A stretch of 64,000 bases of DNA from Collinsella aerofaciens (GTDB taxonomy: Bacteria; Actinomycetota; Coriobacteriia; Coriobacteriales; Coriobacteriaceae): the NCBI RefSeq assembly GCF_015558785.1, contig NZ_JADMOP010000011.1:1-64000 (forward strand), given 5' to 3'. A program made the position numbers and the translations under genes. This document shows positions 1 to 64,000 of this stretch, piece after piece (position 1 is the first letter of the stretch; each line of letters begins with the position of its first letter). The notes below the pieces were generated by a model. The model was not told where the DNA came from. It did no database searches and saw only the letters and a list, made by a program, of their open reading frames with translations.

Positions 1-48
1 GCGCCTTTAGACGCGAGCCCGGGGCCCGTGGGTTATACCCTAAGAGCA

Positions 49-71
49 AACCACCCTTTTTAAGGGTGGTT
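49..71. terminator. Hairpin, probable terminator of a gene left of the window
   Basis: A perfect 10-bp inverted repeat (AACCACCCTT and AAGGGTGGTT) with a three-base T loop. It has no long T tract, so the terminator reading is an inference. No coding sequence is visible between base 1 and this hairpin. Confidence 0.4.
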
Positions 72-84
72 CTGATTTGCTTCG

Positions 85-331
85 CGCCATGTGGGGGCGG
101 TGGCGACGTGCATTTTTGCGAGTATTCTGCAGTCGAAGGTCCCTGCATACCGATCTCGGGCAAAAAATCGGGAGTTCTCGATGTTTTCTACGAATGATGG
201 GCGGGGTTATGGGCTGGCAGCGTTTGATTTGCAGGGATATTCGCGGTCTTTGGCATTTATCGTGGCGCCCGAAGCTCTTGGTTATGTTGAATACTCCTAA
301 AAATGCACGACGCTTAGAGGGGGACCTTCGC
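85..331. repeat. MITE-like element, copy 1 (degenerate), in a gene-free stretch
   Basis: The first 414 bases hold no credible gene. Positions 108-132 and 284-308 are inverted copies of one 25-bp motif (core GTGCATTTTT, then GAGTATTC). On the right the similarity runs on to about 331 through AAGGTCCCCCTCTAAGCG. The same ends occur in a cleaner element at 22365-22580. A further weak copy of the motif lies inside, near 137-180. I infer a non-autonomous mobile element or structured repeat; no transposase is present. Confidence 0.45.
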
Positions 332-340
332 GAAAAAGGA

Positions 341-378
341 AACCGCCCCGTCGAAGTATGCATTCGACGGGGCGGTTT
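341..378 (-). terminator. Terminator of lemA
   Basis: A strong 15-bp stem (AACCGCCCCGTCGAA at 341-355 with its complement at 363-378) lies about 37 bases beyond the lemA stop. Read on the minus strand it is followed by TTTCCTTTTT, which fits intrinsic termination of lemA. Confidence 0.75.
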
Positions 379-414
379 ATGCATTTGGCCGATTAAGGAT
401 GCGCTGTCAAACTA

Positions 415-966
415 CTAGAACTTGACGGTCGGGGCCTGGCGGGCTGCTTCGGCGGCCTCGAAGCCCTGGCGCTCCTTAAACTGGAAGATGCCGGCAAAGA
501 TGACAGCCGGGAACGTCTGAATGGCGTTGTTGTAGCTGAGCACGCAATCGTTGTAGCTCTGGCGTGCATAGCTAATCTTGTTCTCGGTATCCTCGAGCGA
601 TGCCTGCAGCTGCGTAAAGTTGGTGTTTGCCTTAAGATCGGGATAGGCCTCGGCTACGGCGAAGAGCTGACGCAGCGCACCGGTCAGCACGTTGTCGGCT
701 TCCATCTTGGCTTCGGGCGTGGTGGCCTTGACGGCGGTGTTACGCGCGCTGATCACGGCGGAGAGCGTCTCCTGCTCGTGCTTGGCGTAGCCCTTGACGG
801 TCTCGACCAGGTTGGGGATCAGGTCGTTGCGACGCTGCAGCTGCGTATCGATGTTCTGCCAGGCGTTATCGATGCGGTTACGCTTGGTGACCATGTTGTT
901 GTAGATGCCGGCGATGGCGCAGGCAATCACAATGACAACAACGATGCCGATGATGACGGGAAGCAT
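415..966 (-). CDS. lemA: LemA family membrane protein
   Basis: A 183-residue LemA family protein. Residues 1-22 are a hydrophobic segment (starting MLPVIIGIVVVIV), followed by the family's helical body with AWQNIDTQLQRRNDLIPNLVETVKGYA, the most conserved LemA stretch, and the usual C-terminal region SYNDCVLSYNNAIQTFP. LemA proteins are small single-pass membrane proteins with an exposed four-helix bundle; their molecular job is not established. The ATG at 966 was chosen over longer readings because GGAGA lies four bases before it and the protein then begins at the membrane segment. The gene is alone, faces away from the TetR gene across about 210 bp, and ends at a good terminator. Confidence 0.9.
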   Translation of the reverse strand: MLPVIIGIVVVIVIACAIAGIYNNMVTKRNRIDNAWQNIDTQLQRRNDLIPNLVETVKGYAKHEQETLSAVISARNTAVKATTPEAKMEADNVLTGALRQLFAVAEAYPDLKANTNFTQLQASLEDTENKISYARQSYNDCVLSYNNAIQTFPAVIFAGIFQFKERQGFEAAEAARQAPTVKF

Positions 967-1177
967 GATGTCTCCGTTTCGAATGGCCGCGGCGGCATGC
1001 GCCAGCTGCCGTTGGTATAACGCTACTAGTATACCCGCAACGTTTTGTCGTGCCGAACTTTCCGGTAAGCGTTGTGTTTTCGGCGGGGTTGGCACCGGGG
1101 CAAAGCGCGCGAGGTACAGGTGTAAGATATGCGACAGATTGACGAGTGTTGTCTTTGCCCTGAGGATGGCGATACCA

Positions 1178-1762
1178 GTGGACCTTCGCATCAAGAAAAC
1201 CTACCGCGCCCTGTTCGATGCCTTTACCGAGCTTCTCGAGGAGCATCGTTTTGAGGACCTGACGGTTGCCATGCTGTGCGACCGCGCCATGATTCGCCGC
1301 ACGACGTTCTACAAGCACTTTCGCGACAAGAACGATTACTTTGCCTTTTATATCGATGAGCTCATGTCGGGCTTGCCGCAAAAACAGCCCGATGAGGCCG
1401 GCGCGGTATCTGCCGAGGACGTGCGCGCGCTTCGGCACGCGATTTTGGACGATGCCATGGATTTGATTCTGGCGCACGAGCGGCTCATGGATAACATTTT
1501 GGCAAGCAGCATGTCGGGCATGTTGACCAACGTTATTTGCGACCGCATTGCCCGCTCCATCCGCGAGCGTGTGATGAACGTGCTTGCCGAGGATGCCCTG
1601 GCCCCCGTGTCACTCGAGACGACGTCTGAGTTTGTCGCCGGCGGTATTATTCGACTTTTCACGATATGGTGGGAATCGGGCCACGATCTTGAGCGTCGAC
1701 CTGAGATAGCCGATGTGGTCGATGCACTGTTTGAGCGGACCATGACACCGGTGCATCACTAG
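1178..1762 (+). CDS. TetR/AcrR family transcriptional regulator
   Basis: About 194 residues. The N-terminus (MDLRIKKTYRALFDAFTELL) and the helix-turn-helix ending TTFYKHFRDKNDYFAFY are typical of the TetR subgroup that carries a C-terminal ligand-binding region of the DhaS/YbiH kind. I place the start at GTG 1178 because family members usually begin M-D-x-R-I-x-K-T; ATG 1166 in the same frame is the alternative but sits directly on the GAGG sequence. The gene diverges from lemA, so it could regulate lemA or itself; no operator was identified. Its stop lies three bases before the 3' end of tRNA-Ser on the opposite strand. Confidence 0.85.
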   Translation: MDLRIKKTYRALFDAFTELLEEHRFEDLTVAMLCDRAMIRRTTFYKHFRDKNDYFAFYIDELMSGLPQKQPDEAGAVSAEDVRALRHAILDDAMDLILAHERLMDNILASSMSGMLTNVICDRIARSIRERVMNVLAEDALAPVSLETTSEFVAGGIIRLFTIWWESGHDLERRPEIADVVDALFERTMTPVHH

Positions 1763-1765
1763 GAG

Positions 1766-1855
1766 TGGCGGAGAGAGGGGGATTCGAACCCCCGGAACGC
1801 TCTCGCGCTCAACGGTTTTCAAGACCGCCGCATTCAACCGCTCTGCCATCTCTCC
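1766..1855 (-). tRNA. tRNA-Ser (anticodon TGA)
   Basis: On the minus strand the sequence folds as a class II tRNA. The acceptor stem is GGAGAGA with TCTCTCC, discriminator G and an encoded CCA. The anticodon loop CTTGAAA carries TGA, there is a long variable arm (GAGCGCGAGAGCG), and the T arm is GGGGGTTCGAATCCCCC. The long variable arm and the anticodon identify serine, reading UCN codons. It lies head to head with the TadA-glycerate kinase gene, whose ATG is 52 bases away. Confidence 0.97.
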
Positions 1856-1906
1856 GTGAGTCGTAATGATAGCATCGTTTTGGATTTGCAACAGGGAAGG
1901 CGAACG

Positions 1907-3688
1907 ATGACGATCACCGAAATCGATGAGAAGTTCATGCGCGAGGCGCTGGCCGAGGCGCGCGCCGCCGCTGCGGTGGGCGAGGTGCCCATCGGAGCCG
2001 TAGTGGTGCGCGACGGCGAGATTGTCGCGCGGGCGCATAATCGCCGCGAGCTCGACCAGGATCCTTCGGCGCATGCCGAGTTTTCGGCCCTGTGCGCCGC
2101 CGCTCAGTCGCTTGGACGCTGGCGTCTTTCCGATTGTACGGTCTACGTGACGCTCGAGCCCTGCTGCATGTGCGCGGGGCTTATGGTTAACGCGCGCGTG
2201 GGGCGCTGCGTGTACGGCGCGGCCGATGCTAAAGCGGGCGCTCTGGGGTCGCTATACGACCTCAATGCCGATTCGCGCCTGAATCATCGGTTTAATGTGA
2301 CCGCCGGCGTGCTGGCAGACGAGTGCCGCGCGGTGCTGAGCGGTTATTTTAGTGGGCTGCGTGGCACCGATGGTGCTGGCTGCGGTTGTGGGGCCGATCT
2401 TGAGGCGCATACCGCCCACGCCGAGGCGCTTGCGGGTGTCGAAGATACTGCCGTTGGGGCGGTCGATTTTGGTGCCGCGTGCCGCCGGCCCCGCCGTGTG
2501 CAGCTGGCGATCGACTCCTTTAAGGGCAGCGTTTCGAGCGCGCAGGCGGAGGAGGCCGTTGCCGAAGGTGTGCGCCGCGTGTGGCCCGATGCCCAGGTAA
2601 GCGCGCTGCCGCTGGCGGATGGCGGCGAGGGAACGCTCGATGCCGTTGCCGCGTGCGGCGGTGAGGTCGTGGCATGTGAAGTCGCAGGCCCTCTGGGCGA
2701 CTGTGTGTCTGCCCGGATGCTGGTGGACGGCGAGTACGAGTCGGCTGTAATCGAGATGGCCGAGGCGGCGGGTATTGGGTATTCGCCTTGCACAGAGCCG
2801 GCGGCGTTGGCCGCTACGACCTATGGCGTGGGCGAGCTCATGCTTCGAGCGGTTCGTGCTGGGGCAAAGACTATCTATATTGGTCTGGGCGGCAGTGCCA
2901 CCAACGACGGTGGCGCCGGCATGCTGCAGGCGCTGGGCGCGCGTGTGGTCGATGATCAGGGCTGCGATGTCGCCCCTGGTCTCGCGGGGCTTGAGCAGGT
3001 GGCGAGTATCGATTTGGCACCGGCGCTTCGGGCGCTGAATAGCGCGCGTATCGTCGTGCTCTCTGATGTCGAGAACCCGCTCGTGGGGCGTCGTGGGGCA
3101 CTTGCAGTGTTTGGCGGGCAAAAGGGCCTGCCGACAGACGATGTCGAAGCGCTGGGCAGGTACGACAGTTGGATGGTCGGCTACGGCCGCCTGCTCGATG
3201 CGGCGATTACCGGGGTGCGGGCTCAGGGGTTGTTGCGCGTGCCCGAGGGCGTGCGGACATTTGGCTCGGTGCTCGGCGTGCCTGGCGCGGGCGCGGCAGG
3301 TGGCTTGGGCGCCGCGCTGCTGGCGCTCGGTGCTGAGTTGCGTTCGGGCGTGGAGACGGTGCTCGATCTGATTGGGTTTGACGAGCGCGTGCGCGATGTC
3401 GACCTGGTCATTACAGGCGAGGGCAACATGGACGAGCAATCCGCTGCCGGCAAGGCGCCGGTGGGCGTGGCCCGCCGTGCCAATCGCTATGGCAAGCCGG
3501 TAGTCGCCGTCGTGGGCGGTCGTGCGGATAATTTGGATGCGGTGTATGGTCAGGGCATCGACTTGGTCCTGCCGGTCTGCCGCAGGCCCATGCCTCTTGA
3601 CCAAGCGCTCGACCCCCAGGAAGCCACAACCAACCTCATCTGCGCCGGTGAAGCAGCCGCCCAAGCCTACGACCTCGCCCGCCTCTAA
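1907..3688 (+). CDS. tadA: Fusion of tRNA adenosine deaminase (TadA) and glycerate kinase
   Basis: One continuous 593-residue frame with two enzymes. Residues 1-150 are a TadA-type zinc deaminase: H56-A-E58 supplies the zinc ligand and catalytic glutamate, and PCCMC at 85-89 supplies the two zinc cysteines. TadA converts A34 to inosine in tRNA-Arg(ACG). Residues 153-196 are a loose linker. Residues 197-593 form a full-length GlxK/GarK glycerate kinase (DSFKGS at 203-208, GLGGSATNDGG, ITGEGNMDEQS), which phosphorylates D-glycerate. The start at ATG 1907 follows AGGGAAGG; a longer reading would run into the tRNA. The two activities have no obvious shared pathway. There is no stop or frameshift between the domains, so a real fusion is the simplest reading. 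A hairpin of the GTTGCGGTG family follows. Confidence 0.88.
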   Translation: MTITEIDEKFMREALAEARAAAAVGEVPIGAVVVRDGEIVARAHNRRELDQDPSAHAEFSALCAAAQSLGRWRLSDCTVYVTLEPCCMCAGLMVNARVGRCVYGAADAKAGALGSLYDLNADSRLNHRFNVTAGVLADECRAVLSGYFSGLRGTDGAGCGCGADLEAHTAHAEALAGVEDTAVGAVDFGAACRRPRRVQLAIDSFKGSVSSAQAEEAVAEGVRRVWPDAQVSALPLADGGEGTLDAVAACGGEVVACEVAGPLGDCVSARMLVDGEYESAVIEMAEAAGIGYSPCTEPAALAATTYGVGELMLRAVRAGAKTIYIGLGGSATNDGGAGMLQALGARVVDDQGCDVAPGLAGLEQVASIDLAPALRALNSARIVVLSDVENPLVGRRGALAVFGGQKGLPTDDVEALGRYDSWMVGYGRLLDAAITGVRAQGLLRVPEGVRTFGSVLGVPGAGAAGGLGAALLALGAELRSGVETVLDLIGFDERVRDVDLVITGEGNMDEQSAAGKAPVGVARRANRYGKPVVAVVGGRADNLDAVYGQGIDLVLPVCRRPMPLDQALDPQEATTNLICAGEAAAQAYDLARL

Positions 3689-3706
3689 AACCCAACTCCC
3701 TATAGG

Positions 3707-3770
3707 TTGCGGTGGAATAGTTCCTGTTTGGCGGCTCAGGCGGCAAAAACAGGAACTATTCCACCGCAAC
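3707..3770. repeat. GTTGCGGTGGAATA hairpin, copy 1
   Basis: Perfect 24-bp inverted repeat (left arm GTTGCGGTGGAATAGTTCC plus TGTTT) with a 16-base loop, just after the glycerate kinase stop. The outer 17 bases recur, with changes in the inner stem, at 17927-17991 after kdpE. It may act as a transcript end or an RNA-stability hairpin; this is an inference. Confidence 0.75.
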
Positions 3771-3826
3771 TTCGAGAATGGCTATCCGAGGCTGGTCGCC
3801 TTGGGCCTTGGGTCGGACCGTCCGCC

Positions 3827-3982
3827 ATGAAATGCGGCCATCTACTACGTTTAGCCGAGCGCCCTTGACCATCCCGGATTTTGTGAAATTAAAACCGCAG
3901 GTAGAAAGCTTGCCGATTTTCGAAAAAGCCGGCTATGGTTGACCCCTGCGGCCTAAACGTAGTAGATAGGCCCCTTTTGTGG
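3827..3982 (+). repeat. CTACTACGTTTA element, copy 1
   Basis: An element of roughly 140-155 bp bounded by inverted ends CTACTACGTTTA (about 3842) and TAAACGTAGTAG (about 3954). Its interior (ACCATCCCGG, CCGCAGGTAGAAAGCTTGCC, GGTTGACCCC) matches the reverse complement of 24821-24980. It has no coding content. Likely a non-autonomous mobile element or structured RNA element. Confidence 0.6.
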
Positions 3983-4002
3983 CACGGCAGCAGACCAGTC
4001 TT

Positions 4003-4071
4003 TTTGGGACGGGGCTTATTTGACTACCTGTCGATCTGATTGCCCAAGTAGTCAAAAAGCCCCGTCCCAAA
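4003..4071. repeat. Long hairpin upstream of the SRP RNA promoter
   Basis: Arms of 25 and 24 bases (TTTGGGACGGGGCTTATTTG and its complement) pair with a single one-base bulge around a 20-base loop. It ends 10 bases before the -35 box of the SRP RNA and could insulate it from upstream transcription. This is inferred. Confidence 0.6.
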
Positions 4072-4080
4072 TTAGCTACC

Positions 4081-4109
4081 TTGCCCCATCGGGCGGGAGC
4101 GGGTAAGAT
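4081..4109 (+). promoter_or_regulatory. Promoter of the SRP RNA
   Basis: TTGCCC at 4081-4086 and TAAGAT at 4104-4109 are separated by 17 bases. They lie 8 bases before the first paired base of the SRP RNA, which is the expected geometry for a housekeeping sigma factor promoter. Confidence 0.7.
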
Positions 4110-4116
4110 ATATCGA

Positions 4117-4234
4117 GCGCCTAGCGCGTTCGATGGGTTCGGATGACGACATGTTCCGAATCTGGTCAGGTCCGGAAGGAAGCAGCCATAAGGAGCCTCT
4201 GTCGGGCATCCGAATCCATCGAGTGCGCAGGCGT
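4117..4234 (+). ncRNA. ffs: Signal recognition particle RNA, small (4.5S-like) bacterial type
   Basis: The block GGTCAGGTCCGGAAGGAAGC followed by AGCC is the invariant domain IV of SRP RNA, with the GGAA tetraloop and the asymmetric loop that bind Ffh. The flanks pair as one long rod: CGCCT, GCGC, CGATGG and TTCGGATG on the left with CATCCGAA, CCATCG, GCGC and AGGCG on the right. A run of six T residues follows the last paired base at once and serves as terminator. The RNA is about 117 nt, so it is the short hairpin form without an Alu domain. It directs ribosomes making membrane proteins to the translocon together with Ffh and FtsY. Confidence 0.95.
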
Positions 4235-4247
4235 TTTTTGGTGCCGC

Positions 4248-4352
4248 GGCTACCCGCGAGTGCCGGCAGGGCGCTTGGTGTCTCGCTGGTCCTCGGCTTC
4301 GCCTGCGGGATCGCTCGACTACCAAGCGCCCTGCCGGCACCCGCGGGTAGCC
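4248..4352. repeat. Very large hairpin, 32-bp arms
   Basis: Arms at 4248-4279 and 4321-4352 (left arm begins GGCTACCCGCGAGTGCCGGC) pair over 32 bp with one mismatch around a 41-base loop, directly after the SRP RNA. No T tract follows. The remaining bases up to the ABC gene at 4565 hold no gene; 4411-4440 resembles 50003-50030. Confidence 0.7.
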
Positions 4353-4564
4353 GACCAAAACCGCCTGAAGGGTCACATTTATCTGATAATTGAATCCCCG
4401 GCGTTATGCCGCTCGCTGGCGTTGCCAAAACATCGGCTGCTACGTGCCTTGGGCGCTAGTGACCGTTGCCCTTACATCTGTAACGAGTTGCTTACGCATC
4501 TCCAGGGTTCTCCGTACTATCATGAATCAGATTGAATTGAGATGATGATAGGGAGCGCCTTTTT

Positions 4565-6445
4565 ATGATTGAGCTGCTCAGGCGTTTTGGTGGTAAGTTT
4601 CGCCGGTATATGGTGATTGGCCCTGCGTGCAAGTTGATTGAAGTGATCTTTGACCTGCTGACGCCGCTGGTGATTGCCCAGATGATCGATAAAGGTATCG
4701 GTGCGCACGACGTGAGTGCCGTCGTCCGCTACGGCATGGTGCTCGCCGCCATGGCTGTAATCGGCATCTCGTTTACGCTTGTTTGCCAGAAGATGGCGGC
4801 GCTCACCTCGCAGGGCATGGGTACTGACATTCGCGGCGCACTCTACCAGCACATCAACAAGCTGAGCTATGCCGAGCTCGACCGCTTTGGCACGCCGTCG
4901 CTCATCACGCGCATTACCAACGACGTTAACCAGGTCCAGCTCGCTGTGGCGCTGGGCGTGCGCATGCTCATCCGCTGGCCCTTTCTAGCGGTGGGCTCCA
5001 TGTGCGCGGCCCTTGCCATCGACCTTAAGCTCGGCATCATCTTTTTGATCTGCACGCCCGCCATTGGCCTGGTGTTCTGGGTTGTCATGGCGCGCTGCAT
5101 TCCGTACTACAAGCAGCTGCAGGCAAAGCTCGACCGCATCGCGCTTATCTGCCGCGAGGGCCTTTCGGGCGCCCGCGTGGTTCGCGCCTTCGTGCGCGAA
5201 GATCACGAGCGCGAGCGCTTTGCGCAGGCCGCCGACGACCAGGCCAATACTGCCATCGCGGTGGGCAAGCTCTCGTCGATTCTCAACCCCGTCACGTTTT
5301 TGGTGATGAACCTGGGCGTGTGCGCCATCCTGTGGGTGGGCGGCATCCAGGTCAGCGTGGGCGAGCTTACGCAGGGCCAGGTCATGGCGTTTGTGAACTA
5401 CATGACGCAGACCCTGACCTCCATCGTGTACGTCGCCAACCTGGTCGTGGTCTTTACCAAGGCGAGCGCCAGCGCGTCGCGTATCAACGAGGTGCTCAAT
5501 TGCGTGCCGGGCATCGCTGACGAGGGCAACCAGCCGGTCGCGCTGCCCAAGCCGGGCAATGTCGCTTCAGTTCCCGCGCTGAGCTTGAGCCATGCGAGCT
5601 TCTCGTTTGGCGCTGGCGCGGCCAATGCTGTCAACGATGTGACGCTGGAACTCCCGCTGGGCAAGACGCTCGGCATTATCGGCGGTACGGGTAGCGGCAA
5701 GTCCACGCTCGTCTCGCTCATCCCGCGCCTGTACGATGCGAGCACCGGCAGCGTGAGCGTGATGGGCGTCGACGTGCGCACCTGGCCGCTCGACCAGCTG
5801 CGCCGTGTGGTCGCGACCGTTCCGCAGCGCGCATCGCTGGTGAGCGGCTCCATCCGCAGCAACCTGACCTGGCGCGATGAAGCTGCGACCGACGAGGAGC
5901 TCTGGGTGGCACTCGACATGGCGCAGGCCAGCGAGTTCGTGCGCAACAAGCCGCAGGGCTTAGACGCCCCGGTCGAGGCGGGCGGCAAGAACTTTAGCGG
6001 TGGCCAGCGTCAGCGCCTGACTATCGCGCGTGCCTTGGTTGGTTCGCCTCAGATATTGATCATGGATGACTCCGCGTCGGCGCTCGACTTTAAGACCGAC
6101 GCGGCGCTTCGCCATGCCATTCGCGAGCGCAGCATGCGCGGTGCCGCCAAGGGCGGGCTGCCGCTGACCACGGTGATTGTGAGCCAGCGCGTCTCGACCG
6201 TGCGCGATGCCGACGTGATCTGCGTGCTCGACCACGGCTCGGTTGCCGGCCTGGGCACACATGACGAGCTCTATGCGACCTGTCGGCTCTATCGCGAGAT
6301 TTGCCAGTCGCAGCTGCGCCGCGAGGAGCTTGAGGGCCAGCGGGGGAGCACAGCGCCCGCGCCCACTCCGGCGCCCGCGTCCACCCTAAGCCCCGCGTCC
6401 GCCCCGACTGCCCCGGCATCCATTTGCGCAAAGGAGGGCTGCTAA
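4565..6445 (+). CDS. ABC exporter half-transporter with a degenerate ATPase site
   Basis: A 626-residue type IV ABC exporter subunit: six membrane helices in residues 1-310, then an ATPase domain. Walker A is GGTGSGKST (373-381) and the signature is FSGGQRQR (477-484). The Walker B reads LIMDDSASALD, with aspartate (D502) in place of the catalytic glutamate, and the switch histidine is glutamine (Q541, SQRVSTV). These substitutions mark the non-catalytic partner of heterodimeric exporters such as TM287/288. The tail after residue 590 is rich in Ala and Pro. The next gene begins at the base after this stop and encodes the catalytic partner, so the pair forms one exporter. The start ATG follows GGGAG at nine bases. 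Substrate unknown; drugs, lipids or peptides are possible. Confidence 0.93.
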   Translation: MIELLRRFGGKFRRYMVIGPACKLIEVIFDLLTPLVIAQMIDKGIGAHDVSAVVRYGMVLAAMAVIGISFTLVCQKMAALTSQGMGTDIRGALYQHINKLSYAELDRFGTPSLITRITNDVNQVQLAVALGVRMLIRWPFLAVGSMCAALAIDLKLGIIFLICTPAIGLVFWVVMARCIPYYKQLQAKLDRIALICREGLSGARVVRAFVREDHERERFAQAADDQANTAIAVGKLSSILNPVTFLVMNLGVCAILWVGGIQVSVGELTQGQVMAFVNYMTQTLTSIVYVANLVVVFTKASASASRINEVLNCVPGIADEGNQPVALPKPGNVASVPALSLSHASFSFGAGAANAVNDVTLELPLGKTLGIIGGTGSGKSTLVSLIPRLYDASTGSVSVMGVDVRTWPLDQLRRVVATVPQRASLVSGSIRSNLTWRDEAATDEELWVALDMAQASEFVRNKPQGLDAPVEAGGKNFSGGQRQRLTIARALVGSPQILIMDDSASALDFKTDAALRHAIRERSMRGAAKGGLPLTTVIVSQRVSTVRDADVICVLDHGSVAGLGTHDELYATCRLYREICQSQLRREELEGQRGSTAPAPTPAPASTLSPASAPTAPASICAKEGC

Positions 6446-8305
6446 ATGAATCCGTACACTTCCTCCGGTTCGGTCGCCACGATGACGGCCAACGTGTCCG
6501 GTAACGATAACCTCAACGACCTGGGCGACGGTCCGCGCCAGCCCGGCGACCCCGAGCGCTATCCCGTGGGTGCGGTGACTCGCCGTCTGATGGGCTACGT
6601 TCGTCCGCATCGCATTTCGTTTGTTGCGTCGTTTGTGAGTGCCGCCATCTCCGTGATTCTGCAGCTCTACACGCCCATTCTCATCGGCGAGGGCATCGAC
6701 CTGATCGTTGCCGTCGGGCAGGTGGACTTCGACGCGCTGCTGCCGCTTGTCACCAAACTCGCGCTCGTCGTGGTGGGAGCCGCGGCCTTCCAGTGGCTGC
6801 AGGGCTACTGCGTCAACCGCCTGTCCTACGAAACGGTGCGCGACATGCGCGTGGAGGCGAGCGACAAGCTCAGCCGCATGCCGCTCAGCTTTATCGACAG
6901 CCATGCTCACGGCGACCTCATGAGCCGCGTGGTCAACGATGTCGACCAGGTGGGTGACGGCCTGCTGCAGGGCTTCACGCAACTCTTTACCGGTGTTATT
7001 ACCATCGTGGGCACGCTCGCGTTTATGCTTTCCATCAACCTGACCATGACGCTCGTGGTGGTGCTCGTCACGCCGCTTTCCATTTTTGCAGCCGGTGCTA
7101 TTGCCAAGCTCTCCAACAAAAGCTTTACGGCACAGCAGCGTATTCAAGGGCAGCTCGGTGGTCATATCGAGGAGTACGTAGGCGAGCAAAAGCTTGTCGA
7201 CGCCTTTGCCTACGGTCCCAACGCCCAGCAGCGCTTCGATGCCCTCAATGCCGAGCTTTACACCGCGGGCGAGCGCGCACAGTTTATGGGTTCGCTCTCC
7301 AACCCCGGCACGCGCTTTATCAATAACATCATCTATGCCGTGGTCGCTGTGATCGGCTGCGTGGGCGTGATCACGGGCGTGCCCGCGGCGCTTACGGTGG
7401 GCGGCGTGCAGATCTTCCTGTCCTATGCCAACCAGTACACCAAGCCGTTCAACGAGGTCACCAACGTCATTACGCAGATCCAGACGGCGTATGCCTCGGC
7501 GCGCCGCATGTTTGCGCTGCTCGATGCCCGCGAGCAGGAGCCCGATGCGGCGGATGCCGTGGAACTTGCTGCCCCGCAGGGCGAGGTCGCCTTTGAGCAT
7601 GTGGACTTTAGCTACGTGTCCGACCGCAAGCTGCTGCAGGACATCTGCATCGAGGCCAAGCCCGGCATGCGCTTTGCCCTTGTTGGCCCCACGGGCTGCG
7701 GAAAGACGACGCTCATCAACCTGCTGCTGCGCTTTTACGATATCGATGCCGGCCACATCACGGTTGATGGCAGGTCTTCGCGTGACTACACGCGCGCAAG
7801 CCTGCGCCATGCCTTTGGCATGGTGTTGCAGGATACGTGGCTGTTCGAGGGCACGGTGGCGGAAAACATCGCCTACGGCTGTCCCGACGCCACGCGCGAG
7901 CAGGTTATCGAAGCTGCCAAGCGCGCGCATGCGCACAAGTTTATCGTGCAGCTGCCAGGCGGCTACGATACGGTCATCGGCGAGGACGGCGGCACGTTTA
8001 GCCAGGGTCAAAAACAGCTGCTGTGCATTGCGCGCGTTATGCTCACCGATCCGGCGATTCTGCTGCTGGACGAGGCAACGTCGAGCATCGATACGCGTAC
8101 CGAGCTGCAGGTGCAGGCGGCATTCGACGAGCTCATGGCCGGCCGTACGAGCTTTGTCGTGGCGCATCGCCTGAGCACGATTCGCAACGCCGACTGCATT
8201 CTGGTCATGCGCGACGGCCAGATTATCGAGCGCGGCACGCACGACGAGCTGCTAGCGGCAGGCGGCTTCTACGCCGAACTCTACCGCAGCCAGTTTGCCC
8301 AGTGA
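6446..8305 (+). CDS. ABC exporter half-transporter, catalytic partner
   Basis: A 619-residue exporter subunit with a 40-residue polar N-terminal extension, six membrane helices and a complete ATPase domain. Walker A is GPTGCGKTT (414-422), the signature FSQGQKQ, Walker B ILLLDEATSSID with the catalytic glutamate, and the H-loop is VVAHRLSTI. It starts directly at the preceding stop codon (TAAATG), with AAGGAGG inside the end of the upstream gene, so translation is coupled. Together with the upstream subunit it should form a heterodimer with one active and one degenerate ATP site. No regulator lies beside the pair, and nothing in the sequence shows the substrate. Confidence 0.94.
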   Translation: MNPYTSSGSVATMTANVSGNDNLNDLGDGPRQPGDPERYPVGAVTRRLMGYVRPHRISFVASFVSAAISVILQLYTPILIGEGIDLIVAVGQVDFDALLPLVTKLALVVVGAAAFQWLQGYCVNRLSYETVRDMRVEASDKLSRMPLSFIDSHAHGDLMSRVVNDVDQVGDGLLQGFTQLFTGVITIVGTLAFMLSINLTMTLVVVLVTPLSIFAAGAIAKLSNKSFTAQQRIQGQLGGHIEEYVGEQKLVDAFAYGPNAQQRFDALNAELYTAGERAQFMGSLSNPGTRFINNIIYAVVAVIGCVGVITGVPAALTVGGVQIFLSYANQYTKPFNEVTNVITQIQTAYASARRMFALLDAREQEPDAADAVELAAPQGEVAFEHVDFSYVSDRKLLQDICIEAKPGMRFALVGPTGCGKTTLINLLLRFYDIDAGHITVDGRSSRDYTRASLRHAFGMVLQDTWLFEGTVAENIAYGCPDATREQVIEAAKRAHAHKFIVQLPGGYDTVIGEDGGTFSQGQKQLLCIARVMLTDPAILLLDEATSSIDTRTELQVQAAFDELMAGRTSFVVAHRLSTIRNADCILVMRDGQIIERGTHDELLAAGGFYAELYRSQFAQ

Positions 8306-8345
8306 GCAAGCCCGTGGGGCAAATTAATCAATCGACAGACGGTGG

Positions 8346-8373
8346 TTTACATCTGTCACGTTAGTACTAAGAT
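8346..8373 (+). promoter_or_regulatory. Candidate promoter of the flavodoxin-like gene
   Basis: TTTACA at 8346-8351 and TAAGAT at 8368-8373 are spaced by 16 bases, about 55 bases before the start codon. Recognised by eye only. Confidence 0.4.
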
Positions 8374-8426
8374 AGTCATCTAATAAATTGCATTAGTGGC
8401 TTTAGTTTTGGGGGATACGAGGCAAC

Positions 8427-8984
8427 GTGACTATGACGTGCTCTTTGGTGGTTAACAGCAAGAGCGGTAATACCAGGATGGTTTCGGGTACGATCAAGCG
8501 CACTCTGCAGGCTGCGGGTGTTGAGTTTGTCCATGCCGCGGCGTTGAGCGACGATGCGGATGCAGATCAGGTTGCGCTCGAGGCGCAGGGCGCCTGCGCG
8601 GCCGACACGGTGCTCGTCGGTTTTTGGTGCGACAAGGGCGCGTGCACGCCTTCGGTCGCGGCGTTGCTCTCCGCTTTGCACGGCAAGCGCGTCTTCCTGT
8701 TTGGCACCTGCGGCTTTGGGGCCGATCAGAGCTATTACCAGCAGATTATCGACCGCGTGACCTCCAATTTGGCTGGAGATGCCGAGCTTGCGGGCTGGGC
8801 GATGTGTCAGGGCAAGATGGGCCCTGCGGTCAAGCAGCGCTACGAGGCCATGCTCGAGCAAGATCCCGACAACGCCCGATTTAAGATGCTGCTCGACAAC
8901 TGGGTTGCCGCAAAGGACCATCCTACCAAGGAGGACCTGGACAACATGGCCGCAGCCGCCAAGAAGGCCGTGCTGGGCGAGTAG
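8427..8984 (+). CDS. Flavodoxin-like protein
   Basis: A 185-residue protein whose N-terminus (SLVVNSKSGNTRMVSGTI) matches the FMN phosphate-binding loop of flavodoxins (S-x-T/S-G-N-T). Later segments TVLVGFWCDKGACTP and KRVFLFGTCGFGADQSYYQQ fit the flavin-ring loops. The C-terminal part with CQGKMGPAV and HPTKEDL resembles the flavodoxin family that includes BilS, the small protein encoded beside bilirubin reductase; no bilR is present here, so no such role is claimed. It probably carries electrons through bound FMN. Start is GTG 8427 or ATG 8433; GAGG at 8419-8422 favours the second slightly. The gene is transcribed alone and ends at a clear terminator. Confidence 0.8.
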   Translation: MTMTCSLVVNSKSGNTRMVSGTIKRTLQAAGVEFVHAAALSDDADADQVALEAQGACAADTVLVGFWCDKGACTPSVAALLSALHGKRVFLFGTCGFGADQSYYQQIIDRVTSNLAGDAELAGWAMCQGKMGPAVKQRYEAMLEQDPDNARFKMLLDNWVAAKDHPTKEDLDNMAAAAKKAVLGE

Positions 8985-9027
8985 CTTCGCCGTCCGCGAT
9001 CCTTCGTGCAAAACAATACAAATGTGA

Positions 9028-9055
9028 AAGCCTCGAAGTTCTCGAGGCTTTTTTC
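9028..9055 (+). terminator. Terminator of the flavodoxin-like gene
   Basis: A stem of AAGCCTCGA with TCGAGGCTT is followed by a run of T residues, 44 bases after the stop codon. Confidence 0.85.
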
Positions 9056-9168
9056 TTGACACTTGTAGGCGCAACCGTGGCAGGCGTTTGGGGTGACATT
9101 TTCCATTACCCCGATGACGAGACCGTCCTGGACGACACACTCGCATGCGTTCGCTGGATGTATTCAGA

Positions 9169-9370
9169 GTGGGACGGGCTTTCCGGATGGATGGGGTTTC
9201 GGAAAGTGTGTCCCGGAATTTGCCTTTGGAATGGGATGCGGTTTCCGGTTGAGGGCTCTGGTGGAAAATGCGACCCGGAATTTGCAATCGGAGTGGGATG
9301 CAGTTTCCCAACGGGGCCGTAAGCGGAAACTGCATCCCACTCCGGACGTGAATTCTGGGACACGGTTTCC
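9169..9370. repeat. Array of alternating inverted 14-16 bp motifs with 62-bp period, array 1
   Basis: Seven copies of GTGGGATGCGGTTTCC or close variants, strictly alternating in orientation. Plus copies start at 9169, 9231, 9293 and 9356; minus copies start at 9201, 9263 and 9325. The same-strand distance is 62, 62 and 63 bases, and the spacers of 16-18 bases differ in sequence. Each copy can pair with either neighbour; 9293-9308 with 9325-9340 is a perfect 16-bp stem. It lies between the convergent flavodoxin and sulfatase genes. A second array lies at 30873-31042. Confidence 0.85.
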
Positions 9371-9383
9371 GGATGCAAAAAAG

Positions 9384-9402
9384 GCCACAAGACGTGGCCT
9401 TC
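9384..9402 (-). terminator. GGCCAC hairpin downstream of the sulfatase gene, distal
   Basis: GGCCAC and GTGGCC pair around a five-base loop, with AAAAAA on the left side that reads as a T run on the minus strand. Probably a back-up terminator for the gene ending at 9606. Confidence 0.55.
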
Positions 9403-9507
9403 AACTTATATATGTTGCGGATACCCCCATGACAAGCCGCGCTCCAACAACAGGGCGTCTGTCCAGGCGGAGGCATATAAGGTTCATCGCGAGTTCCGCA
9501 CGCAAAG

Positions 9508-9526
9508 AAGGCCACTTAATGTGGCC
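9508..9526 (-). terminator. GGCCAC hairpin downstream of the sulfatase gene, proximal
   Basis: GGCCAC and GTGGCC pair around TTAAT; read on the minus strand a short T-rich tail (TTCTTTG) follows. The rest of 9403-9605 holds no gene that I can support. Confidence 0.55.
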
Positions 9527-9605
9527 TTCGTCTTGCGCAGGACTGTCCGAGCAGGGAACCTTACGTTCCGCGCCGTCCGGGCAGACGAACCGGGATACAG
9601 GCTCG

Positions 9606-11906
9606 CTACTTGATCTTGGTCGTACCCGGTGCCAGGTTGGGGTCGGTCTCGTTAGCCTCGGTCTGGAAGTGCTCGGTGTACACGTTCTTGCCGTCGCGGA
9701 ACATCTCGTAGTACTGCATCTTGGCGTAATCCTCGCGCGCCTTGGTGGCGGCTGCGGCGGCGGCATCGTCACCGGTGACGTTGGAGGAGAGCGCCCAGCG
9801 CAGGCTGGCGTCCTCGTAGCCGACCGAGTTGATGGCGGGCAGCGACTCGCGCAGCGTCATGTGCGCTTTCTGGTAGTCGGTCAGCGGTGCGCCGATCAGC
9901 TGCATAAGCTGCGTGGACAGGTAGTTGGTGGACAGGTCGTCGACCTCGCTCGTCTGGTCGCAGCCGGCAACGTCGTAGTTGGCCCAGATGATGTAGTCGG
10001 TCTGCCACAGACGCTCCTGATGCGTAGCATCGTCTTCGCCGGTAAACCACTTGTCATTGAACTTGGACGGGAAGAACGGCTGGTGGTCGCCCCAGAACAC
10101 CACGACCACCTTACGGTCGAGCTTGCTCAGGGCGTTGAGGAAGTAGCGCAGCGCCTGGTCGGACTGCTCGATGCACGAGACATACTCGTCGACATCGGAG
10201 AGCGTGCCGTCCTCGACGGTCTTGGCGTCCAAATCGGTCGTGTCGATATTCAGGTGCATCTGCTTGTCGACCGGCAGCAGGCCCGTATCGTAGCCCGAGT
10301 GGTTCTGCATGGTCACGTCGAAGATAAACTGCGGATCGGCGTTCTGGTCGAGCAGCTCAAGAATCTTGTCGTAGGTAGCCTGGTCGGTCACCATGCCGCG
10401 CAGGGTGTCGGCTCCCTGGAAGTCATTGATAGACAGGAACTGGTCAAAGCCAAAGTCCTTGTAGACGTTCTCGCGGTTCCAGTTGGTCGCGTGGTTGGGG
10501 TGCATGGCCGTGGTGGAATAGCCGAGCGATTTGAACTGTTCTGCCAGGTTCCCGGTCGTCTCCATGTTGTAGATGGTGTAGGGGTACACGCCCGAGCCCA
10601 GGTTGGCCATGGAGTTGCCGGTCATAAACTCAAACTCGGTATTGGCGGTACCGCCGCCGTAGGCGCTCACATAGAGCTTGCCGCGGCTGAGGCAGTTGGA
10701 CAGGTTCTTAAAGTACTGCGGGCCCTCGTAGCCGGCGCGCATGTTCTGGTAGATCGAAAGGTCTGAGAAGGTCTCGTTCATGATGGCGATGACCGTGGGC
10801 TTCTCGCTGTCGAACTGCTCCTTTGCGGCGGCGCGCTCGTCGCTCTTGGCCGCGTCGGACTTGTCGTAGGCCTTGGCGTACTTTTTGAGCGTGGCCTTGG
10901 CATCGTCGACGGAGTAGTCGGCGGGTTTGGGCGGCTTGATGGACTGCGCCGCACTAATAAAGGCGGGCAGGTAGCCCTCGCGCCAGTAGCTCTCGAGCGG
11001 GCGCCAGGTGTAGACGGTGATGCCGAGGGTGTTGTAGTAGTCGATGAGCGTGACATGCGCGGTTACGCCGCCCAGGCACAGCACTGCCACGAGCAGGTTG
11101 GTGAGCAGCATGCGCTTGGCGTTGGCGGCACCCTTCTGACGGTGCGGTGCCACCAGGCCGGCGTACTCGCACAGCAGCATGGCGATGGCGGTAAAGCCCA
11201 TGGACAGCACACAGAACAGCGAGATGGAGAAGGTGTAGCCGGTGCCGGCGACCGCGGCGGCGGTGGAGATGGCCGAAAGGTCGCCCGGCTGGATGGGCAT
11301 GGATTTAAACGTGATGACGAAGAACTCGGCAATGCCCAGGACAAAGAGGGCAAAGGCCAGGACCGCGGGAGCTGCGCCGTGGCGCTGGAACAGGAAGAAC
11401 AAGCCGATCATGAGCACGGTGATGATGGCCCACTCGAGCAGGATGCACAGGGGGTAGACCCAGGTAAAGTCGTGGTTGGACGAGACCTCCATGCCCAGCA
11501 GCGCAAAGACGCCGGCGAGCAGCAGGCACAGGACGGCGGCGACGAGTGGTTTGCCCACAAAGGCGCCGCGCAGGCGGGCGAGCTTGCCGGTGGGGGCGGG
11601 GGCGTCGGGCTTGGCGAACGCAAAGACGCGCGGGGCGATGCGATCGCGGGCGATGCTGGCCCAGGCGCATCCGGTGAGGATGGCGTTGGTCAGGATGAGC
11701 ATCACAAAGGCGAGCGGCTCGTTTTGGGCGACGAGGCCAATGGCGCCCCAAATAGTCAAAAAGACCTGGAACAGGCCGAAGACGACGCTCCACCCAAGAG
11801 CGCTTTTGGCAACGGTGCCCGACTGAGCGCGAATGGCCTTGGCCTCGCGCAAGACAAGGTAGACGGTCGCCGCAAGACCGACGAGCGAGATGGCGGCAGC
11901 GAACAT
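9606..11906 (-). CDS. LTA synthase family sulfatase / phosphoglycerol transferase
   Basis: A 766-residue membrane enzyme. The first 290 residues hold several membrane helices; the rest is an extracellular alkaline-phosphatase-like domain. The catalytic threonine lies in AYGGGTANTEFEFMTG (about T420), matching the nucleophile of LtaS, with MNETFSDL upstream as a metal-binding segment and WGDHQPFF near the C-terminus. Such enzymes transfer glycerol phosphate from phosphatidylglycerol to teichoic-acid-like polymers or glycolipids at the outer membrane face. I chose ATG 11906 because GAGGAG lies seven bases before it; the upstream GTG overlaps that site. The domain order is that of LtaS, but the polymer in this organism is not known, so the substrate is left open. 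Confidence 0.9.
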   Translation of the reverse strand: MFAAAISLVGLAATVYLVLREAKAIRAQSGTVAKSALGWSVVFGLFQVFLTIWGAIGLVAQNEPLAFVMLILTNAILTGCAWASIARDRIAPRVFAFAKPDAPAPTGKLARLRGAFVGKPLVAAVLCLLLAGVFALLGMEVSSNHDFTWVYPLCILLEWAIITVLMIGLFFLFQRHGAAPAVLAFALFVLGIAEFFVITFKSMPIQPGDLSAISTAAAVAGTGYTFSISLFCVLSMGFTAIAMLLCEYAGLVAPHRQKGAANAKRMLLTNLLVAVLCLGGVTAHVTLIDYYNTLGITVYTWRPLESYWREGYLPAFISAAQSIKPPKPADYSVDDAKATLKKYAKAYDKSDAAKSDERAAAKEQFDSEKPTVIAIMNETFSDLSIYQNMRAGYEGPQYFKNLSNCLSRGKLYVSAYGGGTANTEFEFMTGNSMANLGSGVYPYTIYNMETTGNLAEQFKSLGYSTTAMHPNHATNWNRENVYKDFGFDQFLSINDFQGADTLRGMVTDQATYDKILELLDQNADPQFIFDVTMQNHSGYDTGLLPVDKQMHLNIDTTDLDAKTVEDGTLSDVDEYVSCIEQSDQALRYFLNALSKLDRKVVVVFWGDHQPFFPSKFNDKWFTGEDDATHQERLWQTDYIIWANYDVAGCDQTSEVDDLSTNYLSTQLMQLIGAPLTDYQKAHMTLRESLPAINSVGYEDASLRWALSSNVTGDDAAAAAATKAREDYAKMQYYEMFRDGKNVYTEHFQTEANETDPNLAPGTTKIK

Positions 11907-12119
11907 GCTGAGACTCCTCACAAACTAAAACGTATGAAAGCGGGGGTTTACCCGATTGTTACCAAGATATGCGCTGCAATTGGTGGCTGCGCACAACAAC
12001 CAGCCATATTAACGCGCACGTGCGGCGGTGTGGCGCAATGTAGTGGCGGCCTGCGCGATAATGGACGGGAATTACACGGAAACGTAAAGGCTTCTTAAAG
12101 AATTAGCGAGGATAGAGCT

Positions 12120-12995
12120 ATGGGCGAGCAGGTTTGTATGACGGGCACCGAGTACTGCGGCGGAGCTGTGGGCGTGGACGCGGGCGGCTATCCGGTCGAG
12201 ACTACGGGCAACGCGGCGCTGGACATCTTGGAACACCGCTCGTCCACGCGTGCCTTCGCGCGTGATGACGACGACCGTCCCGTGGCGGTGACCGACGAGC
12301 AGCGGGCGGCGATCTTGCATGCGGCGAGCCGCGCGCCGTCGGCGGGCGCCATGATGATGTATTCCATCGTGAGCGTCCGCGAGCGGGCAACGCTCGACCG
12401 CCTGGCCGACCTGTGCGACCACCAGCCCATGATCGCCAAGGCACCCTGGGCACTAATATTTGTGGTCGATTATGCCAAGTGGATCGATCTGTTTGAGCAT
12501 GTGGGCTGCTTTGAGCCCGAGTTTGTCGAGCGCACGGGCAAGGCGCCCCGCCGCGCGCCGGGTTTGGGCGACTTTGCCATCGCGGCCCAAGACGCCGTGA
12601 TCGCTGCGCAAAACGCCGTGGTTGCCGCCGAGGCCCTGGGGCTGGGGAGCTGCTACATCGGCGATATCGTCGAGAATGCCGAGGAAGTTGCCGAGCTGCT
12701 CGATCTGCCGCCCTATACCATGCCGCTGTCGATGCTCATCATCGGCACGCCCCGTAAGGAGCGCCCGGCAATCGCGCACCCCGTGGTGAACCTGGTGCAC
12801 GAGGAGCGCTACTGCCGTGCGGATGCCGCGACCATGGACGCGCAGGTGGACGAGATGGACGCGATGTTCCGTCCGCACGCCCGCGAGGTGGGGGAGCGCG
12901 TCGCGGATATCTATACCCGCAAGCACACCAGTCCCTTTATGGCCGAGATGAGCCGCTCCATGGAGTGGTGGTTCAAAAATTGGCTCGGAAAATGA
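12120..12995 (+). CDS. Nitroreductase family protein
   Basis: A 291-residue flavoprotein of the nitroreductase family. HRSSTRAF near residue 40 and SRAPSAGAMMMYSIV near 72 are the two FMN-binding loops, and ALGLGSCYIGDI later in the chain is the conserved glycine-rich helix start. These enzymes use NAD(P)H to reduce nitro groups, quinones or related compounds in the cytoplasm. The first 30 residues are an extra N-terminal segment rich in Gly; a second ATG at 12138 would shorten it. The C-terminal 50 residues extend beyond a minimal nitroreductase. A palindrome of the TGTGACAAAGGGAC family begins four bases after the stop. No partner gene is apparent. Confidence 0.87.
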   Translation: MGEQVCMTGTEYCGGAVGVDAGGYPVETTGNAALDILEHRSSTRAFARDDDDRPVAVTDEQRAAILHAASRAPSAGAMMMYSIVSVRERATLDRLADLCDHQPMIAKAPWALIFVVDYAKWIDLFEHVGCFEPEFVERTGKAPRRAPGLGDFAIAAQDAVIAAQNAVVAAEALGLGSCYIGDIVENAEEVAELLDLPPYTMPLSMLIIGTPRKERPAIAHPVVNLVHEERYCRADAATMDAQVDEMDAMFRPHAREVGERVADIYTRKHTSPFMAEMSRSMEWWFKNWLGK

Positions 12996-12998
12996 CGG

Positions 12999-13031
12999 AT
13001 GTGACAAAGGGACCGTCCCTTTGTCACATTC
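12999..13031. repeat. TGTGACAAAGGGAC palindrome, copy 1
   Basis: GATGTGACAAAGGGAC faces its complement around the centre at 13014-13015. It lies directly after the nitroreductase stop. The same core recurs at 26219, 36813, 38360, 47799 and 54523, in variant form at 15492, and as a half copy at 42911. Confidence 0.8.
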
Positions 13032-13154
13032 CATATCGCCGCGGTGGCCTAAAGGCCGTATAAATGTTTATCTAGCTGGGAAAACAGTGCCATTCAAACA
13101 TGGGCCGATTATCTATAATCCCTTCGAACATTAAAGTTGGGAGGAAACCGGCTT

Positions 13155-15182
13155 ATGGAACAAAAGGCCAAGGAGGCAGCCTCGCACGCTGCGATTCCTG
13201 TGAGCATCTCGGCGATGCTCGTCACGCTGGGCGTGGTGTATGGCGATATCGGCACCAGCCCCATGTATGTAACCAAGGCACTCGTTGCCGGCAACGGCGG
13301 CATCGGAAGCGTCACGGAGGAGTTCGTGCTCGGCGCGCTCTCCCTTGTCGTGTGGACGGTCACGCTGCTGACGACCGTCAAGTACGTGCTGATCTCGCTG
13401 CGCGCCGATAACCATGGTGAGGGCGGCATCTTTGCCCTGTACAGCCTGGTCAGGCGCTGCGGCAAGTGGCTTATCATCCCCGCCATGCTGGGTGGCGCCG
13501 CGTTGCTCGCCGACGGCATCCTGACGCCGGCCGTTACCGTTACCACGGCCATCGAGGGCCTGCGCACCATCCCGGCGGTCCATGCCGTGTTGGGTGACGA
13601 TCAGGGCCGCGTCGTGGCCATCACGCTTGCCATCATCATCGCGCTCTTCTTGGTACAACGTATCGGTACGGCCAAGATCGGTCACGCTTTTGGCCCCATC
13701 ATGACGCTGTGGTTCCTGTTCTTGGGCGGCACGGGTCTGTTCTTTGTCTTCCAGTACCCCGCGGTGCTGCTGTGCCTCAACCCGCTGCGTGGCATCGGCT
13801 TTTTGTTGAGCCCCAACAACCACGCGGGCATCATGATTCTGGGCAGCTGCTTCCTTGCCACCACCGGTGCCGAGGCGCTCTATTCCGACATGGGCCACGT
13901 GGGCCGCGGCAACATCTACGCTACCTGGCCGTTCGTTAAGTGCTGCCTGCTGCTTTCCTATATGGGCCAGGGCGCTTGGCTTATCAACAACGCCGCCAAC
14001 CCCGAGCTCATGGGTATCGCCGACCTCAACCCCTTCTACCAGATGCTCACCCCGGGCCTGCGTCCCTTTGCCGTCGGCCTTTCCACCGTCGCGGCCATCA
14101 TTGCCTCGCAGGCGCTCATCACCGGCGCATTCTCGCTGGTGTCCGAGGCCAGCCGTCTGGACCTCATGCCGCACATGCAGGTCTTCTACCCTGCCGAGAC
14201 CAAGGGCCAGCTCTACATCCCCATGGTCAACAACGTCATGCTTGTCGGCTGCGTCATCGTGGTGCTGCTGTTCCAGAACTCGGCGCATATGGAAGCCGCC
14301 TACGGCCTTGCCATTACGCTGACTATGATGTGCACCACGCTGCTGCTCTTCTTCTACCTGCACGAGGAGCGCAAGCTCAAGGTTGCTCCGTGGATCTTCG
14401 CGGCCTTCTTCCTTTTGCTCGAAGGCTTCTTCTTCGTGAGCTCGCTCACCAAGTTCTTCCACGGTGGCTACTTCACCATCCTCATGGCCGCGCTCATCAT
14501 GGGCATCATGGTGTGCTGGTACAACGGTACGGCTGTTGAGCAGCGCCAGTTTACGCTGCTGCCGCTGCGCAGCTACCTGCCGCAGCTCAAGCGCCTGCGC
14601 GATGACGATCGCTACGAGCGCCTGAGCGACAACATCGTGTACCTGACCAAGGACACCCATACCGATTACATCGACCGTGATATCGTCTACTCGATCTTGG
14701 ACAAGCATCCCAAGCGCGCTCGTGCCTGGTGGTTCGTGAATGTCGAGACCATGGACGAGCCGCATACCTTTGCCTATTCGGTCGAGACGTTCGGCACCGA
14801 CTACGTGTTCCGCGTGCACCTGTACCTGGGCTACAAGATCAACCAGCGCGTCAATGCCTACCTGCGTCAGGTTGTTCAGGACCTGGCTGCCACCGGCGAG
14901 CTGCCGCCGCAGACGCATGACTACTCGGTCTACAAGGATCCGGGTAACATCGGCACGTTCAAGTTCGTCCTGATCCGTAAGCTTCTGGCGCCCGAAAGCG
15001 ATGTGGAGCCCAGCGAGCGTACGGCCATCACGCTCAAGTACATCATTCGCCGCGCCGCCGGCACGCCCGCGCGTTGGTACGGCCTGGAGAACTCCAACGT
15101 GAGCTTTGAGTACGTGCCGCTGTTCACCAAGTTTAAGGCCGTGAACAAGATGCAGCGCCTGGCTCCCAACGAGCGGCCGTAG
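13155..15182 (+). CDS. kup: Potassium uptake permease, KUP family
   Basis: A 675-residue transporter of the KUP/HAK/KT family. GVVYGDIGTSPMY at residues 26-38 is the family's signature in the first membrane helix; about twelve membrane helices follow up to residue 480, then a roughly 190-residue cytoplasmic domain with the usual FHxSHFR-region counterpart (NFHG replaced by FFHGGYFT). KUP proteins import K+ with protons. The start ATG follows GGGAGG. A possible -10 box TATAAT lies at 13114-13119. Downstream come a 64-residue membrane protein and a KdpD/KdpE pair, so the locus looks like a potassium regulon in which the two-component system sits by kup rather than by kdpFABC. Confidence 0.95.
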   Translation: MEQKAKEAASHAAIPVSISAMLVTLGVVYGDIGTSPMYVTKALVAGNGGIGSVTEEFVLGALSLVVWTVTLLTTVKYVLISLRADNHGEGGIFALYSLVRRCGKWLIIPAMLGGAALLADGILTPAVTVTTAIEGLRTIPAVHAVLGDDQGRVVAITLAIIIALFLVQRIGTAKIGHAFGPIMTLWFLFLGGTGLFFVFQYPAVLLCLNPLRGIGFLLSPNNHAGIMILGSCFLATTGAEALYSDMGHVGRGNIYATWPFVKCCLLLSYMGQGAWLINNAANPELMGIADLNPFYQMLTPGLRPFAVGLSTVAAIIASQALITGAFSLVSEASRLDLMPHMQVFYPAETKGQLYIPMVNNVMLVGCVIVVLLFQNSAHMEAAYGLAITLTMMCTTLLLFFYLHEERKLKVAPWIFAAFFLLLEGFFFVSSLTKFFHGGYFTILMAALIMGIMVCWYNGTAVEQRQFTLLPLRSYLPQLKRLRDDDRYERLSDNIVYLTKDTHTDYIDRDIVYSILDKHPKRARAWWFVNVETMDEPHTFAYSVETFGTDYVFRVHLYLGYKINQRVNAYLRQVVQDLAATGELPPQTHDYSVYKDPGNIGTFKFVLIRKLLAPESDVEPSERTAITLKYIIRRAAGTPARWYGLENSNVSFEYVPLFTKFKAVNKMQRLAPNERP

Positions 15183-15251
15183 TCGACGCTCGAGGTTTGT
15201 CTGCGAACGGGCGGGCTTGTATTGACGGGGATTGAGTCCTGGGAGGAAACC

Positions 15252-15446
15252 ATGGATGCAAAGGTGCTTGACGGTTGCGATCTTGCGACCGAGCTGGTGC
15301 GCGAGGCACGCGCCGATGCCGCCGAAGATCGGTTCTTTACGAATCGTGCCAACATGGACATGGCCGACCGCGTGATCTCGATCGTGGCACTGGTATTTGG
15401 AGCGGTGTGCGTGTGTGCCCTGCTCGCGCACGTGCTGTTTGTCTAG
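15252..15446 (+). CDS. Small single-pass membrane protein downstream of kup
   Basis: A 64-residue protein: acidic/basic residues 1-40, then one hydrophobic helix (VISIVALVFGAVCVCALLAHVLFV) running to the C-terminus. GGGAGGAAACC directly before the ATG is an excellent ribosome site, which supports a real gene despite its size. It lies 69 bases after kup and before kdpDE. I do not recognise a family. Its size and position suggest an accessory subunit or regulator of Kup, comparable in place only to KdpF in the Kdp complex; this is inference. Confidence 0.72.
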   Translation: MDAKVLDGCDLATELVREARADAAEDRFFTNRANMDMADRVISIVALVFGAVCVCALLAHVLFV

Positions 15447-15491
15447 CGACCGCCGGTTGCAAAGGCTATACACTTGGAACCACCACAAGGG

Positions 15492-15538
15492 AAACCACCA
15501 CAAAGGTGCCTGTCCCTTTGTGGTGGTTTTTGTTTTTG
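15492..15538 (+). terminator. Terminator-like hairpin, variant of the AAAGGGAC palindrome family
   Basis: AAACCACCACAAAGG and CCTTTGTGGTGGTTT pair around a short loop and are followed by TTTGTTTTTG. The central TGTCCCTTTG links it to the palindromes elsewhere, but the outer stem is different. It separates kup and the small gene from kdpD. Confidence 0.7.
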
Positions 15539-15557
15539 AGAGAGGGGCGGGACGCTG

Positions 15558-17183
15558 ATGGACGTCCGTACGGACGGCGATATTGCCGATAGCTTTTGGT
15601 GGCGGCGCACAACGCTGACGCGCCGCACTCCTCTGTATGACGCCTGCGTATCGGTGGGGCTGCTGGTCGCGGCGACGATTGTGGGCGCGCTACTCGACCA
15701 TCCGGGTCTCGCGCCGAGCATCATGATCGTCTATGTGTTCGCCGTTCAGCTGTGCGCATTCTTTACCTGGAGTCGCCTGTATTGCTTGCTGAGCTCGGCT
15801 GCCGCCGTGGCGCTCTACAACTTCTTGTTTGTCGACCCGCGCTACTCGCTGTCGCTTATCGACCGCGGCTATCCCGGCATGTTCTTCATCATGTTCGTGG
15901 TCTCGCTTGTGTCGAGTTCGATTGCGTTGGCCCTGCGCCGCGCCTTGGCACAGGCTGCCGCCAGCGATCGCCGCACACATATGGTGCTCGAGACCAACCG
16001 CATGCTGCAGCGGTGCGCCGATCAGCATCAGATCGTTCACGCCATGGCCACGCAGCTGGCGCGTCTTTCGGGCTGCCCTGTCGTGTGGTACAGCGCCGAC
16101 GCCGAGGGCGATGACCTGCTGCCGCGCGCGACTTACACGGCCGTGGGCGATGCCGCACCGGTGCACGAACTGGCGCCGCAGATGCCGCCTCGGCTCTCGG
16201 CGTCCGCCTATGTGGGAACGCCGCTCGACGCCACGTTTGGCGGCTCGGCGTTTTATGGCATCTACCTGACGGTTCGCACAGGCGACGGCTTCGCGCGCTC
16301 GGGCGATCCCGCCTCGGTGGTGGGCGTGCTGGCTATCGTTGCCGAGCCCGACGTGCTGACGCATGAGGAGCGGACACTTGCCGATGCCATCGTGAGCGAA
16401 GGCGAGCTGGCGCTCGATCGCGCCCGCGCCATGGAGGCCCGCGAGGAGGCGGCGGTGCTTGCCAAAAATGAGCAGCTGCGCGCCAACCTGCTGCGCTCCA
16501 TCTCGCATGACCTGCGCACGCCGCTCACCAGTATTTCGGGCAATGCCGATGTGCTGCTCGACCAGGGCTCGACCGGCACCGCCGTGCTCGACGCCCAGAC
16601 GCGCCGCGGCCTGCTCCTGTCCATTCGCTCGGATGCGCAATGGCTCAACGCCACCGTCGAGAACCTGCTCGCCATCACCAAGCTCGAGGGCGGCGGTATG
16701 CGCCTGTCGACCACGCTCGAGCTCATGGACGATATCGTGGAGGAGGCGCTGCGCCACGTGAACCCTGCCGTGCGCGAGCACGACCTTAAGGTGGTGGCGT
16801 GCGATGAGCCGGCGCTCGTCAACGTCGATGCGCGCCTGATGGTGCAGCTGGTGGTCAATCTGGTGAACAACGCCATCACCTATACGCCCGCAGGCTCGCA
16901 TATCATGATTTCGATTAGCGTCGACGATGGACGCGTGGCGTGCTCGGTGGCCGATGACGGCCCGGGCATTGCGCCCGAGGACCGCGAGCGAATCTTTGAG
17001 TCGTTCTACACCGCCAACCACGGTCTTGCCGACAGCCATCGCAGCGTGGGCCTGGGTCTTTCGCTTTGCCGCTCCATTGCGCTGGCGCATGGCGGTAGCA
17101 TAGAGGTTGCCGCGGCGGACCCGCACGGCTCGGTCTTTACGATTGAGCTTCCCGTCGCCGACGTTTCGTTTGATAAGGAGTAG
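15558..17183 (+). CDS. kdpD: KdpD-type sensor histidine kinase lacking the N-terminal domain
   Basis: A 541-residue kinase that matches only the C-terminal half of classical KdpD. Residues 26-130 form the four-helix DUF4118 membrane domain, about 150-290 a GAF-like domain, H317 in SISHDLRTPLTSI the phosphorylated histidine, and VNNAITYTP, ADDGPGIAPED and GLGLSLCRS the ATP-binding boxes. The large N-terminal KdpD/Usp region (about 350 residues in E. coli, with the nucleotide-binding part) is absent. GAGGGG lies upstream of the ATG. It should sense potassium or ionic stress and phosphorylate the adjacent KdpE. No kdpFABC is in the window, so the likely local target is kup. Confidence 0.92.
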   Translation: MDVRTDGDIADSFWWRRTTLTRRTPLYDACVSVGLLVAATIVGALLDHPGLAPSIMIVYVFAVQLCAFFTWSRLYCLLSSAAAVALYNFLFVDPRYSLSLIDRGYPGMFFIMFVVSLVSSSIALALRRALAQAAASDRRTHMVLETNRMLQRCADQHQIVHAMATQLARLSGCPVVWYSADAEGDDLLPRATYTAVGDAAPVHELAPQMPPRLSASAYVGTPLDATFGGSAFYGIYLTVRTGDGFARSGDPASVVGVLAIVAEPDVLTHEERTLADAIVSEGELALDRARAMEAREEAAVLAKNEQLRANLLRSISHDLRTPLTSISGNADVLLDQGSTGTAVLDAQTRRGLLLSIRSDAQWLNATVENLLAITKLEGGGMRLSTTLELMDDIVEEALRHVNPAVREHDLKVVACDEPALVNVDARLMVQLVVNLVNNAITYTPAGSHIMISISVDDGRVACSVADDGPGIAPEDRERIFESFYTANHGLADSHRSVGLGLSLCRSIALAHGGSIEVAAADPHGSVFTIELPVADVSFDKE

Positions 17184-17187
17184 CGCC

Positions 17188-17901
17188 GTGCCGAACTCTG
17201 CCGTAAAACCGCTCATCTTGGTCGTTGAGGACGACCCTGCCGTTCGCAATCTTATTGTTGCTGCGCTCGAGGCGCACGGCTTGCGCCATATGGCCGTGGA
17301 GACCGCCCATGCCGCCATCGCCGCCGCCTCGTCGCAGACGCCGAGCATTGTGCTGCTCGATCTGGGCCTGCCCGATATGGACGGCGTCAAGGTGGTGGAG
17401 TCGGTGCGCGCATGGTCGGGCATGCCGATTATCGTGGTCTCGGCGCGCAGCGAGGATGCGGACAAAATCCGCGCGCTCGATGCCGGTGCTGACGACTATC
17501 TGACCAAGCCGTTTTCGGTCGAGGAGCTGCTCGCGCGTATTCGCACGACGCTCAGGCGCCTTTCGTATGCGCAAACGGGCGGTGTTGCCTCCGAGGGCTC
17601 GTTCGATACCGGTGAGCTGCATATCGATTTTGATGCCGGCATCGCCACGATGGATGGCGAGGAACTGCATCTGACGCCGATCGAGTATAAGCTCCTGTGC
17701 CTGCTGGCACACAACGCCGACAAAGTGCTGACGCACCAGTTTATCCTGCACGAGATTTGGGGCACGGCAACTAAGAGCGACCTGGCGAGCCTGCGTGTCT
17801 TTATGGGCACGCTGCGCAAGAAGATCGAGTCCGATCCCGCGCATCCGCGCTATATTCAAACGCATGTGGGTATCGGTTACCGATTGGTCACCCAAGGCTA
17901 G
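17188..17901 (+). CDS. kdpE: KdpE-type response regulator (OmpR/PhoB family)
   Basis: A 237-residue regulator. The receiver domain has the acidic pair in VVEDDPAVR, phospho-acceptor D58 in LLDLGLPDMDG, and the conserved lysine in DDYLTKPF. The C-terminal winged helix ends with LRVFMGTLRKKIE and HVGIGYRLV, typical of KdpE. I start at GTG 17188 because AAGGAG lies seven bases upstream; the kdpD stop is four bases earlier, so the two genes are translated together. A GTTGCGGTG hairpin follows the stop. It presumably binds promoters of potassium transport genes; no binding site could be assigned. Confidence 0.94.
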   Translation: MPNSAVKPLILVVEDDPAVRNLIVAALEAHGLRHMAVETAHAAIAAASSQTPSIVLLDLGLPDMDGVKVVESVRAWSGMPIIVVSARSEDADKIRALDAGADDYLTKPFSVEELLARIRTTLRRLSYAQTGGVASEGSFDTGELHIDFDAGIATMDGEELHLTPIEYKLLCLLAHNADKVLTHQFILHEIWGTATKSDLASLRVFMGTLRKKIESDPAHPRYIQTHVGIGYRLVTQG

Positions 17902-17926
17902 ATCGCCGGCCACCATCCCACTATGA

Positions 17927-17991
17927 GTTGCGGTGAAATACGGTCTATATTTGCCTAATTCCAGGCAAAACAGTCCGTATTCCACCGCAAC
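17927..17991. repeat. GTTGCGGTGGAATA hairpin, copy 2
   Basis: GTTGCGGTGAAATACGG pairs with CCGTATTCCACCGCAAC with one mismatch, and an inner GCC/GGC stem closes it. The outer sequence is shared with 3707-3770, while the inner stem differs. It lies between the convergent kdpE and rlmKL genes. Confidence 0.75.
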
Positions 17992-17995
17992 TTTG

Positions 17996-20563
17996 TTATT
18001 TGCCTTTGGGCTTGCTGGCGTAGAACTTCTTCTTTTTGAGCTTGCCGGCAGGAGAGGGTTTGCCGGCAAAGTTCGACTTGCCGTTGCCGGCCTGCGCGTG
18101 CGCGGGTACTGCCGCACGGGGCTTGCGGGCCTCGGGATTGCGCAGTTCCTCGGTTCGCTCTGCAATCTCCTCGGCGCTAAAGCCGACCTCGGCCATGGCA
18201 TCCTCGATGGGCAGGCGGCGCACGATATAGCAGTGGTGCACCTTCTGGTTGCGCGCGAAGTCCTCGGGGATGGTCTGTGCCGTAATGTCCTCCAGCACCA
18301 CGCCCGCGCGTGCGAGCTTGCGCGTTTCGGGGCGGAAGCCGCGCAGGTTGCAGCTAAAGATGGCATGGCCGCCCTGTGCGAGCAGGCGCGACACGCCGGC
18401 CAAAAGCTCAACATGGTCGCGCTGGACATCCCAGGTGCGACGGCCCATCTTGGACGAGTTCGAGAACGTGGGCGGGTCGACAAAGATCAGGTCCCAGCGG
18501 TTGCGCGTCTGGCGCTGGTCGCGAATCCAGGCGAGCACGTCGTCGCGCACAAAATGATGCTGCGGACCCACAAAGCCGTTCTGGCGCATATTGCGCTCGG
18601 CCCAGTCCAGATAGGTGTTGGAGAGGTCGACCGTCACAGTCTCCTCGACGCCGCCGTCTGCCGCATAGCAGGTGGCGGTGCCGGTGTAGGCAAACAGGTT
18701 GAGGAAGCGGCGCGCCTGCTTGGCGTGCTCGCGCACCAGGTTGCGGGTGACGCGGTGATCCAGGAAGATGCCGACGTCCAGATAGTCGTCAAAGTTGACG
18801 GCAAAGGTAAGGCCGCCCTCTTCGATAAGCGGCAGACGACGGCGTGCGATATTGGCTCGCTCGCCTGATGCGCCCTTACCGGCGCCCTGCTTGCCGTACT
18901 GCGAGCCGCCGCGCGAACGCATGCGGGCCTTGGCGTGCACGTGTTCGGCGGGAACATCTAGGATGCGCGGCGCGATGGCCAGAATGTCGAGCATACGGGC
19001 CTGGGCCAGTGCGGGGTCGATGGTCTTGGGCGCGGCGTATTCGGCGATGACGAGCCAGCGGCCCGGCGTCTGCGGGCAGCCCTCGTACAGATCGATGGCG
19101 GCGGAGTAATCGGGCAGGTCGGCATCGTAGACGCGGTAGCAGCTCACGCCCTCGCGCTTTGCCCACTTGCGACGCAGGCGTGCGTTCTTGCGCAGGCGGT
19201 TGGCGAACTGCTCGGATTCGGGGATGAGCACGGGCAGCGGCTTGCCGTCGCCCAGGTCGAGCGTGGCGGCAGGCTCGGGCATGGGAGTGCCGGCGGCGTT
19301 GTCGTTGACTTCGTCGGCATCCGTGACCTCGGCCTCGGCATCCGCACTGGTCGCAGCCTCAAAAGCTGCGGCGGCGTGGTCGAGCGAAGGCCAGACTTCG
19401 ACGGTCGCCTCCTCGTTGTTGGGCATGACGGCGATCGAGCACTCGGGCTCGGCGTGGAGCGCGCGGGCCAGCAATCCATCGCGGGTAAGCGCGGCGACCG
19501 GCGCCGCGGCAAGCTCGGGCGCGCGGCGCAGCTCGCCGACCAGCGTCATGGCGTCGTGCATGAGCGAAAGCGGTGTCTCGGTCGTATCCGCGACCACGGC
19601 GGCACCGGCGACGGCGCCCGCGTGGTCCAGCACGGTGGCGGATTTGGCGGCGCAAAAATCGACAAAGCGCTTGTAGCCGGCGCACTTGACCATGCGCTCA
19701 GCGGTCTTGCGAGCGGCGGGGTCAACATCCACGGCCACGATGCGTGCCTGGCGCTCGCGTGCTGCCGCCTCGCGCTCGCGTTCCTCGGTAAGCAGCTGCT
19801 CCCACAGAGCGGCGTCGTGCAGCTGCCAGCCCTCAAAGCCCCAGCACTCGCGTGCGGCGCCCGGGGCGCGGTCAGTCAGAATGTTCACGGCCTCCAGCAG
19901 CAGGCCGCCGCCGGCGCACGAGGCATCGACCAGCGTGGGCAGGGCCTCGTTCTCGTAGTCGTCGGCCGTCAGCTCGCGCTCGCACAGTGCGGTCCAGCCG
20001 ACCTGCGCCAGCACCAGGGCGGCGTAGTCGGGGCGCAGCACGTGCGCGCCCTCGCCGGCGCGGGTCGCTGCGGGCGGCAGGCGTTTGAACAGCGGGTCGC
20101 CCGAAAGGTCCAGGCTGATGCTCGCGTGGCGCTGGCGCAGCGAAAGCAGCAGGTGAACATCGGGATCGGCGGCGTCGACATCGGCGCGACGGCCCGTGGT
20201 CTCGGCCAGGCGGTCGCACAATGCGTCCTTGGCGCGCAGGGCCGAGAAGCGCGTGTTGCGCAGCTGCTCGGTCACGCCGCGGGCGGTGATGGCGATGGTG
20301 GCGCCGGGGCGAACAATGCCCTCCCAGGCGATGTCGTAAACGCTATCGTACAGTTCATCGGCATCCTGCGCCTCAAAGCGCCCGAGTACCACGAACACAC
20401 GGCTCGCCAGGCGCGACCACAGACAGGCGCGGTAGCCTTCTTCGAGCTCGCCCTCAAATGTAGCGCGGCCCTTCAGCCGGCGAACATGCGAAAGCCCGAG
20501 GCGTTTAAGCTCATCGGCGAGTGCGGACTCAAAGCCCTCGGGGCAGCTTGCGTAAAATTCCAT
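17996..20563 (-). CDS. rlmL: RlmKL-like 23S rRNA methyltransferase fusion, first methyltransferase domain degenerate
   Basis: An 855-residue protein with the order of bacterial RlmL-RlmK. Residues 1-160 hold the ferredoxin-like and THUMP region, 165-390 the RlmL methyltransferase, and 500-790 the RlmK (m7G2069) methyltransferase. The C-terminal enzyme is intact: LNLFAYTGTATCYAADGG (621-638) and DLIFVDPPTFSNSSKM (691-706). In the N-terminal enzyme the SAM motif DPMCGSGT is DASCAGGG (213-220), and the catalytic NPPY-type motif appears replaced by ADTTETP (325-331), so m2G2445 activity is doubtful. Residues 395-460 are an acidic insertion, and the last 60 are Lys-rich. ATG 20563 follows GAGAGG. 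It is divergent from the HAD gene. Confidence 0.85.
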   Translation of the reverse strand: MEFYASCPEGFESALADELKRLGLSHVRRLKGRATFEGELEEGYRACLWSRLASRVFVVLGRFEAQDADELYDSVYDIAWEGIVRPGATIAITARGVTEQLRNTRFSALRAKDALCDRLAETTGRRADVDAADPDVHLLLSLRQRHASISLDLSGDPLFKRLPPAATRAGEGAHVLRPDYAALVLAQVGWTALCERELTADDYENEALPTLVDASCAGGGLLLEAVNILTDRAPGAARECWGFEGWQLHDAALWEQLLTEEREREAAARERQARIVAVDVDPAARKTAERMVKCAGYKRFVDFCAAKSATVLDHAGAVAGAAVVADTTETPLSLMHDAMTLVGELRRAPELAAAPVAALTRDGLLARALHAEPECSIAVMPNNEEATVEVWPSLDHAAAAFEAATSADAEAEVTDADEVNDNAAGTPMPEPAATLDLGDGKPLPVLIPESEQFANRLRKNARLRRKWAKREGVSCYRVYDADLPDYSAAIDLYEGCPQTPGRWLVIAEYAAPKTIDPALAQARMLDILAIAPRILDVPAEHVHAKARMRSRGGSQYGKQGAGKGASGERANIARRRLPLIEEGGLTFAVNFDDYLDVGIFLDHRVTRNLVREHAKQARRFLNLFAYTGTATCYAADGGVEETVTVDLSNTYLDWAERNMRQNGFVGPQHHFVRDDVLAWIRDQRQTRNRWDLIFVDPPTFSNSSKMGRRTWDVQRDHVELLAGVSRLLAQGGHAIFSCNLRGFRPETRKLARAGVVLEDITAQTIPEDFARNQKVHHCYIVRRLPIEDAMAEVGFSAEEIAERTEELRNPEARKPRAAVPAHAQAGNGKSNFAGKPSPAGKLKKKKFYASKPKGK

Positions 20564-20638
20564 GGGTGACCTCTCTGGTTGCGTCGCTCCATTATATGAT
20601 GGATACTTCGTTTACTCTCGCCCCCGAAAGGAACCCAT

Positions 20639-21466
20639 ATGATTGATGCGTGCCCCGATTCCGCCGTGCTCTTTTTTGACGTGGACGGCACGCTGACGTC
20701 GTTCGATCCCGACAACATGACCGACAAGGACTTTTCGGCGGTTCACCCCTCGCAGGCGGTCGTCGAGGCGTTTCATCGTCTGCGCGACGCGGGACACCAG
20801 GCATTTATCTGCACGGGTCGTCCCTTGTGGCTGATTGCCGATGGCCTGCGCGCGCTGAACCCGGCGGGTGTCGTTGCCATGGCGGGAGCGACGCTCGAGG
20901 TCGAGGGCCGCGTGGTACACGAGGACTGCTTTGATGAGGACGTTATCGAGGAGCTGGCACGCCGTATGGCCGCGGCAGGGATTGAAGCCTTTTTCGAGAC
21001 CAACGTGGCTACCTTTGCCCTGGAACCCGCGGGTGTTGAGCAGCCGTCTCTGATCGGCACTTCTGTGGTGCACAGCGCCGAGGAGATGCGCGTCGACGGC
21101 CGTCTGCGCGTGGGCAAGGTGTGCATCGTCGCGAGCTACCTGGCTCGCGTAGCCAACGATGACGGCTTTATCGATCGCGAGTTTGAGCTGTGCAACACCG
21201 GTGGTCAGAATCGCGAGCTGAGCCCCAAGGGCATTGACAAGGGCGTGGGCGTGGCGCGAGCGCTGGAATACCTGGGTCGCACCGGCAACGCGCGCACCTT
21301 TGGCTTTGGCGATTCCGGCAACGATCTGGGTATGCTCGCCGCTGTCGAGACGGCCGTGGCCATGGGCAACGCCATGCCCGAGGTCAAGGCGCTCGCCGAC
21401 TACGTGACTGATGATGTCGCACACGACGGCACCGTCACAGCGATGCAGCATTTCGGCCTCATCTAA
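20639..21466 (+). CDS. HAD superfamily phosphatase, Cof type
   Basis: A 275-residue HAD hydrolase. FFDVDGTLT (12-20) carries the nucleophilic and acid/base aspartates, FICTGRP is motif II, and GDSGNDLGMLAAV near residue 225 is the metal-binding motif IV preceded by a conserved lysine in SPKGIDKG. The long cap between the motifs places it in the Cof/YkrA-like IIB group, which dephosphorylates sugar phosphates and similar small metabolites. AAAGGA precedes the ATG. The gene diverges from rlmKL with only 75 bases between the starts, so the two promoters overlap closely. The exact substrate cannot be read from the sequence. Confidence 0.88.
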   Translation: MIDACPDSAVLFFDVDGTLTSFDPDNMTDKDFSAVHPSQAVVEAFHRLRDAGHQAFICTGRPLWLIADGLRALNPAGVVAMAGATLEVEGRVVHEDCFDEDVIEELARRMAAAGIEAFFETNVATFALEPAGVEQPSLIGTSVVHSAEEMRVDGRLRVGKVCIVASYLARVANDDGFIDREFELCNTGGQNRELSPKGIDKGVGVARALEYLGRTGNARTFGFGDSGNDLGMLAAVETAVAMGNAMPEVKALADYVTDDVAHDGTVTAMQHFGLI

Positions 21467-21659
21467 TGAATCCCGCGTTCTGACGTTTGCCCAAACTGCG
21501 ACTCTTTGCTTTTACATGCTCAATCGATTTATCAATCCAAACACTGAGGTGTTTATACCGTTCGCCGAGAAGATAAAAAACCGCAGCTCACGCCTTGATA
21601 AACGTAGGTAAAGTGTTTAGCAGTTTATCGGCCGTATGCTAACGAAAGGAATCAGGCAG

Positions 21660-22364
21660 ATGGCAATCAAGGTGTTCGCTGACGGTGCAAACCTCGAGGG
21701 CATGCTCGACATGTACGAGAACGGCAACGTTCAGGGTTTCACGACCAACCCGTCCCTTATGAAGAAGGGCGGCGTGACGGATTACCGTGCGTTTGCCAAA
21801 GAGGTCTTGACCCACATCACCGATGTGTCCGTCTCGTTTGAGGTCTTTGCCGACGACGTCGAGACCATGGAGGTCGAGGCGCGCGAGATCGCTACCTGGG
21901 CCGAGAACGTCTACGTCAAGATTCCGTGCGTGACCACCAAGGGCGAGTCAACCGCCGAGCTGGTGCGCAAGCTTTCGGCCGACGGCATCAAGGTCAACGT
22001 CACCACCATCTTTACGCCTAAGCAGGTTGACGAGATGCTCGAGGCCGTTGACACCGAGACGCCGTCCATCATCTCGCTCTTTGCCGGCCGCATCGCCGAC
22101 ACCGGCGTCGACCCCATTCCGTTTATGACGGAGTCGGTCAAGAAGGCCGCCATCAAGCCCAACTGTGAGGTCCTGTGGGCGTCCACGCGCGAGCTCATCA
22201 ACATTTACCAGGCAGAAGCCTGCGGTTGCCAGATCATTACGGTGCCCAACAGCATCCTGGCCAAGCGCAAGAACATCGGTCGCGACCCGTACGAGGTCTC
22301 GCTCGACACCGTCCGCGGCTTTGCCAAGGATATCGCGGCGCTCGGTTTCCATATCCTGCCGTAA
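21660..22364 (+). CDS. Transaldolase / fructose-6-phosphate aldolase-like (TalC group)
   Basis: A 234-residue single-domain transaldolase of the small TalC/FSA group. TTNPSL (28-33) is the phosphate/sugar site, K87 in VYVKIP is the Schiff-base lysine, and ISLFAGRIADTG carries the conserved arginine. Members act either as transaldolase in the pentose phosphate pathway or as fructose-6-phosphate aldolase; which applies here cannot be decided by eye. The start ATG follows AAAGGAATCAGGCAG. About 190 bases before it (21467-21659) have no gene and contain the promoter region. The stop is followed at once by a MITE-like element holding a strong terminator. Confidence 0.9.
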   Translation: MAIKVFADGANLEGMLDMYENGNVQGFTTNPSLMKKGGVTDYRAFAKEVLTHITDVSVSFEVFADDVETMEVEAREIATWAENVYVKIPCVTTKGESTAELVRKLSADGIKVNVTTIFTPKQVDEMLEAVDTETPSIISLFAGRIADTGVDPIPFMTESVKKAAIKPNCEVLWASTRELINIYQAEACGCQIITVPNSILAKRKNIGRDPYEVSLDTVRGFAKDIAALGFHILP

Positions 22365-22580
22365 GCAAGGGTACCCCCGCCTGCGCCGTGCAAAATTGAG
22401 AGTATTCAGCAAGGTAAAGGTCTTTATCAGTTAACCGAAGCATGGAACGGCCCCCGTTTTGGCTCTGACGACGCTAAAACGGGGGCTGTTTTTTGCTTTT
22501 TCGTCTCTGAGGGGCATCCGGAACGGTGGAATTTGCAGAATACTCGCGATTTTGCACATCGCTACAGGGGGTACCTTTGC
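22365..22580. mobile_element. MITE-like element, copy 2, with 48-bp inverted ends
   Basis: The first 48 bases (22365-22412) and the last 48 (22533-22580) are imperfect inverted repeats sharing GCAAGGGTACCCCC, GTGCAAAAT and GAGTATTC. The element fits exactly between the convergent stops of the transaldolase gene and tex. It encodes nothing. Copy 1 is at 85-331. A non-autonomous transposable element is the likeliest reading, but no target duplication is evident. Confidence 0.6.
22445..22497 (+). terminator. Terminator of the transaldolase gene
   Basis: ACGGCCCCCGTTTT pairs with AAAACGGGGGCTGT and is followed by TTTTTT. It lies inside the MITE-like element. Confidence 0.9.
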
Positions 22581-22589
22581 TTTGGCGGT

Positions 22590-24737
22590 TTACTTGCCCT
22601 GCACCATGGTGAGCGAGATCTTCTTGCGGTCGCGATCGACCTTTTCGACCCACACCTTGACCGTGTCACCGACGCGCACGACGTCGCTGGGGTGCTTGAC
22701 AAAGCGGTTGGCCAGCTTAGAGATATGTACGAGGCCGTCCTGGTGCACTCCCACGTCGACGAAGGCGCCAAAGTCGACGACGTTGCGCACCGTGCCCTTG
22801 AGTTCCATGCCGGGTTCCAGATCGTCGATGGAAAGTGCCGAGCGGCTAAAGACCACCTCGGGCGCGTCGTCGCGCGGGTCGCGGCCGGGCTTCTTGAGCT
22901 CGTTGACGATGTCGATGAGCGTGAGGGTGCCGCAGTCCAGGTCGCTTGCCAGCGTCGAGATGCTGCCCAGACGGCGCTCGATGTCGGGTACGCCGCCGCG
23001 GCTAAGCTCGCTTGCCGCCACGCCTGCGCGCTCAAGGACGGCCGTGGCTACCTCGTAGCTCTCGGGGTGGACGCTCGTCGCGTCGAGCGGGTTCTTACCG
23101 CCGCTGATGCGCAGGAAGCCCGCGGCGTTGAGATATGCCTTGGGCCCCAGCTTGGGGACCTTCTTAAGCTGGCGGCGATCGGTAAAGGCGCCGTTTTCCT
23201 CGCGGTAGGCCACGATGTTCTTGGCCACGCTCGGCGTGATGCCCGATACGTATCCCAGCAGGCTCGCGCTCGCGGTATTCACGTCGACGCCCACGCGGTT
23301 GACGACGTCCTCCACCACATGGCCCAGGGTGTGCGAAAGCTCGGCCTGGTCAAGGTCGTGCTGGTACTGGCCAACGCCGATGGACTGGGGCGGGATCTTG
23401 ACGAGCTCTGCCAGCGGGTCCTGTAGACGGCGGCCCAGGCTCATGGCGCCACGCACGGTGACGTCCAGATCGGGATACTCCTGGCTGGCGAGCTCGGAGG
23501 CGGAGTACACCGATGCGCCGGCCTCGTTGACGATGGTGTATCGCAGCTCAGGCGCCTGCTCGGCGATGAACTCCGAGACGACTTCCTCGGTCTCGCGGCT
23601 GGCGGTGCCGTTGCCGATGACGATGGTGTTGACGCTGTCCTTTTTGACGAGGCGGGCGAGCTCGCGCTTGGTGCCGGCGACGTCGTGGCGCGGCTTGGTG
23701 GGATAGACCACGCCGTGGTCGAGCAGCTTGCCGGTCTCGTCCATGACGGCGACCTTGCAGCCGGTGCGGTAGCCCGGATCGAGCGCGAGCACGCGGGCGC
23801 CGCGCACGGGGCGTGCCGAGAGCAGGCCCTCGAGATTCTTGGCAAAGACATTGATGGCCTCGGTCTGCGCACGGACGGTGAGTTTGGCGCGGGCCTCGCG
23901 CTCCAGCGAGGGGGCCATGAGGCGCTTGTAGCCGTCGGCGATGGCGGCGTCAAAGACGGGCGCGAAGACGCCCTGGCGTCGGGGCCAACGGCTGCCGAGG
24001 CGTGCCGTGGCGGCGGCGCCGTCGACGTTCACGCGCACGCGGAGCTTGCCCTCGCGCTCACCGCGGTCGATAGCCAGCACGCGGTGGTTGGGTATACGGC
24101 GCAGCGGCTCATCATAGCTGTAGTACGGCTCGTAGGGGGTCTTCTCGGTGGGGTCGGTGGCCTCGACGACGATGTCTGCGGTGTTTTGCGTAAAGGCACG
24201 CAGGTCGGCGACGTTCTCGGGGTCCTCGGCCACCGTCTCGGCCACGATGTCCGCCGCGCCGGCGAGCGCCTTCTCGGGCGTGTCGAAGCCGGCTTCCTCG
24301 TTGACGTATGCCGCGGCGGCGTCGAGCGCGCTGCCCTTGGCCGAGGCCTGCATGATGACCATGTTGGCAAGTGGCTCCAGGCCTGCCTCGCGGGCCTTCT
24401 GTGCGCGGGTCATGCGCTTTTTGCGGTAGGGCTTGTAGAGGTCCTCGACACGCTGGAGCTGCGTGGCCTCGCGAATTTGCTGTTCGAGCTCGGGCGTAAG
24501 TTTGCCCTGGGCGTCGATGAGCAGAATGACGTCCTCTTTGCGCTGTTCAAGATTGCGCAGGTAGGACAGGCGCTCGTCGAGTGCGCGCAGGGCGACGTCG
24601 TCCATTCCGCCTGTGGCTTCCTTGCGGTAGCGCGAGATAAAGGGGATGGTGTTGCCCTCGTCGATGAGCTTGACGGCTGCCTCGATGTTGGCGGCCTTAA
24701 GGTTGAGCTCGTGGGCGAGCTGGGCGATAAGATCCAT
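22590..24737 (-). CDS. tex: Tex family RNA-binding transcription accessory protein
   Basis: A 715-residue Tex protein. The N-terminal helical domain contains ISRYRKEATGGMDDV, the central YqgF-like nuclease fold begins at VLALDPGYRTGCKVAVMD, the helix-hairpin-helix region holds PPQSIGVGQYQHDL and NTASASLLGYVSGI, and the C-terminal S1 RNA-binding domain is GTVRNVVDFGAFVDVG with VHISKL. Tex proteins bind nucleic acid and influence transcription and toxin or stress gene expression; in S. pneumoniae and others they are conserved but not essential. AAGGAG lies directly before ATG 24737. The gene stands alone, convergent with the transaldolase gene. Confidence 0.95.
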   Translation of the reverse strand: MDLIAQLAHELNLKAANIEAAVKLIDEGNTIPFISRYRKEATGGMDDVALRALDERLSYLRNLEQRKEDVILLIDAQGKLTPELEQQIREATQLQRVEDLYKPYRKKRMTRAQKAREAGLEPLANMVIMQASAKGSALDAAAAYVNEEAGFDTPEKALAGAADIVAETVAEDPENVADLRAFTQNTADIVVEATDPTEKTPYEPYYSYDEPLRRIPNHRVLAIDRGEREGKLRVRVNVDGAAATARLGSRWPRRQGVFAPVFDAAIADGYKRLMAPSLEREARAKLTVRAQTEAINVFAKNLEGLLSARPVRGARVLALDPGYRTGCKVAVMDETGKLLDHGVVYPTKPRHDVAGTKRELARLVKKDSVNTIVIGNGTASRETEEVVSEFIAEQAPELRYTIVNEAGASVYSASELASQEYPDLDVTVRGAMSLGRRLQDPLAELVKIPPQSIGVGQYQHDLDQAELSHTLGHVVEDVVNRVGVDVNTASASLLGYVSGITPSVAKNIVAYREENGAFTDRRQLKKVPKLGPKAYLNAAGFLRISGGKNPLDATSVHPESYEVATAVLERAGVAASELSRGGVPDIERRLGSISTLASDLDCGTLTLIDIVNELKKPGRDPRDDAPEVVFSRSALSIDDLEPGMELKGTVRNVVDFGAFVDVGVHQDGLVHISKLANRFVKHPSDVVRVGDTVKVWVEKVDRDRKKISLTMVQGK

Positions 24738-24820
24738 GGGACTCCTTGCGTTTAAGGTGCGTTTGCAGCACAGGGCTACCAAGGATACCACCCGTTTCAA
24801 AAGACTGTTTTGGGCCCGCG

Positions 24821-24980
24821 CCACGAAAACGACCTATCTACTACGTTTGAACCGTATGGGTCGACCATCCCCCGGTTTTCCGAGAATGCGCAAGCCGTCT
24901 ACCTGCGCTTTTGATTTTAGGAAATTCGGCATGGTTGAGGGCGGTCGGTTAAACGTAGTAGATAGGCCCATTTCGTGGCG
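24821..24980 (-). repeat. CTACTACGTTTA element, copy 2 (opposite orientation)
   Basis: The ends CTATCTACTACGTTT and AAACGTAGTAGATAG are inverted, and an outer pair CCACGAAA with TTTCGTGG flanks them. The interior reads as the reverse complement of 3827-3982, for example GCGCAGGTAGACGGCTTGCG. It occupies most of the gap between tex and the oxidoreductase gene; the rest of 24738-25042 shows no gene. Confidence 0.6.
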
Positions 24981-25042
24981 AACGAATCAAGCCGAGGTGC
25001 AAAATAGCCCCCGCCCCAGAAAAATCGTCGGCAAGGTAGCAA

Positions 25043-25076
25043 AATGCCCCGCGGGCAGGAGGCTGCTCGCGGGGCA
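25043..25076 (-). terminator. Terminator of the SDR-MFS-oxidoreductase cluster
   Basis: TGCCCCGCG and CGCGGGGCA form the stem. Read on the minus strand it is followed by TTTTG. It lies about 70 bases beyond the oxidoreductase stop. Confidence 0.7.
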
Positions 25077-25148
25077 AAGAAGAGGGGCTTGTTGGTGACG
25101 GACCGAAGGGTTCGGCATGGGGTTTCTGCCGCGGTCGCTCTTAAGGCA

Positions 25149-26189
25149 TTACAGCTCGACGAGCTGGCCGGTCTCGGCGGCCTCCTTGATAGCGTTGAGA
25201 AGCGTGAGCGTCTTAACGTTGTCGGCGGGGGTCACGACGGGCTCGACCTCGCGGCGGACAACCTTCACAAAGTGCCTGAGCTGCATCTTGTGCGGCAGTG
25301 CCGGGTCGACGGCCGGAATCTCCATCTGCAGCGGCTTGTGCCAGTTGGAGGCGCCGTCGTAGGAGAACTGGTGCAGGCGGGGCAGCGACAGGGCGCCCTT
25401 AGTGCCGCCGATAAAGTAGGCGTCGGCGTCGAAGGGGCGGTACTGCGGGTCCTCGCGAGCGGTTGCCTCCCAGTTCCAGGGGCTGGCGGTGGCGTCGGAG
25501 ATGGTCATGCTTGCGAGCGCGCCATCGGCAAAACGGACGTTGACCACGGCGGAGTCCTCGGTCTCAAAACCGCGGGCGGCGCTGGACTGCATACCCTGGA
25601 CGGCAACGGGCTCGCCCAGCAGGTAGCGGAGCAGGTCGACGTCGTGCACCAGGTTGACCAGGATCGGGCCGGCACCCTTCTTGCGGCGCCATTCGACATC
25701 GAAGTACTCGTCATTCTTATAGATCATGTAGTGGAAGCTCGACACGGTGAGCTTGCCCAGCTCGCCGGACTCGATGATCTCCTTGGCCTTGTTGACGAAG
25801 GGGTTGTGGCGACGGTGCTGACCCACGAGCACGGGCACGCCGGCGGTCTCGGCCTCGGCAGCGAAAGCCTGGGCATCCTCCAGGTCGTTGGAGATCGGCT
25901 TTTCGACCAGCGGCACGATATTGCGCTTCACAGCCTCGCGGGCAACGCCCAGGTGCAGGTCGTTGGGCGTGGCGATGATGACGGCCTCGGGCTTAACCTC
26001 GTCCATCATCTGGGCGGGATCGGTGAAGAACGGCACGCCGGCGGCCTCAGCCGTGGCGCGGGCGCCCTCAAAGGCGTCGGCGATGGCGACGAGCTCGGCC
26101 TCGGGCTCCTCGGTGACAAAGCGGATGTGGTTGCGGCCCATGGCGCCGGCGCCGATAACGGCAATGCGGACGGGGTTGAGCTCAGACAT
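25149..26189 (-). CDS. Gfo/Idh/MocA family oxidoreductase
   Basis: A 346-residue NAD(P)-dependent dehydrogenase. IAVIGAGAMGRNH near the N-terminus is the Rossmann dinucleotide-binding loop, VEKPIS holds the conserved catalytic-site lysine of the family (EKP), and GPILVNLVHDVDLLRYLLG with the H-D pair lines the active site in the second domain. Relatives oxidise inositol, sugars, sugar acids and amino sugars. AAGGAG lies eight bases before ATG 26189. It is the third gene of a minus-strand cluster with an SDR dehydrogenase and an OFA-type transporter, which suggests uptake and oxidation of a polyol or sugar acid. A palindrome of the AAAGGGAC family separates it from the transporter gene. Confidence 0.92.
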   Translation of the reverse strand: MSELNPVRIAVIGAGAMGRNHIRFVTEEPEAELVAIADAFEGARATAEAAGVPFFTDPAQMMDEVKPEAVIIATPNDLHLGVAREAVKRNIVPLVEKPISNDLEDAQAFAAEAETAGVPVLVGQHRRHNPFVNKAKEIIESGELGKLTVSSFHYMIYKNDEYFDVEWRRKKGAGPILVNLVHDVDLLRYLLGEPVAVQGMQSSAARGFETEDSAVVNVRFADGALASMTISDATASPWNWEATAREDPQYRPFDADAYFIGGTKGALSLPRLHQFSYDGASNWHKPLQMEIPAVDPALPHKMQLRHFVKVVRREVEPVVTPADNVKTLTLLNAIKEAAETGQLVEL

Positions 26190-26218
26190 TTCGACTCCTT
26201 AATACTGGTGACCGGTGG

Positions 26219-26250
26219 AATGCGACAAAGGGACTGTCCCTTTGTCGCAT
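26219..26250. repeat. TGTGACAAAGGGAC palindrome, copy 2
   Basis: AATGCGACAAAGGGAC and GTCCCTTTGTCGCAT pair. Compared with copy 1 both arms have changed (GTGAC to GCGAC, GTCAC to GTCGC), so pairing is kept. It lies inside the putative operon, between transporter and oxidoreductase. Confidence 0.8.
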
Positions 26251-26258
26251 CGGTAAAA

Positions 26259-27515
26259 CTAGGCGGACTTCTTCTTGCTGTCGGAGACCATCATGTAGAC
26301 GGTGAGCACGACGGCGATGGCGGCGATCACAATGGCGCCGTAGAAGGACTGCTGGTAGGCGGCGCTGCCGGCCTCGGCATGATACAGCACGGCGGTGATG
26401 GGCTGGCTGATCCAGGTGGAAGCGGCATAACCCAAAAACATGATGCCGTAGTTGACGCCGATGTTGCTGGTACCAAAGGCGCCACCGGTGAGCGGCGGGT
26501 AGATGACGAGCAGGGCGCCAAAGCTAAAGCCGAGCAGAGCGAGCGCCACAAAGAACATGGCCTGCGTAAAGCTCATCGACATGATGACGAGTGCGACGAT
26601 GGTGACGACAAGGCTGATGAGCAGCGACTTATAGGCGCCGAGCTTGTCGATGATCTGACCAAAGGACAGACGGCCAACCAGGTTGGCGCAGGTGTTGACG
26701 GAGACGACCACGCCGCCGAGGGCGACGGCCGCGGCGCTCGTGGGGTCGGTGAAGAGCTGGACGGCGGCGATGGAGGCAACCTTGCCGACGAGCAGGGTGC
26801 CCGCGGTGGCGGCAAAGGCGAAGGTGACGATGAGGACCCAGAAACGCGGGGTCTTGACCATCTCGCCCGGGGTGAGGTCACCGAAGGTGCCGGCGTGCGC
26901 ACCGCCCTTGGGGGCCTCGAAGCCCTCGGGCAGCCAACCGGCCTCGGGGGCCTTCAGGAACAGGGCGGAGACGGCGATCATCACAAAGAAGATGACTCCG
27001 AGCGCCTTAAGGGCGCCAAAGATGCCCAGGCTCGGGATGAGCAGCGAGGCGAGCACCGGGGACAGCACGGCGGGACCGGCGGTCGAAGCGGCCAGGGTGA
27101 TGCCGGAGGCGAGACCCTTCTTGTCGATGAACCACTTTTGGCCGGTGGTGAGCGCCGGATTGTAGCCCAGGCCGTTGCCGATGGCGGCGACAAGCGAGAA
27201 CCACAGGTAGAACTGCCACGGCTCGGTGACGGTGCCGGACATGAACCAGCCCAGGCCGTAGCACACGGCGGCGGCGATCACGACGTTGCGCGGGCCGATC
27301 TTATCGGAGATGCGGCCGGCGAAGATGCCCGTCACGGCCATGATGGTCTGAAAGACCGGGAAAGCCCAGGTAAGGGCGCTCGACCACTCGGGGTAGACGG
27401 CGAGCAGGTTCTTGCTCACGACGGAATACAGCGCGATGGAGCTGATGAAGAACATGGTGACGCACGCGGCGGAAAGCACGACGGCGCGACCCTTGTTAAA
27501 GTTGGTGGAAGCCAT
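26259..27515 (-). CDS. MFS transporter, OFA (oxalate/formate antiporter-like) group
   Basis: A 418-residue major facilitator protein with twelve membrane helices. GRISDKIGPRNVV after helix 2 is the MFS motif A, and GNGLGYNPALTTGQKWFIDKKGLASGI is the stretch typical of the OFA group, whose known members exchange oxalate and formate or carry monocarboxylates. The second half repeats the motif A counterpart in GRLSFGQIIDKLGAYK. The N- and C-termini are cytoplasmic and Lys-rich at the end. It lies between the SDR and Gfo/Idh/MocA genes on the same strand, so it probably imports the substrate those enzymes oxidise. The substrate is unknown. ATG 27515 follows AAAGAG. Confidence 0.9.
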   Translation of the reverse strand: MASTNFNKGRAVVLSAACVTMFFISSIALYSVVSKNLLAVYPEWSSALTWAFPVFQTIMAVTGIFAGRISDKIGPRNVVIAAAVCYGLGWFMSGTVTEPWQFYLWFSLVAAIGNGLGYNPALTTGQKWFIDKKGLASGITLAASTAGPAVLSPVLASLLIPSLGIFGALKALGVIFFVMIAVSALFLKAPEAGWLPEGFEAPKGGAHAGTFGDLTPGEMVKTPRFWVLIVTFAFAATAGTLLVGKVASIAAVQLFTDPTSAAAVALGGVVVSVNTCANLVGRLSFGQIIDKLGAYKSLLISLVVTIVALVIMSMSFTQAMFFVALALLGFSFGALLVIYPPLTGGAFGTSNIGVNYGIMFLGYAASTWISQPITAVLYHAEAGSAAYQQSFYGAIVIAAIAVVLTVYMMVSDSKKKSA

Positions 27516-27580
27516 TGGACTCTTTCTGATCGATACGGGGGAGGAGCGGGCGTGTCCGCGGGCCTCCCTGTTAGGTTGGT

Positions 27581-28462
27581 TTACTGGTCAGTCGGCTTGG
27601 CGACGCCGGACTCATCGGACCAGAGCTCGACACCCTTGTTCTTAAGGTAGTTGTCGGCATAGGCGCGACGGCCGCCGGGCTTGGCGGTGAGGTCGCCCAT
27701 CATGTTGGAGAAGCCGCCGTCGACCTTGATGGCGTCGCCGGTGGTAAAGTCCGAGCGCTTGGACGCCAGGAACATGACGGCGTTGGCGATATCGCTGACC
27801 TCGCCGATGCGGCGCGTGGCGATCAGGCGGCTGCGGCTCTTTTCGACCTCGGGGTCGGCGTAGAAGTTGGCCGACATCGGGGTCTTAACGAAGCAAGGCT
27901 CGACGCAGTTGGAGCGGACGCCGTAGGGGCCCCACTCGGCGGCGAGCATCTTGGACATCATGTTGACGCCGGCCTTGGTGGAGCTGTACACGCCCGAGAA
28001 CGTCTCGGGGGAGTGGCTGGCAACGGTCGAGATGTGCACCAGGCGGCCCTGGCCGGCCTTGATCATCTCGCGACCAAAGCGCTGCGAGGTGATGAAGTAA
28101 CCGGTGAGGTTGACGTTGAGCACCTGCTCCCAGTCGCTCAGCGGCAGGTCCTCCATGGCGGCGAAGCGCAGGATGCCGGCGGTGTTGACGAGGACGTCGA
28201 CGCGGCCGAAGTCGGTGATGGTGGCGTCGACGGCGGCCTGAACCTCGGCCTCATCGGTGGCGTTCATCTTGTAACCCTCGGCGTGGATGCCAAACTCGGC
28301 GGCGAGGTCGGCGGCTGCGGCCTTGACCTTTTCCTCGTCCAGGTCGAGCAGGACGACGTTGGCGCCGTTGCGGGCGAACTCGCGGCAAATCTCGACGCCC
28401 ATACCGCCGAGCGCGCCAGTCACGGCGCAGACATCGCCCTCGAGCTTAAGCCAATTGCTCAT
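27581..28462 (-). CDS. Short-chain dehydrogenase/reductase (SDR)
   Basis: A 293-residue classical SDR. TGALGGMG near residue 16 is the cofactor loop, NTAG near 91 stabilises the sheet, S in HISTVAS and the pair Y-S-S-T-K are the catalytic Ser, Tyr and Lys, and D in VVLLDLDEE at the end of strand 2 points to NAD(H) rather than NADP(H). About 30 residues after the usual end (GGRRAYADNYLKNKGVELW) are extra. It is the first gene of the minus-strand cluster and diverges from a LysR-type gene, the common layout for LysR control. A bile-acid or steroid dehydrogenase is possible in a gut actinobacterium, but the partner genes favour polyol or sugar-acid oxidation. Confidence 0.9.
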   Translation of the reverse strand: MSNWLKLEGDVCAVTGALGGMGVEICREFARNGANVVLLDLDEEKVKAAAADLAAEFGIHAEGYKMNATDEAEVQAAVDATITDFGRVDVLVNTAGILRFAAMEDLPLSDWEQVLNVNLTGYFITSQRFGREMIKAGQGRLVHISTVASHSPETFSGVYSSTKAGVNMMSKMLAAEWGPYGVRSNCVEPCFVKTPMSANFYADPEVEKSRSRLIATRRIGEVSDIANAVMFLASKRSDFTTGDAIKVDGGFSNMMGDLTAKPGGRRAYADNYLKNKGVELWSDESGVAKPTDQ

Positions 28463-28694
28463 AGGAACTTCCCTTCTTGTGCCTCCCGGTGGGTCGCTCC
28501 CATTAACCGACCCACGTGGTTTTCGCTGGTTATCGTATGCTTTGCATTTGCGCAGGTGAATTGCATATTTGTTAGAATGGCGTTAACCGTAGGTTTATAC
28601 TGTGCGATGCAGTTTTTCTCAATCGAGCGCGTGACCTGCCAAAACGACCCCCTGTGGCGCCATGCGTTCACAGGCGCGAAAACGGGAGATTGAC

Positions 28695-29573
28695 GTGTAC
28701 GATCGACGACTCGAGGCCATATCGGCCGCCGCGGAGCTGGGAAGCTTCTCACGTGCGGCGGCAAAATTGCGCGTGTCGACCCCGGCGCTCGTCAAACAGG
28801 TGTCGGGTTTCGAGGCCGAGTTTGGCATCACGTTGTTCGAGCGCTCGCATTCGGGTGTTAAGGTGACGCCGGCGGGCGCTCTGCTGGTGGACGACGCGCG
28901 CTCGATCATGCGGCAGTCCGAGGACGCGCTGCGCCGCGCCCGACGCGCGGCGGGCGATGGCGGTGCCGTGCGCCTGGGCGTGTCGATGATGTGCCCGGGG
29001 CGCCAGACGCTGTCGATGTGGTCGGGCATCCACGATCTGGAGCCATCGCTGCGCTTCGAGATCGTGCCGGTAAGCGACCTCTATGACGAGCGCGAATCCG
29101 TCATGCGCAGCCTTGGTCGCGAGGTGGATGTGGTGCAGTCGAGTTTTTCGACACCGCGCTGGGGCGACACCTGTCAAAAGCTCCGCATCGTTAACGTGCC
29201 GTTTTATATCGACCTGCCGCGCACGAGCCCGCTGGCGCGCACGACACGCATTACGGTTGCCGACTTGGAGGGCATGCGCCTGCGCGTGCTCCGCCACGGC
29301 AACGACGCCATGGACAGTCTGCGTATCGACCTTTTGGCCGACGGCGGTGTGGACGTGATCGATGTGGATAGCTTCGACTTTGCGCTCTTTAACGAGGCGG
29401 AGGAAAAGGGCGACGCGGTGCTCACCTGCGGGGCGTGGTCGGGGGTGCACCCGGCCTTTGTGGGCGTGCCGTTCCTATGCGGTCGCGAGGTGCCAGTCTT
29501 TCTGCACTATCCGCTCGAGCCCACCCTCCAAGTCCAAAAATTCGTCAACGCCATGGCACAACTTCTCAAATAG
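28695..29573 (+). CDS. LysR family transcriptional regulator
   Basis: A 292-residue LysR-type regulator. The N-terminal winged helix has LEAISAAAELGSFSRAAAKL and TPALVKQVSGFEAEFGITLFER, the standard LysR DNA-binding stretch; the rest is a two-lobed substrate-binding-like effector domain. I start at GTG 28695 because GGGAG lies six bases upstream and the protein then begins MYDRRLEAI as LysR members do. It diverges from the SDR-MFS-oxidoreductase cluster across about 230 bases, and it very likely controls that cluster in response to the pathway substrate. A possible promoter for lysR is TTAGAA with TATACT at 28596-28601. Effector unknown. Confidence 0.92.
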   Translation: MYDRRLEAISAAAELGSFSRAAAKLRVSTPALVKQVSGFEAEFGITLFERSHSGVKVTPAGALLVDDARSIMRQSEDALRRARRAAGDGGAVRLGVSMMCPGRQTLSMWSGIHDLEPSLRFEIVPVSDLYDERESVMRSLGREVDVVQSSFSTPRWGDTCQKLRIVNVPFYIDLPRTSPLARTTRITVADLEGMRLRVLRHGNDAMDSLRIDLLADGGVDVIDVDSFDFALFNEAEEKGDAVLTCGAWSGVHPAFVGVPFLCGREVPVFLHYPLEPTLQVQKFVNAMAQLLK

Positions 29574-29589
29574 CTCATTTGGGACGGGT

Positions 29590-30681
29590 TTAGCGGTCCT
29601 CGCGTTGCAGCCCGGCTGCCTCAGCTGTCTTTACGCGGTTCTTGTCGATGTACATGTTTTTGTCGGCCTGGGAAAAGAGCTCGCGCATCGTAGGCGGTTC
29701 ATCAAAATCACTGGAAAGCGCGTAGCCCACTGCATAGCTGATAGGCATGTCGGGATGAGCCTCGGAATGCTCGTTCACGTTCGCACGAACCCGAGCGAGA
29801 CAGGACTCCACGGCAGCTCGATCGGCATCCCGCAGCACCGCGATAAACTCATCGCCACCGTCGCGGCCCACAAAGCAGGTCTCGGACGCCACGCACCCCA
29901 GCTGCTGGGCAAAAGAACGGATGTATTCGTCGCCCTTCTCGTGGCCGAAGTTGTTATTGACCGTATGCAGATTGTTAAGGTCGAAGACGCACACCGCAAC
30001 GGGCGCCTCCGCGGAGACAGGCCGCTCCTGCCCCAAGATCTCCTTGCACTTGTTCTTGTTGGGCAGTCCCGTGGCTTCGTCGAGATAGACTTTGCTCTGC
30101 AGCTCTCGGTTGAGCGCGGCAGTGCGCACCGCGCGAACAAGTTCGACCGCAAAGGTCGCCACCAAGCCCACGATGTCGATGATCACCAAGCCCTCGAGAT
30201 AGTTGAGCGCCGACGCCTTCTCCTGAGAGTAGTCCTCTGCGAGTCGCGTAGCATCGTCGCAAATGCCAAAGAACTCCTCGCTCATGGAGATGATGTCGGT
30301 GTTCTCATAGCCGACTTCGCGCACGCGGATGATCTCGGTGCAAAGCTCATCAAAATAATTTGCAAGCTCGGTCATCTTTGCCTGATACTCATCGTCGTCG
30401 AGACGGACGAGATTGAGGTCGTCGCTTCCGTAGCGCAAGCCGTTAATGTATGAATCCACGGCCTTGAGCAGGTCGTCTTGTGACTGGCCTGCGTCCTCGA
30501 GCTTCACGATGCGCTGCGTGGTGCCGCGTATCAGGCCGGCGTAGTTGACCACACGCGCCGTGCCCTGGATATCGGAGACGAGCAGCATAACATTGATGAA
30601 GAAGAAGATGAGAACTGCCGTGAGCACCATCATGAGCAGGCGCACCGCCTGGCCGGCCTTCTTGGCGACAGAAGTATTCAC
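29590..30681 (-). CDS. Membrane-bound diguanylate cyclase (GGDEF)
   Basis: A 363-residue protein with a membrane helix at about 12-35, an extracytoplasmic helical sensor up to about 160 (containing GLIRGTTQRIVKLE, like the N-terminal sensor of PilJ-type receptors), a second membrane helix near 165-185 and a C-terminal GGDEF domain. The active-site loop is complete (GRDGGDEFIAV) and FDLNNLHTVNNNFGHEKGDE carries the metal-binding Asp and the substrate-binding Asn, so it should make cyclic di-GMP. The RxxD inhibitory site that normally precedes the loop is absent (ASET). It is the only c-di-GMP gene in the window and is convergent with the LysR gene with only 16 bases between stops. Confidence 0.9.
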   Translation of the reverse strand: MNTSVAKKAGQAVRLLMMVLTAVLIFFFINVMLLVSDIQGTARVVNYAGLIRGTTQRIVKLEDAGQSQDDLLKAVDSYINGLRYGSDDLNLVRLDDDEYQAKMTELANYFDELCTEIIRVREVGYENTDIISMSEEFFGICDDATRLAEDYSQEKASALNYLEGLVIIDIVGLVATFAVELVRAVRTAALNRELQSKVYLDEATGLPNKNKCKEILGQERPVSAEAPVAVCVFDLNNLHTVNNNFGHEKGDEYIRSFAQQLGCVASETCFVGRDGGDEFIAVLRDADRAAVESCLARVRANVNEHSEAHPDMPISYAVGYALSSDFDEPPTMRELFSQADKNMYIDKNRVKTAEAAGLQREDR

Positions 30682-30872
30682 AAGTTCACTCCCCTAAATG
30701 ACAAAAGAACAGGTAGCACGCAGTGTGCTGAAATTCATGGGTGGTTAACTCTACCATATGGGCCAGCAGCCTCAAACTGCAGCAGACGCTCGTCCAAATT
30801 GGCGTGACGCTTGCCTTGTTGTTCTTGACCTGGCCGCGCTATCGGACATGCTTCTGGTCTTGGATCACCATG

Positions 30873-31042
30873 GGAAAGCTCATCCCGTTTTGTGCGTCTA
30901 GAGTGGGATGCGGCTTCCCAAAGGTGCCGTTAGGGGAAATCACATCCCGGTTTACTCCCTTGAAATGGGATGCCGTTTCCCGGAGGGGGTCCAGCGGGAA
31001 ACGGCATCCCATTTTGGGCCCGAAAAGTGGGATACGGTTTCC
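30873..31042. repeat. Array of alternating inverted 14-16 bp motifs with 62-bp period, array 2
   Basis: Six copies of GTGGGATGCGGTTTCC variants, strictly alternating. Minus copies start at 30873, 30935 and 30997; plus copies at 30903, 30965 and 31027, each exactly 62 bases apart. Spacers of about 16 bases differ. The layout and offsets match array 1 at 9169-9370. The region 30682-30872 shows no gene. Confidence 0.85.
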
Positions 31043-31051
31043 GGCCGGCAT

Positions 31052-31094
31052 GAATAAAGCCTCCGCAGCTCGTGTGGCTGCGGAGGCTTTATTC
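31052..31094. terminator. Strong hairpin, probable bidirectional terminator
   Basis: GAATAAAGCCTCCGCAGC pairs perfectly with GCTGCGGAGGCTTTATTC around a seven-base loop. A/T runs inside both ends of the stem would give T tracts on both strands. It directly follows repeat array 2. Confidence 0.75.
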
Positions 31095-31121
31095 GTTGCG
31101 GTGCATTGTGTTTGGGTCGTT

Positions 31122-31203
31122 GAGATGAGTCGATTTGCCCCGAAAGAGGAGGGCATTGACCTTAGGGTCATGCCCGACGAATGAGCGGCAAATCGGCCAT
31201 CTC
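31122..31203 (-). repeat. Nested hairpin, distant third copy of the element after prfA
   Basis: Outer arms GAGATGAGTCGATTTGCC and GGCAAATCGGCCATCTC enclose an inner hairpin GGGCATTGACC / GGTCATGCCC. The inner hairpin resembles those at 49939-49971 and 55893-55926. It starts just beyond the stop of the ABC gene that ends at 31215 and may serve as its terminator. Confidence 0.6.
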
Positions 31204-31214
31204 GGCGAGCCGAA

Positions 31215-33134
31215 CTACTCCAGCTCAAACGCTCCGGTATAGAGCTGGTAGTAATACCCGCGCTTGGCAATCAGCTCGTCGTGGTTGCCGCGCTCGATGA
31301 TGCGGCCGTGATCCAGACAGATGATCGCGTCGGAGTTGCGCACGGTGGACAGGCGGTGCGCGATGACAAACGTCGTGCGGCCTTCCATGAGCTTGTCCAT
31401 GCCGGCTTGCACGATGGCCTCGGTGCGGGTATCGATGCTCGACGTGGCCTCGTCCAGGATCATCGCCGGCGGATCGGCGACGGCGGCGCGTGCGATCGAG
31501 ATCAGCTGGCGCTGGCCCTGCGACAGCTGGGCGCCGTTGCCGGTGAGCATCGTGTCGTAGCCGTCGGGCAGGCGGGTGATAAAGTCGTCCGCGCCGGCGA
31601 GCTTTGCTGCCGCGATGCACTCCTCGTCGGTGGCATCCAGATTGCCGTAGCGGATGTTATCCATCACGGTGCCGGTGAACAGGTTTACGTCCTGCAGCAC
31701 CACGCCCAGCGAGCGGCGCAGGTCTGCCTTGCGGATCTTGTTGACGTTGATGCCGTCGTAGCGAATCTTGCCGTCGGCGATGTCATAGAAGCGGTTGATG
31801 AGGTTGGTGATGGTCGTCTTACCGGCACCGGTGGCGCCGACAAACGCGACCTTCTGGCCCGGCTTGGCAAACACGGACACGCCGTGCAGCACCTCGTGGT
31901 CGGGCGTGTAGCCAAAGTCGACGTTGTCCATGACCAGGTCGCCACGCAGCGGCACGTACTCGATCTCGCCGGTTGCGCGGTGCGGATGTTTCCACGCCCA
32001 CATGCCGGTGTGGTGGTCGGCCTCCTCGAGCTGCCAGGTGTCGGGGTTGACCTGCGCGTTGACGAGCGTCACATAGCCTTCGTCGGCTTCGGGCTCCTCG
32101 TCGATGAGCTCAAAGATGCGGTCGGCGCCGGCGAGGCCCATGACCACGGCGTTGATCTGCTGCGAGATCTGACCGATCTGTCCGCAGAACTGCTTGGTCA
32201 TGTTGAGGAACGGCACTACGACGGCGATGGACAGCGTCATGCCCGAGATGCTCAGATTGGGCACGCCCAGCGCCAGGAAAATGCCGCCTGCCAGTGCGAC
32301 CAGCACGTAGAGCAGGTTGCCCAGGTTCATAAGGATAGGCATGAGGATGTTGGCGTACATGTTGGCCTTCTGCGAGACCTCGAAGAGCTTTTCGTTGCGC
32401 TCGTCAAAATCGGCCTCGGCGGCAGACTCGTGGCAGAATGCCTTGACGACCTTCTGGCCGTTCATGACTTCCTCGATATGGCCCTCGACCACGCCGAGCT
32501 CGGTCTGCTGCGCAATGAAGAAGCGCGCGGAGTTGGAGCCGAGCAGCTTGGTCATAAAGGTCATAAAGGCGACGCCGGCCACAATGACCAGGCACATCCA
32601 CACGCTGTAGTACAGCATGATAAAGAACACCGTGACGATGACGATGGTCGTCATGAGCAGGTTGGGCAGCGACTGGCTGATCATCTGGCGCAGCGTGTCG
32701 ATGTCGTTGGTGTAGTGGCTCATGATGTCGCCGCGCTGATGCGTGTCGAAGTAGCGAATCGGCAGGTCCTGCATACGGTTGAACATCTTCTCGCGCAGCT
32801 TCTCGAGCGAGCCCTGCGTGACGATGGCCATGGCGCGGTTCCAGAAGAGCGAAGACAGGATGCCGATGCCGTAGATGCAGGCGAGGGTGGTCACGAGCTG
32901 TGCGATCTTGGGCTGTGCGGCTTCCCAATCGCCCGACTGCCACGATTCGCTAATAATCTGCAGAGCGCTCTGAAGGAAGGTCGCACCGATGGAGTTGATG
33001 ATGGCGCAGAGCACCACGCCGACAACGACGAGGGGCAAAAGCACGGGGTAGAAGCCAAAGAGCGTCTTGATGAGGCGCGACATGGTGCCGCCCTTGCGGT
33101 TGCGCGCGCGCTCGGCGGTAGCTGCCTTACTCAT
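31215..33134 (-). CDS. ABC exporter half-transporter, catalytic partner (second exporter)
   Basis: A 639-residue exporter subunit: six membrane helices up to about residue 325, an insertion of some 45 residues before the ATPase (YVTLVNAQVNPDTWQLEEAD, then DHHTGMWAWKHP), and a complete ATPase domain with Walker A GATGAGKTT, signature LSQGQRQ, Walker B MILDEATSSID with the catalytic Glu, and the H-loop IAHRLSTV. The insertion ahead of the ATPase domain is common in the YheH/LmrD-like half. ATG 33134 overlaps the upstream gene by eight bases and follows GGAGG, so the three genes marR, exporter A and exporter B form one operon. Substrate unknown; MarR control suggests toxic compounds. Confidence 0.94.
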   Translation of the reverse strand: MSKAATAERARNRKGGTMSRLIKTLFGFYPVLLPLVVVGVVLCAIINSIGATFLQSALQIISESWQSGDWEAAQPKIAQLVTTLACIYGIGILSSLFWNRAMAIVTQGSLEKLREKMFNRMQDLPIRYFDTHQRGDIMSHYTNDIDTLRQMISQSLPNLLMTTIVIVTVFFIMLYYSVWMCLVIVAGVAFMTFMTKLLGSNSARFFIAQQTELGVVEGHIEEVMNGQKVVKAFCHESAAEADFDERNEKLFEVSQKANMYANILMPILMNLGNLLYVLVALAGGIFLALGVPNLSISGMTLSIAVVVPFLNMTKQFCGQIGQISQQINAVVMGLAGADRIFELIDEEPEADEGYVTLVNAQVNPDTWQLEEADHHTGMWAWKHPHRATGEIEYVPLRGDLVMDNVDFGYTPDHEVLHGVSVFAKPGQKVAFVGATGAGKTTITNLINRFYDIADGKIRYDGINVNKIRKADLRRSLGVVLQDVNLFTGTVMDNIRYGNLDATDEECIAAAKLAGADDFITRLPDGYDTMLTGNGAQLSQGQRQLISIARAAVADPPAMILDEATSSIDTRTEAIVQAGMDKLMEGRTTFVIAHRLSTVRNSDAIICLDHGRIIERGNHDELIAKRGYYYQLYTGAFELE

Positions 33135-34950
33135 GCGCCTCGCCTCCTTCCTGGATCTGAGCTTGCGGTGCGGATGCCTCGGTGTCGGCTGCGGCGGTCT
33201 CGGCCGCCTCCTCGCCCTCGGCACTCATCTTATTTTGCGAGGTAAAGGTCTCGCGGTAGATCTCGCTCGTCTTGAGCAGCTCATCGTGGTTGCCGATGTC
33301 CTTGATGCGGCCGCCCTCCATGACGATGATGCGGTCGGCGTCCTGCACGGAGCTGATGCGCTGGGCGATGATGAGCTTGGTCGTGTTGGGCAGGTAGCTC
33401 GCCAGGCCCTCGCGGATCTTGGCGTCGGTCTTGGTGTCGACGGCGCTCGTGGAGTCGTCCAGGATCAGAATCTTGGGGCGACGCAGCAGGGCGCGCGCGA
33501 TGCACAGGCGCTGCTTCTGGCCGCCGGAGACGTTGGAGCCGCCCTGCTCAATCCAGGTGTCGTAGCCCTTGGGGAAGCCGTCGACAAACTCGTCGGCGCA
33601 GGCCAGATGTGCGGCCTCGCGGACCTCCTCGTCGGTGGCGTTTGGGTCGCCCCAGCGCAGGTTCTCGGCGATGGTGCCGCTAAACAGCACGTTTTTCTGC
33701 AGGACCATGGCTACCTGGTGGCGCAGCGCGTCCAGGTCGTAGTCGCGCACGTCCACGCCGCCGACGCGCACGGTGCCCTCCGTGACATCGTACAGGCGGG
33801 CGATCAGGTTCACGAGCGTCGACTTGGCCGAGCCGGTGCCACCGATAATGCCGATGGTCTCGCCGCTCTTAATATGCAGGTCGATATCGTCGAGCGCCTG
33901 GCGGCGGGCATGCTCGGAATACTTAAAGCTCACGTGATCGAAGTCGATGGAGCCGTCGGCAACCTCGTGCACGGGCTCGGTCGGGTTGGCGATCGTGGGC
34001 TCGGCGGCTAGCACCTCGGTAATGCGGTGCGCCGACTCGTCTGCCATGGTTACCATGACAAAGATCATCGACAGCTGCATTAGGCTCATGAGGATCTGGA
34101 AGCCGTAGGTAAAGATGGAGGAGAGCTGGCCCACGTCGAACAGGGTGCCCTGGCTCGTGATGATGAGCTTGGAGCCCAGGTAGATGATGACGACGAACGC
34201 GCCGTTGACGCAGATGTTCATCATGGGGTTGTTGAAGGCGAGCAGCTTCTCGGCGCGGGTGAAGTCCATCTGGACGTCGCGCGCGGCGGTGGCGAACTTC
34301 TCCTTCTCGTAGTCCTGGCGCACGTAACTCTTGACCACGCGCATGCCGGTGACGTTTTCCTCGACGGACTCGTTAAGGGCGTCGTACTTGTGGAACACGC
34401 GCGAGAAGATGGGGCGCACCTTAAAGATGATAAAGAACAGCCCAAAGCCCAGCAGCGGAATGATGACCAGGTAGACCATGGCGACGCTGCCGCCCATGGC
34501 GTATGCCATGGTAAAGGCAAAGACCAGCACCAGCGGCGAGCGCACGGCGATGCGGATGAGCATCATAAAGGCCTGCTGCACGTTGTTGATATCGGTGGTC
34601 AGGCGCGTGACGAGTGAGGAGCTCGAGAACTCATCGATGTTGGCAAAGCTGAACGTCTGGATCTTGTAGAACAGGTCGTGACGCAGGTTCTTGGCAAAGC
34701 CGCAGCTGGCATGGCTGCAGGTGACGCCGGCAGCGGCGCCAAAAGCAAGCGATGTTAGCGCGATGAGTACCAAAAAGCCGGCGGTGGGCAGCATCTCGGT
34801 AACGGTGGCGCCGTCTTTGATGGCATCGATCAGGTTGGCGGTGATAAATGGAATCAGCATCTCGCAGAGCACCTCGCCAAGCACGAGCAATGGCGTGGCA
34901 ACGGTGACTTTCATATAGTCGCGGATGCTTCCCATGAGGGTTTTAATCAT
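33127..34950 (-). CDS. ABC exporter half-transporter with a degenerate ATPase site (second exporter)
   Basis: A 607-residue exporter subunit with six membrane helices and an ATPase domain. Walker A reads GGTGSAKST (Ala instead of the usual Gly before Lys), the signature is VSGGQKQR, Walker B is ILILDDSTSAVD with Asp for the catalytic Glu, and the H-loop histidine is Gln (IIAQRISSV). This is the YheI/LmrC-like degenerate half of a heterodimer; its partner is the next gene. The last 45 residues are an acidic Ala/Glu tail. The gene overlaps the MarR gene by eight bases and the partner by eight, so translation of all three is coupled. Confidence 0.94.
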   Translation of the reverse strand: MIKTLMGSIRDYMKVTVATPLLVLGEVLCEMLIPFITANLIDAIKDGATVTEMLPTAGFLVLIALTSLAFGAAAGVTCSHASCGFAKNLRHDLFYKIQTFSFANIDEFSSSSLVTRLTTDINNVQQAFMMLIRIAVRSPLVLVFAFTMAYAMGGSVAMVYLVIIPLLGFGLFFIIFKVRPIFSRVFHKYDALNESVEENVTGMRVVKSYVRQDYEKEKFATAARDVQMDFTRAEKLLAFNNPMMNICVNGAFVVIIYLGSKLIITSQGTLFDVGQLSSIFTYGFQILMSLMQLSMIFVMVTMADESAHRITEVLAAEPTIANPTEPVHEVADGSIDFDHVSFKYSEHARRQALDDIDLHIKSGETIGIIGGTGSAKSTLVNLIARLYDVTEGTVRVGGVDVRDYDLDALRHQVAMVLQKNVLFSGTIAENLRWGDPNATDEEVREAAHLACADEFVDGFPKGYDTWIEQGGSNVSGGQKQRLCIARALLRRPKILILDDSTSAVDTKTDAKIREGLASYLPNTTKLIIAQRISSVQDADRIIVMEGGRIKDIGNHDELLKTSEIYRETFTSQNKMSAEGEEAAETAAADTEASAPQAQIQEGGEAHE

Positions 34951-35446
34951 CCAGTTCCTCCCAGGTTACACGGATTTTCTCGAGCATTTCGGCGAGCTGC
35001 TCGCGCTCGTCGTGGGTGAGCGCGCTAAAGGCCTGCTCTCTAAAGCGGATGCGGGCCGCCTGCTCAACGCGGGCCTTTTCCCATCCCGCATCGGTCAGGC
35101 GGATGGTGAGCTGCCGACGGTCTTTGGGATTGCGACTGCGCTCGATAAGACCGCCCAGTTCGAGCTTGGACAGAATCTCGGAAAGGGACCCCGGCTTGAG
35201 GTCGAAGTGCATGCCGAGCTCCTGTTGGGACAGCTCGCCGGTCGGCTGCTTGGCGAGTAGGCAGACAATAGGCGCCTTGCCAGATATGCCGCCGCCGTGA
35301 AAATGCATGTAATGGCCGCAAAACCCCAGCCCATGGAGGATTCTCTTGGCGAGACGGTCCTCCTTGGACTGAGTCTCGGGCTCGTCTACCGGCTGCGAGG
35401 GGTCGTCGCCGGGTTCATGCGGATGGGCGTGTGGTTCAACACACAT
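34943..35446 (-). CDS. MarR family regulator with His-rich N-terminus
   Basis: A 167-residue MarR-type repressor. The winged helix (LSQQELGMHFDLKPGSLSEILSKLELGGLIERSRNPKDRR) is clear, with the wing at RNPKDRRQLTIRLT. Ahead of it lies an unusual 55-residue part with His at 6, 8, 10, 38, 45, 48 and 50 (PHAHPHEP and HYMHFHGGG), which could bind a metal or haem. It is the first gene of the operon with the second ABC exporter. An inverted repeat TTAGTTAGG / CCTAACTAA overlaps the promoter upstream, as expected for autoregulation. The ribosome site GGAG is a little far (12 bases) from ATG 35446. Confidence 0.9.
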   Translation of the reverse strand: MCVEPHAHPHEPGDDPSQPVDEPETQSKEDRLAKRILHGLGFCGHYMHFHGGGISGKAPIVCLLAKQPTGELSQQELGMHFDLKPGSLSEILSKLELGGLIERSRNPKDRRQLTIRLTDAGWEKARVEQAARIRFREQAFSALTHDEREQLAEMLEKIRVTWEELDD

Positions 35447-35467
35447 ATCTAATCTTCGCTCCTTTCT

Positions 35468-35503
35468 TTAGTTAGGTAGTGGAATTGTTTTGTGCCTAAC
35501 TAA
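35468..35503 (-). promoter_or_regulatory. Probable MarR operator
   Basis: A perfect inverted repeat TTAGTTAGG (35468-35476) and CCTAACTAA (35495-35503) with an 18-base spacer. The right arm overlaps the -10 box of the operon promoter, so a bound regulator would block transcription. The assignment to the adjacent MarR is an inference from position. Confidence 0.65.
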
Positions 35504-35530
35504 TCTAGGAGCATGAGAAATGAATGTCAA
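35502..35530 (-). promoter_or_regulatory. Promoter of the marR-exporter operon
   Basis: On the minus strand TTGACA (35525-35530) and TAGATT (35502-35507) are separated by 17 bases, a near-consensus sigma-70-type promoter 56 bases ahead of the start codon. Confidence 0.75.
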
Positions 35531-35545
35531 GGTACCAAACTAGTG

Positions 35546-35590
35546 GTTACGCGGTTTTACCAAACCGCGTAACGGCTCGACGCTGCAAAC
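35546..35590. repeat. GGTTACGCGGTTTTACC hairpin, copy 1
   Basis: TTACGCGGTTT pairs with AAACCGCGTAA, followed by CGGCTCGACGCTGC. The same 40 bases occur at 55819-55860 after prfA. Here it lies between the divergent marR and kinase genes. Confidence 0.65.
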
Positions 35591-35657
35591 GCTCCCTGCG
35601 CTACACTTAGTCGCACTGTGGCGCTGCTGCGCCGTGCCCGAACCAAGGGAGACCCTC

Positions 35658-36482
35658 ATGAAGAACACTCAGCTGCTGCTGATCAACGATATGTGCGGCT
35701 ACGGCAAGGTTGCGCTTTCCGCCATGCTGCCGGTGCTGTCGCACATGGGCTACCGTATCCATAACCTGCCGACGGCACTTGTGTCCGATACGCTCAACTA
35801 TCCCAAGTTCTACATCCACGACACCACGGAGTACGTGCGCCAAAGCCTCGCTATCTGGGAGGAGCTCGGCTTTGAGTTCGACGCCATCTCGACCGGCTTT
35901 ATCGTGACCGAGGAAGAGACGCGCATCATTTCGGACTTCTGCCACCGCTGCGCGCAAAAGGGCACTAAGGTTTTCGTCGATCCCATCATGGGCGACAACG
36001 GCAAGCTCTACGCCGGCGTGCCCGAGTCCACGATCGGTCTCATGCGCAGCCTGCTCGAGTGCGCCGACTATGCGGTGCCAAACTACACCGAGGCGTGCCT
36101 GCTTACCGATGCGCCCATTGCCGAGCAAATCATGCCCGATGAGGGCCGTGCTCTTGTGGATGCCGTGCGTGCCCTGGGCGCCAAGTCGGTGGTCATTACG
36201 AGCGCTGTGGTCGACGGTGCGAATGTCGTCATCGGTTACGACCATGTGGCGGGGGGGTACTTTACGATTCCCTTCGACCTGATCCCGGTCTACTTCCCGG
36301 GCACGGGCGACACGTTCTCGGCGGTGCTCGTCGGCCGCGTGATGGCCGGTTGGAGCCTGCAGCGCGCAACGGCCGATGCCATGCGTGTGGTGGCTGAGCT
36401 TATCGAGCGCAATGCCGACCAAGAGGACAAGTCCGCCGGCCTGCCCATCGAGGCCTGCCTGGATGTGATTGACCATGAGTAA
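35658..36482 (+). CDS. Pyridoxal/pyridoxamine kinase (PfkB-like, PdxK/PdxY type)
   Basis: A 274-residue kinase of the pyridoxal kinase branch of the ribokinase superfamily. It begins LLLINDMCGYGKVALSA, the substrate-binding start of the family (commonly D-L-S-G-x-G-x-x-S), has FVDPIMGDNGKLY for the metal and phosphate region, and FPGTGDTFSAVLVG as the anion hole with the catalytic Asp. It would phosphorylate pyridoxal or pyridoxamine for vitamin B6 salvage in the cytoplasm. The start ATG 35658 follows AAGGGAGA. The next gene overlaps by eight bases, so they are co-translated. Confidence 0.9.
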   Translation: MKNTQLLLINDMCGYGKVALSAMLPVLSHMGYRIHNLPTALVSDTLNYPKFYIHDTTEYVRQSLAIWEELGFEFDAISTGFIVTEEETRIISDFCHRCAQKGTKVFVDPIMGDNGKLYAGVPESTIGLMRSLLECADYAVPNYTEACLLTDAPIAEQIMPDEGRALVDAVRALGAKSVVITSAVVDGANVVIGYDHVAGGYFTIPFDLIPVYFPGTGDTFSAVLVGRVMAGWSLQRATADAMRVVAELIERNADQEDKSAGLPIEACLDVIDHE

Positions 36483-36804
36483 TGCTGGCGAGGGCGGCAT
36501 CAAGCCTGCGGGCGATAACAAGCCGCTCGGCGCGCCGCGTGGCAAGCGTCCGCGTATCCGCGTGAGCTGCGTGGACCAGCTGGGTGCGTGCCGCTGCCAC
36601 CATGGTCACAAGCCGGGCGACGTTTTTGACTTCGACCGAGACCGCGGCAAGATGTGCGCCATGGCCTGCCATGTGGGCTTTCCCTATATCGATATCCTGC
36701 GCTATGGCGGAACTGTGCCTGGCAACGAGCCCGGTACGGCAAAGTTCTGCTGCCCCGAGGTCGATACGCTGAACGTCTGGCTTGCCGAGATCGTTGACGA
36801 GTAG
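36475..36804 (+). CDS. TIGR04076 family small cysteine-rich protein
   Basis: A 109-residue protein overlapping the kinase gene by eight bases. It shows the pattern of the TIGR04076 family: IRVSCVDQLGACRCHHGHKPGDVFDF near the start, then MCAMACHVGFPYIDILRYGG and a final FCCPEVDTLNVWLAEIVDE. The several Cys and His residues (C-x-C-H-H-x-H, C-x-x-x-C-H, C-C) could bind a metal. Function is not established for the family. Start is ATG 36475; its position within the end of the kinase gene indicates translational coupling, hence probably a shared physiological context. Confidence 0.82.
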   Translation: MSNAGEGGIKPAGDNKPLGAPRGKRPRIRVSCVDQLGACRCHHGHKPGDVFDFDRDRGKMCAMACHVGFPYIDILRYGGTVPGNEPGTAKFCCPEVDTLNVWLAEIVDE

Positions 36805-36812
36805 TCGAGCGC

Positions 36813-36845
36813 AATGTGTCAAAGGGACAGCCCCTTTGACACATT
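36813..36845. repeat. TGTGACAAAGGGAC palindrome, copy 3
   Basis: AATGTGTCAAAGGG and CCTTTGACACATT pair; both arms differ from copy 1 in a compensating way (GTGAC/GTCAC to GTGTC/GACAC). It follows the small cysteine-rich gene. Confidence 0.8.
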
Positions 36846-36885
36846 CGCCGGTGGTGCCCCTTCTTTTGCTTATAATCTCAAATCT

Positions 36886-36967
36886 CTGCATTTCATTTGA
36901 TTTTAGGTTCTAAAAATTCTGCGTTTCATCGATAATCAAGCGTATAAAACTTTGCATTTCATTTGAT
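36886..36967 (+). repeat. Three 33-bp-period direct repeats upstream of the first DUF4143 gene
   Basis: CTGCATTTCATTTGAT at 36886, CTGCGTTTCATCGAT at 36919 and TTGCATTTCATTTGAT at 36952: the starts are exactly 33 bases apart. The third copy ends 20 bases before the start codon. A TATAAT at 36871 lies just ahead of the first copy, so the repeats would fall in the 5' leader or the operator region. Confidence 0.75.
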
Positions 36968-36986
36968 GACACTGAGGAGAGAGCCT

Positions 36987-38348
36987 ATGCTGCGCAGGAA
37001 AATAGCGGCAGAGCTGGAGCGTTGGCTGAAGTCTGCCGAGCAAAAGGCCTTATTCATCACGGGTTCTCGCCAGATCGGCAAAAGCTATTCGATTCGCGCA
37101 TTTGGCAAAGCCAGCCATGCAACCTACATCGAGCTTAACCTCATGGAAAACCGCCAGGCAAAAGATGCTCTTCTCGAGGCGCGGAATGCCGATGATTTCA
37201 TCAGCAGGGTGACGCTTCTTTCGGGAAAGTCGATTGCGCCAGGCAAAACGCTCGTGTTTATCGATGAGGTCCAAGAGGCCCCCGACATCATGACGATGGC
37301 AAAGTTCCTTGTTGAGGACGGGAGGTGCCGCTGGGCGTTTTCGGGGTCAATGCTCGGGACTCAGTTCAAGGGCGTCAGGTCCTATCCCGTGGGGTATGTT
37401 CACGAGCTTAGGATGTTCCCGCTCGATTTTGAGGAGTTTTGCTGGGCAATCGGGGTGAGCGAGGGGGCTCGCCAAACGATACGTGACGCGTGTATCAGCG
37501 AGAGGCCCATTCCTGATTACATTCATGACGCGATGATGGCAAACTTCAGGACCTATACCGTTGTCGGCGGAATGCCGGAGGTCGTGCAGCGTTTCCTTGA
37601 CACGCAGGGCGACCTTGCCTCTGTTCGCCAGCTACAGTCAGAGCTCAACGAACAGTACCGGCGGGATATCTCCAAGTATGCAAGCGGGCGAGCCCTTCAG
37701 GTGCAGAGCATCTACGATCAGCTCCCTATTATGCTCGAGGGCGAAAACAAGCGCTTCGTGCTCAATTCCATTGACCCCAAGGCTCACTACGAGAAGTATC
37801 AGCGAGATTTTGTATGGCTTGTCGATGCCGGCGTTGCTCTCAAAGCCGATATCGTAACCGAGCCAAAATCGCCCCTGCTCAAGACGGCGCGGCCATCGCA
37901 GTTCAAGCTATATCAATCGGATGCGGGCATGTTGATGGCGCGTTACCCCGTTGGAGTCGCCCAGGCGGCGTATCTTGATAGCAAGGAGCCCAACCTGGGC
38001 GGCATTTACGAAAACGTGGTGGCCCAGCAGCTGGCTGCCCAAAATCGCCAGCTTTACTACTATCAGACAAAAAAGCGCGGTGAAGTGGACTTTGTGGTCG
38101 ATGGACCGGATGGGACGGCTGTTCCGATCGAGGTTAAATCGGGCTCCTATTACCACGCGCACGCTGCGCTCGGTCATGTGCTTGATACGGCTGAATATGG
38201 CGTAAGGCTCGGGATTGTTTTCTCGAGAGGCAACGTTGAGCGCAACGGAGCGGTTCTCTATTTGCCGCTATATGCGACCTGGGCCCTTTCGGATGTTTTG
38301 GGCGACTTCTGTGCCAAGGGGATTAAGCTGGAGGTCAAGCCGGTCTAG
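36987..38348 (+). CDS. AAA ATPase with DUF4143 C-terminal domain (1)
   Basis: A 453-residue protein. The ATPase part has a Walker A of unusual form (ITGSRQIGKSYSI), Walker B VFIDEVQEAPD and a sensor in WAFSGSMLG. The C-terminal DUF4143 part ends with a PD-(D/E)XK-like nuclease core (E in GGIYENVVAQQL, D in EVDFVVD, then E-V-K in VPIEVKSGS). Such proteins are widespread in anaerobes and archaea, often as several divergent copies; no function is established, although defence or selfish roles have been suggested. GAGGAGAG sits six bases before ATG 36987. Its codon use looks less GC-rich than its neighbours. A second, divergent member lies 700 bases downstream on the other strand. Confidence 0.9.
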   Translation: MLRRKIAAELERWLKSAEQKALFITGSRQIGKSYSIRAFGKASHATYIELNLMENRQAKDALLEARNADDFISRVTLLSGKSIAPGKTLVFIDEVQEAPDIMTMAKFLVEDGRCRWAFSGSMLGTQFKGVRSYPVGYVHELRMFPLDFEEFCWAIGVSEGARQTIRDACISERPIPDYIHDAMMANFRTYTVVGGMPEVVQRFLDTQGDLASVRQLQSELNEQYRRDISKYASGRALQVQSIYDQLPIMLEGENKRFVLNSIDPKAHYEKYQRDFVWLVDAGVALKADIVTEPKSPLLKTARPSQFKLYQSDAGMLMARYPVGVAQAAYLDSKEPNLGGIYENVVAQQLAAQNRQLYYYQTKKRGEVDFVVDGPDGTAVPIEVKSGSYYHAHAALGHVLDTAEYGVRLGIVFSRGNVERNGAVLYLPLYATWALSDVLGDFCAKGIKLEVKPV

Positions 38349-38359
38349 GGCCGGTCCCG

Positions 38360-38392
38360 GATGTGACAAAGGGGCAGTCCCTTTGTCACATT
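38360..38392. repeat. TGTGACAAAGGGAC palindrome, copy 4
   Basis: GATGTGACAAAGGGG and GTCCCTTTGTCACATT pair with one change near the centre. It follows the DUF4143 gene stop by about ten bases. Confidence 0.8.
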
Positions 38393-38395
38393 CAT

Positions 38396-38461
38396 GAGCG
38401 TTGATTTTCTCCCGTTTAGAGCGCGCTCGAACGCTCAAAGTGGGAGAAAATCCACGCTCGT
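38396..38461. terminator. Long hairpin between convergent genes
   Basis: GAGCGTTGATTTTCTCCC and GGGAGAAAATCCACGCTC pair with two mismatches around an inner GAGCG-rich loop. Placed between the convergent DUF4143 and phosphatase genes, it may end transcription from both sides. Confidence 0.55.
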
Positions 38462-38505
38462 TTTATGCCGATGGCGTGGCCCGTGTGCCCGCGCCGCCCG
38501 AGCGC

Positions 38506-38952
38506 CTACAGCTGCTCGAGCATAGCGGTGCAACCGGCGAGTACATCGCGGTAGGTGGCGTCGAAATTGCCGGTGTACCAGGGATCGGCCACGTCGCCGG
38601 GGCGATCGGTCCAATCGGGCAGGCGCGAGATCTTGCCATCGGGGTCCTTCCCAAAAATTCGGTACAGGCCGCGGGCGTTCTCGTCGTCCATATAGACAAT
38701 GTGGTCCCAGTCGCCATACTCCGCGCGACGCACCTGACGTGCACGATGTGCGACGACGGGAATCCCAACCTCGCTCAGCTTGGCAACGGTACCGTGGTGT
38801 GGCGGGTTGCCGATCTCCTCGGTCGAGGTCGCAGCGGAATCGATGACAAACTCCGCCTCGCGCCCAGCGCGGCGCACGAGCTCGGTAAACACCGACTCAG
38901 CCATCGTCGAGCGACAGATATTTCCATGGCAGATAAAAAGAATGCGTTGCAT
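38506..38952 (-). CDS. Low-molecular-weight protein-tyrosine phosphatase
   Basis: A 148-residue enzyme. The P-loop is CHGNICRS (C8 nucleophile, R14), a C-x5-R loop with His in place of the more common Val/Leu/Thr at position 2, and DPWYTGNF near residue 123 carries the general-acid aspartate. It removes phosphate from tyrosines, typically on bacterial tyrosine kinases that control capsule or exopolysaccharide. No tyrosine kinase is in this window. ATG 38952 follows AAAGGAAG. The gene lies just downstream of the second DUF4143 gene on the same strand, 33 bases away, and may share its transcript. Confidence 0.94.
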   Translation of the reverse strand: MQRILFICHGNICRSTMAESVFTELVRRAGREAEFVIDSAATSTEEIGNPPHHGTVAKLSEVGIPVVAHRARQVRRAEYGDWDHIVYMDDENARGLYRIFGKDPDGKISRLPDWTDRPGDVADPWYTGNFDATYRDVLAGCTAMLEQL

Positions 38953-38985
38953 GAGCGGCTTCCTTTCTAGGCGGTCGCGCAGGGC

Positions 38986-40356
38986 TTACAGACTGCTCTT
39001 GAGGCAGTTTGCTCCAATAAAGCCCGCTGCGTACAAGGGGAGGTGGCGCAGCTCGCGCCCGTCATCGGTTTCGCTGCGGGAAAAATTGTTCTCGGACAAA
39101 ATGTAGGCATATGGCGATCGGGCTTTGTCCATAAACGACCCGAGGGTTCTCGCGCGCACGTTACGTGCGGACTTTACTTCGACGGGCACAATTTCCATAC
39201 GGTCGGTCTGAAGTAAAAAATCGAGCTCGCCGGTCGTCTTCCAAGACGACGGCGGCACCCAGTAATACGTCTGCAAGCTATTGCCCGAAAATGCTTGCAT
39301 GACCGAGTTTTCCGCCAGGGCGCCTCGGAAGTCGGAAGATAGCGCTATGGCGGAATCCTCTTTGAGGTCGAGCCAGAGCCGCGGGTTGATGCCGAGTTTG
39401 TAGAACATGAGGCCGGTATCGAGAAGATAGACCTTAAAGAAACTTCCATCTTCGTCGTCGAAGGGAACGAGGGGAGGCTCGATGCCTTCGGTCAGGTTGT
39501 TGACCGATATGATGCCGGCGCCTTCGAGCCAGTCGAGCGGCTCGATAAGCTTGGCGCGACGGCCTCCGCGTTCGACCTCGGAGTACTTGAATTTTTTTGT
39601 GGACGATCTCAGCAGCTGGGACGGAATGGAGCGCCAGACCTTGCGCGCCGCCACGCCGCTGATCCCGTTTTCGGGGTCGGTCATATCGGCGGTATAGGTC
39701 TCGTCGATTTCGCGCTGCTCGACGCGCGCATCCTCGATGGATAACGTCTTGCGATATGCGTTGACGGCGGCGGGCATGCCGCCCACGATCTGGTATCGAT
39801 GAAACAGGCTGAGCGCGGCTTGGTGCGCGGCGTAGGTCTCGAGCGTGCCGGCGTGGGTACGAATGGCATTGGCCATCCGCTCCTCGTCGAGCGCCCAGAG
39901 AAACTCCTCGAACGACATAGGATGCATGGTCTCTTGACGAACGCCGCTGGGAAAAGGCAACTTGCGCTTGCGCGTGGCGACGCCGAGCTGACTGCCGGTC
40001 GCGCATATGCGCCAGCCCGAACCCGAAAAAAAGCGAAGCGAGTTGAGCGCCCGTTCGCAGAGCTGCACCTCGTCAAACAGGATGAAGGCGGTTTCTTTGC
40101 GAATGGGGGTGCGTTTATAGTCTGAGATTCGCGCCACGATGGCGTTAACGTCGTCGGTGGGACAGTCGAACAGCGGAGCGATCAGCTCAAGATCGGTCTG
40201 AAAGTCGAGTTTGACAAACGCATCGCCGGCGATTCGTCTGCCGATTTCCTCGGCAACGTACGTTTTGCCTACGCGTCGCGCACCACGGATGAGGAGGGGG
40301 CGCGACGCGTCCTTTGTCGCCCATGATTCGATAACGGATTCGATTGATCTGCGCAT
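38986..40356 (-). CDS. AAA ATPase with DUF4143 C-terminal domain (2)
   Basis: A 456-residue homologue of the protein at 36987. Walker A is LIRGARRVGKTYVAEEI (GARRVGKT), Walker B AFILFDEVQLCE and the sensor CATGSQLG; MSFEEFLWAL is the family's conserved bridge. The C-terminal nuclease-like core has E in GALAENSVMQAF, D in GELDFLL, and VPVEVKSARN. Overall similarity to the other copy is low, so these are old paralogues or separate acquisitions. AAAGGCGG precedes ATG 40356. Three 33-bp-period repeats, different in sequence from those of the first copy, start 16 bases upstream. Function unknown; see the other copy. Confidence 0.9.
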   Translation of the reverse strand: MRRSIESVIESWATKDASRPLLIRGARRVGKTYVAEEIGRRIAGDAFVKLDFQTDLELIAPLFDCPTDDVNAIVARISDYKRTPIRKETAFILFDEVQLCERALNSLRFFSGSGWRICATGSQLGVATRKRKLPFPSGVRQETMHPMSFEEFLWALDEERMANAIRTHAGTLETYAAHQAALSLFHRYQIVGGMPAAVNAYRKTLSIEDARVEQREIDETYTADMTDPENGISGVAARKVWRSIPSQLLRSSTKKFKYSEVERGGRRAKLIEPLDWLEGAGIISVNNLTEGIEPPLVPFDDEDGSFFKVYLLDTGLMFYKLGINPRLWLDLKEDSAIALSSDFRGALAENSVMQAFSGNSLQTYYWVPPSSWKTTGELDFLLQTDRMEIVPVEVKSARNVRARTLGSFMDKARSPYAYILSENNFSRSETDDGRELRHLPLYAAGFIGANCLKSSL

Positions 40357-40371
40357 GGGGCCGCCTTTCCA

Positions 40372-40465
40372 ATTTCGTGTACTTCAGATACATAGTTTAG
40401 TACGATTTCATGTACTTGGAATACACGAAATAGTAGAAAAGTGTGTATCTGAAGTACACGAAATT
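40372..40465 (-). repeat. Three 33-bp-period repeats upstream of the second DUF4143 gene
   Basis: Units begin at 40379, 40412 and 40445, exactly 33 bases apart (GTACTTCAGATACATAG, GTACTTGGAATACACGAAAT, GTATCTGAAGTACACGAAAT). The outer parts also form an inverted pair: ATTTCGTGTACTTCAGATACA at 40372 against TGTATCTGAAGTACACGAAAT ending at 40464. The block is AT-rich compared with its surroundings and directly precedes the start codon. Confidence 0.75.
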
Positions 40466-40551
40466 GCACTGCTGGAGCTTGCAGGCGGATAAACACTACT
40501 CGTATGGGACGGTTTTCACCGGTTGCTCGCCACCTTGGGCTATGTTCGCCC

Positions 40552-41805
40552 CTATGCCTGCATCCGGGGCTGTGCTGATTGACGACGGCGCTCCCAGCGA
40601 GCCAACTTAATCGTCACCAGCGTGAGCGCCCAGGCCACAAGCGAGAACGCGGCGCCCACTGCACCCACGTACGCAATGCCAATGCTGCTTACCACGGCGC
40701 CGCCCACTGCGGTGCCAAACGAGATGCCGACGTTAAACGCCATGGGCTCAACCGAACTTGCGAGTACCATCGACTTGGGATGGCGGCTGCGTGCCACGTC
40801 CATAAAGTGCGTGATGCATGAGACCGAGAACAGGTACATGAGCATCGCCAGGCTAAAGACAAAGACCAGCGCGAGCGGCATGGCGGCGCCCACGGCAAAC
40901 AGCCCGAGCAGTGCCGCCGCCTGCAGCACAAACGTAACCAGCAGCGCCTTCATGCCAAAACGCGCATCGATCCATCCGCCCAGGATGTTCGAGATCAGGC
41001 AGAACACGCCATAGGCCATAAGTGTGGTGCTCGCCTGAACGGTATCCATGCCCAGCATCTGCTCCAGATAAGGCGTCACGTAGCCGTAGAATACGTAGAC
41101 CGAGCCCACGCCAAACAAGAAGATGAGCATGCCGGTGATGATACTCGGCTCGCGTAGTAGCCCCGCCTGCTCGCGGAAGGTGGCGGGCTCATCGGTCTGC
41201 CCGGCGCGAGGCATAAACGCCACGAGCGCGCTACAGATCAAAACGGCAAAGGTCAGCGTGCCGTACATGGCCACGTGCCAATCGAGTGTGTCGGCCACAA
41301 ACTTGCCAATCGAGGTCACAAAGACCATCGCCACGGAAAACGCGCCGTACACGACCGAGATGGCAAGTGAGGTTTGCTGCGGGGATAGCAGCTCAGGGAT
41401 GTACGTCACGCCCACGGCGAGCAGCGCACCCGAGACAGAGCCCAGGACAATGCGTGAGATAAACAGCACCTGGAAGTTGGGAGCCAACGCCATGACCAGG
41501 TTGCCGAGCACAAAGACGACGCTATAGCACACGAGCAGCTGGTAGCGGCGGAATCGCCCCGTGCTGAGCGCGAGCACCGGCGTCGCGATAGCGTAGACGA
41601 GCGCAAACACGCTGATGAGCTGGCCCGCAGTGGCAAGTGATACGCCGAGTTCCGTCGCCAGGTCGCTTTCGATGCCGATGACCACGAACTCGGAGCAGCC
41701 GAGCGAGAATCCCAACAGCACGAGCAGCGCCAGGCAGAGCCTGGTGCGCGCGGGGGAGAGCGCGGCGGCGGTTGACTTACTTTTAGGTGTGGTTGCGGCG
41801 GTCAA
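40552..41805 (-). CDS. MFS efflux transporter, DHA1-like
   Basis: A 417-residue major facilitator protein with twelve membrane helices. SEFVVIGIESDLATELGVS in helix 1 and LALSTGRFRRYQLL after helix 2 place it in the drug/arabinose efflux branch (AraJ/PbuE-like DHA1). There is no ATG near the N-terminus: I choose TTG 41805 because GGAG lies eight bases upstream; GTG 41814 overlaps that site. The gene diverges from the LpdD-isomerase fusion gene with about 160 bases between starts. Substrate unknown; its position beside the prenyl-FMN locus could mean export of an aromatic product such as a phenol, but that is speculation. Confidence 0.85.
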   Translation of the reverse strand: MTAATTPKSKSTAAALSPARTRLCLALLVLLGFSLGCSEFVVIGIESDLATELGVSLATAGQLISVFALVYAIATPVLALSTGRFRRYQLLVCYSVVFVLGNLVMALAPNFQVLFISRIVLGSVSGALLAVGVTYIPELLSPQQTSLAISVVYGAFSVAMVFVTSIGKFVADTLDWHVAMYGTLTFAVLICSALVAFMPRAGQTDEPATFREQAGLLREPSIITGMLIFLFGVGSVYVFYGYVTPYLEQMLGMDTVQASTTLMAYGVFCLISNILGGWIDARFGMKALLVTFVLQAAALLGLFAVGAAMPLALVFVFSLAMLMYLFSVSCITHFMDVARSRHPKSMVLASSVEPMAFNVGISFGTAVGGAVVSSIGIAYVGAVGAAFSLVAWALTLVTIKLARWERRRQSAQPRMQA

Positions 41806-41966
41806 GGTTGTCACTCCAATGTCGCATGAATAAGCGGGATTCAATCCCTGCAACTCTAACAGAATGTGTCGGGTGCCTGCCTCCTTTGTCGCAGGCTGCG
41901 CTTGCCTGTATAGTCGCAATACAGGCGAAGATGGTCTCAGGTACATTGCGGGCGACAGGAGATCCC

Positions 41967-42914
41967 ATGGGTATGCACACGACAAAGGTTGTAGTGGGCG
42001 AGGGCAAGTTTGCGCTCGAGGCCCAGTTGACGGTGACGCCGCGAGGCATGGCGGTGTACGCCTGCTCGCCGGAGTTTGCGCACCTGGGCGCCACGGCGCA
42101 GGCCATTCCTCGCCCCGAGCCCGGCCGTACGGCGACGGTGAGCATCCTGGCCGTTCCGTGCCATCGAGACGAAATTCCGGCGCACGATATTGCGGCGGCG
42201 CTGGCCACGCGCTTTGGCGTGCCGGTAGTTGCAAGCACGGGTTTTCATGTGGAGAACGCGACCGCGGACGACTTGCGGCGCATGCTCGATACCACCAAGG
42301 AACTCATCGCCGCGCTCGAGGAGGCCGCAGCCCGCATTCTGCGCGCCGGCTGGGATGAAGGCGGCGCAGGCGCCGAGGTCGTGGCGGTCGATGCCGCGAC
42401 CGGCGAGGCGCTTGGCCCCGTCGACCGCATCGAGGCCCATACCGGCGAGGGAATCCTGCATCAGGCATTTCTGACGCTTCTGGTCGAGGGCCAGGGCGAA
42501 GACGCGCGCCTGCTGCTCTGTCGTCGCAGTCCGCTCAAACGCCTGTGGGGCGGGGTGCTGGCCGATAGCTGCGCCGGTCATCCGCTCCCCGGGGAAGACG
42601 TCGCGGCCGCCACGGCGCGCCGCATCAACGAAGAGCTCGGCATTACGCGCGAGCCCGATCAGCTCAAGCACCTCGGACACGTGGTGTACCGCGAGGACCA
42701 CGGCGACGGTCGCTGCGAGTGCGAATGGTGCGAGGTCTACCTTGCCCATGTTGAGCCGGGCGAGCTGCATATCAACCAAGAGGAGATCTCGGAAGTGCGT
42801 CGCGTGGCTCCGTCCGAGCTCAAAGGCTACCTGCAGGGTCACCCCGAGCAGCTGGCCCCCTGGCTCCGCGAGGCCCTCGGCGACCCATTCATCCGCACGG
42901 CCCTCGCTATGTAA
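41967..42914 (+). CDS. Fusion of LpdD-like prenyl-FMN protein and IPP isomerase-like Nudix domain
   Basis: A 315-residue two-domain protein. Residues 5-118 match LpdD, the small protein encoded with gallate decarboxylase (FAHLGATAQAIPRP, VSILAVPCHRDE, VASTGFHVENATADD). Residues 135-305 match type 1 isopentenyl-diphosphate isomerase. The metal ligands H158, H165, H205 (in AGHP), E251 and E253 are present, as are W299 and the LLLCRRSPLKRLWGGVLADS stretch. The catalytic Cys that normally sits just before GHP is Ala203, with Cys202 one place earlier. IPP isomerase yields dimethylallyl diphosphate, and UbiX uses the dimethylallyl unit to make prenyl-FMN; ubiD and ubiX lie 2-4 kb downstream on the same strand. 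ATG 41967 follows AGGAGA. Residue matches are from memory. Confidence 0.82.
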   Translation: MGMHTTKVVVGEGKFALEAQLTVTPRGMAVYACSPEFAHLGATAQAIPRPEPGRTATVSILAVPCHRDEIPAHDIAAALATRFGVPVVASTGFHVENATADDLRRMLDTTKELIAALEEAAARILRAGWDEGGAGAEVVAVDAATGEALGPVDRIEAHTGEGILHQAFLTLLVEGQGEDARLLLCRRSPLKRLWGGVLADSCAGHPLPGEDVAAATARRINEELGITREPDQLKHLGHVVYREDHGDGRCECEWCEVYLAHVEPGELHINQEEISEVRRVAPSELKGYLQGHPEQLAPWLREALGDPFIRTALAM

Positions 42915-42939
42915 AAAAGACAGTCCCTTTGCCACATCC
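42911..42939. repeat. Half copy of the TGTGACAAAGGGAC palindrome
   Basis: Only the right arm (ACAGTCCCTTTGCCACAT) is recognisable; the left arm has been lost to an A-rich run that overlaps the stop of the fusion gene. Confidence 0.5.
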
Positions 42940-43006
42940 AAACCGTCACAACATTCGGCGAAAATCTCGAAAACGAGGAAAAGCGTCGAATGTTGTGACG
43001 GTTTTT
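42940..43006 (+). repeat. AAACCGTCACAACATTCG hairpin, copy 1
   Basis: AAACCGTCACAACATTCG pairs with CGAATGTTGTGACGGTTT around a 31-base interior that holds a CTCGAAAACGAG mini-hairpin, followed by TTTTG. The same 67 bases recur as a direct repeat at 47852-47917. It can act as terminator of the fusion gene. Confidence 0.8.
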
Positions 43007-43155
43007 GTCTAGGGAATCGCTTCTCATCCAAAAAATCCGCTTGACTGTATTGCCGCAACACAGCGCAACGTAAGGGGTGTCCGATAACGGGCGCCCCTTT
43101 TTAAGCGGCAACATGGCTGCGAATTCGGAGCGCCCCCAACAAGAAAGGTGGGGAG

Positions 43156-44613
43156 ATGGAAGCGGAAAAGAAGGCGTTTAAGATCACCAAGCGCGAAATT
43201 GGCTTTGTGCTGGGTATCGTTGTCTTTTTGCTGGTGAAGTTTCTTCCTTTGGCGGAGCTGAGCTCGACGGTCGAGCTCACGGTCGGCGGTCAGACCTGTC
43301 TGGCACTGACGCTCGCCACGGTGGTGTTCTGGGCATGCGGCGTGGCACAGCCGGGCTTTGTGGGCCTGCTCTACTGCGCACTGCTCGTCCTGTTCAAGGT
43401 GTGCGTGGACGACACGGGCGCCGCGAGCATCTCGGCGACGGTCGCCTCCACGTTTAGCTCGTGGACCAAGGCCACCATGTGGCTCGTCATCGGCGCCTAC
43501 CTCATCGCCAGCGCGGTCAAGGAGTCGGGCCTGGGCGAGCGCATCGCCTACGCGTTCATGCTCAAGTTCGTGCGCGACGCCAAGTCGCTCATCATCTCGA
43601 TCTTCGCGCTCACCTTTGTGCTGTCGCTGCTGATCCCGCATCCGTTCCCCCGCGCCTTCCTCATCCTCGCCGTCGTCTCGGTCATCGCCGAGTCCGCCGG
43701 CTACGGTGACGACGACAAGGGTAAGCTCGGCTTCCTCGTGTTTGCCGCTGCTGCCCCGGGCTCCATGTTCTTCCTGACGGGCGACTCCACACTCAACCCG
43801 CTCGTTGCGCAGTACAGCGCCGAGGCCGGCGGCATGAGCCCGTCCTTTGTCGACTGGTTCCTGTACATGAGCGTGCCTATGCTGGTCGCGCTGCTGTGCA
43901 CCCTGTTCTTGGGCCTCTTCCTCTTTAAGCCCAGCAAGGAGCTCGTCTACGATCGCGAGCAGATCGTGGCCAAGCAGGCCGCGCTCGGCAAGCTCTCCGT
44001 CAAGGAGATCCGCACCATCGTGTGGCTTGTCATCGCCATCGCGCTGTGGCTCACCGTCTCGGGCGACTTTATCGGCTGGGTCACCCTGGCCATTGGCGTC
44101 GCACTCGCCATGCCCATCATCGGCGAGGTCCTCACTCCTGCCAGCTGGAACGCTGTCGACATCAAGTCCCTCATGTTCCTGACGGCCGCCATGGCCGTGG
44201 GTTCCGTGGGCGGCGCCACCGGCATGAACGCCTGGATCGCCGACGTCGTGCTTCCCAGCTCCGTGCCCGAGAACATCTTCCTGTTCGCCCTGCTTGTCGC
44301 CGCACTCTCCATGATCATCCACATGTTCATGGGTTCGGTCATGGCCGTGCTCGGCGTGTGCGTGCCGGCGTTCATCAGCTTCGCGGCCGGCTCCAGCGTG
44401 AGCCCGCTCGCCGTGGCGCTCATCGTCTTCACGTCCATCAACATCCACTACATCCTGCCGTTCCATAACCTGCCGATCCTTATCGGCGAGGGCAAGGACG
44501 CCGGCGGCTACACCTCCAAAGAGGCCATGCGCATGGGCATTCCCCTCACCGCGGTCGTCTTTATCGTCGTGCTGGTCGAGGCCGCCTGGTTCCATCTCTT
44601 TGGCCTGATGTAA
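43156..44613 (+). CDS. SLC13/DASS family anion transporter
   Basis: A 485-residue transporter with about twelve membrane helices. WLVIGAYLIASAVKESGLGERIAYAF and the later repeat AMAVGSVGGATGMNAWIADVVLP fit the divalent anion:Na+ symporter (DASS/SLC13) fold, with the paired hairpin motifs around the S-x-T/N type sites (DSTLNP and INIHYILPFHN). Members carry dicarboxylates, citrate or sulfate. It is the first gene of a same-strand run with UbiD and UbiX, so uptake of a hydroxy-aromatic acid, or exchange of acid for product, is a reasonable hypothesis. The ribosome site AAAGGTGGGGAG lies directly before the ATG. Confidence 0.85.
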   Translation: MEAEKKAFKITKREIGFVLGIVVFLLVKFLPLAELSSTVELTVGGQTCLALTLATVVFWACGVAQPGFVGLLYCALLVLFKVCVDDTGAASISATVASTFSSWTKATMWLVIGAYLIASAVKESGLGERIAYAFMLKFVRDAKSLIISIFALTFVLSLLIPHPFPRAFLILAVVSVIAESAGYGDDDKGKLGFLVFAAAAPGSMFFLTGDSTLNPLVAQYSAEAGGMSPSFVDWFLYMSVPMLVALLCTLFLGLFLFKPSKELVYDREQIVAKQAALGKLSVKEIRTIVWLVIAIALWLTVSGDFIGWVTLAIGVALAMPIIGEVLTPASWNAVDIKSLMFLTAAMAVGSVGGATGMNAWIADVVLPSSVPENIFLFALLVAALSMIIHMFMGSVMAVLGVCVPAFISFAAGSSVSPLAVALIVFTSINIHYILPFHNLPILIGEGKDAGGYTSKEAMRMGIPLTAVVFIVVLVEAAWFHLFGLM

Positions 44614-44755
44614 GCGGCCGAGCGCTTGGGCTGTAAACAGCCGAGTGCTCGAACTTCGAGTGCCCGAGCGCCCCATCCATGAGCGCCATGGCCCCACTAC
44701 GTTCCCCAGCCCGGCGGCATCCCGCCGTCGGGCTCTCTCCCGAAAGGAGCACGCT

Positions 44756-46243
44756 ATGTCCACTACCGATGCTTCCCAGATCCACGACCTGCGTTCCGCG
44801 CTCGACTTCCTGCGTGAGATGCCGGGTCAGCTGCTCGAGACTGACACTCAGGTCGATCCCGATGCCGAGGTCTCGGGCGTCTACCGTCACGTCGGCGCCG
44901 GCGGCACCGTTATGCGCCCGACCAAAGAGGGTCCGGCCATGGTCTTCAACAACGTCAAGGGCTTTGACGACGCCAAGGTCTGCATCGGCATGCTTGCCAG
45001 CCGCAAGCGCGTTGCCGCTCTGCTCGATCTGGACGAGGAGCACCTGGGCCTCGAGATCGGTAAGCGTTTTGAGAACCTGATCGCCCCCGAGCAGATCGCC
45101 GAGGGCAAGCACGTCGACTGCCAGGAGGTCGTGTACAAGGCGACCGACGAGGGCTTCGACCTGCGCAAGATCGTTCCCGCCCCCACCAACACGCCCGTCG
45201 ACGGCGGCCCCTACATCACCATGGGCCTCGCCTACGGCACGAGCCCCGACGGCTCCCAGTCCGACGTGACCATCCACCGCTTCTCCTGCGTCGACAAAGA
45301 CAGGCTTGCCATGTGGATCACTCCGGGCAGCCGTCACCTGGGCGCGTTCTTCGACGAGTACTGCCAGCGCGGCGAAGATATGCCCATCTCCATCTCCATC
45401 GGTCTGGACCCCGCCGTGTACATGTGCTGCGGCTTCGAGGCTCCCACCACGCCGCTCGGCTTTAACGAGCTGCAGATCGCCGGCGCCCTGCGCGGCCATG
45501 CCGTCGAGCTCGCCGACTGCGTCACCGTTCCGCAGAAGTGCATCGCCAACGCCGAGTACGTGCTCGAGGGCTACCTCATGCACGACGAGACCATCAACGA
45601 GGACGTCAACGGTCACGGCTACGCTATGCCCGAGTTCCCCGGCTACACCGGTGGCGCCAAGGTCTGCCCGGTGATCAAGATCACCGCCGTCACCACCCGC
45701 ACCAACCCCATCATGGAGAGCTGCATCGGTCCTTCGCACGAGCACGTCTCCATGGCCGGCATCCCCACCGAGGCTTCCATCTACAAGATGGTCGAGACCG
45801 CTATCCCGGGCCGTCTGCTCAACGTTCACGCTGCTCCCTGCGGTGGCGGCAAGTTCGTTGCCATCATGCAGTTCAAAAAGTCGAGCAAGAATGACGAGGG
45901 CCGTCAGCGCAACGCCGCCATGCTCGCCTTCTCGGCATTCTCCGAGCTCAAGCATGTGATCCTGGTCGACGAGGACGTCGACATCTTCGACATGAGCGAC
46001 GTTATGTGGGCCATGACCACGCGTTTCCAGGCCGACGTCGACCTCATCACCATCCCCGGCTGCCACTGCCACGTGCTCGATCCGTCCAACGACCCCGCGT
46101 TCGATCCTTCGATCCGCGAGCACGGCATCGCCTGCAAGGCCATCTTCGACTGCACGGTTCCGTTCAACCTCAAGAAGAACTTCATCCGCTCGCAGTTCAT
46201 GGAGATCGACATGGACAAGTGGGCCGCCGAGCTTAACTTCTAA
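44756..46243 (+). CDS. ubiD: UbiD family decarboxylase, close to gallate decarboxylase LpdC
   Basis: A 495-residue UbiD family enzyme. Many stretches agree with what I recall of LpdC, the gallate (and protocatechuate) decarboxylase of Lactiplantibacillus plantarum: SGVYRHVGAGGTVMRPTKEG, YKATDEGFDLRKIVPAPTNT, MPEFPGYTGGAK, IGPSHEHVSMAGIPTEASI and VILVDEDVDIFDMSDV. UbiD enzymes need prenylated FMN and remove or add CO2 on aromatic acids. The adjacent ubiX makes that cofactor and an LpdD-like domain is encoded upstream, so all three lpd functions are present. GAAAGGAGC precedes the ATG. Gallate to pyrogallol is the likeliest reaction, but 4-hydroxybenzoate-type substrates are not excluded. Confidence 0.93.
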   Translation: MSTTDASQIHDLRSALDFLREMPGQLLETDTQVDPDAEVSGVYRHVGAGGTVMRPTKEGPAMVFNNVKGFDDAKVCIGMLASRKRVAALLDLDEEHLGLEIGKRFENLIAPEQIAEGKHVDCQEVVYKATDEGFDLRKIVPAPTNTPVDGGPYITMGLAYGTSPDGSQSDVTIHRFSCVDKDRLAMWITPGSRHLGAFFDEYCQRGEDMPISISIGLDPAVYMCCGFEAPTTPLGFNELQIAGALRGHAVELADCVTVPQKCIANAEYVLEGYLMHDETINEDVNGHGYAMPEFPGYTGGAKVCPVIKITAVTTRTNPIMESCIGPSHEHVSMAGIPTEASIYKMVETAIPGRLLNVHAAPCGGGKFVAIMQFKKSSKNDEGRQRNAAMLAFSAFSELKHVILVDEDVDIFDMSDVMWAMTTRFQADVDLITIPGCHCHVLDPSNDPAFDPSIREHGIACKAIFDCTVPFNLKKNFIRSQFMEIDMDKWAAELNF

Positions 46244-46276
46244 TTAGTAGCCCCACCAAGTAGTTAAGGAGTTGTC

Positions 46277-46855
46277 ATGTCCGAGTCTTCTGCCCGTCCC
46301 CGTCGCATTGTCGTTGGCGTCTCTGGTGCCAGTGGTGCCGCGCTGGGCCTCGAGTGCCTCAAGTGCCTGCGCCAGGCCGGCGCCGAGTCGGCGCTTGTCG
46401 TCACGCGCGGGGGAGAGATCACCATCGAGCAGGAGCTCGGCATGACACTCGACGAGTTTGGGCGCTATGCCGATGTGGTCTACGACAACAAGAACATCGG
46501 CGCTGCCATCGCAAGCGGCACCTATCCGGTCGACGGCATGATTGTGGCGCCTTGCTCCATGAAGACGCTTGCCGGCATCGCGAGCGGCTACAGCGAAAAC
46601 CTGTTGCTGCGCGCGGCCGACGTGCAGATGAAAGAGCAGCGCCGCCTGGTGCTCATGGTGCGCGAGACGCCCTTTAGCGCCATTCATGTCGACAACATGG
46701 CGCGCCTGGCGCGCGTGCCGGGCGTCATGCTCATGCCGCCCATGCTCACGTTTTACAACGGCCCCGCCACGCTCGACGACGCGGTGCATCACATCGCCGC
46801 CAAGGCGCTCGAGGCCGTCGGTGTGTCGTGTAAAAACTATAAGCGCTGGTCATAG
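46277..46855 (+). CDS. ubiX: UbiX family flavin prenyltransferase
   Basis: A 192-residue flavin prenyltransferase. RIVVGVSGASGAALGLE is the FMN-binding loop, MIVAPCSMKTLAGIASG and LLLRAADVQMKEQRRLVLMVRETPFSAIH are the core signatures of UbiX/LpdB. It attaches a dimethylallyl group from dimethylallyl phosphate to FMN, forming the prenyl-FMN used by UbiD. It starts 33 bases after ubiD with AAGGAGTTGTC before the ATG, so the two are in one operon. The subgroup with ASGTYPVDGMIVAPCSMKT is the one linked to non-oxidative hydroxyarylate decarboxylases such as LpdB. Confidence 0.95.
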   Translation: MSESSARPRRIVVGVSGASGAALGLECLKCLRQAGAESALVVTRGGEITIEQELGMTLDEFGRYADVVYDNKNIGAAIASGTYPVDGMIVAPCSMKTLAGIASGYSENLLLRAADVQMKEQRRLVLMVRETPFSAIHVDNMARLARVPGVMLMPPMLTFYNGPATLDDAVHHIAAKALEAVGVSCKNYKRWS

Positions 46856-46935
46856 GCTTATTTAGGGTAGGATACGAGTAGTGTTTGAGCCCGCTGCCCC
46901 TGTGGGCGGCGGGCTTTGGTGTGCCGGGAGGACCT

Positions 46936-47805
46936 ATGCAGACGGGTATGTATGCGATCAGCGAGATGGCGAGCTTGTTTAACGTTTCGCGCCAAACGCT
47001 CATCTATTACGACAAGATCGGCCTGTTTAAGCCAGCCGTGGTCAACGAAAAGGGCTATCGGTTCTATTCGCCTACGCAGATTCCGCTCATGCGTCTCATC
47101 TGCATGTTGCGCGATCTGGGGCTGGAGCTCGACGAGATTGACCGCCTGACCTCGACGTTCGACATCGGTGAGATGACCGAGCACCTGCGCTCGCGGGTGC
47201 AGGCGCTCGACGAGCAGATTGCCGGCCTTAAGGCCGAGCGCGCCAGCGTTCAGGAGCGTCTGAGCTTTTACGACGAGGCGGTCTACTGGCGCGAGCGTGA
47301 GGGCAAGCCGGAGCTCAAGCAGTTCGATCGTCGCTACGTGGTCTTTGAGGAGTTCCCTGCCGGTATCGAGCGAGGCCGTTCGATGCTTCACCCCACGCTC
47401 ATGCGGGCCATTCTGCGCATGCGCGCGCTCACGGGCACACGCCCCATGCGCGGCTGGGGCGCCATGCTACGTCGCGAGGCGTTGCATTCCGACGATCCCA
47501 TCGCCGGCGCCGGTTCTTTTGCCGTGCTGCCGCGCGGTGTCGAAGAGATGCTACCGAGCGATCCTGTCGAGTTGGCAGAGATTGGCGTGGAGGCGCTGCC
47601 CGAGGGCACGTATCTGTGCATGAGCCGCTGGGGCATGCCGTACGAACCCGAGGGCATCCGCGCCATCGTCGCCTGCATGGACGGGCACGCGCTCCAGCCC
47701 ATCGGCAACGCCTTCGACTTTTGCTATCTGGACACCACGAGCTACGACGAGTCCCACCAAGAGGACTTCTGCTGCATCCAAATCCCCGTCGCCCTCCAGA
47801 TGTGA
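46936..47805 (+). CDS. MerR family regulator with GyrI-like effector domain
   Basis: A 289-residue regulator. The N-terminus (AISEMASLFNVSRQTLIYYDKIGLF) is the MerR winged helix, followed by YRFYSPTQIPLMRLICMLRDLGLELDEI and a coiled coil near residues 85-115. The C-terminal 150 residues fit a GyrI-like small-molecule pocket, as in BltR/BmrR-type regulators. GGGAGGACCT precedes ATG 46936. It sits 80 bases after ubiX on the same strand and is the likely sensor of the aromatic substrate. The stop codon lies inside a palindrome of the TGTGACAAAGGGAC family, which starts six bases earlier. Confidence 0.9.
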   Translation: MQTGMYAISEMASLFNVSRQTLIYYDKIGLFKPAVVNEKGYRFYSPTQIPLMRLICMLRDLGLELDEIDRLTSTFDIGEMTEHLRSRVQALDEQIAGLKAERASVQERLSFYDEAVYWREREGKPELKQFDRRYVVFEEFPAGIERGRSMLHPTLMRAILRMRALTGTRPMRGWGAMLRREALHSDDPIAGAGSFAVLPRGVEEMLPSDPVELAEIGVEALPEGTYLCMSRWGMPYEPEGIRAIVACMDGHALQPIGNAFDFCYLDTTSYDESHQEDFCCIQIPVALQM

Positions 47806-47832
47806 CAAAGGGACAGTCCCTTTGTCACATTC
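47799..47832. repeat. TGTGACAAAGGGAC palindrome, copy 5
   Basis: A perfect palindrome (GATGTGACAAAGGGACAGTC, then CCTTTGTCACATTC). It overlaps the last codons and the TGA stop of the MerR gene, so the repeat supplies the stop codon. Confidence 0.8.
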
Positions 47833-47851
47833 TGCGGCCTTGCCGCCGCTC

Positions 47852-47917
47852 AAACCGTCACAACATTCGATGAAAATCTCGAAATCGAGGAAAAGCGTTG
47901 AATGTTGTGACGGTTTT
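47852..47917 (+). repeat. AAACCGTCACAACATTCG hairpin, copy 2
   Basis: Direct copy of 42940-43006: the same arms with a few base changes (including TTGAATG for TCGAATG) and the same interior GAAAATCTCGAAATCGAGGA. It closes the cluster that begins just after copy 1. Confidence 0.8.
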
Positions 47918-48002
47918 CGTGTCCGGCGCGGGTGAGCTTCGGTGCCGTCTGGGGGTATAAGACTAGCGAGTGTTTATTTGCGAGGCCTAAGGGGCGCCCC
48001 GT

Positions 48003-48872
48003 ATGGATATCGATAACTTTGAATGGTGGTATAGCGAGGGCGAGGCTCCGGACGAGGAGTGGGACGAGCCCGCGTCGCGTGACGTGTCGAGCGACGAGGA
48101 CGAGACCGGCAACGATGCCGCTGTCGAGCCTGATGCCGCCCTCGATCCCGTCGAGCCCCTGACCTTCGAACAAGCTTGGGCCCAGGCCGAGGCAGACGAG
48201 GCCAAGGCCGACGCTACGGCCACGCTCGGCGAGCCAGCCGACATGTCGATCTCTCCGGCAAAGACCCCGCAGCCGCGTCACACCATCGATCCCGACAGCA
48301 CGGCATCCTTCAGTATTCTCGACGTGCCCTCGCAGGGCGCTCAGGCGCCCGCACCCACACGTCGCCCCAATCTGTCTCGCGAGGAAGATGCAGGACGTCG
48401 CTCTCCGCTTGGCCCCATCCTTATCGCCTTCATGGCCGGCGTTATCGCATGCTCGGTAATTGGAAACGTCTGGAGCCATGTCGAGCAGCAGCGAAAAGAC
48501 GCCGCCAGGGTCGAGATGTCTGTCGAGCAATCGCTCGGCCGCACGCGCTCGGTACATGTGTCGGTCGAGGTCAAGGACGGCGCGACGTGGGACACCGCGC
48601 GCGGCGACAGCCAAATGCTCATCCATATCGTGGGGCGCACGCTCAAAGGGCAGACGATTGACGAGTATCAATACGTCAATTCCGCTGGTGACGGCATCGA
48701 ACTTAAGCCCGGCGACTACGAGCTCACCGTCGATGAACCGCCCGTCGCCACCGACGGCACGCGCTTCCGTGCCTCAAAGCGCATGGTCCCCGTGAGCTTT
48801 AACTCACAGGCGTCCGATACGGTCGACACCACACCGCAGGGCGGGTTCGACCTTTACGTGGATACACAGTAG
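48003..48872 (+). CDS. Single-pass membrane protein with acidic N-terminus
   Basis: A 289-residue protein of no family I recognise. Residues 1-80 are strongly acidic (EDETGNDAAVEPDAALDPVE), residues 80-135 are Pro/Ala-rich, and 137-158 form a single membrane helix (ILIAFMAGVIACSVIGNVW). The remaining 130 residues, probably outside, look like a beta-rich domain (VHVSVEVKDGATWDTA, GIELKPGDYELTVDEPP, GGFDLYVDTQ). The phrasing of the outer domain suggests a carbohydrate- or protein-binding Ig-like fold, but this is a guess. It stands alone after the decarboxylase cluster. AAGGGG lies before the ATG at a suitable distance. Confidence 0.75.
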   Translation: MDIDNFEWWYSEGEAPDEEWDEPASRDVSSDEDETGNDAAVEPDAALDPVEPLTFEQAWAQAEADEAKADATATLGEPADMSISPAKTPQPRHTIDPDSTASFSILDVPSQGAQAPAPTRRPNLSREEDAGRRSPLGPILIAFMAGVIACSVIGNVWSHVEQQRKDAARVEMSVEQSLGRTRSVHVSVEVKDGATWDTARGDSQMLIHIVGRTLKGQTIDEYQYVNSAGDGIELKPGDYELTVDEPPVATDGTRFRASKRMVPVSFNSQASDTVDTTPQGGFDLYVDTQ

Positions 48873-48985
48873 GCGCTCGCCGCTCATTCCTCTATGGCTA
48901 CTCAATAATCGCCTGCCGTCCCGTCCCGCCGCCAAGAGTGGGACAATAGCCCTCGACACTATTGTTTACTTTTGGAGGAAGTAGC

Positions 48986-49879
48986 ATGTCTACCGTCACT
49001 ACCATCAAGCGCGGCGGCCTCACCGCGGCCATCGATTCCATGGGCGCCCAGCTCACGAGCCTTGCCCTCAACGGCAACGAGTATCTGTGGCAGGGCGACC
49101 CCGCCTTTTGGGGCAAGCATGCGCCCATCCTGTTCCCCATTGTGGGCTCGCTGCGCAACAACACGGCGACGTCTGCGGCTGGCACCTGCGAGATGCCGCG
49201 CCACGGCCTCGCGCGCATCGTCGAGCACAAGCTGGTCGAGGTTTCGGAGGACGGCTCCTCGGTAACGTACGAGATCACCGACACGCCCGAGTCGCTCAAG
49301 GCCTTTCCGTTCCACTTTAAGCTCAACATGACCTATGCCCTGACTGGTGACGCCACACTTACCCAGACCTTTGCCGTCACCAATACCGGCGACGTGGACC
49401 TGCCGTTCTCGGTGGGCGGCCACCCCGCATTTAACGTACCTGCTCCCGGTGCCGAGGATGAGGCGTTCGAGGATTACGAGCTGGCATTTACCGAGGCTTG
49501 GACCAACGAGGCCCCCATCATCACGCCCGATGGCCTCATGACGTTCGAGGGTAGCTACAAGGCTCCCGATAACTCGGACGTGCTGCCCATCACGCACCGC
49601 AGCTTCGATAACGACGCCATCATGTTCACCGATACCCCGGGCTCCACGCTCACGCTGCGCGGCCGCAAGTCGGGCCACGGCGTCAAGATCGACTTTGAGG
49701 GCTTTAAGTACATCGGCGTGTGGTCTGCCGCCAACGACGCCCCGTTTGTGGCGCTCGAGCCCTGGACCGGTCATACCACCACGGACACCGAGGACGACGT
49801 CTTTGAGCACAAGGTCAACACCATCACCTTGGCTCCCGGCGAGACGGACAAGCGCAGCTTTAGCGTTACCTTGCTCTAG
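48986..49879 (+). CDS. Aldose 1-epimerase family protein
   Basis: A 297-residue protein of the GalM-like epimerase superfamily, closest to the group around YihR/LacX and the hexose-6-phosphate epimerases. EYLWQGDPAFWGKHAPILFPIVG holds the family's Trp and the R/K-P pocket, MPRHGLAR carries a catalytic histidine, VGGHPAFNVP a second histidine, and VALEPWTGHTT the catalytic glutamate. It interconverts anomers of an aldose or sugar phosphate. GGAGGAAGTAGC precedes the ATG. It stands alone; its stop is followed by the nested-hairpin repeat seen also after prfA. Confidence 0.9.
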   Translation: MSTVTTIKRGGLTAAIDSMGAQLTSLALNGNEYLWQGDPAFWGKHAPILFPIVGSLRNNTATSAAGTCEMPRHGLARIVEHKLVEVSEDGSSVTYEITDTPESLKAFPFHFKLNMTYALTGDATLTQTFAVTNTGDVDLPFSVGGHPAFNVPAPGAEDEAFEDYELAFTEAWTNEAPIITPDGLMTFEGSYKAPDNSDVLPITHRSFDNDAIMFTDTPGSTLTLRGRKSGHGVKIDFEGFKYIGVWSAANDAPFVALEPWTGHTTTDTEDDVFEHKVNTITLAPGETDKRSFSVTLL

Positions 49880-49894
49880 AGGTTCCGCCGCTCG

Positions 49895-50010
49895 GTCGAT
49901 GCTGCGCGCCGTCCAGAGCGACAAGTTGTCATTCAAAAGGCAAGGCATAGACCTTCTGGTCATGCCTTGCCTTTTTCATGCCACTTGTTCGCTCTGGACG
50001 TCGCTCGCCG
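49895..50010 (+). repeat. Nested-hairpin element, copy 1 (terminator-like)
   Basis: Outer arms CCAGAGCGACAAGT (from 49912) and ACTTGTTCGCTCTGG (from 49983) enclose an inner hairpin GGCAAGGCATAGACC / GGTCATGCCTTGCC at 49939-49971, followed by TTTTT. The sequence matches 55848-55970 closely, except that the inner hairpin there is inverted. It probably ends the epimerase transcript. Confidence 0.7.
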
Positions 50011-50142
50011 GCATTGCCAAAACATCGGCGTCCCCAATGACTACCGCGTGTCTATTAATTTTTCGAGCTTGTGCTGCGCTGCTAGTTGCTGGCGTATATC
50101 CTGTTAAGTCGTCAGCATACGATTCAACAGGGAAGGCAGATT

Positions 50143-51069
50143 ATGCATTCTCCCCATCAACGCGACGCGCATCCACAGCCGGTATGCAGCCGTCGCATCT
50201 TTTTGGGTAGCGCTCTCGCTGCGAGCGCTACCGTTGTCGCCGGCGCGCTCGCCGGCTGCCAGCGCCCGTCCACGCTCAAGGTGGTCCAGCCCACGACGGG
50301 CGGCGGTCGCGACGACCTGTCCGATTCCGTTATCGGCAAGGACAAGATCCGCATTGGCATGGAGGCGGCCTACGCTCCATACAACTGGCAGGTCTCCGAG
50401 GCCAGCGAGTACACCATCCCCATCGACAACGTGCAGGGCGCCTATGCCGACGGTTACGACGTGCAGATCGCCAAGATCGTCTGCAAGGCCCTCGGCGGCG
50501 AGCCCGTTGCCGTCAAGCAGAGCTTCTCGGGCCTTATCGATTCGCTCAACAACGGCCAGATCGACCTCATCATCGCCGGCATGAGCGCCACGCCCGAGCG
50601 CGAGGAGTCCGTCGGCTTCTCCGACCCGTACTTTATCGGCTACTTTGGCCTGTTCGTAAAAGAGGGCTCGCCCTACCAAAACGCGACCAAGCTCAGCGAC
50701 TTTAGCGGCGCTACGGTGCTCGGCCAAAAGGACACCATGCTCGATACCGTCATCGACGAGATCCCGGGCGTTGTCCACAAGAACCCGGTCGATTCGGTTC
50801 CCACGGTGTTTTCGAACCTGCTGCAGGGCACGTGCGACGCTGTGACCTACAACACCGAGAATGAGAAGGGCTATATGGCCCAAAACCCGGGTATCGTGCC
50901 GATTCAATTTGCCGAGGGCGAGGGCTTTAAGCAGGAGGTCACGGCAAACGTCGGCTGCCGCAAGGGCTCGGACAAACTGCTTAAGCTCATCGACAAGACA
51001 CTCAAGGGCATTAGCCAAGAGGAGCGCGACCAAATGTGGGACGCGTGCCTCGACCGTCAGCCGGCATAG
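50143..51069 (+). CDS. Polar amino-acid ABC transporter, substrate-binding lipoprotein
   Basis: A 308-residue extracellular binding protein of family 3. The signal combines a twin-arginine-like motif (CSRRIFLG, R17-R18) with a lipobox LAGC ending at C39, so it is a membrane-anchored lipoprotein that may use the Tat route. IRIGMEAAYAPYNW, VQIAKIVCKALGGE, IDLIIAGMSATPEREESVGFSDPYF and LLQGTCDAVTYNT are the standard amino-acid binding segments; R in TPERE and D in the VTY region would hold the alpha-amino acid group. It is followed at 9 bases by the permease and then the ATPase. The exact amino acid is unknown. Confidence 0.93.
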   Translation: MHSPHQRDAHPQPVCSRRIFLGSALAASATVVAGALAGCQRPSTLKVVQPTTGGGRDDLSDSVIGKDKIRIGMEAAYAPYNWQVSEASEYTIPIDNVQGAYADGYDVQIAKIVCKALGGEPVAVKQSFSGLIDSLNNGQIDLIIAGMSATPEREESVGFSDPYFIGYFGLFVKEGSPYQNATKLSDFSGATVLGQKDTMLDTVIDEIPGVVHKNPVDSVPTVFSNLLQGTCDAVTYNTENEKGYMAQNPGIVPIQFAEGEGFKQEVTANVGCRKGSDKLLKLIDKTLKGISQEERDQMWDACLDRQPA

Positions 51070-51078
51070 GGAGGCAGC

Positions 51079-52227
51079 ATGAAAACCATTAATCGCCTGG
51101 CCTCCTTTATCAAGGCCGACCACCGTTATGTGTACCTGGGCACGAGCGTTATCGCGGCGCTCGGCTTGGCGTTTAGCCAGCGCAACCCCACGCCGCTGAG
51201 CTTCTTGGCCCCCACGGGCGTGTTCCAAGATTGCCTTTGGGCGATTCTTTGGGCCTGGCTCGTCGTGTCGGCGGCGGCGCTGGTCACCAAGCTCATGCAC
51301 TGGAACGACTATCGCGAAACGTCGCCGTTTGCTTCCGAGCGCTTCCGTCGCGGCGCGCGCCTGGGCAGTTATGTCGTCGTTGCTATTGCGGCGATCTTCT
51401 TTGTCGACCGTTGCGTCATGTCGTTTATCGATCTGGTGCAGGTGAGCATTGTCTCGGACTCCAACCCCAGCGACTTTTTGTCGAGCCTGGTCTACATGAC
51501 CTACAAGAGCGGGGACTTCTTCATTCGCGGTATCGAGATCACCATCGCGCTTGCCACCTTCGGCACTGTCATCGCATTCTTCCTGGCACTGCTCTTTGTG
51601 TTCCTGCGTATTCAGACGTTCGACCGCGTGGATAACGACCTGGTGCGCTTCTTTAAGAGTATCGGCCGCGGCTTTGCGACCGTCTACTCCACCATCGTGC
51701 GCGGCACGCCCATGATGGTCCAGGGTCTGCTCATCTATTACGCGGGCTTCACCGTTTTGCGCGGCATGGGCTTCGAGACCGCTCAGGCCAACCAGATTTG
51801 GAGCACCTTCACCGCCGGCCTCGTTACCATCTCGCTCAACTCCACCGCCTACATGATGGAGGTCCTGCGCGGCGGCATCGAGTCCATCGATCCCGGCCAG
51901 GCCGAGGCAGCACGCTCGCTGGGCCTGTCGCAGTGGCAAGCCATGCGCAAAGTCGTGTTCCCCCAGGGCATTAAAAACGCGATTCCGGCGCTCACCAACG
52001 AGCTCATCATCAACATCAAGGATTCGTCGGTGCTCTCGGTTATCGGCGTGTTTGACCTCATGTACGCTACCACCACCGTCGCCGGCGTGTACTACCGCCA
52101 GATGGAGGTCTACTGCGTGGCGCTCGTGGTCTACCTGATCCTGACGCTCGTGGCGAGCCGCCTGCTCGAGGCCTTTGGCAAAAAGCTCGGCGCCGAGGCT
52201 CCGGTCACGCTGCCCAGCTCCAACTAG
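51079..52227 (+). CDS. Polar amino-acid ABC transporter, permease
   Basis: A 382-residue permease of the HisM/GlnP type with an extended N-terminus: residues 1-130 add about three membrane helices before the usual core. The core holds [39 protein letters not shown] and the ATPase-coupling EAA loop [22 protein letters not shown], then [17 protein letters not shown]. One permease gene only, so the channel is presumably a homodimer. It is the middle gene of a binding protein-permease-ATPase operon with spacings of 9 and 22 bases. Confidence 0.93.
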
Positions 52228-52249
52228 GCTTAGGACGAGGAGAATCATC

Positions 52250-53035
52250 ATGGCAGATACCGCCACTACCGGCACCGCGGCCGCCGCACAGACCAATGAG
52301 CCGCTCATCCGCGTCGAGGGCCTGCGCAAGAGCTTCGGCTCGCTCGAGGTGCTCAAGGGCATCGACCTGTCCGTTAACCCCGGCGAGGTCGTCACCATTA
52401 TCGGCGCCTCAGGCTCGGGCAAATCGACCTTTCTGCGCTGCCTCAACCTGCTCGAGACTCCGGACGCGGGCCATATCTGGTTCCACGGCCAGGACCTTAC
52501 GGCCGAGCGCTGCAACATTAACAAGCTGCGTGAGGACATCGGCATGGTGTTCCAGGGCTTTAACCTGTTCAACAACATGGATGTGCTCGACAACTGCACG
52601 CTCGCGCCCGTCACGCTCAAAAAGATGAGCAAGACCGAGGCCGAGAAGGTCGCGATGGAGCATCTGACGAGCGTGGGGCTCGAGAAGTTCGCGCACGCCG
52701 CCGTGGGTCGCCTGTCCGGCGGCCAAAAGCAGCGCGTGGCCATCGCTCGTGCCCTATGCATGAATCCGCAGATCATGCTGTTCGACGAGCCGACCTCCGC
52801 ACTCGACCCCGAGATCGTGGGCGAGGTGCTCGAGGTCATGCGCAAGCTCGCGGCCGACGGCATGACCATGGTCGTCGTCACGCACGAGATGGCCTTTGCC
52901 CGCACGGTGTCCGACCGCGTGGTCTTTATGGACAAGGGCGTGGTGCTCGAGGATGCCGCGCCGGCCGAGCTCTTCGGCAACCCCAAACATCAGCGCACGC
53001 GCGAGTTCCTCTCGCGTTATCTCGAGGACAAATAA
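52250..53035 (+). CDS. Polar amino-acid ABC transporter, ATP-binding protein
   Basis: A 261-residue ATPase. After a 20-residue Ala/Thr-rich start, the domain shows Walker [11 protein letters not shown]-loop in [13 protein letters not shown], signature LSGGQKQR, Walker [13 protein letters not shown] and H-loop VVVTHEM, all intact and close to GlnQ/His[19 protein letters not shown] is typical of polar amino-acid importers. It powers the permease encoded upstream. GAGGAGAATCATC precedes ATG 52250. The M20 peptidase gene 72 bases downstream may share the transcript, which would link peptide degradation to amino-acid import. Confidence 0.95.
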
Positions 53036-53107
53036 CCGACCGCAAACGCTTATGTGTCAGGGCCGCTCCCGTGGGGCGGCCCTTGTCGTCACAATCGAAA
53101 GGATGTC

Positions 53108-54523
53108 ATGGCCGAGGTTTGGCGCTTTTTTGCGCATGAGGATGATTTTGCCGATCTGGACGAGGCTAGTGCGTGCGAGCGCCTGGGCCGCGTGCTGTCG
53201 TTTCTGACCATCTCGAGTATGGATGCCGAGGCGGTGAACTGGCAGCCGTTCGACGACCTGCGCGCGTATATGCAGCAGGCTTGGCCGCACGTATTTACGG
53301 CGGGTAAGGTCGAGCTTATCGACCATTCGCTATTGGTGACGCTTAGCGGTTCCGACCCTGCCCTCAAGCCCATTATGCTCATGGGCCACATGGACGTGGT
53401 TCCCGTGGTACCCGGCACCGAGGCTGACTGGACGCATGCCCCCTTTAGCGGACATGTGGACGACACCTACATTTGGGGTCGCGGCGCCATCGATATGAAA
53501 GACCAGGTCGCAGGCATTCTCGAGGCGGTTGAGTATGCGCTCGCACACGGCTGGGAGCACGAGCGCACCCTGCTGCTGGCTTTTGGCCAGGACGAGGAAA
53601 CCACGCAGTTCGGTGCGGGTGCCATCGGCCGCGTGCTCGAAGAGCGCGGCATTGAGCTTGAGTACTTGATCGACGAGGGCGACTACCGCATCGTTCCGGC
53701 TGCCGAGTACGGCGCGGGCGAGGGCTGGCTTATGCATGCCGATCTCGCGGAGAAGGGCTATGCCGACATTGTGCTCAAGACAAAGAGCGCGGGTGGACAT
53801 TCTTCCAACCCCTACGGCGGCACGTCGCTCGAGGTGCTTAGCCGTGCCATCACCGCAATCTGCGATATCGAGTGGCCGACGCGCGTCACGGACCTGCTTG
53901 CCGCACAGCTCGTCGAGCTGGGGCTTTACACGGCCGATGAAATTGCCGCCAACGGGGGCGCCATTGTCCGCGATTGCCTCGCCAGCAAGAAGCTCTATCC
54001 GCTCGTGACCACCACCTGCGCGCCCACGCAGGTCGAGGGTGGCAGCACCGGCGCCAACGTAATGCCGCAGGATATGTGGGCCAATATCAATTTCCGTATG
54101 CTCGAGGGCACGAGCGTGGCCGATGTCGTGGCCCGCTGCCGCGTCGCCGTTGCCGAGGCGGGGCTCGCCGACCGTGTCGAGGTCGAGCTCGGCCCCGGCA
54201 GCTCCGAACCCTCGCCGTCTCCGCGCATCGGCGGACCGGGACTCGAGGCGGTTCGCTCCATCGCCGCCCGCTATTTCCGTGATCCAAAGGGGACGGAGGA
54301 AAACGGATCATCCGAGCCGTTGGCGATTGTCCCCTCGACCGTGATCGGCGCGACCGACGCTGCCAACTACCAGCGCATTTGCTCCGAGTGCATTCGCTTC
54401 TCGGCCTTTGTGGTCGACGATGACGAGTGCGATCGCGGCGTCCACGGCACCAACGAGCGCATTACCCGCCGCGCCTACCTCCAGGGTGTCCGCTTCCTCG
54501 TCGCCCTGATCCATACGCTTTAG
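53108..54523 (+). CDS. M20 family metallopeptidase
   Basis: A 471-residue peptidase of the M20/M25/M40 family. The di-zinc site residues are visible: H94 in MGHMDVVP, D129 in GRGAIDMK, the catalytic E163 and ligand E164 in FGQDEETT, an acidic ligand in IDEGDYR, and the final His in GVHGTNER. The dimerisation domain lies between about 230 and 340 (AGGHSSNP). It resembles the carboxypeptidase S / dipeptidase group that removes single amino acids from peptides or acyl-amino acids. GAAAGGATGTC precedes ATG 53108. Position after an amino-acid importer fits a role in amino-acid scavenging. Confidence 0.92.
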   Translation: MAEVWRFFAHEDDFADLDEASACERLGRVLSFLTISSMDAEAVNWQPFDDLRAYMQQAWPHVFTAGKVELIDHSLLVTLSGSDPALKPIMLMGHMDVVPVVPGTEADWTHAPFSGHVDDTYIWGRGAIDMKDQVAGILEAVEYALAHGWEHERTLLLAFGQDEETTQFGAGAIGRVLEERGIELEYLIDEGDYRIVPAAEYGAGEGWLMHADLAEKGYADIVLKTKSAGGHSSNPYGGTSLEVLSRAITAICDIEWPTRVTDLLAAQLVELGLYTADEIAANGGAIVRDCLASKKLYPLVTTTCAPTQVEGGSTGANVMPQDMWANINFRMLEGTSVADVVARCRVAVAEAGLADRVEVELGPGSSEPSPSPRIGGPGLEAVRSIAARYFRDPKGTEENGSSEPLAIVPSTVIGATDAANYQRICSECIRFSAFVVDDDECDRGVHGTNERITRRAYLQGVRFLVALIHTL

Positions 54524-54557
54524 AATCCGACAAAGGGACTGTCCCTTTGTCGGATTC
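54523..54557. repeat. TGTGACAAAGGGAC palindrome, copy 6
   Basis: GAATCCGACAAAGGGAC and GTCCCTTTGTCGGATTC pair perfectly. The outer arms differ from other copies on both sides (GTGAC/GTCAC to CCGAC/GTCGG). It starts at the last base of the peptidase stop codon. Confidence 0.8.
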
Positions 54558-54644
54558 CGTGCGGGTTATATGCAGGTTTGCCTGCACACGCTATCATATA
54601 TGGGTTAGACCACAACTATGTACCCCATACGCGAAGGGATGCGC

Positions 54645-54671
54645 ATGTATCTGAAGATCGACATGCTCTAG
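54645..54671 (+). CDS. Candidate eight-codon leader peptide upstream of prfA, ending in TAG
   Basis: ATG TAT CTG AAG ATC GAC ATG CTC TAG, encoding MYLKIDML. GAAGGG lies six bases before the ATG, a proper ribosome site. It is 80 bases before prfA, and its stop TAG is read by the release factor that prfA encodes, so an autoregulatory leader is conceivable. Nothing else supports it, and such a short frame can arise by chance. Confidence 0.25.
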   Translation: MYLKIDML

Positions 54672-54751
54672 CTGGACTTACCCCCGCAGCGGCGCCCCGC
54701 GCCCCATCAATTCTGCCGATTTTCGCCTTCACGCATATAAAGGAGTCCGTC

Positions 54752-55819
54752 ATGCGCGACAAGCTCGAAAAGATCATCAAGGCCTACGAGGAGCTCGAGA
54801 AGAAGCTTTCCGACCCGGCCGTCGCCTCCGATATCAAGGAGTTCACGCGTCTCAACAAGGAGTACGCGCACCAGTCCGACCTCATTGCCGCCTCGCGCGA
54901 GTACATCGGCGCGCTCGATGACATCGAGGCTGCCAAGGAAATGCTGCACGATACCACCGATGCCGATGAGAAGGAGATGCTCCAGATGGACATCTCCGAA
55001 AACGAGGCCAAGCTTCCCCAGCTCGAGGAAGACATCAAGTACATGCTCATCCCGAGCGACCCCAACGACGACAAGAACACCATCGTCGAGATCCGCTCCG
55101 CCGCCGGTGGCGACGAGGCGGCCATCTTCGCCGGCGATCTGTACAAGATGTACCAGCGCTTTTGCGAGTCGCGCGGCTGGAAGACTACCGTGCTCGATTC
55201 CAGCCCCAGCGAGGCCGGTGGCTTTAAGTCCATCGAGTTCAAGGTCGAGGGCGACCGCGTCTACTCCGTCATGAAGTTCGAGTCCGGCGTGCACCGCGTC
55301 CAGCGCGTTCCCAAGACTGAGTCCCAGGGCCGCATTCAGACCTCCACGGCTACCGTCGCCGTACTTCCCGAGGCCGAGGAGATCGACGTCCAGATCAACC
55401 AGTCCGACCTGCGCATCGACACCTACTGCGCCTCCGGCCCTGGCGGTCAGTGCGTTAACACCACCTACTCCGCCGTGCGCATCACCCACCTGCCCACCAA
55501 CACCGTGGTGCAGTCGCAGGAGCAGCGTTCCCAGATCCAGAACCGCGAGGTCTGCATGCAGATGCTGCGCGCCCGTCTGTACGAGATGGAACTCGAGAAG
55601 CAGCAGGCCGAGCTCGGTGCCGAGCGCCAGAGCCAGATTGGCCACGGCAACCGTTCCGAGAAGATCCGTACTTACAACCAGCCCCAGGACCGCGTGACCG
55701 ATCACCGTATCGGCTTCAACTCCACCTACAACGGCGTCCTTCTGGGCGATCAGCTCGGCACCGTCATCGAGGCACTTGCCGCCGCCGAGCGAGCCGAGAA
55801 GCTGGCACAAGCAGTTTAG
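54752..55819 (+). CDS. prfA: Peptide chain release factor 1
   Basis: A 355-residue class I release factor that ends translation at UAA and UAG. The GGQ loop (SGPGGQCVNTTYSAVRITH) contacts the peptidyl-transferase centre; the Q is followed by Cys instead of the common His. The codon-recognition region shows HRVQRVPKTESQGRIQTS, with PKT at the place of the RF1 P-x-T tripeptide. The N-terminal coiled domain and NQPQDRVTDHRI are as in other RF1 proteins. AAAGGAGTCCGTC precedes ATG 54752. The gene itself ends in TAG. It opens the conserved prfA-prmC-sua5-upp-atp block. Confidence 0.97.
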   Translation: MRDKLEKIIKAYEELEKKLSDPAVASDIKEFTRLNKEYAHQSDLIAASREYIGALDDIEAAKEMLHDTTDADEKEMLQMDISENEAKLPQLEEDIKYMLIPSDPNDDKNTIVEIRSAAGGDEAAIFAGDLYKMYQRFCESRGWKTTVLDSSPSEAGGFKSIEFKVEGDRVYSVMKFESGVHRVQRVPKTESQGRIQTSTATVAVLPEAEEIDVQINQSDLRIDTYCASGPGGQCVNTTYSAVRITHLPTNTVVQSQEQRSQIQNREVCMQMLRARLYEMELEKQQAELGAERQSQIGHGNRSEKIRTYNQPQDRVTDHRIGFNSTYNGVLLGDQLGTVIEALAAAERAEKLAQAV

Positions 55820-55970
55820 GTTACGCGGTTTTACCAAACCGCGTAACGGCTCGACGCTGCGCGCCGCCCAGAGCGACAATTTGTCATTCAAAAGGCGAGG
55901 CATGACCAGAAGGTCTATGCCTCGCCTTTTTCATGCCAACTTGTTCGCTCTGGACGTCGCTCGCTGTCCG
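55819..55970 (+). repeat. Nested-hairpin element, copy 2, with GGTTACGCGG hairpin
   Basis: A TTACGCGGTTT / AAACCGCGTAA hairpin (also at 35546) begins directly at the prfA stop. It is followed by the outer arms CCAGAGCGACAATT and CAACTTGTTCGCTCTGG around an inner hairpin GGCGAGGCATGACC / GGTCTATGCCTCGCC with TTTTT after it. The inner hairpin is in the opposite orientation to that of copy 1 at 49939. Probably the prfA terminator. Confidence 0.7.
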
Positions 55971-56029
55971 TCCTCTACCTGCGGCGTTCTCTTGGGTAGT
56001 CATTGGGGACGTTCTTAAATGACTAGGTT

Positions 56030-56335
56030 GAGTAAATTGCTATTCGAGTTTATTTAATCTGCTTTGTTAGAAATTAAGCAATTTAACTGCTTAAAGCAAT
56101 CAACGGCGTTTATCTGCTATCGATAATAATGCTCAAAAAATCGTCCGAGAAGTCGCAGTGCATTTTTTGATGCGTCGCACGTCAAGTGATTTGGCAAGTT
56201 CTTGGTTAGATATTGGTCAGTTTTGGGTCAACCTTGCCAAAAGCTTGACGAATGCAAATCTAGACGTCGGCGAATGAACATTTCAGGCAGGTTCCAAGCA
56301 AAATTCTGGGCTGATTCTCGATAATCGCCTTCAAT
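56030..56335. other. AT-rich gene-free segment between prfA and prmC
   Basis: About 300 bases much richer in A and T than the rest of the window, with no open frame of note and stops in all frames. Short inverted pieces occur (AAGCAATTTAACTGCTT), as do homopolymer runs (CAAAAAATCG, GCATTTTTTG). I see no known RNA family. It may hold the prmC promoter, or be a remnant of foreign DNA. Confidence 0.5.
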
Positions 56336-56416
56336 CGCCCCTTGCCAAGCGCTGGCCTCGCGTACAATCTGCTCCGACATTCGCGCGCCATCCGGCGCTT
56401 AAGAGGGGAGGGCCCC

Positions 56417-57691
56417 ATGGCAAACGAGATTTGGACCATCAAGTGTTGTCTCGAGTGGACCAAGGAGTACCTGGCCGAGCGCGGCGAGGAGCACCCCCGT
56501 CTTTCTGCCGAGTGGCTGCTCTGCGCTGCCACGGGTTTGGCACGCATCGACTTATATATGCGCATGGACGAGACGCTTAACGCGGCTCAGCTCGAGACCA
56601 TGCACGCGGCCGTTGTTCGTCGCGCTAAAGGTGAACCGCTGCAGTACATCACCGGCAGCACGCAGTTTCGCATGATCGACGTCACGTGCGCCCCCGGCGT
56701 GCTCATTCCGCGTCCCGAGACCGAGATGCTCGTCGAGGAAGTCCTCAATTATCTGGATGCCGAGGTGCTGAGCCCCGAGGCTGCTGCCCGTCAGCGTGTT
56801 GAGCTGCCTTGGAACGATGAGGTCGAGCAGGCTCGCAAGGCTGAGGCCGCGCTGGCAGACGAACGCGCGACCGCCGAGCGCCGTGCCGCCAACCTGACGG
56901 CCGCCGATGAGGCTGCGCTGGGTAGCGACGTGCTCGGCAGCCGTGCCTATGCCGAGGAACTGGCCGACCGCGAGGCCGAGGAAGCCGCCGCGCAGGCAGC
57001 AGAAGCCGAAGCGGCAGAAGCAGAGGCCATGGAAACCCCCGAGCCCGAGCTCGACGAATACGGCATCGCCATTGAGGACAACGACCAACAGGCGACTCCC
57101 GCGCAAGATGCCGCCGAGGCTAACGTATCTGCCCCAGCCGAGCCCCGCACTGCCCGCGTTCTCGAGGTCGGCTGCGGCACGGGCTGCATTTCGCTCTCCC
57201 TTGCCTGGGAGCGCCGCGGGCACGTTACCTGCACTGCTACCGATATCGAGCCGCGCGCCATCGACCTTGCTACCAAAAACCGCGATGCGCTTGGCCTCAC
57301 GTCCGACGAGGTCGCCTTCAGCCTCACCAACCTGGTGAGTTCCATTCCCCGCGAAGAGTGGGGCACCTTTGACGTACTCGTCTCCAACCCGCCCTACATC
57401 CCCACCGATGTCATGCGCTCGCTGCCGCATGAGGTCAAGGACTTTGAGCCCGATCTGGCGCTCGAGGGCGGTGCCGACGGTCTCGATATCTTCCGCCGCC
57501 TGCTCAACGCGGCGCCCTACATGCTGCGTGCCGGCGGCCTGTTTGCCTGCGAGCTCTACGAGGGCGCGCTCGACGCCGCGGCCGAGCTCTGTCGTCAAGC
57601 AGGCCTTTCGGACGTGCGTATCGTCCACGACCTCACCGATCGTCCCCGCATCGTTCGAGCCATCGTCACCGAGCCCAAACAGCGCCAGTAA
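56417..57691 (+). CDS. prmC: Release factor glutamine methyltransferase with large acidic insertion
   Basis: A 424-residue PrmC/HemK protein, about 140 longer than usual. Residues 1-112 are the helical N-terminal domain ending VLIPRPETEMLVEEVL. Residues 114-245 are an Ala/Glu-rich acidic insertion with coiled-coil character (ADREAEEAAAQAAEAEAAEA). The SAM domain follows with VLEVGCGTGCISLSLA (248-263) and the catalytic NPPYIP (324-329). PrmC methylates the glutamine of the GGQ loop of release factors, including PrfA encoded upstream. GGGGAGGG precedes the ATG. The insertion replaces a short loop between the domains, so activity should be retained. Confidence 0.94.
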   Translation: MANEIWTIKCCLEWTKEYLAERGEEHPRLSAEWLLCAATGLARIDLYMRMDETLNAAQLETMHAAVVRRAKGEPLQYITGSTQFRMIDVTCAPGVLIPRPETEMLVEEVLNYLDAEVLSPEAAARQRVELPWNDEVEQARKAEAALADERATAERRAANLTAADEAALGSDVLGSRAYAEELADREAEEAAAQAAEAEAAEAEAMETPEPELDEYGIAIEDNDQQATPAQDAAEANVSAPAEPRTARVLEVGCGTGCISLSLAWERRGHVTCTATDIEPRAIDLATKNRDALGLTSDEVAFSLTNLVSSIPREEWGTFDVLVSNPPYIPTDVMRSLPHEVKDFEPDLALEGGADGLDIFRRLLNAAPYMLRAGGLFACELYEGALDAAAELCRQAGLSDVRIVHDLTDRPRIVRAIVTEPKQRQ

Positions 57692-57705
57692 TATTTATTA
57701 ACTGG

Positions 57706-57735
57706 TTAGCAAAAATTATAAAATAGTTTATAATT
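57706..57735 (+). promoter_or_regulatory. hicAB promoter with overlapping operator palindrome
   Basis: TTAGCA (57706-57711) and TATAAT (57729-57734) are 17 bases apart. A perfect 9-bp inverted repeat AATTATAAA / TTTATAATT with four bases between (57714-57735) covers the spacer and the -10 box, which fits autorepression by HicB. Confidence 0.65.
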
Positions 57736-57759
57736 AGGACGGCTGAAAGAGGTCGGCCC

Positions 57760-57945
57760 ATGCAACCTCCTACCTTTCGGGAAATCATTGCCCTACTCAA
57801 GCACGATGGATTCGTGAAGGTCGCGCAAGTCGGTAGTCATGCTAAGTATGTTTCTGGTGACCGTGTTGTCACCGTGAACGGCTCTGGTGGTGATCGACCA
57901 AAGAAGGGCACGTGGGCAAGTATTCGTCGCCAAACTGGATGGTAG
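57760..57945 (+). CDS. hicA: HicA family mRNA interferase toxin
   Basis: A 61-residue HicA. It follows the double-stranded RNA-binding-like fold: FREIIALLKHDGFVKVAQVGSHAKYV, with H27 in GSH as the catalytic histidine, and a basic end RPKKGTWASIRRQTG. HicA cuts mRNA and stops growth when free of HicB. The next gene 11 bases downstream is hicB, so this is a complete type II toxin-antitoxin pair in the usual toxin-first order. AGAGG lies before the ATG. The pair sits between prmC and the sua5 gene, which are neighbours in many Gram-positive bacteria, so it looks inserted. Confidence 0.88.
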   Translation: MQPPTFREIIALLKHDGFVKVAQVGSHAKYVSGDRVVTVNGSGGDRPKKGTWASIRRQTGW

Positions 57946-57956
57946 TTGGAGGCAAA

Positions 57957-58403
57957 ATGAGGCAGCGATTTACCTATGACTGCGTTCTCATAAAAGAAGA
58001 CGACGGTTACTGCGCCAGCTTCCCGCAGATTCCCGGCGCCTTTGCCGATGGCGATACACGCGAAGAAGCGATTGCCCATGCCACCGAGGCGCTGATGGCG
58101 TTTTTGGCCGACGACCTCAACAACGGTTTGACTCCGGCAGGGTACGAACACTCGGCCGAGGTCGTGGCCCTTTCAGTCGAAATCGACCACGAGGACGCTC
58201 GGGAAGCGGCGTGCCGAACATTTAAAGACGCAGCGCTGGACCTCAAAGTCTCCGCTCCGCGGATTACCGCGCTGGTCAAAGCCGGAAAGCTCGATGTTGA
58301 ACTCGTCGACGGCCGTCGGATGATAACGATAGACAGCATCGAGCGCTACGCCGCCCAAAAACGCCACGCCGGAAGACCAAAGAAGTTTGTAGCCGTCCAA
58401 TAA
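57957..58403 (+). CDS. hicB: HicB family antitoxin
   Basis: A 148-residue antitoxin. Residues 1-75 form the HicB partial RNase H-like fold (YDCVLIKEDDGYCASFPQIPGAFADGDTREEAIAHATEAL) that covers HicA. The C-terminal part (RITALVKAGKLDVELVDGRRMITIDSIERYA) looks like a MerR/excisionase-type small DNA-binding domain rather than the usual ribbon-helix-helix, and should bind the palindrome ahead of hicA. GGAGGCAAA precedes ATG 57957. The end is Lys/Arg-rich. Confidence 0.88.
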   Translation: MRQRFTYDCVLIKEDDGYCASFPQIPGAFADGDTREEAIAHATEALMAFLADDLNNGLTPAGYEHSAEVVALSVEIDHEDAREAACRTFKDAALDLKVSAPRITALVKAGKLDVELVDGRRMITIDSIERYAAQKRHAGRPKKFVAVQ

Positions 58404-58537
58404 ACCCCTCACTTTCACCGACTACTAGAGCCGCTCACCAAACCAACATGCGCTCTGGGCAAATAGGTTGAACATTTCGTGCGAGAATGCCCCACAGTAA
58501 ACAAACTTGCACCGGAGCGTAAGGGGCTGGCATACAC

Positions 58538-59281
58538 ATGCAGACGGTCTATCGGGTATACGAGGGAACGCGCGAGCCGCATCGGCTTGCCGTCGAGCGC
58601 ACGGCCGAGGTGCTCGGCCGCGGCGGCCTGGCCTTGATTCCGACCGAGACCGTCTACGGTGTTGCCGTGGCAGTCAACGCCTTCTCGGACGCCGTGCCCC
58701 AAGATACAAGCGAATTCCCATCGTGGCCGCGCGATCCGCAGGCTGCCGTCAATGGCGCCGCAGTTCCTGCGCTCGGCACCGGCTATCGCCGTATCTTCAC
58801 TCTCAAGCAACGTGAGCTCACGCAAACCGTCGCTTGGCTGGTCGATGGCGTCGAAGCGCTCGACCGCTATGGCGTGGATATCCCGGAAGATGCCCGCGTA
58901 CTCGCGCGACGATGCTGGCCGGGAGCCCTGACTATCGTGGTCAAGGCAGCCCCCTGCGTGCCGACCTTTATGCGCGCTGCCGACGACACCGTGGCCCTGC
59001 GCGCTTCGGCCTCTCCCGTGGTCCAAGCGCTCATCCGCGCCTGCGGCAGTCCCCTTGCCTGCACGAGCGCCAACACGCACGGCGCGCCCTCGCCGGCAAG
59101 CTTTGCCGCCGTCGAAGGTCGCATCCTGGAGGGGGTCGATGTTGCCGTCGACGCCGGCGAGACCCCGTGTCGCGACGCCTCGACCATCGTGTCGTTCCAG
59201 CACGGCGGGCTCCAGATCCTGCGCCAAGGCGCACTTCCCGCATCAGAGATCGAACGGGTCCTGTCCGACCCGATGCAATAG
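58538..59281 (+). CDS. L-threonylcarbamoyladenylate synthase (Sua5/YciO/YrdC family)
   Basis: A 247-residue YrdC-domain protein. GGLALIPTETVYGVAVAV is the conserved start of the active site, ARRCWPGALTIVVKA the nucleotide-binding strand, and SPLACTSANTHGAPSP the S-A-N signature. It joins threonine, bicarbonate and ATP into threonylcarbamoyl-AMP, the donor for t6A at position 37 of ANN-decoding tRNAs. A stretch of about 35 residues (DTSEFPSWPRDPQAAVNG) between the first two motifs replaces the short K-x-R loop seen in many homologues and is unusual. The gene lies between hicAB and glpK in the prfA-prmC-upp-atp block. Confidence 0.9.
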   Translation: MQTVYRVYEGTREPHRLAVERTAEVLGRGGLALIPTETVYGVAVAVNAFSDAVPQDTSEFPSWPRDPQAAVNGAAVPALGTGYRRIFTLKQRELTQTVAWLVDGVEALDRYGVDIPEDARVLARRCWPGALTIVVKAAPCVPTFMRAADDTVALRASASPVVQALIRACGSPLACTSANTHGAPSPASFAAVEGRILEGVDVAVDAGETPCRDASTIVSFQHGGLQILRQGALPASEIERVLSDPMQ

Positions 59282-59294
59282 AAAGGTGTAAGCG

Positions 59295-60836
59295 ATGTCG
59301 TTGAATCTGGGCAGCCTGGGCATGGAAGATGCCTCGTTTAACTTTGGCGGTTCCTACATCATGGCGCTCGACTGCGGCACCACCTCGGTACTTGCGACCA
59401 TCGTCGACGAGTACGGCTGCATCGTCGCGCAGGCACGTCGTAGCGTCAAAACCAGCTTCCCGCGTCCCGGTTGGATAGAGCAAGACCCCATGGAGGTGCT
59501 TGCCAGCCAGATCGGCGTGATGATGGAGGTCCAGTTTAAGAGCGGCATCCATTCTGACCGCATCGCCGCCATCGGTATCTCCAACCAGCGCGAGACCACG
59601 GTGGTGTGGGACCGCATAAGCGGCCAACCCATCTATAACGCCATCGTGTGGCAATGCCGTCGCACCGCACCTCTGATCGACGAGCTGGTCGAGCGGGGCG
59701 CAGAAGAGCTGGTGCGCTCCCGCACGGGACTCACGCTCGATCCGTATTTCTCGGCTTCCAAGGTGCAGTGGATCCTCGACAACGTCGACGGTGCGCGTGA
59801 GAGCGCGGCGGCGGGCGACCTCATGTTTGGCACCATCGACACCTGGCTCATCTACAACCTCACCGGCAGTCAGGTCTTTGCCACCGACTACACCAATGCC
59901 AGCCGCACGGCGCTCTTTAATATCCATACGCTCGATTGGGACGACGACCTGCTGGCGCTCTTTGACGTTCCGCGTTCCATGATGCCCGAGGTTCGTTGGA
60001 GCTCGGGCGACTACGGCCGCGTCGCGAGCGACATCATGACCAACATGCCGCCCATCATGGGCGTGGCGGGCGATCAGCAGGCGTCGCTGTTCGGCCACTG
60101 CTGCTTCCATCCCGGCCAGACCAAAAACACCTATGGCACGGGTTGCTTTATGCTCATGAACACCGGCGACGAGGTCGTCGAATCCAAGAACGGTCTGGTC
60201 TCCACGATCGGTATCGCCGCGGACGGCAAGATCAGCTATGCGCTCGAGGGTTCTATCTTTGCCGCCGGCTCAACCATGAACTGGCTGCGCAACAACATGG
60301 GCATCATCTCGAGTGTGAGCGAGTCCGCGCAACTCGCCGCTTCGATCAACGACAACGAGGGCTGCTACTTCGTCCCCGCCTTCGCTGGCCTGGGCGCTCC
60401 CTGGTGGGATCCGCATGCCCGCGGTATCGTGTGCGGCCTGACCGGTGCCTCGAGTCGCGCGACCATTGTGCGTGCGGCCTGCGAGTCCATGGCCTACCAG
60501 AGTTATGACGTGCTGCGCGCCATGGAGCAGGACGTGGGACTTTCGATTGAGCGCCTGTCCGTCGATGGCGGCGCCTCACGCAACGAGTTCATCATGCAAT
60601 TCCAGGCCGACCTGCTGGATATCCCCGTGCTGCAATGCGAGACGGTGGAGACCACGGCAATCGGTGCCGCGTACTTGGCGGGTCTTGCCGTCGGCTATTG
60701 GGAAGACCTTGAAGAGCTGGAGCAAAATGCCCAGATCGTTAGGACCTTTCTTCCCCATATGTCCGCCGAGCGTCGCGAGCAAAACCTTGCGGGCTGGCGT
60801 GATGCAGTCAAGCGCTCGCTCAGTGCTGCACAGTAG
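59295..60836 (+). CDS. glpK: Glycerol kinase
   Basis: A 513-residue FGGY-family kinase. YIMALDCGTTSVLATIVDEYG is the ATP phosphate loop, SFPRPGWIEQDP and QRETTVVWDR mark the glycerol site, FGTIDTWLIYNLTG and FATDYTNASRT follow in the usual order, and the C-terminal domain has SVDGGASRNEFIMQFQADLL. It makes glycerol 3-phosphate for glycolysis or lipid and teichoic-acid synthesis. A 20-residue leader precedes the usual start; GAAAGG supports ATG 59295. It begins 13 bases after the sua5 gene stop, so they are co-transcribed. No glpF or glpD lies nearby. Confidence 0.95.
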   Translation: MSLNLGSLGMEDASFNFGGSYIMALDCGTTSVLATIVDEYGCIVAQARRSVKTSFPRPGWIEQDPMEVLASQIGVMMEVQFKSGIHSDRIAAIGISNQRETTVVWDRISGQPIYNAIVWQCRRTAPLIDELVERGAEELVRSRTGLTLDPYFSASKVQWILDNVDGARESAAAGDLMFGTIDTWLIYNLTGSQVFATDYTNASRTALFNIHTLDWDDDLLALFDVPRSMMPEVRWSSGDYGRVASDIMTNMPPIMGVAGDQQASLFGHCCFHPGQTKNTYGTGCFMLMNTGDEVVESKNGLVSTIGIAADGKISYALEGSIFAAGSTMNWLRNNMGIISSVSESAQLAASINDNEGCYFVPAFAGLGAPWWDPHARGIVCGLTGASSRATIVRAACESMAYQSYDVLRAMEQDVGLSIERLSVDGGASRNEFIMQFQADLLDIPVLQCETVETTAIGAAYLAGLAVGYWEDLEELEQNAQIVRTFLPHMSAERREQNLAGWRDAVKRSLSAAQ

Positions 60837-60889
60837 GGCTGCGATGGGCTGCTCGATACAACAAACCGCTAAACTTATGCATGGCGTGC

Positions 60890-60945
60890 GGCGGCAACGT
60901 TGCTGCGCGCCTTGTCAGCAAGGCCGTTTTGCGGCCGCAACGAAA
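60890..60945 (+). promoter_or_regulatory. Structured leader of upp
   Basis: Two small hairpins lie between glpK and upp: GCGGCAACGTTGCTGC and GCCTTGTCAGCAAGGC, the latter followed by CGTTTTG. This could be a weak terminator/attenuator for upp. Evidence is limited to the visible inverted repeats. Confidence 0.35.
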
Positions 60946-60959
60946 GGGGCAATCAACCC

Positions 60960-61607
60960 ATGACCGTCACCTACGATGCGTCCCGTGTGACGCTTGTCGA
61001 TCATCCGCTCGTCCAGCACAAGCTGTCGATCCTGCGTGACAAAAACACCGGCACCAACCAGTTCCGCCAGCTCGTGCGCGAACTCGCGCTTTTTGACGGC
61101 TACGAGGCCATGCGCGACCTGCCTATGGAAGACGTCGAGGTCGAGACCCCCATCACTACCGCCACGTTCAAACAGCTCGCCGGCAAGAAACTCGCCATCG
61201 TGCCCATCCTGCGTGCGGGCCTTGGCATGGTCGACGGCATTCTCGACCTGGTGCCCTCCGCTCGCGTAGGCCACATCGGTATGGAACGCGACGAGGTTAC
61301 CCATGAGCCGCATGAGTATTACTGCAAGATGCCCAAGGATATCGACCGGCGCATCTGCCTGGTCGTCGACCCCATGCTCGCCACGGGCGGTTCGGCCGAG
61401 ATGGCCATCAGCTACCTGCGCGAGCGCGGTGTCAAGGACATCCGCATGCTGTGCATCGTCGCTGCCCCCGAGGGCCTCAAGTCGCTGACCGAGAAGGACC
61501 CAGATGTGCATATCTATACCTGCGCTATCGACGACCATCTCAACGAGGCTGCCTACATCGTTCCCGGCCTGGGCGACGCCGGCGACCGCATCTACGGCAC
61601 GCTGTAA
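60960..61607 (+). CDS. upp: Uracil phosphoribosyltransferase
   Basis: A 215-residue enzyme that salvages uracil to UMP using [24 protein letters not shown] is the standard N-terminus, [15 protein letters not shown] the active-site loop, and [16 protein letters not shown] the PRPP-binding motif; [16 protein letters not shown] at the end binds uracil. Length is typical. AAAGGGG lies about 11 bases before ATG 60960. In many Gram-positive genomes upp directly precedes the atp operon, as here. Confidence 0.97.
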
Positions 61608-61798
61608 TCTCTGGGCCATACCGGCTAACGTCGAAAATACGAAGAAATGGTGCGCGCGGGCGAGCAAAAGACGTCCACGCGCACTCCTGTTAACGGACGT
61701 TTTGAGCTGAGGGGTTCGAAAAAACGTATTACCGTACCTGCGGCATAAAGAAGGCCTTAAGAAAACGTACAGGTGCGTATTAACCGTTTGTTTTACGG

Positions 61799-61826
61799 TT
61801 GTACTTTAGCGATTGGCTCGTACAAT
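61799..61826 (+). promoter_or_regulatory. Candidate promoter of the atp operon
   Basis: TTGTAC (61799-61804) and TACAAT (61821-61826) with 16 bases between, about 60 bases before the first atp gene. A small AACCGT / ACGGTT hairpin lies just upstream. The preceding 61608-61798 contains no gene. Confidence 0.5.
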
Positions 61827-61887
61827 AGTCACCAATGTTTGGCGGGAACTGTTCTGTGAGGCGTTAAAAAGGAAAGTGAGGACGCCA

Positions 61888-62199
61888 GTGTTTCAGATAG
61901 CCGATCTGCTCGCTATCGTTGCAGGCGCCATCGCGGGCGCAATTGCCTTTCTTCCCTTTGTCTTTACGCTCAAGCCGGTTCTTGACGATAAGCAGAATGC
62001 GGACATGCTCAAGGGTATGGTGAGTCTGGCGGTCTCGGCAATCGCCCTGCTCGTCTTTACCTTGGTTGTGTTTGTGTTGTTCGGAGAGGCATTTCGCATG
62101 TTCCTCCTGGGCGAGGCGATCGGCTTCGTGGCCTTTATGGCCGCCTGCGCGGTTCGCGTCGCCAAGGCGCTGCGAGATCCTCATGAGGTCGAAAGGTAA
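61888..62199 (+). CDS. atpI: AtpI-like membrane protein of the ATP synthase operon
   Basis: A 103-residue hydrophobic protein with three membrane segments (IVAGAIAGAIAFLPFVFTL, MVSLAVSAIALLVFTLVVFVLFG, LLGEAIGFVAFMAACAVRV). Sequence similarity to AtpI is not strong by eye; the assignment rests on size, topology and position as first gene of the atp operon. AtpI helps assemble the c-ring. I take GTG 61888, preceded by GAGG at six bases; GTG 61876 is an alternative, and a longer reading would run into the promoter. The atpB start lies four bases after the stop. Confidence 0.65.
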   Translation: MFQIADLLAIVAGAIAGAIAFLPFVFTLKPVLDDKQNADMLKGMVSLAVSAIALLVFTLVVFVLFGEAFRMFLLGEAIGFVAFMAACAVRVAKALRDPHEVER

Positions 62200-62202
62200 G
62201 TC

Positions 62203-63006
62203 GTGGAAATTTTTGAAAAGCTGCCTGATGAGATTAATCATCTGGTCAGCGAGTTCAGCTCCACCCCTGTCGTGGGCGATCTGAGCTGCGGCATCACGCA
62301 GTACTCGTTTTGGCTGATCGTCTCCACGATCGTGCTCCTGATCGTCCTGGCCGTGTTCAAGAAGAAGCAGACTTTGGTTCCCAAGGGCTTCTTCGTCAAC
62401 GGTTTCGAGTACATCATCGAGTACGTCGAGAACGATATCGGCAAGGGTGTCGTGGGTGAGAACTGGAAGAAGCACTTCCCGTTCCTGTGCTCGCTTTTCC
62501 TGTTCATCCTGATCAACAACATGATCGGCCTGATCCCGGGAATGAAGCCCGGCACCGGCGCAATCGGCTCCACCGCCGCGCTCGCCATCTTCGCCTTCGT
62601 GTACTTCATCTACTACGGATGCAAGGCTCACGGCGTGATCGGCTACATCAAGAGCCTCGCCCCGCAGGGCGTGAGCTTCCCGATGAACGTGCTCGTGTGG
62701 GTCGTCGAGCTTTTCTCGACCTTCCTGCGCCTCATCACGCTCGCCGTCCGTCTGTTCTGCAACATGTTCGCAGGACACGTGGTCATGGGCTCGTTTGCCA
62801 TCATGGCGAGCATGTTCATGCAGCCGCTGCTTCAGCAGGTTTCCGCGGCCCACGCCGTCGGCGCCCTGCCTTCGCTGGCCTGGCTTGCCATCCTCATCCT
62901 GATCTATGCGATCGAGCTTGTGGTCGGCGCCATCCAGGCTTACGTCTTCACGGTCCTTACCGCCGTGTATGTCTCCGAGGCAGAGGAGGTTGCGGAGGAG
63001 GAGTAG
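62203..63006 (+). CDS. atpB: F1Fo ATP synthase subunit a
   Basis: A 267-residue Fo subunit a with five to six membrane helices. The helix LFSTFLRLITLAVRLFCNMFAGHVVMG carries the essential arginine (in LAVRLFCNMFAGH) that faces the c-ring glutamate during proton transport. The GTG start follows GAAAGGTAAGTC. The C-terminus ends in an acidic tail (SEAEEVAEEE). It is co-transcribed with atpI, atpE, atpF and atpH. Confidence 0.96.
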   Translation: MEIFEKLPDEINHLVSEFSSTPVVGDLSCGITQYSFWLIVSTIVLLIVLAVFKKKQTLVPKGFFVNGFEYIIEYVENDIGKGVVGENWKKHFPFLCSLFLFILINNMIGLIPGMKPGTGAIGSTAALAIFAFVYFIYYGCKAHGVIGYIKSLAPQGVSFPMNVLVWVVELFSTFLRLITLAVRLFCNMFAGHVVMGSFAIMASMFMQPLLQQVSAAHAVGALPSLAWLAILILIYAIELVVGAIQAYVFTVLTAVYVSEAEEVAEEE

Positions 63007-63130
63007 TCTTCCGTTCGTGCCTTAAAGGTAAGGCAATTCGTTAAACCGCCGGTGCCCGTACCCATGGAGCCCGGCAGTTATAAAAAGGTTATCCTGCGTG
63101 AAATAAGACACGCACGACAAAGGAGGAATC

Positions 63131-63325
63131 GTGGGAGTTATCGGTTACGGTCTCGGTGTTATCGGCGCTGGTCTTGCTATCGGCCTGTCTGCTCTGGGTG
63201 CTACGGGTGCTATGGCCCGTCAGCCTGAGGTCCAGGGCCGCGTGTTCACCGTCTTCATCATGGGCTCCGCCTTCGGCGAGGCTCTGGCTCTGATCGGCTT
63301 CGTTGTCGCGCTGATCGTTAAATAG
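63131..63325 (+). CDS. atpE: F1Fo ATP synthase subunit c
   Basis: A 64-residue c subunit: two membrane helices joined by the polar loop ARQPEVQGR. The first helix has the small-residue packing pattern (GYGLGVIGAGLAIGLSALGATGAM), and E50 in FGEALAL is the proton-binding carboxylate. The Na+-type ligands (Gln in helix 1 and Ser after the Glu) are absent, so proton coupling is expected. GGAGGAATC precedes GTG 63131. About 120 bases separate it from atpB. Confidence 0.96.
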   Translation: MGVIGYGLGVIGAGLAIGLSALGATGAMARQPEVQGRVFTVFIMGSAFGEALALIGFVVALIVK

Positions 63326-63340
63326 CACGGAGCGTCAAGT

Positions 63341-63943
63341 ATGAATCTTTCATCCCAGAAGAGCGCGATCGCACTCTCCGCGTCCGCGGCCGCGCTGCTC
63401 ATGCCGGTTTCCGCGTTCGCCGAGGACGGCGCTGCCGGTGCGGATATCCTCATCCCTAAGATGGCGGAGTTCATCCCGGCGCTTATCGCCTTCCTGATTA
63501 TCTGGATCGTGCTGGCCAAGGTCGCCCTGCCGGGCATCATGAAGACCATGGAGGAGCGCGGCAAGAAGATCGAGGAGAGCCTCGACGAGGCCGAGAAGAC
63601 CAAGCAGGAGGCCATCGCCAAGCGCGCTGAGTCCGACTCGATCGTCACCGACGCCCGTCGTCAGGCTGCCGACATCGTTCTCGAGGCCCGTAAGGACGCC
63701 GAGTCCGAGCGCGCCCGTATCATCGAGGCTGCTCACAAGGAGGCCGAGGAGATCATCGCCAAGGCCCATACGACCGTCGAGGACGAGCGCAAGTCCATTT
63801 ACGCCGGTGCCGCGAGCTCCATCGCCGACCTGTCCGTTGCCGTCGCCACCAAGATCGTGGGCGAGGCACTCGAGGACGATGCCGAGCAGAAGAAGCTCAT
63901 CGAGCGCTACATCCAGGAAGCAGGTAGCCTGAATGCCGACTAG
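63341..63943 (+). CDS. atpF: F1Fo ATP synthase subunit b
   Basis: A 200-residue b subunit that links Fo to F1 as the outer stalk. Unusually it starts with a signal-peptide-like segment (SAIALSASAAALLMPVSAFA) before the membrane helix FIPALIAFLIIWIVLAKVALPG; the rest is a long charged coiled coil (EERGKKIEESLDEAEKTKQE onward). N-terminal signal-like extensions on b occur in some Actinobacteria and Firmicutes. GGAG lies before ATG 63341. Its stop overlaps the start of atpH. Confidence 0.95.
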   Translation: MNLSSQKSAIALSASAAALLMPVSAFAEDGAAGADILIPKMAEFIPALIAFLIIWIVLAKVALPGIMKTMEERGKKIEESLDEAEKTKQEAIAKRAESDSIVTDARRQAADIVLEARKDAESERARIIEAAHKEAEEIIAKAHTTVEDERKSIYAGAASSIADLSVAVATKIVGEALEDDAEQKKLIERYIQEAGSLNAD

Positions 63944-64000
63944 CCGCTATCAGGACAAGGTGCTCGAGACCTACGCGCGCTCCCTTCTGGAAGCCGCCAA
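63933..64000 (+). CDS. atpH: F1Fo ATP synthase subunit delta (start only)
   Basis: The first 22 codons (MPTSRYQDKVLETYARSLLE, then AA) before the window ends. YARSLLEAA matches the usual delta/OSCP beginning (Y-A-x-A-L-x-x-x-A). The ATG lies 11 bases inside atpF, and the order atpB-E-F-H is the standard one. Confidence 0.85.
   Translation, partial: MPTSRYQDKVLETYARSLLEAA

Follow-up and report, generated by a model that had tools for sequence, protein, structure and literature searches.

In many phyla, a bacterial ATPase-nuclease gene that is very common carries, ahead of its start codon, two to four copies of a repeat private to it, spaced about 33 bases apart. In sequence comparisons, part of this repeat can be predicted from one residue beside the nuclease active site; each protein therefore probably binds its own promoter. 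The member described here lies in a 64,000-nucleotide stretch of a Collinsella aerofaciens genome (the window), which holds two DUF4143 genes, at 36987 to 38348 on the plus strand and at 38986 to 40356 on the minus strand. The second of these, referred to below as the window gene, is a PDC-S01-type gene encoding 456 amino acids, with AAA_14 and DUF4143 domains (Pfam E values of 3e-16 and 5e-18, both above the cut-off). PADLOC profile PDLC04786 (PDC-S01) matches its product with an E value of 1e-113 across residues 1 to 447, as a full-length member. The dN/dS ratio among orthologues is 0.07 to 0.11, which reflects purifying selection and shows that the gene is maintained.

The window protein is modeled as a STAND-type ATPase fused to a predicted PD-(D/E)XK nuclease, with the STAND-like ATPase module in residues 1 to about 290 and the predicted nuclease domain in residues 296 (approximately) to 456. 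The AF2 model (pLDDT of 89) has the NB-HD-WHD fold of STAND NTPases and matches PABY2304 (2qen; Z of 15.1), CED-4 (4m9s; Z of 14.4), and SSO1545 (2fna; Z of 13.8), with root mean square deviations of 4.7 to 5.3 over 267 to 276 residues. Plant NLRs are the next structure matches after these three, unrelated AAA+ proteins lie lower, near a Z of 10, and the top Foldseek match is MalT. The STAND motifs, comprising Walker A (G25, R27, G30, and K31), Walker B (D95 and E96), and G192, G193, M194, and P195 (GGMP), are invariant in 34 sequences, and we take GGMP to be the STAND GxP motif of this family. The C-terminal domain modeled alone (pLDDT of 76) matches the PD-(D/E)XK nucleases Can2 (Z of 9.0), McrC (Z of 8.9), and VRR-NUC (4qbn; Z of 8.0), with further matches to EcoRII, BamHI, and Holliday resolvases. 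In the same 34 sequences, the catalytic residues E349, E377, and E393-V394-K395 are invariant, and D379 is present in at least 90%. A phmmer search of PDB sequences with the single window protein gave no useful match, and matches to Midasin profiles were dismissed, as they span just a stretch of about 45 residues that includes the P-loop.

Just before the start codon of the window gene is a private promoter array of three dyad sites 33 bp apart (40370 to 40466, minus strand), comprising a promoter-proximal site (40372 to 40398), a middle site (40405 to 40431), and a distal site (40438 to 40464), with dyad starts at 40372, 40405, and 40438. An earlier note on this DNA had reported repeat units at 40379, 40412, and 40445, carrying GTACTT, GTACTTGG, and GTATCT, respectively, and their positions, their spacing, and their place by the start codon are confirmed. 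That description recognized the repeats and missed the dyad nature of each unit, and the phenomenon was under-called. In the gene direction, the three units read ATTTCGTGTACTTCAGATACACACTTTTCTACT, ATTTCGTGTATTCCAAGTACATGAAATCGTACT, and AAACTATGTATCTGAAGTACACGAAATTGG, and each is a dyad of the form ATTTCGTGTA-N7-TACACGAAAT, complete in the middle copy (ATTTCRTGTA-N7-TACACGAAAT). The exact dyad pattern has a single match in the 64-kb window, the middle site, and none is expected by chance on shuffling. Across 10 orthologues, 79 of 100 alignment columns are invariant in the array, compared with 46 of 100 in the adjoining upstream flank, and one orthologue (L016) has lost exactly one 33-bp unit. 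Among the 67 ATG-initiated window ORFs of at least 200 amino acids, only the two DUF4143 genes show an upstream self-match of at least 14/18 at a lag of 32 to 34. Promoters were assessed by visual inspection together with a basic scoring of -10 boxes, and for the window gene we infer a candidate promoter at 40394 to 40421 (minus strand), lying between and over the sites, with TTCCAA (40416 to 40421) and TAAACT (40394 to 40399) separated by 16 bp. The candidate promoter stretch ACTAAACTATGTAT is invariant in the 10 orthologues, and the gene-distal half of the proximal site departs from the dyad at the TAAACT box, the candidate -10.

The other DUF4143 gene, which the earlier note had called an unrelated paralogue, is a divergent member of the same family; the two proteins are 24% identical, and both are PDC-S01 by PADLOC. 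As that note had observed, the repeats of the two genes differ, and the first gene has its own unrelated array at 36885 to 36972 (plus strand), with TCTGCATTTCATTTGAT-type units at 36885, 36918, and 36951, also 33 bp apart. A dispersed palindrome, TGTGACAAAGGGACTGTCCCTTTGTCACA, which occurs at 14 places in the genome, brackets this first cassette at 36815 to 36843 and 38362 to 38390 and is also found in the window at 13000, 26221, and 47801. Relatives that do not carry the first DUF4143 gene lack both flanking copies of the palindrome, and the filled site has GAGCG on each side, a possible 5-bp target duplication.

The same spacing recurs across the family. For 26 clusters of PDC-S01-like proteins in the genus, scanning 180 bp upstream at a threshold of at least 14/18 gave self-matches at lags of 32, 33, and 34 in 6, 13, and 3 clusters, respectively, and at the doubles of 64 to 68, and none at any other lag from 12 to 69. 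Among 76 loci from Actinomycetota, Bacillota, Bacteroidota, Pseudomonadota, Spirochaetota, Chloroflexota, and other phyla, 26 and 33 loci match at lags of 32 and 33, 31 match at 64 to 66, and five match at all remaining lags, with a shuffle expectation of 0.2 loci per lag; the control region 520 to 700 bp upstream has no 32- to 34-bp peak. In a holdout of 84 new nonredundant homologues, 49 have a 32- to 34-bp repeat and 35 fall below the repeat threshold, so that the array is undetected at the threshold used in a sizeable minority of family members. Most of the plasmid copies examined (from Glaesserella, Acinetobacter, Vibrio, and Parabacteroides) and many members on viral contigs also have the repeat. 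The arrays usually consist of two to four copies, end a median of 38 bp before the start codon, and in many loci adjoin or overlap a -10-like box. Across 83 loci, the sites reach a density of 11.45 per kb within 200 bp upstream of the gene, compared with 0.04 to 0.06 per kb elsewhere, with no enrichment of downstream copies or of copies at element ends. Some clusters have perfect dyads, and many have direct, nonpalindromic repeats of the same period. All seven DUF4143 genes of the source genome have private repeats or palindromes before the start; in the more distant ones (L002, L003, L006, and L007), the spacings are about 22 to 23 or 40 bp. In addition, one cluster (L024, L025, L026, and L065) shows no clear 33-bp array together with in-frame stops within the aligned region, and here the array and the gene may be decaying together.

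The privacy of the sites was searched for two clusters in 45 genomes of the genus. With zero or one mismatch, the window-gene site is confined to exactly the 11 genomes carrying the gene, and within them to the gene itself. For the second cluster, the 45 genomes contain 24 matches to its site, each immediately before one of the 12 cluster members. One orphan pair of window-gene sites, about 32 bp apart, was observed at about 2635 to 2700 of locus L084 (G041:C2:142166), near apparent genes for an SMR transporter and a B12-dependent ribonucleotide reductase, in a genome where no homologue was detected. In genomes having the window gene, the gene and its array have a phosphatase gene on one side and an MFS gene on the other, and the segment that is present or absent as a unit (38967 to 40588, no strand assigned) is replaced by about 55 bp in about a dozen relatives and contains no other gene. 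At this locus, no repeat is present at the empty site and no target duplication at the filled one, and neither element ends nor repeats downstream of the gene, as sought for a transposon or homing element, were found. In one relative (L045, genome G020, around 1425 to 1525), the empty site holds a different sequence instead of the usual 55 bp or so, suggesting a shared insertion spot.

The covariation of protein and repeat was analyzed in the subfamily whose sites share AAAARTGT, of which 68 discovery sites were alignable; the site of the window gene is of a different form, and the code described here is that of the AAAARTGT form. Mutual information in the discovery sites led to the column of reference residue 401, which in the window protein is Arg401 (codon at 39154 to 39156, minus strand), six residues past the catalytic Lys395. 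Gln at this position goes with AAAG-type outer half-sites and Lys with TTTT-type outer half-sites, and in the holdout, 10 of 10 Gln proteins had A-type and 6 of 9 Lys proteins had T-type sites (P = 0.003). With 118 sites and protein identity controlled, column 401 scores highest of all 348 columns against site columns -12 to -9 (z of 8.7, with the next at 3.0), reference residue 403 leads for -8 to -5 (z of 4.3), and the leading columns for -4 to -1 include, weakly, residues of the 370-376 loop (z of 2.5 to 2.9). In all 17 sequences that differ at this residue from their nearest Gln/Lys neighbor, the site goes with the sequence's own residue, the 17 not all being independent. Residue and site class agree in 47 of 52 cases, which was reached in 0 of 5,000 simulations (maximum of 39) on a tree built without the tested segment; the tree has 14 changes of the residue, 17 of the site class, and 19 of the two jointly. 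A candidate contact between Asn at reference residue 238 and C at -4 held in 8 of 8 discovery cases and 1 of 8 holdout cases and was withdrawn, and mutual-information matches at nearly invariant columns (e.g., reference residue 308, with one Arg in 68) were set aside as effects of single sequences. CCGG-family restriction enzymes likewise have base-reading residues right after the catalytic lysine (PMC6344858). There is thus strong support for the earlier proposal of a private set of sites for each ATPase, which holds as a rule across many phyla. The checks suggested with it came out in its favor, as the repeats covary with the protein (residue 401 against site class, 47/52), come and go with the gene across relatives, and are not found beside other genes, barring the one orphan pair. 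For these same reasons, the description of the locus as "self-recognising" was a good inference; its "selfish module" part is one possible reading, and its "defence" part is a candidate role, nominated by PADLOC.

We read the observed architecture, privacy, covariation, and co-inheritance as those of a STAND-type ATPase-nuclease gene that regulates itself through a private operator array, with a probability of roughly 0.75. As in an autoregulator, the sites lie over the gene's own promoter region and covary with the protein; the protein most likely uses its nuclease domain to bind this promoter, which it probably represses. Neighboring protomers bound to the array would sit on the same face of the DNA, the 32- to 34-bp spacing being about three helical turns, and may cooperate via the ATPase module; the bound complex would occlude the promoter, and the nuclease would be kept scarce and parked. 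Phage or other stress might then disturb the complex, lifting repression and letting the ATPase assemble an active nuclease, a step that is more speculative than the others. Private sequences would prevent cross-regulation between the paralogues of one cell. A bolder version, which we hold to be doubtful, is a minimal NLR-like switch guarded by DNA, in which the nuclease domain reading the private promoter array would be the sensor, and the loss of the parked complex, or the cutting of its own address, would trigger the response. If this were true, thousands of these genes would be orthogonal protein-DNA pairs with a simple residue code.

The repeats could instead be operators of a separate host regulator, with the nuclease protein not binding them, and multirepeat operators for a small repressor do exist in defense islands, as for RptR. 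However, the site varies with the gene and not with the host and tracks a residue of the nuclease protein, the cassette at the locus carries no other gene, and a near-exact site occurs at no other place in the genome (two clusters, 45 genomes), and the data speak against this explanation, which we rate as improbable. They also speak against a role of the repeats as RNA, in leader hairpins whose structure sets the period. The perfect dyads of some clusters would fold as hairpins, but many clusters have the same period in direct, nonpalindromic repeats, the fixed 32- to 34-bp period fits DNA turns, and the array contains or precedes the candidate -10 boxes, which would leave the upstream copies untranscribed; an RNA function is thus very improbable.

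An account that is left standing, and that we find unlikely, is that the array serves a selfish or homing element as its target or address, used by the nuclease to tell self from non-self, in gene conversion, or in excision. The gene and array are indeed present or absent together at a single site, plasmids and phage-derived contigs carry family members, conservation extends to the nuclease motif, and COG1373 is among the horizontally shared gut genes listed in PMC10782964. Against it, a repeat is lacking at the empty site and a target duplication at the filled one, and the sites are upstream only, not at both ends, with the copies over the promoter region and close to the start codon.

According to PMC12988326, PDC-S01 is a PADLOC phage defense candidate and the fourth most common defense across prokaryotes; PDC candidates are nominated by genomic association, with experimental validation pending for most (PMC12988326). 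The fixed promoter architecture and the candidate specificity residue offer a direct way into the mechanism of PDC-S01, as together they predict the DNA target of each protein. The use of a nuclease domain to read the sequence of its own promoter would, if confirmed, be unusual; the family would then provide a large natural collection of orthogonal DNA-binding pairs. No promoter array or site code was found in the portions of the open-access literature mentioning PDC-S01, DUF4143, or COG1373 that were covered.

By profile, the window gene is a member of PDC-S01, a single-gene system with an ATPase and a predicted PD-(D/E)XK domain. The predicted fold over residues 1 to about 320 is common to STAND NTPases (PABY2304, SSO1545, CED-4, plant NLRs, Avs, and MalT), among which MalT binds repeated DNA sites; in contrast to these proteins, the window protein has no separate sensor domain, and the sole partner seen is its own promoter DNA. 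In the Escherichia coli defense-island repressor RptR, three direct repeats overlap the island promoter (PMC12255303), but RptR is a small separate regulator and not a nuclease, and its 9-bp repeats, around a conserved TAGCTA, are not private. The CCGG-family enzymes NgoMIV, Bse634I, and PfoI share the PD-(D/E)XK fold and the location of base-reading residues just past the catalytic lysine (PMC6344858), whereas the window protein is fused to an ATPase, its cleavage activity is putative, and its sites are few, private, and located in its own promoter.
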